The notes under the pieces were generated by a model that made no database searches, was not told where the DNA came from, and worked only from the letters and a program-made list of their open reading frames with translations. Shown one piece after another: positions 1 to 64,000 of a DNA stretch of 64,000 nucleotides. Source of the stretch: Tubiluchus corallicola (Eukaryota; Priapulida; Priapulimorpha; Priapulimorphida; Tubiluchidae). The DNA lies in contig JAQGDQ010000003.1 in assembly GCA_030141605.1 (NCBI GenBank), positions 949,501 through 1,013,500 on the forward strand, given 5' to 3'. Position numbers and translations under genes: made by a program. The number at the start of each line of letters is the position of its first letter. The first letter of the stretch is position 1.

Positions 1-507
1 CAGGATGCACAAGGTCCTCTTTAATTCTGGTAGCCAAGCTAAATATTTTTTATATTGTGTGCTAACGTGTAGAGTTTGAGTGCTTTTTACTTGCATAAAT
101 TTTTTAATAGTGTTTTGCTTGTTGTGGAAAATGAATATTACCGTATTGCAGTATCTAAACGGTTGTACCTGTTTTGTTAATATCTAACGTGCACTTTAAC
201 TCCAGCCGATGTTCCAAAAATTTATACGTATTTCATGCTAAAGAGTAAAGTCGTGTCAAGCCAGACTGTGTGTGCTGACTATGTTCGAGATATTTTCTCC
301 AACTTTCTTTATCAAAAAATATAGGTTTCAATATTGTGCAGATTAGTGTTAATAAGTTAATAAGCAACAGAGAATTGCACACAAAATTGGTGATTATTGT
401 TACAAAGGTCCAAGAGTCACATCTGCCATAGATGTCACAACTTTACTGTGCTGTACTGTCATTGCTGAGGGGAAATGATGTTACCAGAGTTTTGTGAATT
501 ATTTCAG

Positions 508-3500
508 GTCGACTCATATTCGACAACTTGAAGAAGTCTATAGCTTATACTCTTACTAGCAACATTCCGGAAATCACCCCATTCTTAGTATTTATTATTG
601 CTAATGTGCCTTTGCCATTGGGAACAATCACAATCCTGTGTATTGATTTGGGCACGGACCTTGTACCAGCCATTTCTTTTGCTTACGAGCCAGCGGAGAG
701 CGATATTATGAAGCGAAAACCGCGAGATCCTATACACGATAGATTGGTAAGAAAACATACGCGCATGTCGTAATTGTCAATGGACAAATTGTGGTTCATT
801 TTGACGTGAACCTCTCTCGGTCTGCAATTATCTGGCCACAACTGTATCTAGACATATTCAGGTCACACTGTAATATATGTGCAAACTTGTATCTGAAGAG
901 TTGCAATCGTTGGAATTTAAGTAAGTAACCCATTGCTAAAATTTTTACATAATTCTGCTTTTATAAAACATAAACAAGGCAAAAATTTAGCTTTTAATAT
1001 GTTGTTAGTAGCGAGCTATTTTTTACCATTTAGGTGAATGAGAGGTTGATATCTATGGCATACGGGCAAATCGGCTTCATGCAAGCAACTGCTGGCTTCT
1101 TTGTCTATTTTGTAATAATGGGCGAGAATGGCTTCTATTCGAGCTTATTAACTGGTCTTCGAGCACCGTGGGATACTAGAACCTTAAACAACTTGGAGGA
1201 CTCATATGGACAGGAATGGGTAAGTGTTGCCCAATGTTAGCTAATGTTGGTTAGTTACTAAAGACACTGAAACGTAAATCGTGGTTATATATTATTTATT
1301 TTTGATCTCTTATATTGGGAAAAGCGCTGTGGTTGAGTGGTAGATTGCTTGGTTACCGCTCCAGCGTTTCTAGGTTCGAATCCAACTCAGCATTTTTCGA
1401 GCCATTTCCCCATTCTTGACTGCCTCTCAGCCTTAATCTGGTCATGTACTTGGGGAAGAAAGGCGGTCGTGCAATGGATTGTGTGCGAAAGTTACGAATG
1501 TAGATGCCGTATACATTAAGCCCACGTCTTTAAGCGTGGGACAATTCTCTCTTCTTCTTATTCTTTTCCTTCTCTTTTTGCTTCTTCGTGAAACTAAAAA
1601 AACCAAAGATAAATTTTCATAAGTGTTCGACCACCTGAAGCCATTGCTCGCTTTCTCTTTTTGGTTTGGTTGTTGTAGTCTTTATTTAAATAATCTTTGT
1701 TCATTGCTTAATTATTTCATTCTTTTTATCTGTACGTCTTCATTTTCTCCACTCACTTTTTATTTCGTTTCATTGCTCCTTTCTTCATCCGTTTGCTCTT
1801 TTTTCCACCTTTTTTTTTTCTTTCCCTTCCTTCCTTTTCTAATGTTTACCTGTCATGCCGTTTCACTTAGTCACTTACAGTGCCTGGGCAACAAGCTATA
1901 GCTTTTAAGTAAATTAAAGATAATTACGATATTTGTGTTTGTGTTTCAGTCGTTTCACAATCGCAAGATATTGGAATACACTTGTCATACGGCCTTCTTT
2001 ATATCGATTGTTATTGTGCAATGGGCTGATCTTATCATTTGTAAAACAAGAAGAAATTCTATTCTTCAACAAGGAATGAAGTAAGTTCTTCTCTATGACA
2101 GAGTAACAAAGCTCGCGTAACTGAGCTGTAAAATAAGCTTTCAAGAATAGCAAAATTATTTAGCTAATTGCGTTCAGGATTTTCTATTGCTAAAATTTTT
2201 TTCCGTCCCTGCCTATCGCTGACGCTAAACCTTTTACGAATTTTGTGTTCCAGGTTGTACTATATATATATGTCCTACAATTCAAAAGCAATTTTACCAA
2301 TTTCTGCATTTCCTATAATTACATTGATTTCGTTTTGCTTAATGTAAAATTTGATACGCCAGCTGTACATGCATGATTTCTTTTCTAATTTATTTATTTT
2401 TCTCTTTTCCAGAAACGGGGTTTGTAATTTCGCCTTGGTGTTTGAAACATGTCTGGCTGCTTTCATGACATACTGTCCAGGGCTGGACAACGGGCTCAAT
2501 ATGTATCCCATTGAGTAAGTTTAAAGTGACTTTAAATTATAAAAACAGTTACTTTAGTATAGTCATTTTACCAACAACTGTGTAATCGCTTGATATAAGT
2601 ATTTCCTGCAAAAACTCAGGTCAGTATACCTGTTTAGACCTGTGTAACCCAGGGCTGGATTAAGACGTCAAGAGGCCCTAAGCACCGAAAAGGTTACGGC
2701 TCCCATATAATTCAGAATAAAAACAATAACTGGAAAATGAAATTATATTTTCAAATCTTTATTTTTATCTTTCAATTATCTTTCGAAATGAAAAAAATTG
2801 ATTTATTGACAGTAAATGGCATCAGTTTTACGCAGCATAAAAAGTGATATTAGATTAAAAATACTTACTTGAAATATATTATGACACATTATATAATAAA
2901 TCATATGAGTCGGGACCAGCTCATGCAGGCTATTCAGCAGCCAGAATGTCGATGCCCATCCGTATCGTTATGTTGTACACAAACACAGAGACCGCCACGC
3001 ATATTCCGGTAACGCGGTGTGTTTTACTTTTGGCTAATTATCCGATATAAAAAAAACTGTGTGGGCTCCTATCCCATGCTTTGTAGTTAATTCAGGACTG
3101 AGTACAGGTTAATCCATTAATGGTTTATCAAAAGAGGCGGAAATACGAAATGAAATACATTTACAAATTGACACCCTCAGCCCACATGCAATTTTTATTT
3201 GATGATTATTACTTGTATTCACAACAAGTGGGAGTGTATAGTTTGATCTCAGCTAAATAATGATAATGAACATTTATAAAACGCAGAAATGTGAAGCTTT
3301 CCCTACAAAGTAAGCGCAAAGGTAAAGGAAATATGCATACCATTTTATTTAATTTTCACATATTATATTATGCAGTAGTGACAATAAAGACGAAAGATAG
3401 TATATCTAGTGATAGAAACAAGAGTATCCCAAGAATTTATGCTAGACGATAGTATTTATCACTTACTCACCGGTAAATTAACCTACTTTATTAACACATT

Positions 3501-3648
3501 ACCTGTTAACATTAACTTTACTTGCAGGTTTTGGTGGTGGCTTCCTGCAATGAGCTTCAGTTTGTTGATTTTCTTTTATGATGAAACCCGAAGGTTTATA
3601 CTCCGACGGAATCCGGGTGGATGGGTGGAAAGAGAAACATATTATTAG
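508..3648 (+). CDS. ATP1A: Na+/K+-ATPase alpha subunit, 3' five exons (partial)
   Basis: Catalytic alpha subunit of the plasma-membrane sodium pump, a P-type ATPase exchanging 3 Na+ for 2 K+. Five exons are visible: 508-746, 1034-1219, 1950-2080, 2413-2514 and 3528-3648, with AG/GT sites and consistent phases. They encode the last ~264 residues, M5 to the C-terminus. M5-M6 includes [13 protein letters not shown] and CIDLGTD, which carry cation-site residues. [37 protein letters not shown] and [11 protein letters not shown] follow. The terminal Tyr-Tyr pair, which in this family caps the third Na+ site, is intact. Length and order match animal alpha subunits. No frameshift is seen. The N-terminal exons must lie left of the window, since position 508 follows an intron acceptor. 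Identification is near certain; which alpha paralogue it is cannot be told. Confidence 0.97.
1322..1600 (+). repeat. tRNA-derived SINE in a Na+/K+-ATPase intron
   Basis: It has a Pol III promoter layout: A box TGGTTGAGTGG at 1330-1340 and a perfect B box GGTTCGAATCC at 1373-1383, tRNA-like spacing. A non-tRNA body of ~140 bp follows, ending in a short stem: CCCACG at 1521-1526 pairs with CGTGGG at 1535-1540. A pyrimidine-rich tail follows to about 1600. There is no intact tRNA fold with an acceptor stem, so it is a SINE rather than a tRNA gene. The borders are approximate because I see no clear target duplication. It lies between the 2nd and 3rd visible ATPase exons. Confidence 0.7.
2650..3130. 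mobile_element. hAT-like MITE fragment (left end only)
   Basis: It starts with CAGGGCTGGATTAAGAC followed by AGGCCCTAAGC, the terminal pattern of a widespread class of hAT-derived MITEs. It is similar to the CAGGGCCGGATTTACC end of the complete element at 33213-33411. No matching inverted right end was found before the next ATPase exon, so the copy is truncated or diverged. The right border is a guess. It lies in the last ATPase intron. Confidence 0.35.
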
Positions 3649-3797
3649 TAGAATTTCCCTGTTGTCAGAATTTTACAGACGCACAATAGAAACTGCTTGT
3701 AAGACTAGCAAAACAAAAATATTCATCAAAAATGGGGAGTTTATTTTTGTAACGTTATTTAATATTTCTTTAAGCTTAATAACTAGTAGCAAAATAT

Positions 3798-3803
3798 AAT
3801 AAA
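3798..3803 (+). terminator. polyadenylation signal of the Na+/K+-ATPase gene
   Basis: Canonical AATAAA, 150 bp after the TAG stop at 3646-3648, on the same strand and followed by AT-rich sequence. It is the first AATAAA after the stop, so it is the likely 3' end of the transcript. Confidence 0.55.
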
Positions 3804-6800
3804 CAAATAATTAGGGCCCACTAATGTTTTCTCCAAATATGGTAAGAATGTTTTAAGTGCACTTGCAACCATATATACAGCCGTAAAAAATTGGATAGGC
3901 CTACATCTCTGAATTATTTATAGCATATATACAGATGTTTGCATATTGCAGCATTACTGATATTGTAATTAAAATGAATGTTCGAATTTCCAAATTTCCA
4001 CACAAATTTTGCTATTAGAATCTGGTTCAGCACGTCTTTCATCAAGGCAGCAGGGTAGGTTTAACCCAGGTTTACCAGCTTAAGGAGAACTGCATTCAAA
4101 AGATATGATATTTTGAGTTTTGAAGTAAAGGAAACTTTGTCTGCAAACAAAGGAATGAAAAATTATGTTAAAAACCACTGACGTGTGCAAGGAATTAGTT
4201 TATAATTAAAGTTTAAGTCCCAGCAATCTGTAGCTATAATATTGTGATAAATTACATTGATGCTTTTTTTATTTTCAAGTAGTGAGATGCCAATAAAAAT
4301 TAGTTTTGTATGTTTTTGTTGTAAATTAAAATGAGCGATATAACAATCAGATTTAGCTTGTAGTAATGTAACATCCTATCTATTATATAGTTTATAGTTG
4401 ATTAGACCCTAAACTGTATAAATAAAACATACTTTAGCGCCAAAATGATCAATTATGATCAATCGACGGTCTTAGGAGTGGAGATCTGCCAACGAGTTTT
4501 CAAGCTGCTGTGTGGGATAGAACTAGCGCCCACTGGATAGTCCTTGAATATGCCTAGTCTGAGAATGCCATAAAACTACTCATTATACTTTACTGCAATC
4601 TATTAAGCGGTTGCAAACTTTTAAAGAGATTTATCAGCTGGTCACCTCTAATGGTCGATCAGCTAAGTTGACAGTGATCTTAAAAACGACTTTTGTCGCT
4701 TTATCGAGATTTCAATAACGATTTTCTGAACTCTAATTTGGTTGACGCATCTCCAACTGAAGTCTGGATAATTACCGACTGAAATTTTGGTATTATTTTG
4801 TTTGCATAGTAATGACTGAAGAAATAAATAATAGTTAGCGACATTATTAGTTTTTTCCATAAAAGCTAGTTGGTGAGCAAGAATTCGCTGGACAGTTGAG
4901 AGAGTTAGCAATCTAAAACTGGTCACAGCTGAAAATAGCGCATGTGATGGAATTTTTGTCGATTCAGTAGTTGTAATTGGATGACCAGAGTTGGTCGGTA
5001 GCGGCTAGACTAAAGTAACAGTTGCTCGAATTACATTTCACAACATCATTTAGTACGTATGTTAGTGGTATAACAGACAATGATAGCTTTGGTAAGGTGT
5101 TCAGTTTTTAGCAATTATATTTTAGTAATCGTGTAAATAAATAGTGTTTAAATCAATCGTTACGCGTTTCCTGTGTGTTTTCAACGTAGGCCTATAATTT
5201 CTTGTTGGTAGACAAGAAACAGCTTTAAAATAGTAACTGGTGATTTATTATTTATCCAAAAAATCTATTCATTCATGTAGGTTTAAATAATTACATTTCG
5301 CGTTGTAATCGTTTCTCAATTTAATAATTGTTTTAAGCAGCTATATTTCTATAATCTATGCAATAATTTAATTAATGGCTATATGATAAAAGTGTTTATA
5401 GTAAGCTGAGTAATATGCTTTAAACTACTGGCGTTTTTGCATTCAAAAATGTTCTACGTAATTATAATGTAGTCTCGTTTATTTTGTTAATTATGCACGT
5501 GGCTATGTAATTAGGTCTTGGGAAGTTCAATACCACAATAAATATTATTAAGTTTTAAATAACGTCAGTTAAATGTATTTATGATACATCTTTGTTATAC
5601 ATGAATTTTGCGCCGGTTTCTTAGTTTTTGTGATGAATGCTACCGTCGAAGAATATTACGGTGATGAAGCAGGACCTGTTGGGTGACTGCAATTGAAAAA
5701 AATGAAAGTGATCGTATTTTTTAAATTCTCTCTCTTTGTGTGTGTGTCGCTTCCTCTCTTGCGCTCTCTTTCTCCCTGTCTGTCTGTCTGTTTTCTTATT
5801 TCTTTCTCGTATATGCATGAGAGGAAATGGTGCTGACCAGTAACAATCAGTAGTAGTGTCCGTAATCAGTGGGAATGAGTGGCTTATTGGTATAAGTAAC
5901 CATGACCTACCTGTAGGACTAGGTGACTCAACTTTTTTCTACGCATAATCAAAGACGTGTTCAATGATTTGGACACATCCGCTATCCCCAAGTAAGCCTT
6001 TTTTCCAATAATGTAACATAAGTTTGTTGGAATAACACAATGTGACGCAGCATTTATTTATTTGGTACCAGAACAACAACAACAACGTATTTAGTATTGA
6101 ATAGAATGGAGAGCCATAAAACCAAGTCCTGCATAAAGTGCAAAAGATAATTATTCTAACACAAACAGCGTGCACTGCATCGCAGTTTGAATCTAATAAG
6201 GCGAGGGTGAACAGTCGAGTGATACAGACTTATGCTTCGCGTTCAAAGTTAAGCAATGCCGAGGCGATCATTGGTTAGTTCATGACAGCCTGCGTTCGAT
6301 ACTCGCACTGGGAAATTTAATTTGCTATATTGCTTGTGACTTTTTACCTCAATAAGGGAGGATGTATATCATCCGAATATTGGCAAGACACCTCTGGCAA
6401 TCCAGTGGCTCATACTGTCCACGTATGCTCATAAAAATTCTCAATATTTAAATTATAACAATATGCATCAGTAGATTTTTTATTTAAGTTTTCAACGCAT
6501 TTTTGCGCTAGCCGTACTTGGTTTGCCACCTTTTTTGTCACTCAGTGCTACCCACTGATCCATATCAATTACGTAGTGTCTTTGTGGCTATATAATTAAC
6601 ATCTATTGAAGTGTGTGTACCAGTTCCATACAGTGAGCATTAATTAAACAGTTAAAGATGTCTTTTTAAAGATAGCAAAAATGTCTTTTTTTAATATGAT
6701 CAACAATAGCTCATATTAATCAACAAAACTTTATTTGTACTTTACACTACACAAGAATATTCCACGTAATACTTTTTCCCAAAATTGACCACTTATAACA

Positions 6801-7083
6801 ACTTTCGATACTTTTGGGATTCAGGACTCTAGCAACAATATGTCTGTATGAGATATGTATAGTTTGTCCAACCTATTTCATTGTGAGTTCAGGAGACATT
6901 TTCCTAATTTTACAAGACGCTAAAACATGGCGATTTACAAACTACATGAGTAGTACTAGAATAATTCCCGGTTGAACAATGATAAAACGTAGAAAAAATT
7001 ATTCATTTGAAGCTGAGTCATCAATGATAACAAGGAACACCATCAAGTATCAAGTATTAGTTCTCCTAGGTTACAAAAGTAAC
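3804..7083. other. intergenic; no gene recognised
   Basis: Between the ATPase poly(A) signal and the 3' end of the next minus-strand gene. Short open frames here lack splice-site support or recognisable protein features. Contents are a 5S-derived SINE relic near 6238-6420, a pyrimidine-rich stretch around 5728-5810, and AT-rich sequence. Confidence 0.6.
6238..6425 (+). repeat. 5S rRNA-derived SINE relic
   Basis: AGTTAAGCAATGCCGAGGCG starting at about 6247, followed by a GATCATTGGTTAGTTCATGAC-like run, parallels the internal promoter half of 5S rRNA (GTTAAGCAACGTCGGGC, then GGTTAGTACTTGGATGGGTGACC). A CGTTCGATACTCGC stretch follows. The 5' part of 5S is not convincing, so it is a SINE-type derivative or pseudogene, not a functional 5S gene. 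Similar relics are at about 18211-18365 and 41735-41825. Confidence 0.5.
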
Positions 7084-7089
7084 TTTATT
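7084..7089 (-). terminator. polyadenylation signal of the 7.4-8.5 kb secreted-protein gene
   Basis: TTTATT on the plus strand reads AATAAA on the minus strand, 312 bp downstream of the TAA stop at 7401-7403. Confidence 0.45.
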
Positions 7090-7400
7090 TACAGATGACA
7101 ACGCAAAGCATTTTGTACATAGCTTATTTCGGCTAGTGTTAAATTGATTATAATGGAGAATACTTGAAACCTTAAGAGCTGTGGAATACTTACACAGTTA
7201 TTAAATAACCATTTCATTGCATGATAACATTCAAAGTCGTTAATGTTAATTTTATAACAATTTAAATTCAGTAATTTTGTTAAAGATGTACATACAGAAA
7301 ACAATGTATTAAAATAAAATCAAAACGTTAACAATAATTACATCTGACATCTCAACGAGACCACTTTTGGAATTTTCTGAACAAGGGCAGCCTTCTCCGA

Positions 7401-8093
7401 TTACCATGTGTGGAGGTATGCGTTACCCGGTATTCCTAGTTTCCGGTACAAGTGAGATCCATAAGGTAGATACGTTTGATGAAATTGGTGTGGAAATATT
7501 GGCGAATGGACGTGATCATACGGAAATCTCACTCCATCAACTCGATAGTGCAGTGTCTGTTGTGAGTTGTAACCTCCACCGCCACCGCTGCCTGTAAATG
7601 AGAAGTCAAATGTTCGTTATTTGACTAATTGACTCGTTTTACCCATTCAATAATTATTATGGATATAATTATAAAGCAACAAACATTTTATATGTTTTGA
7701 TGTTTGTCCCACAATTTTTCATAGCGTTTACTCTACCAGGATAAACTAGTGTGGGAGAAGTTACCATTTAACTAAAAAAAAACTTTCATTCATTCTCCTC
7801 TGCCATGGAACAAACTATACGTGTCCACGTGTTTTATGTACATATCCATTGTCGTTAAATAATTAACAATTGCTTTTTAGTGCTATAATTCAATTTCCGG
7901 TGTGACGACTGCTCACAAGCTATTTCTAACAATATTATTATTAAAAAGTCCCGCAATAAAAAATTGAAAAGCGCGACAGTTTAGAAATTCAATCACCTCT
8001 GCATTACCTTCAATTCTTCATACCTACTATTGTACTAAACACGTCCGTTACTTACATGGTATTCTTACTATTATGTTATTAGTTATCTTTTGT

Positions 8094-8162
<69 letters not shown>

Positions 8163-8460
8163 TGTGGTTAATATGTGATTATGTTAGAAATGATTTTCTG
8201 CAATTTGAAAAAAGTGTGGTATTTCAGTACAGCAGTGTATGCTATATACATTGCTGTACTAAAATACCACACTTTTTCAAATTCGTTTATTGCGATTCTT
8301 TTTTATCAAGTTCTGTTTTGTCATGAAACAGTTAATAACAGTCATGTCATAACAATTCCGTTGGTACTACATTTAAAATATAGAGCAGCAGTAGTTGACA
8401 CTTACCGTAGGCCAAGCAAGCCAATAGAAGGCACAAGCTCAAAGTTAAAAGCCACTTCAT
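7401..8460 (-). CDS. small secreted His/Tyr/Pro-rich protein (81 aa), stand-alone module
   Basis: Two exons: 8460-8406 (55 nt, ATG at 8458-8460, donor G|gtaagt, phase 1) and 7591-7401 (acceptor tttacag|G). They sum to 246 nt, 81 residues. Residues 1-19 form a textbook signal peptide (Met-Lys-Trp, a Leu/Cys/Ala-rich core, then AYG). The mature chain opens with a Gly5 run and has no cysteine, seven His, seven Tyr and several Pro. Residues 32-81 form a module with GVRFPYD, FHQTYLPYGSH and LGIPGN, ending YLHTW. This module matches the C-terminus of the DOMON protein at 12551-16815 at 39 of 50 positions. The function is unknown; secretion is inferred from the signal peptide. Metal or surface binding through the histidines is possible, but that is inference. 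A family name cannot be given. Confidence 0.85.
8095..8158. repeat. (CT)n microsatellite
   Basis: About 32 uninterrupted CT units in the intron of the 7401-8460 gene. Apparent Ser-Leu open frames here are repeat artefacts. Confidence 0.97.
8201..8284. repeat. near-perfect 84-bp hairpin (MITE or miRNA-like) in an intron
   Basis: The left arm 8202-8234 and right arm 8251-8283 are reverse complements over about 33 bp, with one indel in an A-run and one C/T difference, around a ~15-nt loop. The arms contain GTGTGGTATTT and AGTACAGCA. The hairpin lies in the intron of the 7401-8460 gene, close to a (CT)n tract. Its size equals a pre-miRNA, but the near-complete complementarity equally fits a foldback MITE. 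No clear target duplication is seen. Confidence 0.85.
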
Positions 8461-10039
8461 TGTTCACGAGTTATCTGTCAACGGCTTCTGAAGACAAAGT
8501 GACAATTTTTCGACAGTTTCACAACCTACATAGCAGCAGATGACATCATTGTTACAGTTCAGTAAAGCTGATGAGATTGGATGACTTATCTAGGTCTTTC
8601 ATGATCATAATGCCAATTTAAATTTTATTGATGCGCGTTGATGATTCTGTCGTTCTGTCAATTTTTGTTTTTGTGCCATGGTCAGCTGTAAAAACTTTTA
8701 CGTAATTTTGATGGGTGCAATAAAGTGAAATTACTACCGTAATAATAGTTATTGCACATGTTTCTTTTTGAAACTTCCTAGGCACAATGATTTTTGGTAT
8801 CATGTACTTTACCAACACATATAAGCATATAATAATCTTACAATTGCATGGTCCTTTTCATAAATGCATTAAATCAGTGCAAGACTTATTTCAGTCAGGG
8901 TAATTAATTTACAAATTACGGTTTGTTTGGCTTTCTAGAAACACGTTTCTGCTACACCTAAGGGCTGTTTTTACAGTTACGAAAAGAAAATCTGAGTAGC
9001 TTTTACGTATAATATCGAAATAAAGATACCTCAGAATAGCAGTAAAAAACCGCTGTTCACTTTTACCATAATACCTAGCTCATAATTTTTTGTTCCATTG
9101 ATAGCATATTCTAGTCTGTCATTATAATAACGTAACTTAACATTTAGTTTTCAAGTGAAAGTGTTTTATAGAGCGTGTAGAACCGCAACGTGACAACAAT
9201 GTAAATTATAAAATCTGAGTTCATCCGAGCCGTGTCATTCCGTGACGATGCTTGTAGCGCGTCCTAAAATTTTATCATTCCGTTTAATCAATATAGGCGA
9301 CAATGATTAAAATCTACATGCTTTTGGTATTGGCCAACTGGCCTACATAAGTTGATGGAAAATATATGAAAGTGAAGGTTAGACAGTTGCTTATTGCGAT
9401 CACGTAGGTGTATCACTGGGACAGTTTTATAATACGCTCAACCTACTCATACCAATTTTGAGTAGCTGGATCGGCACTTGTCAAATTTTGAAGCCTATGA
9501 AAAGCCCGTTTTCACCAGAAAAACTGTTTCCTGAATTTACCAAAAATACTTTTCGTTATATATATATAACGAAACTATATAAATAGTTTTAATGCCAAAT
9601 TGATCGTTCGAATTTTTAGGTCGCACCTTGTTTTTCGCAACTGATTTTATTTTACAAAAAGGTTATTAGTTAACCTAAACTTTAGGTTTGTTTTTAAAGA
9701 AAATATCGGAAAGCATGCACGCATGGTGTGTTTTGGGTCACTTTTACTGGAGTTGTGGTAAAGCGACTTTGTGAGCAAGGCTGAAATTGATTGCTTTTTT
9801 ATACAGATTGACGAAATTCAGCCACATGAGACAAGTAAGAAACTGTGACTAGAAATACAGGTCTTTAGAAATGAAATTCTTAATGATACTTTATTATTGA
9901 TGAAATTAAATTTAATTGAAGCTTTTATTGCAGAATCACATAAAGAATAACAACAGTTCTGCGTAACATATGTGCTATATCACAGCAACAACAAATAATG
10001 GTCCTTGCAAACAACACTTATATACATGTATATATTATA

Positions 10040-10089
10040 CACACACACACGCATGGACGCACGTACGCAGGCACGCACGCACACACACG

Positions 10090-10159
<70 letters not shown>
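10040..10159. repeat. (CA)n microsatellite
   Basis: An imperfect ACGC/ACAC start becomes uninterrupted CA units up to 10159, followed by GATATATATA. Confidence 0.97.
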
Positions 10160-10161
<2 letters not shown>

Positions 10162-10655
10162 TATATATAAGCAATCAGGAGCACAAGATTTTTTATCAAG
10201 ACAGACTGAATACGACAGACACTGTATATAATATTCCAACTATTTTACTCTGAGAGTTTTCGGTACATGATTTCGTGATGGAAAGAGGTATTTGTTCAGA
10301 TTCGTATCGAGAGAATTGAGATTGTAGTTGACAAGAAAACAATTCGCTGATAATCAGACCTATAACTAGTTTGATAATAAAAAATGACGAGCTTGCAATA
10401 CTGTTTGCAGTTTTACAGTGTTGCCTTTTACAATACAGCCACTGATTCTTCATCTAGTGGTGACGATTATCACTGCATCTCGTTATGCCCCTATAGCTCT
10501 TGGGGTGTTCTGGAACTGCAGCAGAAAATTATTCAGATACGGATTCCATCGCTGAACCAGTCTTTGTTGATATCGCCAGCATTGGACATGCAACTCCAGT
10601 ACCCAACAAATCATAAATGTGTAGTTTTACCGACATAACCAGCAGCAAAATAAAG

Positions 10656-10962
10656 GCAGCCACTGATGTCTTCTTGCCTTCAGTGCAGCCACTGATATCC
10701 TCTTGCCTTCGGTGCAACCACTGATGTCTTCTTGTCTTCAGTGCAACCACTGATTTCTTTTTGACTCCGGCGCAGCCACTGATGTCCTCTTGCCTTTAGT
10801 GTAGCCACTGACACCCCTTGCCTTCAGTGCAGCCACTGACGCCCTCTGCCTTCGGTGCTACCACTGATGTCCTCTTGCCTTCAGTGCAGCCACTGACGTC
10901 CTCTGCCTTCAGTGCAGCCACTGACGTACTCTTGCCTGCAGTGGAGCCACTGATGTCATTTT
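10656..10962. repeat. 29-bp minisatellite, about 10.5 units
   Basis: Units follow GCAGCCACTGATGTCCTCTT then GCCTTCAGT, 28-29 bp each, from 10656 to a partial last unit near 10962. Units differ by point changes and single-base gaps. The period is not a multiple of three, so the short frames crossing it are not a repeat protein. Confidence 0.92.
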
Positions 10963-11158
10963 GTGGAAAACTTATTTTCAAAGAACACGAGACCCTCAAT
11001 CTCACCTTGGAAGCTGCATCAGTTTCGTTACGTATCTTTTCGTTACTTTCATTACATATAATAATCTCTGACATATAGATGTAGATTGTTTTTACAGGGG
11101 AGATTAAAGCCCATGGCTTGCCTTGTCTGTTGAATTTAAAGCCGACTTTAAGTAAAGG

Positions 11159-11325
<167 letters not shown>

Positions 11326-12478
11326 CAGCACGTCAAGTCTGTTACCTTCGAAGGATTGCCGTTAAACTGTATTCATCTGTTCCTCGTATTTTTGCGTGTT
11401 GAGTTTGGCATGGATTGAATTTCTGCTGAATAATTTAAATTAATTTCCGGTGAAACTTGCAACTATGACTAACTTATTACAAACTAGTCCATATCAGCTT
11501 AACCGTACTAATATTTTTAAAATTGCAAAAGTAAAAACTGCTGTATAAGAAAAGTTTCTATGTTATCCAATAGTTATTTCAAATCAATGAATATTTTTGT
11601 GCTCGTAACATTTTGCCTCTTAGTTTAACGTGGCCGTCTTTTAGAAGCAGTACCGATAGGAGGGCCGTTTTATGAATAGATTTAACTATGGTGCTTTAAC
11701 AATTTTTTGCGGATGCATGTAAACATTAATTTTGACTAGCTTAGTCTATAGCTATAACAATAAAAATATCACTACATAGGAAAAGACTAGACAACTTCTG
11801 CTGTTTCATTGACAATGCAATAGCATAATTATCAAATATCGTTTCTTGCATAATTATCAAAACCGATAATTGTGATATCGAACAAAACTTATCTCTTTCA
11901 TTCGCAAACTTCATTGTTAATAAAACTTTTGTGAATTGACTACATTCAGTTCTTGCTGATAAAATTACTCGTTAAATTGGAGTTACAAATAAACGTAGAA
12001 TACCATTCCTACAACAAATCGTGTTGCACACATGTCAACATTTAACTTTCGGTTGTTAAATTATGATCAAAATGTGAATTATACTAACAAATGTATTTTT
12101 AAATGATAAAAAATTGCATTCAGAATTGTTGCCAGTGAGTCATATCTCACGCATAAAATATTATTATACAAGAAATATCAATTAAAATCACCAGTTTTAT
12201 TCGTAATTAGGTTTGTCTTTAATTCTCTATTCCATCTTATGTCATTTTTCTAAATTTTCCCTGACCTTACAAGGCATTATTTTACAGATTATGTTACTGA
12301 TTAAAAATTCAATGATCCGCCTAATGAAACTCCAGCGCCGCCTTTCAGAAACGTTTCATTTGGCTATTTCATTGGGTTTGCCGTCTACTGAACAGATCAA
12401 TTATCATCAGTTCATTACTATTTGACTTTGAAAATAAAGTAAAAGGAAGAACAAACAATATGTAAAAAATTAGTGTTA

Positions 12479-12484
12479 TTTATT
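12479..12484 (-). terminator. polyadenylation signal of the DOMON gene
   Basis: TTTATT on plus reads AATAAA on minus, 66 bp past the stop codon at 12551-12553, consistent with a short 3' UTR. Confidence 0.6.
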
Positions 12485-12550
12485 TCACTACAAATTTTTA
12501 ATCAAATTGCTATGAAATAACGAATGTTTAAACATTTATATATGTTGGAT

Positions 12551-15500
12551 TTACCAATGGTGTAAATAAGGATTTCCAGGAATCCCTAGCCCCCTGTAGA
12601 AATGTGAACCATATGGCAGATACGTTTGGTGAAATCTGTGCGGGAACAAAGGTTGGTGCACGCGGTCGTAAGGGAAGCGGACACCTTGAACATTGTAACG
12701 AAGAGGATAATTGTGCTCCTTGCGTTGATGATGGACACGTTGAGGGTATACCACTGGCCGGACTGCAACAACTTTAGTTGGCTGTTTCTCAATAGCTACT
12801 TCCTCTGGCAATTCTTCGACGACAGATACCTCAGTTGACGCTTTTTCGACATTTTGTGGTTTCACTTCCAGTTGTTCAGATGGTTTTTTGCATTTGGTGA
12901 AATCAAGAAATGGACCTGCGGTTGGTATCGCTTCGTGTTGTCGTATTGAGCCGCTGGCTTCGTGATAACTACCAGGCCTGTACGTGTAGATATGAAATTT
13001 CTGTATAAATTCTTGTTGCATTGCACATTAATGAGTGTATTAACAACAGTAAAATTAATAAAAGAGAAACAAGTGAAGCCACAGTGAAGCCACTTTTCAC
13101 AAGAATCGAGATGGCAAACTCAGTCAAAAGTGCGACCCTATTATGTTCGACAAGAATTGCTCTAAATGTTATTAAAATCAAAATAAGCACTTCAGCTTTT
13201 AATGAATATGACACTTCTACAAATTTATAGAAAATTCGGCATTTTATATTTGCATGAAATTTTGAATGGTTTGGATTATAGTATGTCAGTATATTCTGGC
13301 GTTTGAGGTTCAAAAATCACTTTAATTCCAATGTTCAGAAAACTAAAATTTGTTAGAAAGAACACCAATCCATTTCTGAGTAGTCAGTTTAACAGCAATA
13401 ATGCATAAATTCTAGCGCTAATTTTATCGATTTACCTGTCTGGTATTAGCAAAGTCACACCATCTAAATTAACATCCTCTTCTGTCCCGTCTCCTTTTAT
13501 TGGTTTAGTAAACGCTAGTTGCTGAACATCATCAAACCGTCTTGCACCTACTAGTTCACAATTTTGAATAGCATCTATCTTGGGTGGCGTAGCTCTATCT
13601 TCGTTATACCTTACGTGGTAAACACTAAGAATTAGTGCAGGGAATATCGTAAATATATATGCACAGTTTGAAGAGCAGAAGATTCTATTCCACAACATCT
13701 TTTGTTCATAATTAGTTTTCTGCGACAGTTTTATGCAGTTAAATTTGTTGCATGTATGGATACTTTAACAAATAAATAAAATAAAATAAAGCTCATCCAG
13801 TATGCCGCACAACCAAAAAGAGCAGCAGCCACGCAGGTGGCAGTCAGTTTTGAGAGTGCTATTTTTTTAGAAAGTTTTTGTAGTGCGCTTGCTGGAATTG
13901 AACCTTACGTAGGCAGATTGCTTTGCGCCAGGATAGCGGTGTCATTGTTAGCTTGCAAGACTAAAAAATCGACAGCTTGCTTATGTAACAGAAAAGTACT
14001 TTTTGCAAGCTCAGCGTTTAAAGACTACAGTGTTCTTTCACAAAATACAAAAACAATTAGGATTATACTTGCTAATTTAGTTTCAGCTTATATATACCTA
14101 CCCGTCAAAGATTGTGCCTTTACCATCACTTGTTACCCAACCATAGCAAACGTCGGATTCAGCCTGTATAAAACATTTCTGGTTTAATTTCATTAGATTA
14201 GCTTAATCTTCAATCTTGCACTTACAGATTAAAAGATCAACCACCTGCGTGCTAGTTTGGAGAGAGGAAAGTTTGAAATCTATTCTATATATAAAAGTCA
14301 TGCGTAATTAGTCTCACATTTAACTCTTATTGAGCTGCTCTGGAGTTAACCATGCTTCCCATGTTTATGCCTTGAGTGCTGGCTGGCCTCAGTGATTTGT
14401 TTACCTGCTGAGAGTTTAATTTCGTGTAGATTAAGTGCAATTATTATGGCTTCGCAAAAGTGAAGTTTGTATAAAACATTGCGAAAACTTATTTATGAAT
14501 AGAAAATTGCGAAAAGATGTATTGCAGAAAGCAAGATTGAGAAAAAACTGTCTCAAACAGGTTTGAAACCAAAAAAGTTGCAGAAAAGCAGTGTTAACTG
14601 ATATTTTAGAAAACAACTTTCTGCCTCAATCACACACATTTCATTCGAGCACCATAAAGCGTTTTAATCTAACATAGGGAAAACAAGTCCAGTGATATAA
14701 ATCGTATAAACACACGAAAGCAATGCTAAATTAGAAAAGTTTGTAAAAGTTTACACTACCACTGGAACTCGAACTCAGGCCTTCTGCTACCCGGCCAGCT
14801 ATGCTAGCCACTACAACCACAGAAACACTCATTATACTCATATACTCATTACTCACCTCCTCAACCTTTATTGTATTTGGGACTGACCTAAATGTGTGAC
14901 TGTTTACAGAAGTACACCAACCGAAAACTTTTTTTATCTCGGACTTTACTAGAAGTCCAGAGTTCTTAGGTCAGCAGATAAAATGGGATCGGAGGGAATT
15001 ATTGGGAAAATATATGTTAAGCTGAAACAAGCAAGGTATTAAAGTGCAAAAATGCAAGTTAGCTTGTAATAGCGTTCTGAGCATACTCTTCTTTTTAAAG
15101 ATACCGCGCGGTTGACAAAAGGTTACCGTTGGTGTACTTCAATGCTTTGCATGCAGTCTGCGTTACCATTTGTAAACCGTTCTTTGAAAAGCCGAGTCCA
15201 ACCCATCCAGCAGTGCGAACAGTCAAAATGAAGAACACTTTGCCGTCTTCTGGCTCCGGCCAATACTCGAGCGCGTAAGTTTGGTCCTTATTGATCCATG
15301 TTCCATGGCAATCAAGACCTAGTTAAATATGCAACAATAAATTATTTATCCAACAATCAAACAAACAATCAGTCAGTCAATCAGTCAGTGAGTCAGTAAT
15401 GTCAAAATTGGGTGTACTTCATCGGTGTACTACAACGATTTTAAGCCCATATGCCACACTCTTCTTCATCGCAGAATGGGTACATGCTTGCGGGTTGTCG

Positions 15501-15725
15501 TTGTTGTTGTGGACAGTTTGCAGTGACGACATGCGTATACTAGGCTACTGCATCCTGGGATGTTATGGCATGCAATGATTTTATACCTTTCTGTCTCGTC
15601 TGCACATTAGCTGAAGAAAACGTCGCAAAAATTCAAAAGTTTTTTGCTAAAAACAGGAACAACAACGCTAATAACTACTAGCATCCCATTCGTGAAGCGA
15701 AAATTGTCAGTTACTGAGAGAAAGA

Positions 15726-15818
<93 letters not shown>

Positions 15819-16815
15819 CATGCACTGAATGTTAAAATTAGTGAAGGACTTAAAGCGCGTTAGGCGTGAATTAAGATACAGTTTTCAAAAATTGCTGTTT
15901 ACAATTCACATTACTACGCAGTATTATTACAAATACAAAACTATCTTACTCTACAATGAAGCAGCTAGACTAATAATATCACAGCCATTAGGAACTTTAG
16001 GTACTGCATGAAAGAGACAAAAAGATATATCACAAGAAGGTGATAAAAAAGTACTTAACGGCTACACTTACCTTCAAGTGGTGCTACCTCTGGTAGCGTT
16101 TGTGCTGCTGTAAAAATATGAACAAGTATAAAAACAAATAAAAATAATAACAAAAAAGTAGAATAGTAAATGCATACTTTCAAAAAATACTTGAAAATTG
16201 CACAAAAAGAAAAAGTAATGGCCGTGCATAATGAATTACTGATATTCATCACTTTCAGAACTAAACCTAAGCGTTTCGAAAAAAAAATTGTAACATATGT
16301 TAGATTTCTAAATTAAATTTCTTTATTTTATATAGAATATAAACAGTAAATAAATATTTATAAACATTCGTAAAAGACAGTATGTCTATAAAACCTTTTT
16401 TATTTAACATTTTAATTAGGCCATGAAATTAAAATGACGTAAGAGTACGTTAAGCTAAAAACTGTATGTTTGATAGTAGTAATTATGATTCATGAGTGTT
16501 TGCACTAAACAACAACCAAACCAATTAACAGACAAATAATCCAAATAATGAATTTTGAGGTTCTGCTTGTTGGATGAAAATTAATGATTCTAGTCGTATG
16601 CTGCACCAACCATTTTTAAGTGGTCACAACAAATGCTGAGGTATTTAGGTATTTGAGAAAGAGGATGCATAAAAAGGACTACCATAAAGTAAATGTAATG
16701 AGTCGTTCAGAGATCTTTGCCAATATATTTATATAAAGTGTAATGAATTTCTCGTTTAGTAACGTAAAAATATACCTGCTATTATCGGAAGAAGCAACAA
16801 GATTGAGGGCTGCAT
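12551..16815 (-). CDS. secreted DOMON-domain protein with C-terminal His/Tyr/Pro module (301 aa)
   Basis: Six exons on the minus strand: 16815-16776, 16107-16072, 15318-15167, 14163-14102, 13624-13436 and 12977-12551. Phases run 1,1,0,2,2 and sum to 906 nt. Residues 1-14 are a signal peptide (MQPSILLLLPIIAA). Residues 27-155 form one DOMON domain: an LDCHGTW start, GWVGLGFSKNG at 63-73, SDVCYGWV at 79-86, then RATPP and NCELVGARR. DOMON domains are beta-sandwiches that bind haem or sugar, and also occur beside copper monooxygenase domains, which are absent here. Residues 161-250 are a Glu/Val/Pro/Lys-rich linker. Residues 252-301 repeat the module of the 7401-8460 gene. The first exon is chosen because its hydrophobic peptide and phase fit the 36-nt second exon. 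The exon 3 donor (ATG|gtaacg) is supported because it rejoins the DOMON core. An extracellular role is inferred. Confidence 0.85.
13890..13935 (-). repeat. tRNA-derived SINE head (degenerate)
   Basis: On the minus strand an A-box-like TGGCGCAAAGC at 13930-13920 is followed by a B box GGTTCAATTCC at 13903-13893. The spacing is short and no cloverleaf can be drawn, so it is a relic. It lies in a DOMON-gene intron. Confidence 0.4.
14757..14823 (-). repeat. tRNA-derived SINE head
   Basis: On the minus strand an A-box-like TAGTGGCTAGCA (about 14814-14803) and a B box GAGTTCGAGTTCC (14776-14764) sit at tRNA-like spacing in an intron of the DOMON gene. No complete tRNA fold is evident. Confidence 0.6.
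15723..15815. repeat. (GA)n microsatellite
   Basis: About 46 GA units inside the second intron of the DOMON gene. It produces artefactual Arg-Glu and Ser-Leu frames. Confidence 0.97.
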
Positions 16816-18210
16816 GCTTTTTCACTGAAAATGTGACGTAGTTCAAACTTGTTTTGCAGTGGAAGGCTAATGTTGATGGCAACCTAAATTGTGGCATCAG
16901 TTTTCAGTGTCATTCGTTTTTATTGCTGAGAGACGTTTCAAGTTAACTAGGACATTTTTATGAGCCAAATTTGGCATTGACTTTTAAGTAGCACCATAAA
17001 ATTCAATTGTGGTAATAGAAATTCGCCGGTGGTCATTTGTAGGTGTGAGAAACGTACCAATATTGCATCGAACTTGGAAAATTTCATGTGTACCATGAGT
17101 TAAAGTAGGACATTTTCTCCTGGATAATGCAACCAATTTTCATAATCTTTTTAATACTTAATGGGACTTTTGACATTACTTAAAGAGAGCAAGATCCTTA
17201 CTACGTTTCTATAAAAGTTCAAAATAACAAGATAAGACTTGATAGGATAACAATCCTAATCGATTTTGTAACTTAAGACCGTAACTTTTCCAAGTTCAGC
17301 GCGCCATATCCACGCAACACAACACTCTCGCTTCCAAGCCGTATATATATCTGTTCAGAGATTTTGTTTGATGTTGGTGCAGTGGCTTATGTAAAAATAA
17401 AAGAGCTGATCTGAACTTCGAGAGGCAGTTAATTCTCCGTTTAGCTACGCAAGTCACTTTAAAAGTTTGGAAAAGGCACTCTTTTCAAACGCAAAAAGTG
17501 TGAAGTTCTACAAGGGCTATTGACGGTTGTGAGACCCAAAGTTGTAACACGTTTAGACTATGCCTAACTGCAGCACTGTATCACTTTAAATTTTGTTTTA
17601 CTTTGAAAATCATACAGCTGAAGCACTCGGAATCGGACTCGAACTCAGACTCCAGCAGTGAGGACTAGACGACAACAAAATGAACTGAACGAAAGTGAAC
17701 GGTAAAGAGGGTAGCGTCTTTCTCTACTCAGCTATCGTTTTAATAGAAATGAAATGATAAACAGATAGATGAAACATTATCGTTTACAAATAAAAATATC
17801 AATTTTCTAAAGTGATGAAAGAGGATACAATCACTTGTTAGAATCGCAAAAGCACAACAAGTAAAAGCACAAGGAAAACACTGTAGAAAAGAGCATCACA
17901 GGCTGTAATCAACGTAACTGGGAAAAAGACACAAACTTATGAGAGTAAAAAGATTTTGTTTCCCCCTTTATTCCCTGTGTCTCTTTTTTTCCACCTGGCG
18001 GTAAACTGCAGCCGGCGATTTCAAGCGTGTTTTTCTTTTTTCATTGTTTTAACTATTCGATTATTTTCATTTTTAATTATTCGACTATTTATTAATTATC
18101 ACTCTTTTTGCCACTAAGAATTAAATTTAAGTAATTTTGCATTTATCATGCAGATCTACTAACTCTCGTGCAAGCCAAATTTCGAAAATAGAGTGAAATT
18201 AAAGTAATCT

Positions 18211-18365
18211 AATGCTTGGTGACCGAGTTGTTGCTATGCCGAGCGTCGCGTCAGTGCGAGTAGTTTCAGTCAGGTCCCTAGGGCTGTGAATTCGATTTGA
18301 GTGAAAGCAGTCACGTCACATGTGATGTAAGCATTGACATGAACCACACTAGCCAGAACACCACT
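18211..18365 (+). repeat. 5S-derived SINE relic (diverged)
   Basis: TGCCGAGCGTCGCGTCAGT resembles the central 5S stretch, followed by GTCAGGTCCCTAGGG and an AATTCGATTTGAGTG run, as in the 6238 relic. Divergence is heavy; order and spacing of blocks are the evidence. Confidence 0.35.
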
Positions 18366-19481
18366 AAACAGAACTGAGAAATACTCTATTAAGAAACTAC
18401 AAAAAAAACCGTGAATAAGTGCGATGTCTTTATGATAAACAGTAAATAATGTCTTTATGATAAACTTATGATGGTTGTGACGAGGGCCGAGGCATATTAT
18501 TACTATAAAGACCTTTTGACTAATAAGCTGTAATTAAGACTGTACAAATTTTATATTTGTATTGTTTAGTAAATCGTAATGCAGATTATGTAAAGATGTA
18601 ATTAATTTAAATTGTACTGAGCTTCCTTGTAGCGTTTATTTGGATGCTCTAATCGTCGATTTGTAGTACATACTAAAATTTGCAGCTGTAGTGCATCGTT
18701 CTTGTTTTTAGGTATGTGTTTGATTTTTGTTTTGTGATGTTAACTATTTTGTGTGTGTGAAAATTTAAGTAGAACTAGCGAATGCCTTTTTTTCGAGTTT
18801 CCATCATACTAGTGTCCATCTCACAGCACACTGACACACGCTACTTGACGAGGTTCAGGCACCACGTTTTCACGCCAGGCTAGAGAGTACATCACGCCGG
18901 AAATGACGTCACCTATTTCCACCAAATTGCTTGGCAGTACACTGAATGTGGGTATGTGCTATGACTAGGTATAGTGCAAGCGGCGCGAAACTATTGACTG
19001 CAGCTTGATACAGCGTGGTATGAATTTGTGCGGTTCGATTAGACATGGTGCGGTGTATTGTGAGGATGTGATAGTCCAGCCCAGTGAGGTAAAGCACACA
19101 CGGTGATCACTCCACCCAGTTGTTATCCAACCCCGACTGTTTTACAAACGAAGCCATTTGGAATAGTGCAGCACTCTGTGAATCACTTTGGAATTTAGTA
19201 TTAGGAAGTCCAAAATCCACAGCTGTGCCTAAAACTCACATCACGCCGATCAATGACCGCAGCCAATTCAGCCAGCACACCATTAGCATTTCACCATTAC
19301 CAAATAACGGTGTGACTAGCTTTTAATGCTGTATATAGGACTTATACTGAGCTAAACTGACTTCTCAACAGGCATTATGGAGTGACGAGCTTCGTATTTA
19401 GTACCTTGTCTATTTCTGTAGCCAAAGACTTTGTTCTGAACGCCATATATTTATATGTACATTACGTTATCGCAGGGCATT

Positions 19482-19699
19482 GTACCTGTTCAACCTACTT
19501 CTATGAGGTCAACAACATATACTGTCTTAAACCCGTTCTGATCTTACTTGTAGGTCTAAATAGTCTCAGTTCCGCAGTAGAATCAGCGTACCTGTTTAGC
19601 CTATTTCCTATTAGGTCAACAGCATATACTGTCTTAAAAAATCCGTCTTAGTCTCACCTGCAGGTCTAAATAGTCTGCATTTCCGCAGTAGAGTTAGTC
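19482..19699. repeat. tandem duplication of a ~108-bp unit
   Basis: 19482-19587 and 19588-19699 align end to end. Both begin GTACCTGTT, share CATATACTGTCTTAAA and GGTCTAAATAGTCT, and end TTCCGCAGTAGA. Visual identity is roughly 80% with small gaps. Confidence 0.85.
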
Positions 19700-20108
19700 A
19701 CACATAATTGTCAGTTCGTGACTGACACAGCTGGAGTGAAACACCAGTATAACGCAGGTATGGTCATTATAATTAATTGTGTCATATGTTGCATTACTTT
19801 TTAATAATACTCGGCGTAAGAATTAAATTTGTGGTAAAGACATGTCTACGTGACGTGCTTAATTGTAGAGCCAGTAACCCTAGGGTCTAGGCCTACGAAG
19901 TCTTAAAAGCTTGCATTCGGAAGGTAGGTAAAATTCTACCATTTCGTGTTCCAAAACAAAATTATGTTATTGCATATTGTTTTTAAGCTTTAAGTCCGTA
20001 ATGATTAATTACTCATTGGCTGACAATTAATTTCCTTCACTGTTTCAAATCTACCTGATTTATTTTTTGTAGCAACAAGCGTGAAATGGGTAATATATAC
20101 ATCTAGTG

Positions 20109-20591
20109 CAGTGGTTCCCAAACTTTCTCGGACCGTTACCCAAATCGGGAAACCCGGTCATGTCCATTACCCCCCACCTAGTAGTACTACTTATCGAGTC
20201 CATTACCCCCCACCCACCGAGAATCAAATTAGGCAAGTAATATTTTACGTTTCCTTAGTATCAAAAAAATAGAGAGATAGTAAAAGGGGCCTAGCTTTCT
20301 CTAAACTCTAAACGCTGTGCAGAAATGTCGATAGAGAAGAAACCAAAGAAACAATCGTGAACTTCGACTTCTCCCCAGGATCGCACCAGAGATCGTGGGA
20401 ACGTGCGAATGATGGACCCCATGACACAGTGTTGCCTGCCGGAGGCAGTCTCTTTAAGAAGAAAACTACGTAAAATGCATTCCGAGCGAAGTTTTAAAAA
20501 TTTTCAGAGGGGTGCCCGTTACCCCCCCCCCCCCCCAAAAAAAACCATATTACCCCCGGGGGGTAATTTGCCCCTATTTTGGGAACCACTG
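20109..20591. mobile_element. non-autonomous hAT element (MITE) with perfect 8-bp target duplication
   Basis: The left end CAGTGGTTCCCAAA (20109-20122) and right end TTTGGGAACCACTG (20578-20591) are perfect 14-bp inverted repeats. The 8-bp sequence ATCTAGTG stands immediately outside on both sides (20101-20108 and 20592-20599), the duplication length of hAT transposases. The 483-bp interior has no transposase. It repeats a CATTACCCCCCAC motif and has poly-C and poly-A runs near the right end. The CAGTGGTTC terminus is typical of animal hAT families. Confidence 0.93.
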
Positions 20592-21432
20592 ATCTAGTGG
20601 ATAGTGGTTGTTACAGACTTGTTGAAGTAACATTTATTGTTGATGTGGTACACCTAATTTTTATGCTTATAACTTTAAAAAGTTGCATTATAGAACTGCG
20701 AGATACGCTGAGTACATTGTTGTAAACGTAATGCTACCTATGCAAGCTTACAAAAAAGCATTTGGGGGGATTTTGGTACAGCGCTAGGCGCAGTTAAGCA
20801 GCGCCAGATATATTATACAAGTAGATGGGTGGCTGAAGTCGAGTTAAACTCGAATAAATGCCCATGGGTATAAATACATACAACTACGCATAATACAATA
20901 TACTCTACTATTTTTACATACATCATATGTATTACAATATGTAAAAATAAATAGCTTTACTAGCATAATGTGGCAAAGTGTTATTTGTATAGCCCACGTT
21001 TGGTATTTATAGAGGCTCAGTTCAACTTGAAGTGGAACGAATTAAATTTATTGAAAGCATTAACTTTCTTGAAGTAAAAACATTTCGCAACGCACCTACT
21101 ACCAATACCATACCATGTAAATGTAACAGAATAGGGAACAATGCGTCTTTTCAAAAGTGAGGCCATTACTCGTTATCAGACAAAAGAGTCTGGATTCCGT
21201 TTAATTATATCAATTTGGTCACTATGCAAATTGCTTAAAAAGAATTGCTTTTTAATCGTACAACTTTTTTTATAACATTGGTTGATTTCCAGTTTTTATT
21301 GCACGTTTGGCTGTTTCAGCTCGAAGAGTTGTCTTAGGTATACCACTTTACCGCAATCTAGCGGAAAGTTTTGGAGTTAGATTTGGTAGTACCAGGCCGT
21401 GGAAGTCTATTGGAGGGCGACTGATTGTAATT

Positions 21433-26460
<5,028 letters not shown>

Positions 26461-28179
26461 TCAGTTTTATCAACTTTAATGGGTGCAGTTATTGTACTCG
26501 TTGTTACATTATCATACGAATTAATTAAATTTCAGTCAGATTAGTGATTTGACACGATTTTATCGTGCACCTGAAGGTTTTGTTTTTATTTTCCACTAAT
26601 ACGAGAATGATAACTTAATAATTTTTTAGTCTAACAGCTGCTAACATTCGGTAAAATATTAACTAGGTAATAATTAGTTATACCTATAGTTACTGACGAA
26701 ACGATATTAAAATTTATCATTTTCACATGGCTTAAACTTAATATTTACAGGGTTAAATCCGAATTATAGAGCAATGACTGTAAAGATCAAAACAATAACG
26801 CCTCCTACACGCTGACTAAAAAATGCAGTTAATCTTCTATGGGCTTTATTTATTAATTATGTCACCTTAGTTTGTACACATGTTTTAATGTCAACTGTTT
26901 GAATAGGAACGTCATTTATTGTTCTCATGAATCCATTTCATGAGTATGTTATTTAGAACGTCATTTAGCGATGCAATACAGTCCATTTTGTCATAAAAAT
27001 TTAAAGGCCGGGGTAAGTTTATTGTAACGTTGCAATATAAAAACTAGCTAAAAACTTATTGCACGAACAATAATGAGAACGACACGGCTTCACGGCGAAA
27101 GCAATCTGTTTATAAAGCTACGTCGCAAGCGAGCAACCTAAAAACTAATGAATATAATTGTTTGCAACCTTGCTTGCAAACACAAACCATTTTTGTTGTC
27201 ATAAGTGCTACTGACGTGTTATTTTGCGGAATGGCATATTTTGGGGATGCATATAATAATTAAAATTATTGTTAACTATATTAACCCTTTATGGCCAATT
27301 TTGAAACAAAATACTACAATTGTCCATTTTGCAGTGAATATATTAAAATTTCACACTTTACACTTACACTTATTTAGTACATAGTCTTTAAAGTCATCAA
27401 CTTAATTGTCGTGATATACTTGTGAATCTGTGCATTTTTATGTATTTACTTACTGTAATTGTTTTTATGAAATTTCGTAGCCTAGTAACTGTTTAGTCTT
27501 GTGAACTTTTCTTTAACCTGGAATGATGATTTTAGATGTTTTGTGTCTTTCAACATGCGGCCGTTTGTCTATTTGCATAGATTTGCAAACTAAATAAATA
27601 TTACTGTTAAAAATAACATTACTTTACTATTAAAATAGAAAATGTACTTTTTAATCGCAATGTTAATTTCTGTATTAGTAAGATATAAATTGGAGCTCGT
27701 TTACTAGAATGGAGAATCTTTCCTTAATACTTCCTTGTTTCAATAATTATGTAACCTTGGTTTAGTGGGCTCGGACAAATTGTATATAATAAAATGCAAC
27801 AATGAAGTGTAGTGTGCGTGTGATTGTTTGCATACATCGAAATAAATCACTTTTGTCACATTTACATACATTTTGTATTACGTGTCTGCGGTGTAAGGCC
27901 TATAACCTTTTACGCCCAATGGCAATTAGATGTTTCATTGGTCTACCTGAATAAATTAAATGAACAGAAGAAGAACACATTTCTTCCTGGTTACTCACAC
28001 TTTTAATTCTGCTCACGTTAATTATAAATTTATGTCTGTACAATTTTTATAAATACGAGTAGCATTTTCAAGTCTTTTGTTGTTAAAGTTAATATAGAAC
28101 AGTTGGTATAACGCGATAGCAGATTATACTTCGTGTAGTGAACGAGTACAGCTCGTCTTCTAAGAAGTGAAACGCCAAC
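26461..28179. other. spacer between PEBP copies 1 and 2
   Basis: AT-rich sequence with no exon-like segment; short open frames lack support. It must hold the 3' UTR of copy 1 and the promoter of copy 2. An AATAAA occurs at 27788-27793. Confidence 0.55.
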
Positions 28180-31100
28180 ATGAGATTAAGAGTGTTTTGT
28201 TTCTTTATCACGTTTATGGTAAGTATACTGCAAAGAAAAATATTTTTTGCTTCTTAACATTAATTTGTGCGCAGTGATAATCATGTTAGGAAGATTAAGA
28301 TCAGGTTGTGGAATAGCGAAAAGAAGGATTTTATTAAATTCTTCCTGTTTTGAGTTTGAGTAGAAGTGGAACAATTGAAATTGTGACTTTCACTGTCTGA
28401 CATAATTGCAGACGTTCTAGTCCTAACATAATTATAGCACAAACGTGTAATTTTAAGTATATCAATTGTGTCGATTACGAATTTCCACTTTTTTTAATTG
28501 CAAACAATGACCGTATATGTATAACAGTCTTATGTTTATTTAAGATTTCTAGTAAATTCTGTTCAAAGCTCTGTAGTACTGAAACTATGAAAATTTCAGG
28601 TAATTGACTGAAAATTTTATTTCTCACTCGCGGTTGCTACAAATGGTATACGTAACCTAACTTTTTATTTTCAACATACGTGACAACACATCATTGTAAA
28701 ACAGCAAAGTATTTCATTAAATTTTGTGTAAAATGCCGCACGCTGCAGACTGATGGTGTCGCTTTCGTTATCGGAGGACAAAACTTATCTAGCCGTAGAA
28801 TTGCAATTATGTCTGAGTCTGACATAATGAAAAGGAAGCTCTAAGTAGACTATATTACGGTCAATTCACACAATATTTAGATCAAGGAGAAGAAATAGCA
28901 TCAAAATGGGAAAGATTGTTTTTAAAGGAGGGCATGTGAGACTGTACAAAACTCAAAAACTGCAGGTAGGTGCAACAAGTAAACAACGTTATTTGCACCT
29001 GCATCAGAATTATGAGCAAACTCGGCATGTGTAAACTGTTGTATGAGCTTCTACTGACTTTTTTTCCAACAGGTTTCTAAAGCCATAAGCCAAAATGTTG
29101 TGACAACGGTTCTTATGGAGCGGGAAATACTACCTGACGATTTTATCGCGTCTGATCTGCCCCAACTTTTTCAAGGGGATACTGATACTGATCTCAACAG
29201 TGTGTGCACGAGCGTAGCTGTTGTAAGTATAGTTTATTCGTACAACGAGGACATCATCAATGAGGGCTAGGGGTAATTAACATGTGGCTAAAGTTTACGA
29301 TTCCCCATACACAACAAATTAGTTCGTGGAGCGGATTAGTATCGGGGTTAGAGTTGGGGTTAGGGTTAGCATATTTAATCTATGTAGGGAATTGTAAACT
29401 CCTTCCTTGAATATTACAAGCAGAGAAATGGAGAATAGGAAAAAGCATTTTTAAATCTAATATTATTGCCATAAACACACGTAGTTTATTACACTTGCAA
29501 AAGTTCTGCTCGAAATTTGCGGAATACAAATCTCGTAAATTCAAATAATGCAAATTATCAAATTTTGTAAATTCCAATAATTGATATATTTGATTATTCC
29601 GCGTTATAGAGACATTTGTGTCCGATGTGTTCAGTGCAGAATTTAGACGTAGTGAGGTTACAAGTTATAATAATAAAAGTTGGAAATCTTACGTAATAGA
29701 ACATTGGTTCGCCACAATTACAACAAAAATCTATGGATAAAATGGATGCTAAGCGCAGGTAGTTTCTTTTGAGACATGGTTCTCCTCAGAACATTTTTTA
29801 TTCTTGCTAACATATCGTTGCTGTCAGACATAAGAATAGTTATACGACGACGGAAGCTAAAACCGTTAGGCGGAATTTTTATTTCATAGCTCTTGGGATG
29901 TTGTAGGTGAGATAACGGGCAGTCAGAATCAGATGCATTCAGCAAAAAGTTCTTGTTTTCTTCGTGGTTCTAACTTTGCTAAGCAAAAGTATATATGACT
30001 AACAAAACTCTAACATATATGATAACATCACCAAACAAACACAAACAAACAAGAAAATGATGAGACGTTACAAGCATTAAGCCATTAGCAAAAACCGTAA
30101 TTTACACTCATAGCCAGAAATTTCATATAAAATAACCGATGTAACAAAACTAGTCGACTACTAAGATTTCTACGCAGAAACTACTAGCTAATAATTAATT
30201 ATCAAATGCGAAAAGCTACATCTGAGTCTTCTGACGTATGACACTCAGTTGACTAGTGTCAGTTAGCTGACAACTAATAACGAATCAAAACTTTCCAGAG
30301 CTTAAATACAAAATCAGCGACTTGAACAGGTTACAAAAGCGACAACAAACTATTAAACTACCGGATACCAAACTAAGCAAGCAGTTGGAGCCAGAAGTCA
30401 CTGTAAACAATAAGTAAAAACTACAAAAAAGCAGCCACTGCGCTACACCGCTCACTCAGCCACTAGCGTGGTAACGTAGATACGGGAAATCAAACGGAAG
30501 GGAAGTTTACAGACTCACCCGGGTGTAGTGTCCTCTAGCGGTAATCGCTCCAGAGTACGCTATCACACCGCGACAAGTTTGAATACAGTGTGTATATAAT
30601 ACAGCCTCCATACTAGGCAGCCTTATCTTCGAAGATATTTATTGCAGATCTGGGTGGCAAATTTAGTCTTTTTCTAGATAAGTCAGTTGACATTAGCAGT
30701 ACCTGTTTTTATTACTTGGACTCGGACTCGGACTCAGACTAAATCTCGAAAAGTGAGGACTTCAATAATAATAGCAAGTCATTTGTTCTCACAGTATCAA
30801 TAATTGTCGGCGGAGTTGATGATAATATTCGAAGTCTTGTAGTGTAGTTATTGTAGTCTTGTTGTGGACGAACATAAATGTTGAAGTTGTAGATAAAAGC
30901 GTGATTGTATAGTTTATTGAAGTATAAGAATCTTCATAATACAAACGAAAGAAAATGAACGCTTTACGCGAGAGCAAATAAACGTCATTAAATCACAAAT
31001 CATAATTCAATTCTTAACAGTAAGCAACAAGTCTACTGACTCGCAAATCGATAGTCAATAACTATTTTTAGAACATCTTACTTAACAACAATTAGCTTAA

Positions 31101-34100
31101 CACTGATTGGTTATTTGCATGACAGTGACTGTTAACTGTCAATCACCTGTGACGTCATCTAGCTCCGCCATTGGTCAGCAGCATTACAGGATATCACAGA
31201 GATGTAACTTGATCCAGAAGTTTGCCAGTGCTTAACATAGCGGCTAAATGTAACTAACATTGTATTGCATACGGACTGTGTTTTATGTTTCTAACTTGTA
31301 AGTAGTTGTTCTGTGATATTAATTTTATGAAAAATTAATAAATATAAATTATTTTAAGAAAGTATAAAATATTTAAAAACTTATAAAACATACAAAATAT
31401 TTGCGCTTCATCCTAGTACTCTCCTTTGCATAGTACACGTTGAGAATTAAACGACGAGGGCCTAAAATGAAGTTTTTATCTTTTCGTTTGTCCTTTTGCT
31501 CAAACATTTTTTGTTTACTTTAAAAGATACTAAATATAATTTTGGCTAAATAAAATTTGGCTGTTTGTAAGATTGTAAGTACTGCATGTAAAATAAATGC
31601 TTAAACTTATTAATCAATTCGGAACATTGTTTATGTTGCTTTTACTTTTCGCATAAAGACCTTAATAACAATATAATTACAAAAAAATGTTCACATCCTA
31701 CCTACATGTAAATTATGTGTAAGCCTAGCCTGGGTAATATACTGGCTGAGCAATGGAAAACGATGTGCAATGTAACGTAATGCTATGTAATGTGAATACC
31801 TATAGCGATTCTATGGCCTTTTTGTTTTTGTAGATTGAATTTCCATTTATTGGTGCAGTTGGTTCATTGGAATTCAATGAGCTAACACTGATTTCGACCC
31901 CAGAGGTAAGAAAACCATGTAACCCGTCTAAAATTAAAATTACCAATTAATCGCAGAAAATATCATAATTATTGTACATGTATGTTATTGATTGCAACTG
32001 TTGTAGTTGTAATTGAACAATTTACTTGTGCCTGTATTAAACTCATAGCTGGTTTCGAGTCCTGCTGTTACAGTTTTTTCTTTAGTGATAGATGTACTAT
32101 TTCTTTTCAGCCATTTCTGCATGCACCCAGGATTTCTTTCTCAGCTGACCCCCAGAAAAAATACACACTTGCAGTATTAGGTAATAACATCAGTGTTCTT
32201 GCTAAAATGATATCAGTGATATTGTGTGACTTTTGTGTTCTTTCTTTTGTGCATTTTCCTGTGCTGTGGTGTAATGCTTAATCTATATAAATACCATTCG
32301 TATTACCATTATAAAATCCAAAAGAATGAATTATTATTACTAATAAATGGTTTTTGTGCCGTTTTGTTCTTCTTTCACACCGATAAACGTCATCCTTTCA
32401 TTTTTTATTATAGTGAAATTTTAAATTAAATTAACTTGGTGGATTCTTAAGTGCTCCAAAAACTTAATTTTTTTAAATCACGTGAATTTTGTTATTCGGT
32501 GAGGGACGTCAGGTAGGTGTAGGACTTTGACGTTGCTACAGGTAATATCTAGTGTTTTTTTTTTACAATAATCACCAGAAAGCAAGATAGTGGCCTAGTG
32601 GGTTATTCTTCAAGTGAGTGAAAAAGGTACAGCAGGATGGTACAAAAGGATGAAGAAGTTCAACACATTAAATAATGTGGATATTAGTTTATTTAGGTAA
32701 CGGAATAGTTAAAAAACATGGGTGCAAATGACGTGACCCAGACTCTTTACACTGCGTAGATAAGAAGGTCAACTCTCTCTAGCTGACGCATGGGCAATAC
32801 AATTATAAGATACTACAGGCGATTTGTTACAGTAACAGTACAGACAACGATATGTATATAATTTTGTAGAAAGGCGAAGAGAGAGGAGTAAAACGAATAG
32901 CCAGAGCCGAGGTATATATATATTATTACTATATATATATATATATATATATAGATAGATACTTAGAATACGTAATGTAAGCGCTTTATACGCGAACAGA
33001 CTAGGCTTCTCTGTGATTACTTGGTGGATGTGATATCCACATATCCTCTGATGGTCTTACATCTGTACTTATTTTCATAATGAAGCCACGTAGTCACACA
33101 TAAGTGGTCAGTTAAAAATTTGAGAGCTACACTAAGAAGACCCAGTCTTTCTTTGAAGTTCAAAAGGTCTTATTGAGGATCCAACTTAGCTCATGACAAC
33201 AGTAATACTACTCAGGGCCGGATTTACCTACTTATGGCTCTTAGGCCAAACTCACAGCGGGCCATTTTATGTGGGCTTTATACAGAGGCCCCATACTCCG
33301 AGCTCTAAACGAGGTTATACGCTGGCATGCTGCGGGACAAATTAGTTTCAGTGGAACCCCAGATACCCGTGGGCCAATGGTCTACTATGCCTATGGGTAA
33401 ATCCGGCCCTGTCCAAACTCAGTGCAGGAAATGCATGATATAATGGCTAATTTGGAAGGGGCATTAACAGTTAACTAAATCCATCTAATGGGTAAAACCC
33501 TTGCTTACGAAAGCAGTGAGTTTAATGTCATACTATGGGACGCATACATCAATATACTATATGGTATGGGGAATGCATAAACATGCTCTCTAAGGCTGAC
33601 AAGGTAGGCCATCAAGATAATTCCGTGGTATGTGAATATTTATTTATTTTACTAGCCTAAAGTGGTGTTTTTTATTACTTATCAACTGGTCTGATTTTTA
33701 GATGTTGATCCAGTTGGAACAGAGACGACGAATACTGATAAATCGTACCTACTTCAATTGACGGTCAATATACCGGGCAGTAATGTTGAACAAGGATTGA
33801 CTTTGATGGAATATGAGAAAGTAGACGAACCCGAAGATGTGTCATTTTTTGGAAATGGTACTAAGTTTCATTTTCTATTAAACAGGAATGTTATTAATGT
33901 AATTAATTGTAAAACTTTTTGTTTTTAACGCTTGTAGCCCAGAGGCGCAGTGACAATGATTACCGAAATTTATGTTTAGGTCTGGCCGCATAAAAATTAT
34001 TTGGTGTCGTATGTTGTCTGTAGATGGCACTGGAACCGTATCGAATCTCTAAACGAGTGTAGAGTACCCATATAGTTACTGCGTAATATAAGGACTGTAA

Positions 34101-35324
34101 ATGAGTGTAGTTATACATGTGCTACAATATTGCGCTCTGTGTTGAGGAACAATAGCGTAACAATTTTGGAATCACTGAAAAGACTCTTTTTCAATAAAAC
34201 GAAACCAAATCTTGTAAATCATTTCGCATATCTCGTTTACACTATCTTCCGTTTTTCCTGTTTTGTTTGTTCCAGAATCCAGACGACTGCTTATGTTTTT
34301 ATGAAAACAAAATAGTCTCGCAAATTTACATTTTTGATAAAGAATATTTCTCATAATTACCCGTTTCATGATAGACAGAATTTTTGCTAAAATTCAAAAC
34401 ATTTTTATGAAAAACCAACCTTATAAAAATCGCTAAGAGTCCATTTGAGGTACTCTTAAAACATTAGAAGATACTGTAATGCTTTCAAAGACTAACAACA
34501 TTTTGATGATCCAAGCTACCTAATGTGTTTCTGAATCAGTGTCACTGAATGTTTTTATGGTAAGTGACTGGGATTTCTAATCACGGCAGACATCAGACAA
34601 GACTGCACCAGACAAATGGTGTTCTGCAACAATGGTCTTTCGTCAACAATGTCAGCCTCGTTGATATAATTAACTCTACGACCTTCTCCGGTGTTCTAGT
34701 TCTGTTGTGGAAATTAGTGACTAATCATTAATAGAAACCCTCAGACGGTGACAGTAGCGTCTTTCTTCACCCCGTCTCTCTCCTTAACTACTACTTTGTC
34801 ACTAACACTTTGCTGTACGTTGTTTTTGTATGAGACAAATAAATTCAAATTCAGTTCAATTCAATTCCTTAGGCATTGTGTTTTTGAACACCGGATAATG
34901 CCGTGCATGACTGTAAACTGCTTCGCTGTGTATACTATCTAAATATAGTAATTATTTGTCGTAATAACATTTTTCATACTTATTCGTAGTGAAATTACTG
35001 TTACGCAGATATCGTATGTGTACAGAATATAATAATGACAACGCTATAAAGCGACATCCTGTGTATTTTGAATATTCGTCACCCTGAACTCTAAATAGAA
35101 TAATTACAGCGTATATAAAGCACTCTTATTATTTCATCACATTTTGTCTAATTACAGGTGTTCATCGCATTGTTACCTTAGTATATGAGCAACCAGAAGG
35201 CAGGATCGTGTCGACAAAGACCATTTCAAATCGAAAAGATTTTGATATAAAAGCGTTTATTACTGACAGCACTAATGCTACTGATTTACTGCCACATGCA
35301 TGTAATGTGTTTGGCTTGCCGTAA
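28180..35324 (+). CDS. secreted PEBP-family protein, tandem copy 2, degenerate pocket (217 aa)
   Basis: Six exons: 28180-28218, 29073-29222, 31834-31905, 32111-32180, 33702-33857 and 35158-35324, 654 nt. Intron positions and phases match copies 1 and 3. Exon 1 encodes a signal peptide (MRLRVFCFFITFM). EREILPDDF (about 28-36) and GVHRIVTLVYEQP (163-175) place it in the PEBP family. However, the pocket motif DPDAPSR is replaced by DVDPVGT (111-117) and the following His-Trp by QLTVN. The gene is open throughout with clean splice sites, so it is not an obvious pseudogene. It may have lost phospholipid or anion binding. Exon 2 is longer than in its neighbours (150 nt against 93 and 96), adding an acidic Asp/Thr stretch. 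Secretion is inferred. Confidence 0.88.
29223..31833 (+). other. large intron 2 of PEBP copy 2
   Basis: Contains no exon I can support. It carries a telomere-like run of GGGGTTAG units near 29345, the SINE head near 30530, a GGACTCGGACTCGGACT run near 30718, and a block at 31100-31180 with TGACGTCA and two CCAAT-type motifs. Confidence 0.5.
30530..30592 (+). repeat. tRNA-derived SINE head (degenerate)
   Basis: CTCTAGCGGTAATCGCTC (A-box region from about 30533) and AAGTTTGAATAC (B-box region, 30575-30586) align by eye with the SINE head at 1324-1385. It lies in an intron of PEBP copy 2. Confidence 0.45.
32912..32955. repeat. (TA)n tract
   Basis: Alternating TA units interrupted by TTATTAC, in the fourth intron of PEBP copy 2. 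Confidence 0.9.
33213..33411. mobile_element. hAT-like MITE with 16-bp inverted repeats
   Basis: CAGGGCCGGATTTACC (33213-33228) and GGTAAATCCGGCCCTG (33396-33411) are perfect inverted repeats enclosing 167 bp without coding capacity. The flanking 8-mers do not match, so the target duplication has decayed or the ends are misplaced. It lies in intron 4 of PEBP copy 2. Confidence 0.85.
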
Positions 35325-36745
35325 ATTTCTTGTTGCAAGCAACAGTCTACAGTTTGCAGCATTTTGGCCCATAGAGCAATAATTTTGATTAATAATGAAA
35401 ACTGATAAATTTTATGCAGCTAAGTAGCGCAATCAAATGTAAACGAGGGCTGTAATAATGTTAAGTTAACATATAAATGATATAGGTTTGCTACAGTGTT
35501 TAGTTACTACATTTTTTCAAAATCATCTAACAATTACATTATATGTACAATTATATGTACTGTATTTTGTTTATAACTGTATTTTTAGGATTTAATGATT
35601 AAAAATTTAGCGCTATTATAATTTCTTATTATACGATTTGCAGTATAAGACCACGCCTCTCAGCTTTGCATTCAAAACTATTTTTAAAAAAATAGTGATT
35701 TTATTGAAATCTTATCAGGGTGATGTTGATTTAAATAAATTATGTATATTATATACAATATCACACTGTTTTACTGTCAGGTGAAAAAACAGTAACCAGC
35801 ACTAAACACAATTTAGTTAATTATAATTTATAAATACGCAAAGAATGTACAGTACAGAAAAAAACAAAAGAAAAAACAAGATATCGTCAATTTTAAGTTC
35901 TGACTTGTTTTTCCAAAATAGAAATTATCATAGAACGAATTAGCTTTGTAACGTATTTTATAAAATCTTTGCACTCCGAATTTTACTGTTTCGCTTCGTT
36001 AGCATTTAAATTAATACATTTAAGGATTTTTTTAAGGAAAACAGGTGATTTTTCATATATTTTAGCGCCTATACTAATGCTATAAGTGTTTCTGATGATT
36101 AAACAATGGGTTAGCAACTTAATGAAAGGACGGCGAGCCCAACTAGTGGTGAGGCTCTAAATGAATATAATTTTCAATAGCATAAACATTCCTCGAGCAT
36201 TTTGTAAGTATTTGCGAAAGTGAAAATTGAAGTACAGTGCTACTGTACAACATTCAGTGTGATTTAAAATATAAGATTTAATGGCATACAAAAACAAAAC
36301 ATAACAATACAGAATAAAACAACATGTGGGGTGGTACACAAAAAAAAACTCGGCAATTTTCAAGTTTAAAAGTTTAATTTCAACGACTATGCTTACGCAT
36401 AAGCTTTCAAACGTGTGCGCTGCACCACAAGATGAGCATATCTAAAGTGAGAGGTACAGAGCTTGTTTTGTTTTGGGATTCCATAATTACAGCTTTTATT
36501 TATAGAAAAATTTAAGCAATTTAACGTTTTTATGTCTTTATGTCAGAATGACATGACATGAGGAACTCAATCAACAAAAAAAAATGCACAAGGAAAAAGA
36601 ATGACGTTGCCATTGACAAGATTGTCTAGCTGCTTCTCTTCAATAAATTTGTTATGATTTTCTAACAGTATTTTCTCATGTGTGCGTTGCTGTCTTGACT
36701 ATTATTTTAAACAGGTTGCGGAAAGAAAGTTTTGTGGAGAGATGG

Positions 36746-36824
36746 TAACAATTTTTAGGTCTAACTTTAGAGCTCAAATGAATGCTAACAATTTCTAGGT
36801 CTAACTTTAAAGCTCAAATGAATT
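36746..36824. repeat. tandem duplication of a 40-bp unit
   Basis: 36746-36785 and 36786-36824 share TAACAATTT, TAGGTCTAACTTTA and AGCTCAAATGAAT with two mismatches. Confidence 0.85.
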
Positions 36825-37200
36825 GATTTGAACTACAAATTAAGGCCAGCAAAGGAATTAAAGTCATAGATACCGGCGTGGGTGCCTAAGTGTGACTGAT
36901 TATTGTGCAGGTTTGAATGTACGGGATGTTCCAGAAAAAAGCAGTAGATATGCTGATATTGGAATGTTGTATAAGAACCATGTAATATTTTCGCAGCCTA
37001 CGGTGCGAAAATTTGAATCGTGCAAATGAATTCTTTTATATCATAAGATTGCCCGTGATGCAGAACTGCTGGTTCATTTTGGGCAAAGTAACAAATGTCA
37101 TTAAAACAACCTGACAGGCTTCCGTAACAATTAGTTTTTCATAGACGTTTATGTCTGTAAATTGACGGTATAAATTTCAAGCAGTTAAGAGGTGTTCACC

Positions 37201-37361
37201 AGACATCCGGAATGTGTTATGCGTTATTGCGTAAAAATCACTTTATATTGTTTTCACTGGACCGGTTTATCACACATGCGCTCTTTTTCTACATCTATTT
37301 CCCACTGATTTTTTTATACGCAGCTGGATACCCATAACGCATAACGCCTTCCCGGATGTCT
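37201..37361. mobile_element. short MITE-like element with ~28-bp imperfect inverted repeats
   Basis: The left arm begins AGACATCCGGAATG and continues GTTATGCGTTAT. The right arm reads ATAACGCATAACGCC then CCGGATGTCT. The two are inverted copies with a few mismatches, around ~100 bp. No target duplication was resolved. Confidence 0.6.
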
Positions 37362-38229
37362 TGTAAATGCCGCTTATCTGTAGTAAAATCTCTCGACGGC
37401 TTATTTCTACTGCATTTTAGGAACATCCTGTAGATAAAAGCATCTAAAAGAGAAATACATCATTCAGTCATCGACTGTTCTTTGAAATTAAAATCTGACG
37501 TGGGATACAGAGAATTAAAGTAACAATAAAAACTTTTCAATAAAAATTTGGAAAGTTTATAAGCACAAGACATCATCCGCGTGTTGAAGTCAAAGTTCAA
37601 GATCGAGCGGTAAGATTTCAGATTCAATGTTTTAGGCCAAAAAGATGCTATTAACTTGGAAGCAAAATTTTTTAGTGCAGAATTCAAAAAGACAAATTAA
37701 GCAATTAAGGGAGATAAGAAAATCTTTGTCACACAAAGCTAATTTTATGGGGAAGGAATTTTAAGTGGGCTACATTAGTGAGAAGTGACTGATCATTAAA
37801 GGAGGCAAGTTTGTCATTGTGATAGAATATTGAGCAGTTTGTTAAGAAACTTAAGAATACGATGCCGATGCGCACTCTGCTGAAAATGATTATTTCAAGT
37901 TTTTGTATACCTGGTTGTATCATTAGATTATTTTTTTTATAAAGTTAAAACATTTTATGAAGGAAAGCAGGTTTGTCCATCGACAATCGACAAATTCACC
38001 ACCTCTGTATTATACATGTATTAGCATGAAGTTAACAAAAGAATTATAAGGCAAACAAATTTGACAGCACCTCCTAATAACAGAATTTGATAATCGGTTA
38101 AAGGTCAACGTCACCAAACATTTATAACTTTAGTTTCATGATTCAAAACTGATGCAGTTTTTCAATAATTCATTGTACCCAAGACTTTTTGCACATAACT
38201 TAGTGGAATTCACGTGTAATTTAATTCAC

Positions 38230-39742
38230 ATTTAGTAACAACTGAAACAGTTATATTATCGGGTAGCTTAAAAAATTCGAGAGGCATTAGCAACCACAAA
38301 CAGAACTATGGGGATTTTCATGAAGTTTCTTAACGAGGTGGCAGAATATTTATTTGTTTTGTGAGATGATTCCAAAGAATGACCATTAACTAATCGTAAA
38401 GCATAGTTTTGAAGTACATTTAATTTGATGTATGACTCTGTTTTCACTTTTTGGAACAGTATGCAGGCATATAAATAATGAGGCAAAATTAAAGTTTTGT
38501 AAAAATTTGAATGTTTGTTTGTTTTGATAGCTGTCCTCTGGTTTGTCGAAGGCACGAAGTACTTAATGCCATTTTTATATATGTTGATGAACTGCTCTTC
38601 CCATGTAAGCATATTGTCCAACTTAGCGCCTAAAAAATTAACAACTTTTTACTGCACAAAAACAGCATTTTCTATTTGCAAAGATATAGCAGCTAAATTT
38701 TCAGTATTGTTAATTGTTGGGGATAATACCATAAATTCTGTTTTATCACTATTCAGTTCTAGCTTGTAATAATTAAATGCAATGTTGATATTCTTTATGA
38801 CTTTTTCTAAGGACTGTTTTGCAATGCTGATATTCTCGTCAGCCAGATAAATAGTCGTGTCGTCTGCATATTGCGTAATACTTGAATGTTAGAACGTTAG
38901 AAATATTGTTGATATAAAGGTTAAACAGTAGAGGTCCCAACAGTGCGCCCTGCGGGATACCTCGTTGAAAGTCAGCCCAATCTGAGAATGTTGTAGAGTT
39001 TATTTTAACCCGCGGCTTTCCATTTTGTAGGTAATCATTAATTAATTTTAATGCTGATTGTTCAAATCCAAGTTCTTTTAAATTATCTAATAGTAGGGTG
39101 TGATTTAAACTGTCGAAAGCTTTACTTAAATCTAAAAAAGCTGCTGCCACATATTTGTTTTTATCAAGATTATCTCGCCAATTTTCAGTTACGTTTATTA
39201 CAGCATCGACAGTTGAATGTATTTTTCTAAATCCGAATTGATGTTTCGATAAGAGTTCATTTTGATTGACATACGTAATAATTTGATCATAAATTACTCT
39301 TTCCCAAATTTTACTCAGACAATGAACTATTGATATTGGTCTGTAATTTATTGGTTCATCTTTAGCATTCTTTTTGTGGATTGGTGTAATATTAGCTGTT
39401 TTGCATTGATGAGGAAATTTGCCACGCATTATTATTTGGTTAGTGATATAGGTTATATGTGGAGCAATTAAATGCATAGTGTTCTTTAGAATTTTTATTG
39501 GTATGTCAGATGTGCCACTACCTTTGTTGGCATCTAAATTATTTATTATTTTTAAAATATCAGCAAAAGTAACACTGGAAAATGAAAATTGGTTATTTGC
39601 AGGTCCTACAGTTTTTAGTTTGTGTTTTATGGTATCAGTATAATCATTCCGCAAATTAACGTTTTCGAGGTTAACAAACGTCTCATTTAACAAATTTGCA
39701 ATATCTTTGGGTTTCGTTATTGTAGTATTGTTGATTTTAAGT
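38230..39742 (-). mobile_element. 5'-truncated non-LTR retrotransposon (LINE) with RT domain
   Basis: Minus-strand reverse transcriptase. An open stretch at 39735-38886 carries the palm and finger motifs: NYRPISIVHCLSKIWERV, FGFRKIHSTVDAV, FLDLSKAFDSLNH and RGIPQGALLGPLLFNLYINN. The catalytic YADD follows at about 38868-38857, but in another frame, so there is one frameshift near 38885. One in-frame stop follows near 38650. The thumb and C-terminal region are open from 38621 to 38268. The upstream endonuclease is missing, so the copy is 5' truncated. Only two disabling lesions suggest a fairly recent insertion. The family is CR1/Jockey-like by motif style; the exact clade is uncertain. Confidence 0.9.
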
Positions 39743-41734
39743 TGATTTCATTTTTCAATTCACCCCACAAATCTGATTATGTTGTATGTGTGTTTGCATT
39801 TCTCGTGTATGCGTATTTCTTGGGTATGCGTTTCTCGTGTATCCCGTGTTTTCATTATCTGTATGTGAAGACCTAGCATCTTTCATTATTCGACCGGCGT
39901 TAGAATGGTCCTTGTTATTGCCTGCACAATACGAGGTGGTCAATATAAACGAGCTAGGCCTATTCACAAGTTTAAATAACGTTGCGTAAAATTTGAAATA
40001 ATAATCACATCATTCTGGCGCATTCTTTGCTAACTAATCAAACGTTTAAATTACTTTGTATTGTCAATAAGATCAATAATGTATTTTTTGGTGAATCAGC
40101 AATGCATACTGGGGACAGTGCCGCTTTACCAAGTAAGAATTTTCTTTTCCAATTACATAAGTGTTTCAAACAGGTAATGGCAATGTTTAGTAATATAACT
40201 TTGCATGGAAAGTTTTTTCGAATATATTTTAGAATTCTCTTCTTTTTTCCTTTAAATCCTTAACTGTCCATTTAAACGATGACTTTTTTGTTTCTTATCA
40301 CATTACCTTCTTATAAGCGCTCCAACTTAATAGTCCATACAGTTTACCAGTTATCACGACTCTCTACATCTATATCGTTACAATCTTTAGCTTTGTGTGG
40401 ACCTCTCTTGTAACATAGTACAACCACTTTCGTTTATTTGTACACCACAAACAGCTTACCCCCTTTTTTATATACCAACAGCTCATTTGCTAGAAAGTGC
40501 ACTTTCGAGTTATATGTAGATAACTGTTGTTTTTATTTCCACATTCCAGTGACTTTTTGTATTTCTTGTTCTTTTCTCAGTATTTCGTTTACAGTTCAAA
40601 ATCTAGAAAATGGAACTGATTAATTTTTAGGGGTTTTTGTACGCGTTCTTATACGAATTTGTCTTTTCATGAAGAGAGTAGGCCTGCCACAAGGTGCATA
40701 GAAACGTCTTACTCGTCCTAGAAAGAAAAACTTAATTTGCTACGTTCAAGTCAACTGGCACTCTTAGAAAAGAAGTGGCTACTTTCATGTTCAATAAGCT
40801 GATTTATTCCAAGATCAATAGAACATAGAACATCATACACATATCCACACAGGAGTGGTATTATTTTGTTGGTAAGTCTATTCTACTGCATGTTACGTTA
40901 CAGAGCAGTCGACTCAAGCGTTTAAAGACTAGGTTTTATGTGATTTTCAGTACATCGCCTGTATTTACATACAGGGTTGATTAACTGCAGTTCAGCAGCA
41001 TTAACTGCTTGCTCCTATATACGTGCGTGAAAGTTCTGTCGGAACCGGTTGCATTGAAAATTTACACCTGAATAGGCTCAGGCTTGGATAATTACTCCAT
41101 TATGAGCTCATGACACCGGCTGTAAGCTAGTACTACACGGTCACTACGCGTTTCAGCGTCACCATCGCGTCTACAAAACATTAATAAAATTATAACTGTG
41201 CTTGTCCAGGTAGAGTGTTTCGAAACGTCAGACGCGAGACAGGTAACTATGTATTTTCTATAATAACATTGATAACAATGAAGATAATAATAACAATGTA
41301 AAAACAAATTGCAGATTTGCATTGTAATGCTAAATTAAATCAACTATTTTGCCTTATTGAAAATAAAATGCCAAAGCGCAAGAACACGTAATTTAATAGT
41401 GAATTTAAGAGAAGTGATACAATTGATTGTAAATGTATTTAAACTTTTAATTCAGGGTTTGCAGAAATAGTATAATTGTCTTTAAGTTTTGGATGTGCAA
41501 CGAAATTCGGTCACACTTTACCAACTCAAAGTTCAAAGTTTATCTTCTCATCACTATCTAACTAATCACATATAGGTGAACGGACTAAGAAAGCAGCACA
41601 CAAATTGTTAGTGAAAGATTGTCTTGTAGGGCGGATAACTGATAATTTGAAATGACACGTATATAGGGTTATAGAGAGAGTTAAGAATACAAGGGTGAAT
41701 ACAAGGATACTAGGAATGAGTGGTCAACAAGTGT

Positions 41735-41825
41735 GCTGAGTCATCTATGTTAAGTAACATCGAGCCACTCAGGAAGTAGATGGGTGACCATCGGGAAAGC
41801 TACTCTCGACTGATTATCTCGTTAT
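41735..41825 (+). repeat. 5S rRNA-derived relic (SINE3-type head)
   Basis: GTTAAGTAACATCGAGCCAC followed by GTAGATGGGTGACCATCGGG and a TACTCTCG-type stretch mirrors the 3' half of 5S rRNA, including the internal-promoter GATGGGTGACC. The 5' half is weak, so it is not a functional 5S gene. It is the clearest of three such relics in the window. Confidence 0.6.
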
Positions 41826-41989
41826 GGGAAACTCATATACGCATTCAAACGTGGTATTAAAACGTGGATTGATATGTGCATTTACTGTTCGTCAACCTTG
41901 CAGCCGCTAGCGTGCGCATTCACGGCTGCTTTTGCACTAAACTTCTTATCCCAATTTTTAAGGAAGATGCTCTTAAGTAGGAACTCTTC

Positions 41990-42260
41990 TCTTTGGCCTC
42001 TAAATACCAGTAGTTTATTTGAACAATCGTTTTCTTACTGCTTCTCATACCCCCTCCCATGTTCCTAGATGTACGCACTTGTAAATAGAGTTTCTTCTGA
42101 CCTCTTCTCGCTGGAATTCTTTACCTGAAACGTATTTCCTTGTCAATTTCAAGACGGACGTCAACACGTATCCCTTTAAGAAGTTTGATTTTACTCACTG
42201 TGGCCATTATCATAATTGAGTACTGGCCTTGTTTGGGGCGACATGTAAATTATGTTTATA
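41990..42260 (+). pseudogene. LINE RT C-terminal fragment
   Basis: Around 42108-42208 one frame reads RWNSLPETYFLVNFK and onward to a stop. WNSLP followed by a Phe-Lys helix is the common C-terminal signature of CR1/Rex-like LINE ORF2 proteins. Upstream is frame-broken. Confidence 0.5.
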
Positions 42261-42916
42261 AAAATGCAAGCTATTACACGCTTATACAGCTGTGCGAGTG
42301 TACTGATTCTTAAAGAAAATGAACTAAGACGTGATAAGCGGTTCGATGGTACTATTTTTCACCTTCAATACTTGTTGACATTATATCTATTGTAATTTCC
42401 TGAGCTTACAAACATACACAAACTCACTGTGCTATCAATATACTTCTGCTATGTTGATTTTAATCGATGACGCCCACCCAGTATAATGTTACGTTTTAAA
42501 ACAGGTAAATCAACCAGGTAGATACTTTAACGAGTAATAAAACGTATTATTAACTCTTTGACTACGACAGTGGCGTTTCATAGGGTGCAGCCAATCAAGT
42601 TATTAAGTTGTAATCACAATAATTAAAGCTCTCAACAGTGTAAGAGGTGATAATCATCATTTAGGTCTTTCCTGTACTGATACTGTATTCATGTTTTGAA
42701 ATTGATTATAATTTAATCAGTCTGAATGAAGTAGAAGCTTAAGTGAGCTGTAACCAGTTGACGAGCACCTTAAAGCCTAATAGAAAAGGGTTAACTCTAG
42801 GGTTGCCGTAAATAAGACTGTCAAGAAGTTAGTGAATTAAACCCGTTTTGCACTGTGTGAAAGTTATGAAAGCCAGTTTATTTCTTTGTCACAGCAGGCG
42901 CCGACAGCGTGAAGAC

Positions 42917-45900
42917 ATGGAATTTTCGTGGACTGCGTTTCTTATAGTATTTATGGCTCAGGTACGAATTATTGCTATTACATTCTGAAGTTGATACGCA
43001 GGCCTTTATGATATACAGACCAACCATATCAGTCAGGTTTTCTAACTTTTCAAGGAACTCTGCCAAGAAACTCTGTCATAGCAGCTTTTTTTAGAACAGT
43101 TGACCAATTTCAAAATGGCCTCTCAAATATTTTTGTAAGCACGGATATCTTCACAATAATGAACAGATTGGTCAAGTCTGCAATTAGCAGCCGCTAGCAA
43201 AGCTAATTTGTATGCAGTGTGTGGGTATTTTTTCGTGGGAAAACGTGTTCTTGTTGGTTTTCCGAATGCCTTCCATGCGGCTGGTGTTGTTAGGGGCAAA
43301 TACAAGCATTGTAGTGTCATTGGACAAGCATTTTGTACAGCAATTTCTTATCAAAGGCATAGCGAGTGCTCATGGAATTCTATGCCTTCTCAAGCCCATG
43401 GTCACTGGCTGGCGGTTTTGAGGACAATTTTTCTATCAAACAAACAAAATGTGTGGACAAAAAAATGTTAAAAAGTCTTAAAAATAAGCAATTTAAATTT
43501 GGAACCAATACAAGTGCTTTTAGTTCATAGGACCAATTTAGAGCGAATCATTAAAAAGTGATGCTCAGGAACTCAGAACCCTGTGTCCTCGAGACTTAAT
43601 AAAATATTGAGTTCTAATCGTCTACTACTTTCGAAGCGACCTTCCCAAAACATGTTCTAGTCTGATTAAACAGTCTGGTCAAAATTAAAAACTATAACTT
43701 TTTATTTCAAGTTATATCCCGGGAATACCAGAGCTTAAATTTTTATTTAGACTCTTATAAAGTACATACATGAAGTACAGTATAAAAAATTATAAAGTCT
43801 AGGACTCTATGTTGCATCATATATAGCAAAAAATTTTAGCGAATTTTTTTACTGTCTCATTTACTTCGCTATTTCTGTATATGTTTTTAATCTTATTCTG
43901 GTACATTTACCAGATATTTTTTCTCCACGTAAGCTCAGACATAAAGCTAAAACAATACTATTAGCTACACCTTACGAAAGAAATCTACAAAATTTTATCT
44001 TTTGCACACTTGCTATGCAGCCAAAGGCTGCTTTAACTTCTTGAGTTAAAATTAACAAACATGACGCTAGTATTGAAACTTTTCAATAACAGTGAACTTT
44101 TTGGTTTTTTACAAAATGTTGGTTGTAACTAGCGTTGTTATCATAAGTTTTTAACAAAACTAGCTTTGTCTATTTTTCCTCAAATGGACTTTGTTTAGTT
44201 AAGTACAGGATACGATCAATTCAAATGAAAAATACCCAAGAAGGACAATAAAAATACTGTTACTCGTACGTGAGTCGCATAATCTTCACATGTACCATTG
44301 AGGCGTTGTGTATGGTTCTCTTTGGCGTGATTTTAATAATAAAAGTGCCAACAAAAGACGAAAATTTCTGAGTAAAACACAAAATTTGAGTGGCTAGCAT
44401 AGCTTTACCGTTTTAGCCTTTTATTCTAGGAAAAATAATACAGCCAACTACACAATGCTACCACACAAACCTTGAATTGTTACATGCAATTTCAGTAGTT
44501 TATTTGCTTCAGTAAATATTTGCCGAGTTGAAACGTTGGTTTTACTCTGTATATTTCAGGTTTTTATCTCACAAGGAAATGATTTGGCGAAAGAATTGTT
44601 AGACAATGGGGTGATACCTGACGTACTGCCCGTCTCTTGCAACAGTTTAGCCAATGTGAGTTAAGAAAAAAATTGTGATAATATTAATATGGAATTTCTT
44701 TATGAAAGCAGACATTTATTATTGGCTAATTAAAACATTCATAAGGTACACAGACAGTTTTGTTTAATCCCCGTGGCTTTCAACTATAAATAATTTCAAA
44801 CTTATTTTGCACAACAATTATTATCAACATGTGTCTTGCACAGTGGCTATAAGCACTGTTATATTAAATTCATAAAGAATTTTTAGCACAATCTGTTATT
44901 GTGTATAACTATAATGTAAGTGTGTAAATTCACATCAAAATATTATATTAAAAAATTTTTAATAATGAAAATTATATTAATTGAAATTATATTTGAACTT
45001 TTTAGTTCTGAGCTTAAAAATGTTCAAATATTTGAATGGGTATTCAAAAGATGTCGTGTCGTTACATTGTCGTCTCAAATTTGATGAATGTTTAAATAAT
45101 GCAAAACGTTGGGGTTTCATTGGGATTTGCAGTAGAGGTTTATAAACTACAATTTTGAAAAAGTTGTAGTAATCGAATAAAACAAGTATCGTAACATCCT
45201 GCTGGCACAAAATTATTAAGTACTAAGCTACGTACAAAATTTAGCACATTATAACATACTAAGATGCGGGTGTCGCATTACTGCGGGAGTTAAACTCGTA
45301 ACTGATCAGATTAAAAAGTTAGAATTTAAGCTATAGACTTTGTTTAGCAACTGTATTATAAAAAGTTAATGGGTAGATGTATAGCGATAAACAAGAACCA
45401 TGCATGAATGAAAGCCTTGTTAGGTACTGCACTAGTATAAACTATAGAAAGCTATATACAGTAAACTGAATTTTGGGATGATACAAGTAAAATGAATTTT
45501 AAGATGGTATAACAAGGGCAAACAAAAACTCAGTACTTTTTGATTACATATGTGTCTATCATTTACTGGTACTGGTACTGGCAGAATTCTCGGTTACATT
45601 CAATAGTATTGTGTTTTGCAACGAAAAAATGCGTTTGCTCCGGTTACAAGCTTATGGTTATAATCCCAGCTAACGGTTGAACTGAAGGAGCTACCATTTT
45701 AACACGTGGCATTTTTAGCAAGGACCTGTAAAAGCACATAATTATGTTCAACGCCTTCAGGGCTATAGGCGTTTATAATAGCCGTATAGAATGCAGTGCA
45801 TTGTATTCAATTGCACACATAATTTAACATCATAAATTTGGTTAGACGTAGTAGAAAGGTCAGGTGGGTCATGAAATGTAAACTTTAAAATCCAGTCATA

Positions 45901-48817
45901 TAGCAACTAAAAATGACCATATACTGTCTAGAAAATGTAGTTTTTGAAGTCTGTACTATGTTTCTCAATTATGCTAGGCTATGTAATAAGCTTTAACATG
46001 GACGTGCACATTAATAACATAAATACGACATGCTCGATTTGAAGACACTGAATGGTGTGCTGTGTGTGCAGAGAATTGCAAATTAATACAAGAGTTGGAG
46101 TGATGCACCTGGACTAGGGCTATTGTGTATTTCTAATTTGAATACTAACGAGTTTATTATTGGCGTACTGTAGGTGTTATTAGAATGAAATATGCTCTGC
46201 AAGCTAACGAGGATTCAAAACTGCTAATGCGTTTAAAGCCTCGCGAAATTCATGAAATTATGGAATAAAGCAATCACTAAAAATCATTACTCAAAACGCT
46301 GAGCGAACTTTTGTTTTTAATACGTGGCTGTTTGCAGTATATTTTTTTTATATTTTTATACCAGTTTACACTATCATATAATCTTCAGTCTTCTGTGTAA
46401 TTCGGAATTGTGGACCTTGTAAGAAAATAATCAACTACAGATTGGTGCTTTCACTATTTCTGAAGACGTCTTGGAGGTAATTATCGGATATAAAATGGCC
46501 TAAAGTATAAACTATAAAGATTAATGAGACAAAGTCAAGGAAGAAAAATGGACCACAAAGACTAAATGCAAAAGACCCCACCAACAGAGAGATCACTTTT
46601 TAAAGCTTTCCATGGATCAGTTTGTCCATCAAAAAAATTAAACGTGAATCACTCAGGTGAGGGCTTTTGGCAGAAAAAGAGTTTCCAATTCTGAAAGTTC
46701 TTCGTCTTGGAGACAAGCTAAGAATTGGTTTGCGTATCTGGTGTCTATGCAATTTTACTTATTTATAACTGTCTATTTTAATGCACTAATCATGCGTGGC
46801 CCATCATGTAAATATTGTGTTATGTGCAATGCAATTTTTATGTATATCCATATAAAAATAAATTTCTGTTCTATTCTAGGAGAGGTGGGCAAGTGTGACG
46901 TCTGTTGACTCATTACATTCATTACTTCAACTGCTAGCTTCTCATATACTCTATACATGCAAAATGATAGGACATATAGCCTCATAATTAATGGAAAACA
47001 ATAATACTTTTTCGCTTTTATTAATAATTATTTGTGCATTTGTGTGTTTAACATTATCTTATTTTTATTCAAAAATAAATACAATCGTTTGTTACAGGTA
47101 ACTTACGAAGATGCAGCATTAAATATTAGAGATGGACTTGACGAACTAATGCCGTCACAGGTACAAAAATATCTATTAAAAATCGTTGGTCTCAATTTTT
47201 ACTAACCTAGATCTGGAGGAATTTGCTATGTTGTTTGAATCAGCGAGTGTCCTACTTACATAAAAGCTAATGACATTCTTCATCATCATCTAATTTCGTA
47301 AACAATAATTGATCATAGTGTAAAAACTACTAGTATTTATCGATTATAGCTTTTGCTACCGGACTATAGCATTTTCGTCATTACAGGTCAAGATAATGCC
47401 TGAAATTTCTTGGATGGCTCATCCTAATAATTATTATGCTATCATAATGGTTGGTAAGTACAATATTTTACTTGAAACACTGTTAAAACGCTTTGTATGT
47501 ATTGTCATACAGTGGAGCATCTGAACAAGGTGCTATGTTTACTCATTCGGAGTATGATAGGTGTGTGCTACTGAAGAAAGCTTAAAAACAACATCTTCAA
47601 GATAATCATTAACTATTTGCCGTGTGCCTAATATCGGCTAGAATTGAACGAAAATATAGGTACATACAGAGTTTAAGTTTTATTTTGGTATTTTTCTTTT
47701 AAATACCCCAGACAAAAACAACGGGCATATGTTAACTTCATAGAAAATAAGGTAAAGTACGAATTGGATGCCAAATGACACTTATGTACATTGAGAATTT
47801 GGAAGTTACCGCGTCAATGAAACTGTCAAAATTCTTGAAGACTTTATCACAATCGAGAGGTTAAGTAATAATATCCATAGCTATTCCTCTTAGACTGCCT
47901 GCGAGTCTCTTGAGTTATCGCAGGAGGAGCTTAGAGATATAAATGTCAAATGGCCAACGGGCTCTAAAGAATACACGATTAACGCATCAGCACAAAAAAT
48001 TTAGATAACTTGTCTTTTTAGATCCTGATGCACCAAGTAGAGACAACCCCGTAAGAAGAGAGATCCTGCACTGGCTTGTTACAAACATACCAGGCAATGA
48101 AGTTGGTAAAGGTGATGTTTTAGCAGAGTATGCTGGCAGCAAGCCACCACAAGATTCAGGTGATTATTTTAAAATCTTCAATAACATCAAATGGAAAATT
48201 CATACTCTCTTACAAGATATTTTAAATTTAACTTTGCACAAACAAACAGAATTATGTTTGAGAAAAGGGACAGTAGTTTGTCTTGAACAAGAATGTTTCA
48301 AGCAGCAGTGACTGAGAGATAAGCATTTTAGGAGTGCATAGTAACGTTTTCACGATTATTGATTTAGATTTAGAATATCTAGGAAATTGAATTCAATAAG
48401 CTCTGGTGTTAAAGTCTGTACCTATTTTCTTGTGGTGCAGGTTTACATCGATACGTGTTCATAGTATATCAGCAACCAGGTAAGATGAAATTTGATTTCC
48501 AACCAATAACTGTGGATTCACGATCCAGTGGACGTCGTGCACGGTTCAGCGCACGAGGATTTGCACTGAAACACGGGTTCATGGAAACTCCTGTTGCTTG
48601 CAATGCATTTCAAGCAAAATTTGAACCCAACGGACGCTTTACAAACTCAATACATAAATCAAGTTCGTCTACAGGAGATAAAAATTCTCCATCATCATCA
48701 CCAACCGTGATAAAACACTCACTGATGGCCTGTTTGTTGATACCATGTCTATCACTTCTAGCAGCGGTAGGACAGAAGATCATGACAGGAGGGCTATTAT
48801 ATGCTCTGAGCACATGA
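42917..48817 (+). CDS. secreted PEBP-family protein, tandem copy 3, with hydrophobic C-terminal tail (261 aa)
   Basis: Six exons: 42917-42961, 44560-44655, 47098-47160, 47387-47453, 48022-48159 and 48441-48817, 786 nt, phases identical to copies 1 and 2. The start at 42917 gives a clean signal peptide ([15 protein letters not shown]). An in-frame ATG at 42866 would add 17 residues. The pocket is canonical: [10 protein letters not shown] (91-100), [11 protein letters not shown], and [14 protein letters not shown] (137-150). After the PEBP fold ends near FQAKF, a ~65-residue extension follows. It has a Ser/Thr/Lys/Asn-rich linker, then a hydrophobic terminus (about 230-261, [18 protein letters not shown] onward). 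This looks like a GPI-attachment signal or C-terminal membrane anchor; copies 1 and 2 lack it. The likely position is the cell surface, by inference. Confidence 0.93.
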
Positions 48818-49432
48818 AAAGTCAGTGCTGATTTTTCAATACCAAAAGTGAAGGCAGACAGAACTTAAGAATGAATAAACTAAAAAGCTAAAAGATGGTA
48901 AACAACGTAAAATGGATCAACGAACATGTGTGCAGCCCAGTGCTGACCTCTGATGGAAAACGAATAGACTCTGTTCTGTTCTATGTAGTAAAGTATGGCA
49001 TTTTGTTGATGTGCATGCTAATACAGTATTCCAGCTAGGGTATATAACAAAAATAATGAATAAGAGTCGGTCACTGTGCAGCAATGATAATCCTGAAGTC
49101 AGTTTACAAATCACCTTTAAATTAATTATTATTGGTTTTTAAGTAATAAACATGGTCGAGTAGTGAACTTTTGTATAACTTTTAAAATGTAGATGTTGCA
49201 TTGCAATGTGTATGTATATTGTACGACAGCCTGTTTTTAAAAAAATAGTTTTTTTGTAACTCTTTGTTCGGTAGAAAAATTATTGTATATTAAACAACTA
49301 GCTCTAACATATATGTACATATGTGAATGTGTGAGCTTTTCTGCTATATGTAGACGAAAAACTGTGTTAATGTCTGAAATTTTATTTCATATGTACGTTT
49401 TCAATGGTGTAAACTGTATCATTTTTACCAAT

Positions 49433-49438
49433 AATAAA
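49433..49438 (+). terminator. polyadenylation signal of PEBP copy 3
   Basis: AATAAA about 615 bp after the stop at 48815-48817, on the same strand. Earlier AATAAA-like motifs exist near 48873, so alternative 3' ends are possible. Confidence 0.4.
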
Positions 49439-52400
49439 GATTTAAATTAAGACAGTAAACTTTAATCACAATCTTTCACATTTATTAAAATAAAATTGAA
49501 CTTAAGTTGTTTGCTAAGCAATTTTCTTTTGATATGGCTAGTGCATGGTTGTAAATTTTCAAGATAAAAATAATCAAAAGCATTTAGTGCAGGAAGTACA
49601 TTTAAAATTAACAAGGTCATTAAACTTATTTATTAATGCATTAAACACACTTTGCTGACTAAATGGACTTTCCTTGTAAATCATTTTTCAGACAATTCAT
49701 ATTAATTTGGCTTTACTCCAAGAAAATGGTTATTAACTCAATTCAACTTTTATAACCCTTTCACACAGTAAATCGTTACAAAACATTTTGAGCAATATCT
49801 TTTCACCAAACCAGTTGAGCGTTCACAGTCTTCGGACAAACTGTTTTGAAATAAGCAGACGACGTGTTGTATGTATTGTTCACATCATGCAGCTCAAAGC
49901 ATTTTAGTGCAAATGGTTTGAAACTATTTCAGACTATCTCCCATAACAGTTTGGTCAAAAGAGACAGTTTGAAAATGGTTTCAAAACGGTTTACATTTAC
50001 CATACGAAAACTGCATCAGTAATGGTTTCAGAAAATGTTTTTCAATGGTCTCACCATAATGGAGTTGTTAGGATTAGGTAGCCTTTTCTTGAAGTCTGAT
50101 TAATTTCACTAAACTTGTCGCAGTATTACCGTTCATGAACTTTTTGAACATTAATTAAAATTAATAAAAAAAAACAGTACTAAAAAATTTAAAAAATCAC
50201 AAAACTTCACAGTATACCACAACGTAATGTTCTGAATTGATAGGAAAACAACAAATTAACGAAAAAAAGAAATAAAAAGCCAACTACTATTGTTTGGGAT
50301 TCATTTTGTAACTCATTACAAAGAGAAGTTAGGTAAAGAAAAAGACCTGCAAGGGAAAACAAAAAAATACTAAGAATACAGAACTGAGAACACCAGTCAT
50401 GTAGGAGAGAAAATATACTGAAATGTCATGCACTTTCAATTTCCTTATTTTAAGACTACAAATCTTGTCATCAGAAATTATTACTATCATGCAATTTAAA
50501 ACAGTAAGCATTCCTAAAACAACGGCTGATTTCTCATTGATGTGAAGAGGTTTCCAGCTTTTCTACCTTTCGATCTGCATATCATCAATCAATAGTATAT
50601 TAATCAATCAGTTATGAACTGTATGCAATAAAATTACATTTGGAAATGAGTTGAGTGGGACGTGCACCTTGAATTATTAATGCTTATGGAAAATGCACTT
50701 GAATTACAAGAGCATGTATTATAAAGCAATAGCTGAAATACTGGTTATTAATCAATAAGAACCCAAAATCTCAGGTAACAGTGCCTACGTAATTCTGCAA
50801 AAATAGATTGAACTTAACTGGATTGGATTATACAGCCATGATATTCAAGCATCGATTACAAAAAACCCTGATATGAAATTTATCAACTACAGTCCAAGAC
50901 GGTGTATGCTGACTGCATTTATTTGTCATCTAGGCCTTTTGGCTTATTTACTTACATACAGTTTTCTTATTTTTTGAAAACCGTGCAAGTGGAATTTGTC
51001 ACAAAGTGTCAGTAAAATAGTGATATAACATTAATTTGACTAATCAGCTTCAGTTAATAATGATGCCCTAAGGTAGGCTTCGCATGTCTTCACCATTAAT
51101 CTGAGGATAATAGTCAAGTTGTACACGTAATTATGCAGTAGTAGGCCAAATTACATATTTGTATTTTGGCCAAATAAACAATCGTTATATTTACACAAAT
51201 TCTCATATGGTCCTATACAAGTTATTGCAAAGGCTGTTTGTTCACGAGAATTAGTATACTTCATGATATGTTTCGACAAAGTGTAGCACATAAGAGTGTT
51301 GAGCATCAATAGATCTATGCCATTCAGTTTGCTTCTATTGAAAAGAGGTGGCCGAAAACACCAAGGTAACACATATTGACAGTTTCCAACACTGGCACTG
51401 TATGACAAACACGAAGACAAAGCAAGGTGTTAATGATGTTATCTCAATAATGTGTATTTGTTGTGATGATCATTGATCACATACAGCATAATCCGGCATA
51501 GAAAGGAGCAGATACTCTGAATGCCTTTTATTAACTAAAGAGGTGCTTATATTACCAACAAGTTAAAATAATTTAAAAGAGAAAGAACACTAATATTAAA
51601 ATGACTTTAAACTTATTATAGTGTGTAATAGCAGTGTCTTAACAATTGATAAGATGCAAGATTTACGGTTTTCTGTTTAAAATAAACAACAGATTTCTAC
51701 CTTCTACATTCAAGCAGCAATTGTAAAATTAGTTTGTTCATTGTTAGCAGATCTGTAGTTGTTTGGCATTTTTTTAAGAAGTAAGCTATCCGCTTGTTTA
51801 AGCTTGACTGTCTCTAGCTGTCGATCTCCACTGATTTAACTAAATAAACAATAAAAATTAAGCTGTCACTATGAACAATAATTTGTTTTCTACATTATTT
51901 GTCAAGTTAACTGTTAATGCACAATGCAAAAAACAAGTGTCTCAGATTCCTTCATGTGTAGTGGACGCTATAGTCCAAGTGTTTTGATCACTAGCCCTCA
52001 AGTAACTTCTACATGTGCTAAACTAACAAAGTAATAAAGCTTTTGAAAAACCAGATGCAACAATGTCAAGATATGTGTAAGATGTTTAAAATCTAACAAG
52101 TAATTGCTGAAGGACTTACAGATATGTATCATCCAATCTTGCTAAACATTGAAGACGTCAAACTGTGCCTAAGGTATCAGAAAAGCTAAAACTCACAGAG
52201 CCAATTCAGTTCAATTAAACACACACTGCATTCCTTACTTTACTGCTGCATCAATTTGCAAATAGACTGCAATTACAGTTTAAAATTCTTTCAAGGTTTC
52301 CCAATAACAGAAAGCAGCTTGATCTGTATCAGGTATTAAAGAATCGCAAATACGTTTGCAAAGCTTTTTGAGAAGCAGAGCAAGAAACACATTTCACCTC

Positions 52401-53527
52401 GTCTATATAAAATTATCGCAACTGACCTAGTTGTACATTTAAATATCATTGTTATGATATTAAATAACAGTACTGACCAAAGCTCTGTACTCTTCTCTTT
52501 GATTAATGTGGTGAGGTGAAAACCATCTCCATAGTAATTAATGTTACGGAGCAAACACTAGCTTTTTGCTGTTTCCTTATGTTTTCCACATTTAAGTAGA
52601 ACTAGAATGTTATTGTACATGGCACTAGTGCTATCTAAAATAATAACATTCAACATTAAACATCACAGACTAAATATTACCATTCCTTTTTATCTCCAAC
52701 AACAGTTGCAATCACATACAATGTTCAATTGTTCATATTCATAACTTTTGCATATCAGTTACTTATCCACCACACCCCATTTTAATGATTTTTTTATTTT
52801 TATATAATTTGACAGACTGCAAATCAGAATTTAACACACAATGGCAGGTTCATAACCACTCAGCTATTCTCTTTGCCCATGATGTTATTTAAATGCATTT
52901 TCTTAATTAAATAGTCAAATAAAAAATATTATTCGATTGGCAAAACGTGAGCAAGCAGGTAATACCGTAATTTATTGACACATAATATTGATGTTTAAAA
53001 ATCTAAAATATGTGTATGAAATTTTATTTTTGACTTGTCCTGCTAAACATGCAATAACAGATTTGCCAGTTAGTAGTTTTCTACACAATTATGCATATGA
53101 GTATTACAGTTACATGAACAAAATAGTACAACGGTGCCAAAAATCTCTATTATTTTGTTTTACACCAATTTACACAAGATGAAAAACTCAGGATTTGCTT
53201 TGCTCTATATACCAGTCTTAAATTCCAATAATAACTCATCCAGTAATTATGGGTTTCATCAAAAACTAAACAGTGAACATAACAGGCTTCTATTGCAAAC
53301 TGATCTGAAACTGATGAATCGCATCAGGATATCGGTTTAACACTGACAACTACAGTCCTCTCTTTAAGTGTAAATCAGACCTTAAATAAACAATGTGGTT
53401 TTTGCAGTCCTGTTCTTCAACAACAAGGCCTGACAGTTTAGTGATGGCACTGTAAAAAATGGTACATCCTGTATAGAACAGCTGCATTATTATTCTAAAT
53501 ATTCATTCATTATACAGACACACACAC

Positions 53528-53531
53528 AAAC

Positions 53532-53570
<39 letters not shown>

Positions 53571-53572
53571 TA
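53528..53572. repeat. (TA)n tract
   Basis: Alternating TA with a TTTA interruption, following a CACACACA stretch. Confidence 0.9.
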
Positions 53573-53749
53573 AGCATGCATTGTGACTCTAGTAATTCTC
53601 GTAATGTTTAATAATCTAGTAATTCATGCTAAATTTTTAAATTGGATTATCAACTGTTTTCCTTTCTTCTTTCATGCTAATTCTTTTACGATGTATATGT
53701 ATAATTTGCTTATATATACATATATATTGTTGAGCTCTATGAAGAAGCT

Positions 53750-54085
53750 GATGCAGATATGGTTTCTCTCAAATATTGTCTGATTAGTTGGCATTCGAGG
53801 ATCAGATGTACTGACATTTATGTGCCTCCTCCACATGGACATTGAACCATTTCTGTCAGACCTAGATGGCGCACAAAATTTTTGGTGCCTCTCCCGAGCA
53901 ATAAAGTTAGTGCTTTACTTACTAAAGTCCGTGATTTAGCAGCAGTGTAAGTGCAGGCTGCACAGTCCATGTTATAATAGTGTTTGGAATGTCTGCTTAC
54001 ACTGGCTTTGATTTTGATAATCTTTCTGTGTGAAAGGGGTTTGTTTAGAGAAAGAATACAGTTGCAATAGTTGACTGCTTGAAAC
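53750..54085 (-). pseudogene. LINE 3' ORF remnant with Cys-Cys-His-Cys tail
   Basis: On the minus strand a frame reads LLGRGTKNFVRHLGLTEMVQ then CPCGGG. After a stop it continues with HLILEC. This resembles the terminal 'arginine-rich helix, small hydrophobic, CxCG...H...C' region of many LINE ORF2 proteins. It is interrupted and has no visible RT core, so it is a remnant. Confidence 0.45.
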
Positions 54086-54237
54086 AGGTTCATTATCCAG
54101 CAGGCAAGCATAAGCAACTTCATGGTAAATATGAAGCACACCAGGAAATGGTATGGCATTCCAGTCAAACTACAAGAGAAGAATATCTTCAAAAATCAAG
54201 CGAGAGACGTTTTTTAATTAACTGTACTGACTGTACA

Positions 54238-54330
54238 GTACTACTGTACTACAGTAGGCGCCGCTTAATAGACTCATTTTGGGACCGAACTTTTTGACCC
54301 AATTAACAGACTGAACCTATTAACCGACAG
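54238..54330. mobile_element. pogo/Tigger-like terminal fragment
   Basis: CAGTAGGCGCCGCTTAATAG followed by GGGACCGAAC and ATTAACCGAC resembles the termini of Tc1/mariner-superfamily pogo elements. A sequence of the same style in the reverse sense is at 59440-59512 (GAGGGACCCAG, CTCTATAACAGAGGTAC). No complete element was delimited. Confidence 0.35.
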
Positions 54331-54684
54331 GTATGGTATTACTGGTATAGAAGTATGAGTCATCAGCTTACTATGTACTGCAAAGGTTTCTAATGAATTT
54401 TAGAAATGAAGGAAAGCCTAAATGTGTTTGTACAGTTAAAAATTAAAAAATATATTTTAAAGTATTAATTGATACAAGCGAATTAGAAGTAAATTAAAAG
54501 TACACTTTTCTAAATCATACAAGTCTACTTATTTGCAAAAATTACAAATATTCCTTCATAGTCGGCTGCCTCATTTTATCACAAAGAAGTTGGCCCACAA
54601 AGTTCTCAAAATGATAATCTTGAAAACGTTGAATAATAAATGTTGAAAATCTGTTGTTGTATGATGCACAAATTCAAAATACTA

Positions 54685-54886
54685 TATGCAATGAAAACAA
54701 ATTCAAAATTCAAATTGAACATGAGTTAAAAACTGTGCTTTTACTACATTATTTACTGTCTCATTGTCCAAATGCGTTATGTTAATATGAAATTTTTGCT
54801 TTGTTGAGATCGTAAATGTGATCAGTTTTCGTAGCAGCTGTTGTGCCATTGTTGCAAAAAACTACAACAATATTATGAACATATTG
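54685..54886 (+). repeat. ~200-bp inverted repeat, left arm
   Basis: Runs from TATGCAATGAAAACAAATTC to CTACAACAATATTATGAAC. The reverse complement of 56026-56226 aligns over its whole length with an estimated ~88% identity and few gaps. Similarity stops abruptly at both ends, which fits two inverted copies of one repeat, or terminal repeats of a larger element. Confidence 0.85.
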
Positions 54887-55203
54887 CAAATTTCAGTAAG
54901 ACTAGTCAGGTGTTAACAAGTCTTCTTAAGTATAACAGTTTTATGCCCAAACAATTTTCTTTGTTTATAATTTGAATAATGCTTCTTGCAGGATATTACA
55001 AGATTTAGGATCCAAATACATTTTTTCAGGAGCCTTGTTTGCTCCTGCCTACCACTTGTTAAAAGTTGCCTAGTCATTAAAAGTGCATACATGTAAATGC
55101 CATGTTAACAAAATACGGCAGAATGGTAACATGCTAAGATCACGCCTTCAAACAATTGTCATAAATCATATTTCATAATTGGGGCAAGTAAATAAACCTG
55201 AAA

Positions 55204-58200
55204 TCACTTTAAATTACCATTTTTGCCATATATTGTGCTAGTAGTTGGTAGACCAATGACTCCATGTACGTGCCCTTGCAACAACTGAGCTAACTGTAAT
55301 GTTTCAGCTTCTTTAACTTTACTATCACATAGTTTTGCTGAAATAATAATTATATAACACAGTCATGATTACAATATTAAAGTTTTGGTGATTAAATTAG
55401 GATTATCGTTATCTTTTGTATTAAAGATTGAAAAAGTAGCAATTACGGAAGACAAAATATGCTTTAAAAAAATTAAAGTTATAAACAGCAACTGCTAATG
55501 CAATAATGCACAGATATGTATGTAAGCATCTACGTATGCACAACTGCACATACATAAAATAAATTCAAGTCAAGCCGCAAATTGAGTCTTTTGTAAGACT
55601 GAATGGAGTCAACGACTCTGATATGCATGTATGTATGCACATATAAAAGAAATGCAAAGAGTACCTTGTAAATATAACTTGATATGTTTCATTTCTGTAG
55701 CCGTCACATCTTGCAAAGTTTCTAACGCCTTTGTTCCCTTATTTACCCGATCAAAAATACAGCCTAGAAAGATTTGTGATAAATATTTTAGAATTGAACT
55801 CTTTAACAGCAATGACAAAATCTGCAAATAGAAATGAATTTAATACCTTCAATAAATGAAGCCAATCTTCTAAATCAGATAAATTTACTTCTCCAGAATT
55901 TAATACTAGTGAAGGGTCAGCTAGTGGTAGAAGAGACCACAGACAAGGTCCCTGAAAAATGCATAATTTTAAAGTATTTGGAGTCTAATTAGTATTATTT
56001 AGTATAATGGCATTAATTGACAATTCAATACGTTCATAATATTGTTGTAGTTTTTTGCAGCGGTGGCACAACAGCCACTAGGAAAACTGACCACATTTAC
56101 GATCTCGACAAAGCAAAAACGTCACATTAACGTAACACATTTGGAGAATAGACAATAAATAATGTAGTAAAAGCACAGTTTTTAACTCATGTTCAATTTG
56201 AGTTTTGAATTTGCTTTCATTGCATATACTTTTGTCTTTCACCTTTACGGTTAATAAGACTTTTTTTAAACCTCTGTTTATTTTAGCTGTAAAAAGCTAC
56301 ATATTTATAATTTGTCTGACAAATTGTCATGTTGTCCATTAATTGATATAATTTATTATGCACAGTACCTTTGACAGAAATCACTTTAAAAATGCATACT
56401 ATTTTTTGTCAGTTAGCAAAGACATACTCAACAAGAAAGCGATCGTTGCTGTGAACTATATAATGAGCATGTTAAAATGACTTGCAATTAAGTGATATTC
56501 CCGCTTATCGATTCGTCGTTTGGCCCATAAGAGACACTGGGAGTTTAGTGGGTATAATAAGTGCTAATTTTATTCCTGAAGACTGCAATGTATTGCAATT
56601 TGGTAAAACATATAATGATATATATATATAAGCATCGTATTCAATATCCAACAGTAGCTGATGGGGCGAGCATCTAAAGTTTCAGCTCAAATGCTTGAAT
56701 TCGATTCCAAGAAGTTTTTTTAATTCAAAATTGCTTTGAACCTAAAATTATGGATTCGAATAAGTCAACAATTTAACTACATGCATTTTTTTACCACTAA
56801 AATGTTCGAAACATCATGGAATAAGCACAATGTAGCTTCAATTTCTGTGCACAATTTTCAAATAAATTATTAGTGTTTTACTGCAAAACAAAATCAAGCA
56901 ATACACATGATCTTTGCCAGGCTGCTTTTTATTTATGATTGGAAAATTTATTTGAAAATCTTTAAAACTGAACCCGAATTCCATTTGGACTCAAAATCTT
57001 GAAAATTTCATTTGGTTCAAGTTTGAAAATCAAAAATTTGATTCGATGTAAATTCGTTTTCTGATAGATGATACTCAAAATTACTAACCGATACGTAAGA
57101 ATTTGAATATAAGAATTTTTTTATGGCAAAGGATATTTAAGTTAACTTAAAAAACTATTTAGGGGACAAAGTATCGTGTTTTGTAACAATGATGTGCTAC
57201 TCAGTTCTTACCTCTTTTCCGATGTCTGCTGATAAGTCAACATTTAAAAGAAAATTAATTATGTTTAATCCTTTCTCAAATTCCCGTAAATCATCAAAGT
57301 AGAAAATCAGCAGAAATGAGCCTAACACTAGGGCACCCCAAACCTTTTCTGGAAGATCTGTAACCACAAAATGGCAATACATATTTATTTCAGCAAGAAG
57401 CTGAATAATTAATAAAGATTTTGGCTCTTTTGCTGCATAGTGCTGTCAATGTATCAAGCATTAAAAAATTTCACAAAAATGAGCATATGCACTCTGATTT
57501 TAATAATTACAGTCGTTATACAACAGTTTGGAGGAACATTATCTGGTGCATTTTGTTTATGAGTGTTTTAACTTTTTCAAGTAATCACATTTTCGTATAA
57601 CAAACCTAACTTGCAGTTTTTGAAATTATTTGTAACTGTTGTGAATGGACTACTATTAAGGTTCAGGATTTGTCAGTGAAAATGAATCTGAATCAAATCT
57701 ACAGTTCATTAAACAAGCATTTTCACACTATATCTGCAGCTAGTTCTACTTTCAACAGTCAAAATCAAAGTCCATTGCCAAAGAAATTTCTGCAATACGA
57801 GAAAGAAATGAAGTGTGTTTGGTAATTTCAAACTAAACACTACAAATTTTCTACAAACTGATAAATGCAAAATAAATAAACAAACAATCTGCAATGTTTG
57901 CTGTAGCATGCAGTTACAGGTAAATTATCAAATTAAGCTTACTGGAAACAGTATGGCAAAGTATCTGTATAGAATCTGACATATCCGTTGGTTTACTTGC
58001 TTTAGCCAGCATTGTCTGAAGGTGATGTTTTGCTACTGAAAAGTAAGAATCAAAAAACAACAATAAGAAAGTTGCTAAACAGTCAATTAAAAATTAATTT
58101 AACGACTTATTGCTAGTTATAACTTAAAACATGGACAGTTGTTTGCTATTCACAGAAATATCCAAAAGTTGAAGAAATACCGGTATTAATAAATCACTCA

Positions 58201-59409
58201 ACAGAAAGGCTAAACAACTCTCGGGCAGTAAGGTTTAGTAGGAAGTTTGCTAAATTTTTTTTAGAAATATTCAATAATAAAACTGGGAAAAACTAGTATT
58301 GCCACTTTAAAGCCATAATCATTTCATGTTTGGGTGTTGGGAGTGCTCATTTTGAACATTTATTTTTCAGCTAACAGTGTCATTGGCCAACTGAAAGAAA
58401 GCATGTTCAATTGCCATACTTTCGAGGTCTAAGAAGTTTTTACAAAAAAAATTACATAGCTAATTATATGGTATTTCTGAATGAACATCGGGTATGCTGC
58501 ACAAATTTGAATTAGTTTACGTGACGTGTCTTTAAAGACATAAGATTAGTCAATTACTTTGTAATTTTTAAGTCAATAACCACCTAATAATTTTAGCACA
58601 ACAGTAATAAAATTTAATGTTATCCTATATAAAGAGTTACTCTGCAAAATTCTTTAAAAGTATTACATTTTTCTAAGTAATAGTGATAGCAGTAGAATAA
58701 AGCAAACATGCTAAATGACACGTCCTTTCTTTTAATGCAAATTTTAAAGTGTAAATTAAAGCATAAATTTTTAATTTCCTACACTTTTCAAGTGCTGTGT
58801 ATATCATGCTAATTGTAGAGTCATGAAATACATTTACTTTCTTCCATTTGATTACAGTATAATTAAATTTAATAATCAACTCGGCAGATACTTTTCTTCT
58901 AAATTCTCATTCAAGGTTTCTTGAATATATTTCTGCAAGTAAAATAAAAATTTACCAATAACATTTTGACAACATGACGACAGTGTGTTACAAACAAAAC
59001 AATTTCTAGCCACTTTAACTAGCAAATGTAAAAAGACTGTAACGCAATATGATAATTTCATGGTTGATATCATCACGTCAATCACATTTTTAGCAGAAAC
59101 ATTATTTGTGAGCAAACAGGAGCAAATGTTAAAAAATGTACCAGTGCACACTACAAGATTAGCACAACATGTAATTCATATTAGTTTACAAAATTTTTTA
59201 TTATAATAAATTTTCTTGTCTTGTAAATCTCTATGCAAACAAAGAAGTTCCATAACTGTAGCTGCATTTTTTTCAATGTAACTCTTAAAATTTAAGAGAA
59301 AAGTTTTAAAAAACAAAAAAAACTTACTTGCTTTGTGAGTACAGAGCAATTCCTCTACTGTAGTTTGCAACAATGTTTCCACATCAGTAGATTTGATATT
59401 GTACTCCAG
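55204..59409 (-). CDS. unidentified helical protein, 3' seven exons (partial)
   Basis: Seven minus-strand exons fit together: 59409-59328, 59150-58881, 58035-57943, 57357-57212, 55951-55847, 55821-55665 and 55337-55204 (stop TGA at 55206-55204). They give ~328 residues from an open 5' side. The chain is rich in Leu, Ile and Cys and looks all-helical, as in HEAT/ARM-like repeats (VWGALVLGSFLLIFYFDDL, SLLPLADPSLVLNSGE, TKALETLQDVTATEMKHIK). No domain was recognised and no function is assigned. Two uncertainties remain. The third exon follows a weak donor (CCGA|gttgat). The fifth intron is only 25 nt if the gtatta donor is used, or 67 nt if gtaaat at 55888 is used, which drops 14 residues. Upstream exons probably lie beyond the retroelement at 59.7 kb. 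Confidence 0.6.
56026..56226 (-). repeat. ~200-bp inverted repeat, right arm
   Basis: Inverted counterpart of 54685-54886. The 1,139-bp spacer between the arms contains the last three exons of the 55204-59409 gene. This arm lies in the intron just upstream of those exons. Confidence 0.85.
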
Positions 59410-59439
59410 CTGAAAAATGTGTACCGGAGATTAATTACA

Positions 59440-59512
59440 ACATAGCATCATTATAGCGAACCTGCGAGGGACCCAGAAAAAAGAACTCTATAACAGAGGT
59501 ACTCTATAAGCA
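59440..59512. mobile_element. pogo/Tigger-like terminal fragment
   Basis: TTATAGCGAACCTGCGAGGG, CTCTATAACAGAGGTACTCT and neighbouring sequence match the style of Tigger-type transposon ends. It lies just upstream of the first recognised exon of the 55204-59409 gene. Confidence 0.35.
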
Positions 59513-60111
59513 CACATGTATGTGATTACTGACTACTAGATAGATGGATAAGCATCTATCAATAATAAAAGTGTATAAATAATGTACAATGTGTGACTTC
59601 ATAGTGCATGTAAAGTCCTTTTAGAAGATGCTGTCAAATATCAACCATTTTGCTTCTGTGACATTCACATTCAATAAAAAGTATTTTATGTGACTTGAAT
59701 GAACTAAATATTATCTAATGCTTCATATTCAACTGTGTGTACCCGTGTGCTGACGCAATCAGGCAGAATGGTCACGTGTCCGCCTATTGTTTCGGGCACG
59801 CATGAGTCTGTAGAAGACGGAGTAGTTGCATTTTAAAACTCTGCCGCGTTTTATTAATTCTTTGGTGTTTAGAACAGTGTATCATAATTGACTGCTTTTT
59901 GTGTGTTTACTGTTTCTTTAATACACTATTATAACCAGTCGCTGAAGTGTTTGAATTCATTTGTTGTTAAAATTGAATCATCTAATTAACATGCTCTTCA
60001 CAGTATCTCTGAAGGTTGTGCGATGAGACAGGGCATCACATCAAGTGGTGCAAAAAACCCGGCAATTTTCACGGTATGATTACTGATTTAACTTGAATAA
60101 TCAACGTAAAA

Positions 60112-61280
60112 ATGGACGAGAACTGTAAACAAAAACTATCGAGACTGAAAGCCAATAGAACACGGTTTCTCAATTCAGCAAAACAGGCTGGAAAGTCAGC
60201 TTTAAAATTACTAGAATACAGTGTTTTCTTTAGTGTTGCAGCTTTGGCAGAAATCAAAGAAAGTATAGCGCAAATAAAATACAAAAGTTTACCAGTGCGT
60301 CCAAGAAGCTACAAGAAGAAGCATCTGAATTGACAATCGAATCTGCCCAGCAAACTGAGTTAGACGAATTTTTAACTGAGGATGAACAAACTGTAGAAAC
60401 AATCGAGGTGATGTTAATGTAACTGCAGAAAAAATCGGCTGCACTTGAAGCGCTAAAACAGGAGGAATATAGGTCGGCTAAATCTGAAGCTAGTGGGCAA
60501 CAACAATTTTTAGAGCAAATGACCAGGTTAGTAGAGAAACTACAAATTTCACAGAGACCAGAGCAAGAACATTATTCTTTACGTGTGACAATAGTTGACC
60601 TTCAGCCATTTGATGGTGATATTACAAAATTCCAAGCATTCTGGGATGCTTACAAGGCAACAGTGCATGACAATGCCAGATATTCAGATGTAGACAAATT
60701 GACATTTTTGCATGGTAGACTACGAGGTGATGCACTAGCAGCAATCGAAGGATTCCAGGTCACAGGTGACAATTACAAAGAAGTTGTGAAATTTTGGAAA
60801 AGCGATTTGGACAAAAGGACTTAATTATTGATGCACATCAATGTAAACTTGAGAAAATACCGGTCGATGCAGACAACGCAGAAAGTCTAAGAAAGTGCCA
60901 GAACATGACTGAAAAACACTTGAGGAGTTAGGAAGTTTTATGAGAGGATATTAATCACAGGCACTTCCTCAAATTGCCACGTAGTGTTTTGATTCAACTA
61001 CACCTTACCAAGGACAAAACTAAGAAGTGGACTGCTAAAGACTTACGTATAGCACTAGAAGACTACATAGATATGCTTGAAATGACAGCACACATAACCA
61101 AGATGTCTGTCAACAAAGGCGACCACAATCCACCATCACAGATATCCAGCAGTGCAACGAATATGCGTTATAACCAACAGCGAAGTAACCAAAGTGAAGA
61201 AAGACATACAATCTTTGCTGGCAGTGAAAGCAACATAGATCAACAACCAGGAACTGAGCAAGGGTCACCAATCCAACCAT
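60112..61280 (+). pseudogene. BEL/Pao gag region (broken)
   Basis: A short N-terminal helical stretch is open at 60112-60333. The gag core with LQPFDGDITKFQAFWDAYKA is at about 60600-60660, a pattern typical of the gag-like domain of Pao elements, followed by YSDVDKLTFLHGRLRGDAL. The downstream half (60974-61282) is in another frame, with WTAKDLRIALEDYIDMLE. Stops near 60333, 60420, 60824 and 60930 split the reading frame. Confidence 0.8.
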
Positions 61281-61339
61281 GACTCGCATGTCCATTTTGT
61301 GATACTTAGGGTCACTGGGCCCAGCCATGTGAGCAATTT

Positions 61340-61830
61340 CAAACTCAAGAATCTCGCATTCAGTGTTTGAAAGATAAGCAGTTATGCTTCTTGTGCTTTT
61401 ATCCTTCACACAAAGCAAAGTTCTATAAGCAAAATCGTCGCAGAGTGTGGTTTCATTGTAAAGGTGTCAATTCACATGCATCAGCAATTTGTCCTCGCAA
61501 ATATAGTGAGTCTGGTGTGGCAAATGTGCATCGTCGCAGCTCTTGCAACTGGTTGTAGTACTGATCTTGCTACAAGTCAAGTACAGGCGCACATGATGTC
61601 AGTGCTTGGTGACTCAGATATTTTACAAACTACGACGGTGTCAGTCAAATCTAATGTGTTTGCAAAAACACATATTGAAGCATGTGTTCTTTTAGATTCA
61701 GGCAGCAATCATTCATATATAACCACAGAGCTAGCTCATAAGCTCAATCTGCATATTCAGCCTCTGCAAGACGCTGAAGTTTTTTTTGTTTTGGGGCAAA
61801 ACAGCTAGTGAAGATTTCATCAAGGGCTTG
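61340..61830 (+). pseudogene. BEL/Pao zinc-knuckle and aspartic protease region (broken)
   Basis: A Cys/His-rich segment with LCFLCFYPSHKAK lies at 61367-61558. In the next frame (61464-61808) comes ACVLLDSGSNHSYITTELAH, the Asp-Ser-Gly active-site motif of the retropepsin-like domain of this class. Frame changes and a stop after about 61808 disable it. Confidence 0.75.
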
Positions 61831-63189
61831 CGAACATCACAATGTACCTGAAAGCTGAGCATCGTTTTAAAATTATTCAGTGCAGAGTGGTGCAATGCTG
61901 AGCAGCACCAATCAAAAAGATGAATCTTACTGAAGTTTTGAATGATCAGCCAGGCAGTTGGTTTTATAATTTCAAAGCTAAGCATGGTCAAGATTGTTTG
62001 GATGACCCAACTCTTGTTTGTGATGGAGGTCCTTTATCTATTCAAAAGTTACTTGACTCTAGTGTATTTTGGAAAGTAGTTAAATCACGTCGTTATCGAT
62101 TGCCAAATTCCGACCTTGAATTTTTTGAGTCTCGTTTTTTGTTTTTGATTACTAGCACTCAAGAATTGAATAATTCCAGTTTAGGCCAATTATAAGCATG
62201 TCATTCAAGTGTATGCTAAAAGAGTCAAAACAACCAGAAACTGACAATTGAAACACTGATACTGGCAGTTGGCAATGTACATGGGAACATGAGTATTATA
62301 CGAGCAATGTTGATCAATGTTCTAGCTGTTACAATGCAGAGTACAATGTCAGTGATAGGTCTGAGAATTTATTAGATTTTAGTGATGCTCAAACAGTTCA
62401 GTCACACTGTACAGCAACAAACTTGTTTCTAAATAATATTAAGTGTGACCCAATTATAGCACCTCAGTGTATTGCAAACACAACAACTTTGCAGACTGAT
62501 GTTAGTTTAGTATCAATTCCTCAGACAGACTTGGATAATTTTTGCAAGAATACATGTTATGAACAGTATAATGTTGCTAATGTTTTTGCTGATTCAGAAT
62601 GTCAGCTAGGCCTATCTATTACTCTGTGTGAGCCTAGAATTCTAGCTTATGATGTTGATAATTATGCAGAAAGCAGAGATAAATCTTGCTAGAATATATT
62701 GCATATTTCGCAGCAAGTTATGTCTGAAAATCTAACTGAGCCAGCTGCTGGCAAGCTGCCAAATCATAAGTTACAAAACGTCTTTGTTGGCGCAATTGTT
62801 TCTGAAGCTTCTACAGTAGACAATGAATTTGCACTTCATGAATTCGTAACTGCAAACAATTTTGAAGGGCAAAGGGGAGAACAGCGCAATCGCAAACTAG
62901 TTTTGAAACAGACGTTAATCCGATGGTCATGTCAAGCATAACTAATTAATAGTTATCATTTACACTGGGTAGCAAATACATGTGCATCGGGGGAGCACTG
63001 TTGAAGGCATTTCGTTAACACTTTGCAAGCTTACATCTTTCACAAGTCAATGAACAATACACAAAATTGTACATGTGAGTGCTGTAAATTCTGGGATTTA
63101 GATTCGTTGGGAATTACGAATCTCTCACTAATTTAAAGGCAGAAGAAGAGGCGATCGTAGAAGACCATTTTAATAAAACTGCTTACATT

Positions 63190-63879
63190 GTGAACGGTCG
63201 GTTCAGAGTTTCTTGTCCAGTTCGTGATAGAGATAAGTTAGCCAAGCTCCCCACGAATCTTAATTTGTGCAAAGCACGCTTACAAAATGTTGTATTCAGA
63301 TTTACGCAAAATCCAACACTTTTACAAGCATACAACAAAATCTCTCAACAGCAGTTACAGGATGCTACAATAGAAAAGTGTGACAGAAATTTTTCTGCAG
63401 GAAAGCCATTAACTTATTTTCCTCACACCTTTGTCTTAAAAAGTAGCGAGACTTCACCATTACGTATAGTTATTGATGCGAGTTGTAAGAAGAAGTCGGT
63501 GTTATTACTAAATGATTGTTTGTATAATGGCGCAAATCATCTTCAAGTTTTAGCAGCTCTTTTGATTAGGTTTATGATACACAAGTATACCTTGATGGGT
63601 GATTTATCTAAGGCGTTCTTACAAATCGAGCTTGATTACCCCTCCTGTGGTTTGGTTTGTTTTCTTTGGGTGAAAGATATTACAAAGCCAATTTGCGAAG
63701 ACAACATACAGCATTTTCGTTATCAAAGAATTAACTTTAGCATAGTGTCTTCTCTGTATTTGCTAACTGCTACACTTAGGAAGCATCTTACTGAATCTGA
63801 CGAGTACAGTGGGTGCATACTTAGCAGGATGCTAAGTATTGGCAAGTATATGACAATTTTTGGCAACCGTAGAGGATGA
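63190..63879 (+). pseudogene. BEL/Pao reverse transcriptase, N-terminal part (broken)
   Basis: An open stretch contains YFPHTFVLKSSETSPLRIVI with the following Asp-Ala-Ser, then LLLNDCLYNGANH, and motif A in GDLSKAFLQIEL around 63599-63634. The Tyr-x-Asp-Asp box is not reached intact. The frame breaks after 63879 and the window ends. Between 61830 and 63190 only frame-shifted pieces of the same polyprotein remain. Confidence 0.85.
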
Positions 63880-64000
63880 AACTGATGCTATAGGCTTATG
63901 TCAAGCAGCAAAGGAAGTATTTTCTGAAATCTCCATGAACAAGAATCAGTGGTTTTCCAAAATTAAAGGGCTAGACCAGCAATTTCATTCAGATGAGCGA

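Follow-up and report, generated by a model that had tools for sequence, protein, structure and literature searches.

A predicted secreted microprotein shares a conserved 50-residue tail with an adjacent DOMON protein in Tubiluchus corallicola

DOMON proteins of the dopamine beta-hydroxylase (DBH) type (PF03351; e.g. 'DBH-like monooxygenase protein 2-like') are the closest described counterparts of one of two adjacent genes that we analysed in a 64,000-nucleotide stretch of Tubiluchus corallicola DNA (termed the window). Like these proteins, the 301-residue product of this gene combines a signal peptide with one DOMON domain. In contrast, Pfam (E ≤ 1) reported in it none of the copper type II ascorbate-dependent monooxygenase domains of dopamine beta-hydroxylase and DBH-like monooxygenase, and its C-terminal part instead consists of a linker followed by a His/Tyr/Pro tail that has no Pfam family.

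A second point of comparison is the Knickkopf family of insects. Knickkopf is likewise an extracellular DOMON protein (secretion is predicted here) and, as the available text describes it, has a conserved C-terminal part without a known domain (PMC4140639). However, two DM13 domains precede the DOMON domain of Knickkopf, whereas the 301-residue protein has no DM13 domain (Pfam, E ≤ 1). The conserved C-terminal part of Knickkopf also spans approximately 200 residues, compared with 50 in the tail described here, and the C-terminus of our protein (..YLHHW) lacks, by eye, a hydrophobic anchor stretch.

The histidine-rich beak proteins of squid have a Tyr-rich composition. They are His-rich, as is the 50-residue tail (hereafter the module), according to the portion of the source available (PMC9716703). 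When compared by description only, the module differs from these proteins in its small length, its lack of visible repeats and the conserved order of its residues.

Gene models of the microprotein and its DOMON neighbour

An earlier note on this DNA had described a signal-peptide exon spliced to a single cysteine-free, Gly5-led, His/Tyr/Pro-rich exon. The frames, splice sites and phase bear out this gene description, which proved correct almost to the base (Table 1). The splice sites of the intron are good by inspection (donor G/GTAAGTG, acceptor TTTACAG/GC, with the slash marking the junction), the phases match, and translation of exon 2 gives a C-terminus that reads ..LGIPGNAYLHTW-stop. Secretion had also been claimed, and the product does look secreted, given a signal peptide with a hydrophobic core that was called by hydropathy and inspection. 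The predicted mature chain starts at about GSGGGGG and comprises approximately 63 residues, among them 7 His, 7 Tyr and 5 Pro but no Cys, with a pI of 9.2. This microprotein is probably the secreted product of a well-supported small gene.

Table 1. Positions of the features found in the window
Feature	Positions	Strand	Description
Microprotein gene	8460-7401	-	two exons; 246 nt in frame, product of 81 residues
Microprotein exon 1	8406..8460	-	55 nt; signal peptide MKWLLTLSLCLLLACLAY, then one base of the following codon; open frame, donor, phase 1
Microprotein intron	7592..8405	-	814 nt; canonical GT..AG
Microprotein exon 2	7401..7591	-	Gly5-led linker and 50-residue module, ends ..YLHTW-stop
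Free copy of module	7404..7553	-	39/50 identical to DOMON protein tail
DOMON gene	16815-12551	-	reconstructed from six exons whose splice phases agree; product of 301 residues
DOMON gene exon 1	16776..16815	-	signal peptide
DOMON gene exon 2	16072..16107	-	rebuilt gene model
DOMON gene exon 3	15167..15318	-	first half of DOMON domain; gene model and Pfam
DOMON gene exon 4	14102..14163	-	AESDVCYGWVTSDGKGTIFDG; spliced model above Pfam DOMON cut-off
DOMON gene exon 5	13436..13624	-	second half of DOMON domain; gene model and Pfam
DOMON gene exon 6	12551..12977	-	Pro/Glu/Val linker and 50-residue module, ends ..YLHHW-stop
Fused copy of module	12554..12703	-	tblastn match to free copy
Hairpin in microprotein intron	8202-8283		near-perfect; arms 8209-8240 / 8246-8277, 94% complementary, 5-nt loop
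Outer repeat around hairpin	7940-7960 / 8286-8306		weaker, 81%
(CT)n / (GA)n microsatellites	8095-8158, 15730-15815, 21788-21919, 25166-25437		long, uninterrupted; the first is CT and lies in the microprotein intron
Cation-transporting ATPase	498-3648	+	C-terminal exons; PF00689 on 498-773 frame
Phosphatidylethanolamine-binding protein exons	25494-25730, 48009-48311	+	PF01161
Possible members of the same family	33695-35324, 48413-48817	+	likeness by eye only; 33695-33928 frame without PF01161 match (Pfam)
Retroelement reverse transcriptase frame	38839-39747	-	PF00078, E 7.9e-26
Retroelement-like frames	60423-63879	+	DUF1759 match on 60423-60824; no Pfam family matched on 63088-63879 frame

The neighbouring gene encodes a protein in which a signal peptide and one DOMON domain are followed by a Pro/Glu/Val linker and finally by the shared tail, and the free copy of the module sits 3′ of this gene in the same orientation. 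Pfam places the DOMON domain (PF03351) in residues 37-150 with an E value of 1.1e-13 and a score of 51.9 bits (cut-off 32.7), and reported no other domain in the protein at E ≤ 1. No relative was found in the PDB by phmmer, either with the whole protein (E ≤ 1) or with the DOMON stretch alone (E ≤ 10). A single-sequence AlphaFold2 model (mean pLDDT 42.6, and under 50 for residues 170-301) has strands in the DOMON part. The top Foldseek matches of this low-confidence model are chains of human dopamine beta-hydroxylase (4zel; E 4.2e-5 and 5.8e-4), at TM-scores of no more than 0.30. The mature microprotein chain, predicted from a two-row input, gave a pTM of 0.10. The low scores of both models are not evidence of disorder or of anything else, because the inputs were shallow.

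Several other features were recorded in the window. The hairpin inside the microprotein intron folds at -48.4 kcal/mol (z -12.9), and no second copy of it was found within the window. Candidate identities are a microRNA-type precursor and the core of a small inverted-repeat transposon, the latter being hinted at by the weaker outer repeat that flanks it. The ATPase is one that we take to be, probably, a Na/K-ATPase alpha chain. Two of four tested pieces matched the phosphatidylethanolamine-binding protein family, and DUF1759 is a family known from BEL/Pao-type elements.

Codon-level comparison of the two copies

The C-terminal 50 residues of the microprotein and of the DOMON protein align without gaps and are identical at 39 positions, as had been claimed. 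The local protein score of this pair is 236, against a maximum of 69 among 2,000 shuffles, and tblastn matches one copy to the other within the window at E 1.9e-25. Compared with the fused copy, the free module has the same residue at each of its six Tyr and five Pro and at five of its seven His. Different codons are used at 28 of the 39 identical residues. In the part from GVRFPYD to the stop the codon has changed at 26 of 36 identical residues (72%), so that the 'roughly two thirds' estimated earlier was right or slightly low. Nucleotide differences between the copies number 11, 7 and 36 at codon positions 1, 2 and 3, respectively, and 14 of the 17 shared fourfold sites differ. The resulting proportions of differing sites are 0.89 for synonymous positions (pS) and 0.177 for nonsynonymous positions (pN).

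Since synonymous sites are saturated in the module pair, an exact dN/dS is not obtainable: maximum likelihood returned a dS of 15.9, which is not meaningful, and NG86 returned no dS. Constraint was therefore assessed by codon simulations with equal branches and assumed base frequencies, in 300 runs at each of four depths (0.4, 0.6, 1.0 and 1.5 proposals per site). When one copy evolved at an omega of 1, a pN as low as that observed (≤ 0.177) was reached in 0/300 runs at each depth. With one copy at an omega of 0.3, low pN arose in 284, 151, 7 and 0 of 300 runs with increasing depth, and jointly with a pS of at least 0.85 in 0/300 at each depth. When both copies were held at an omega of 0.05, the joint result appeared in 0, 2, 34 and 56 of 300 runs as depth increased.

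Because a fully relaxed copy never gave the observed low pN in these simulations, both copies of the module appear to be under constraint. The same constrained pattern of codons argues, from the sequence itself, that the microprotein gene is a functional coding gene. These codons show that the two copies separated so long ago that synonymous sites are saturated, yet the order of amino acids was kept in both. The values of pS (0.89) and pN (0.18), together with the simulations, uphold the proposal of an old duplication followed by purifying selection on the protein.

Outside the module, no significant DNA similarity between the two gene regions was seen on the coding strand: a single piece of 74 nt reached significance, at 74% identity, and it lies inside exon 2 of the microprotein gene. 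In each gene the signal peptide is followed by a first intron in phase 1. The two signal peptides show no obvious likeness by eye and the module exons begin in different phases (1 and 2), so this was no simple whole-gene copying. The DOMON gene or its last exon may have been duplicated in tandem, in a direction that is unpolarised without an outgroup, and one duplicate would then have become the two-exon microprotein gene, in which a signal peptide is joined to the module.

Search for relatives of the module

To define how widely the module occurs, its own genome (343,548,820 bases in 2,344 contigs) was searched at the protein level, exon by exon, with 43 module residues as the query, a design that may miss more diverged copies. 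Only two places were found at E ≤ 0.001, and both lie within the window. With only two adjacent copies in the same orientation, one local duplication suffices to explain them. The suggestion in the earlier note that the module is 'portable' is weakened by this result, as no occurrence in other architectures was seen in the 343.5 Mb genome at that threshold. As far as this search sees, the module appears to be a two-copy local family.

The accompanying claim that no named domain is involved has fared better: at E ≤ 10, Pfam matched 0 families, both with the microprotein and with the 158-residue frame in which the tail of the DOMON protein lies. In the PDB, the best relatives of the module had E values of 0.38 by sequence and 0.057 by two-row profile, neither of which is meaningful. 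Pattern searches gave 62 stretches in IMG/VR contigs and 114 in GTDB contigs, with 0 confirmed in either. These collections are viral and prokaryotic, and therefore say little about an animal family. Also, LPYGSH and further peptide strings had no match in open-licence full texts (supplements were outside the scope of this search). The novelty of the module is claimed only within its own genome, Pfam, the PDB, and viral and prokaryotic contigs.

Possible roles of the shared tail

We tentatively favour a reading in which the module is a secreted binding or cross-linking tail of the extracellular matrix or cuticle, present in an anchored form in the DOMON protein and in a free form in the microprotein. 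Conservation extends to the order of residues and is not limited to composition, which favours a definite surface that either binds or is cross-linked. This conserved order, coupled with the presence of DOMON proteins in extracellular skeleton and cuticle material, leads us to consider a matrix-associated tail most likely. According to the available portions of the respective texts, the nacre matrix of abalone contains DOMON proteins, and the authors of that study suggest a redox reaction that is important in cross-linking (PMC6003135); DOMON proteins are also included in a sponge skeleton proteome (PMC4633127); and others are reported from coral settlement stages (PMC3204972) and from the Hydra basal disc (PMC5080974). 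Knickkopf, which acts in chitin cuticle, is described there as having strong affinity for colloidal chitin (PMC4140639), and His-catechol cross-links are stated to occur in squid beak (PMC9716703). The main text of the Lottia shell proteome paper mentions no DOMON, hydroxylase or monooxygenase. A lead from the chiton radula was dropped: the available text of the radular-tooth proteome paper (PMC6351634) contains no DOMON, and the single DOMON match in a tooth review is the author name Domont.

Under this matrix reading, a specific surface for binding or cross-linking would be built from the conserved Tyr, His and Pro of the module. The DOMON domain, whose family is associated with heme or sugar recognition, would anchor one copy of the module to a matrix component, and the microprotein would offer the module's surface unattached, as a building block that either co-assembles or competes. 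The cross-linking role is suggested by composition alone, and the matrix setting of the pair by analogy. Against this reading, the conserved residue order suits a recognition surface at least as well as it does a bulk structural protein. On a related but doubtful reading, the module would be an undescribed short extracellular recognition domain, made in DOMON-anchored and free secreted forms from adjacent genes. The free form might then tune the anchored one by sharing its partner, as a lineage-restricted ligand or decoy or as a matrix-assembly pair.

Three other explanations bear on the same observations. It is conceivable, but we think unlikely, that the module is a secreted peptide ligand that binds a receptor, either as the free form or as a 55-residue peptide released by cleavage of the DOMON protein between HHQRK and EHNY, which would make the DOMON protein a second precursor. 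A signal peptide preceding a short cysteine-free chain, residue-by-residue conservation, a shared C-terminus, and the dibasic pair directly before the module in the fused copy all accord with such a ligand. However, the free module has an internal RK pair (LYRKLGIPGN) where the fused copy has RG, and basic pairs are therefore unreliable as cutting marks. Furthermore, the C-terminal end carries no amidation Gly, and 50 conserved residues are generally long for a cysteine-free peptide hormone. Less probable still is a metal-binding tail, with the conserved His as ligands of Zn, Cu or Fe and with the module delivering or buffering metal at the DOMON protein. The conservation of five His within 50 residues points in this direction, as does the prediction, in the available text of PMC4140639, of redox or heme/sugar binding by DOMON domains. 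Yet inspection by eye reveals no clear repeat in the spacing of the His, conservation is stricter for Tyr and Pro than for His, and the module matches no Pfam model.

The microprotein gene might also be no gene at all, with exon 2 a remnant of a duplicated last exon of the DOMON gene and the signal exon a chance open frame. The gene model is known here from DNA sequence alone, exon 1 is short, random short hydrophobic frames do occur, and the nearest AATAAA/ATTAAA lies 312 nt past the microprotein stop, as opposed to 49 nt past that of the DOMON gene. This explanation is nevertheless very improbable, given that both copies appear constrained, with no simulated relaxed copy reproducing the observed pN, and that a good donor and acceptor with matching phases lead into a frame that stays open until a stop codon at the same residue.

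Genes for such small secreted products are easily overlooked by annotation. The pair is a clean case of a microprotein with no more than the tail of its larger neighbour, and both copies appear to have stayed under constraint since a duplication so old that synonymous sites are saturated. Should the tail bind a matrix polymer or a receptor, the two genes would make it possible to test directly how an anchored copy is modulated by a free one.
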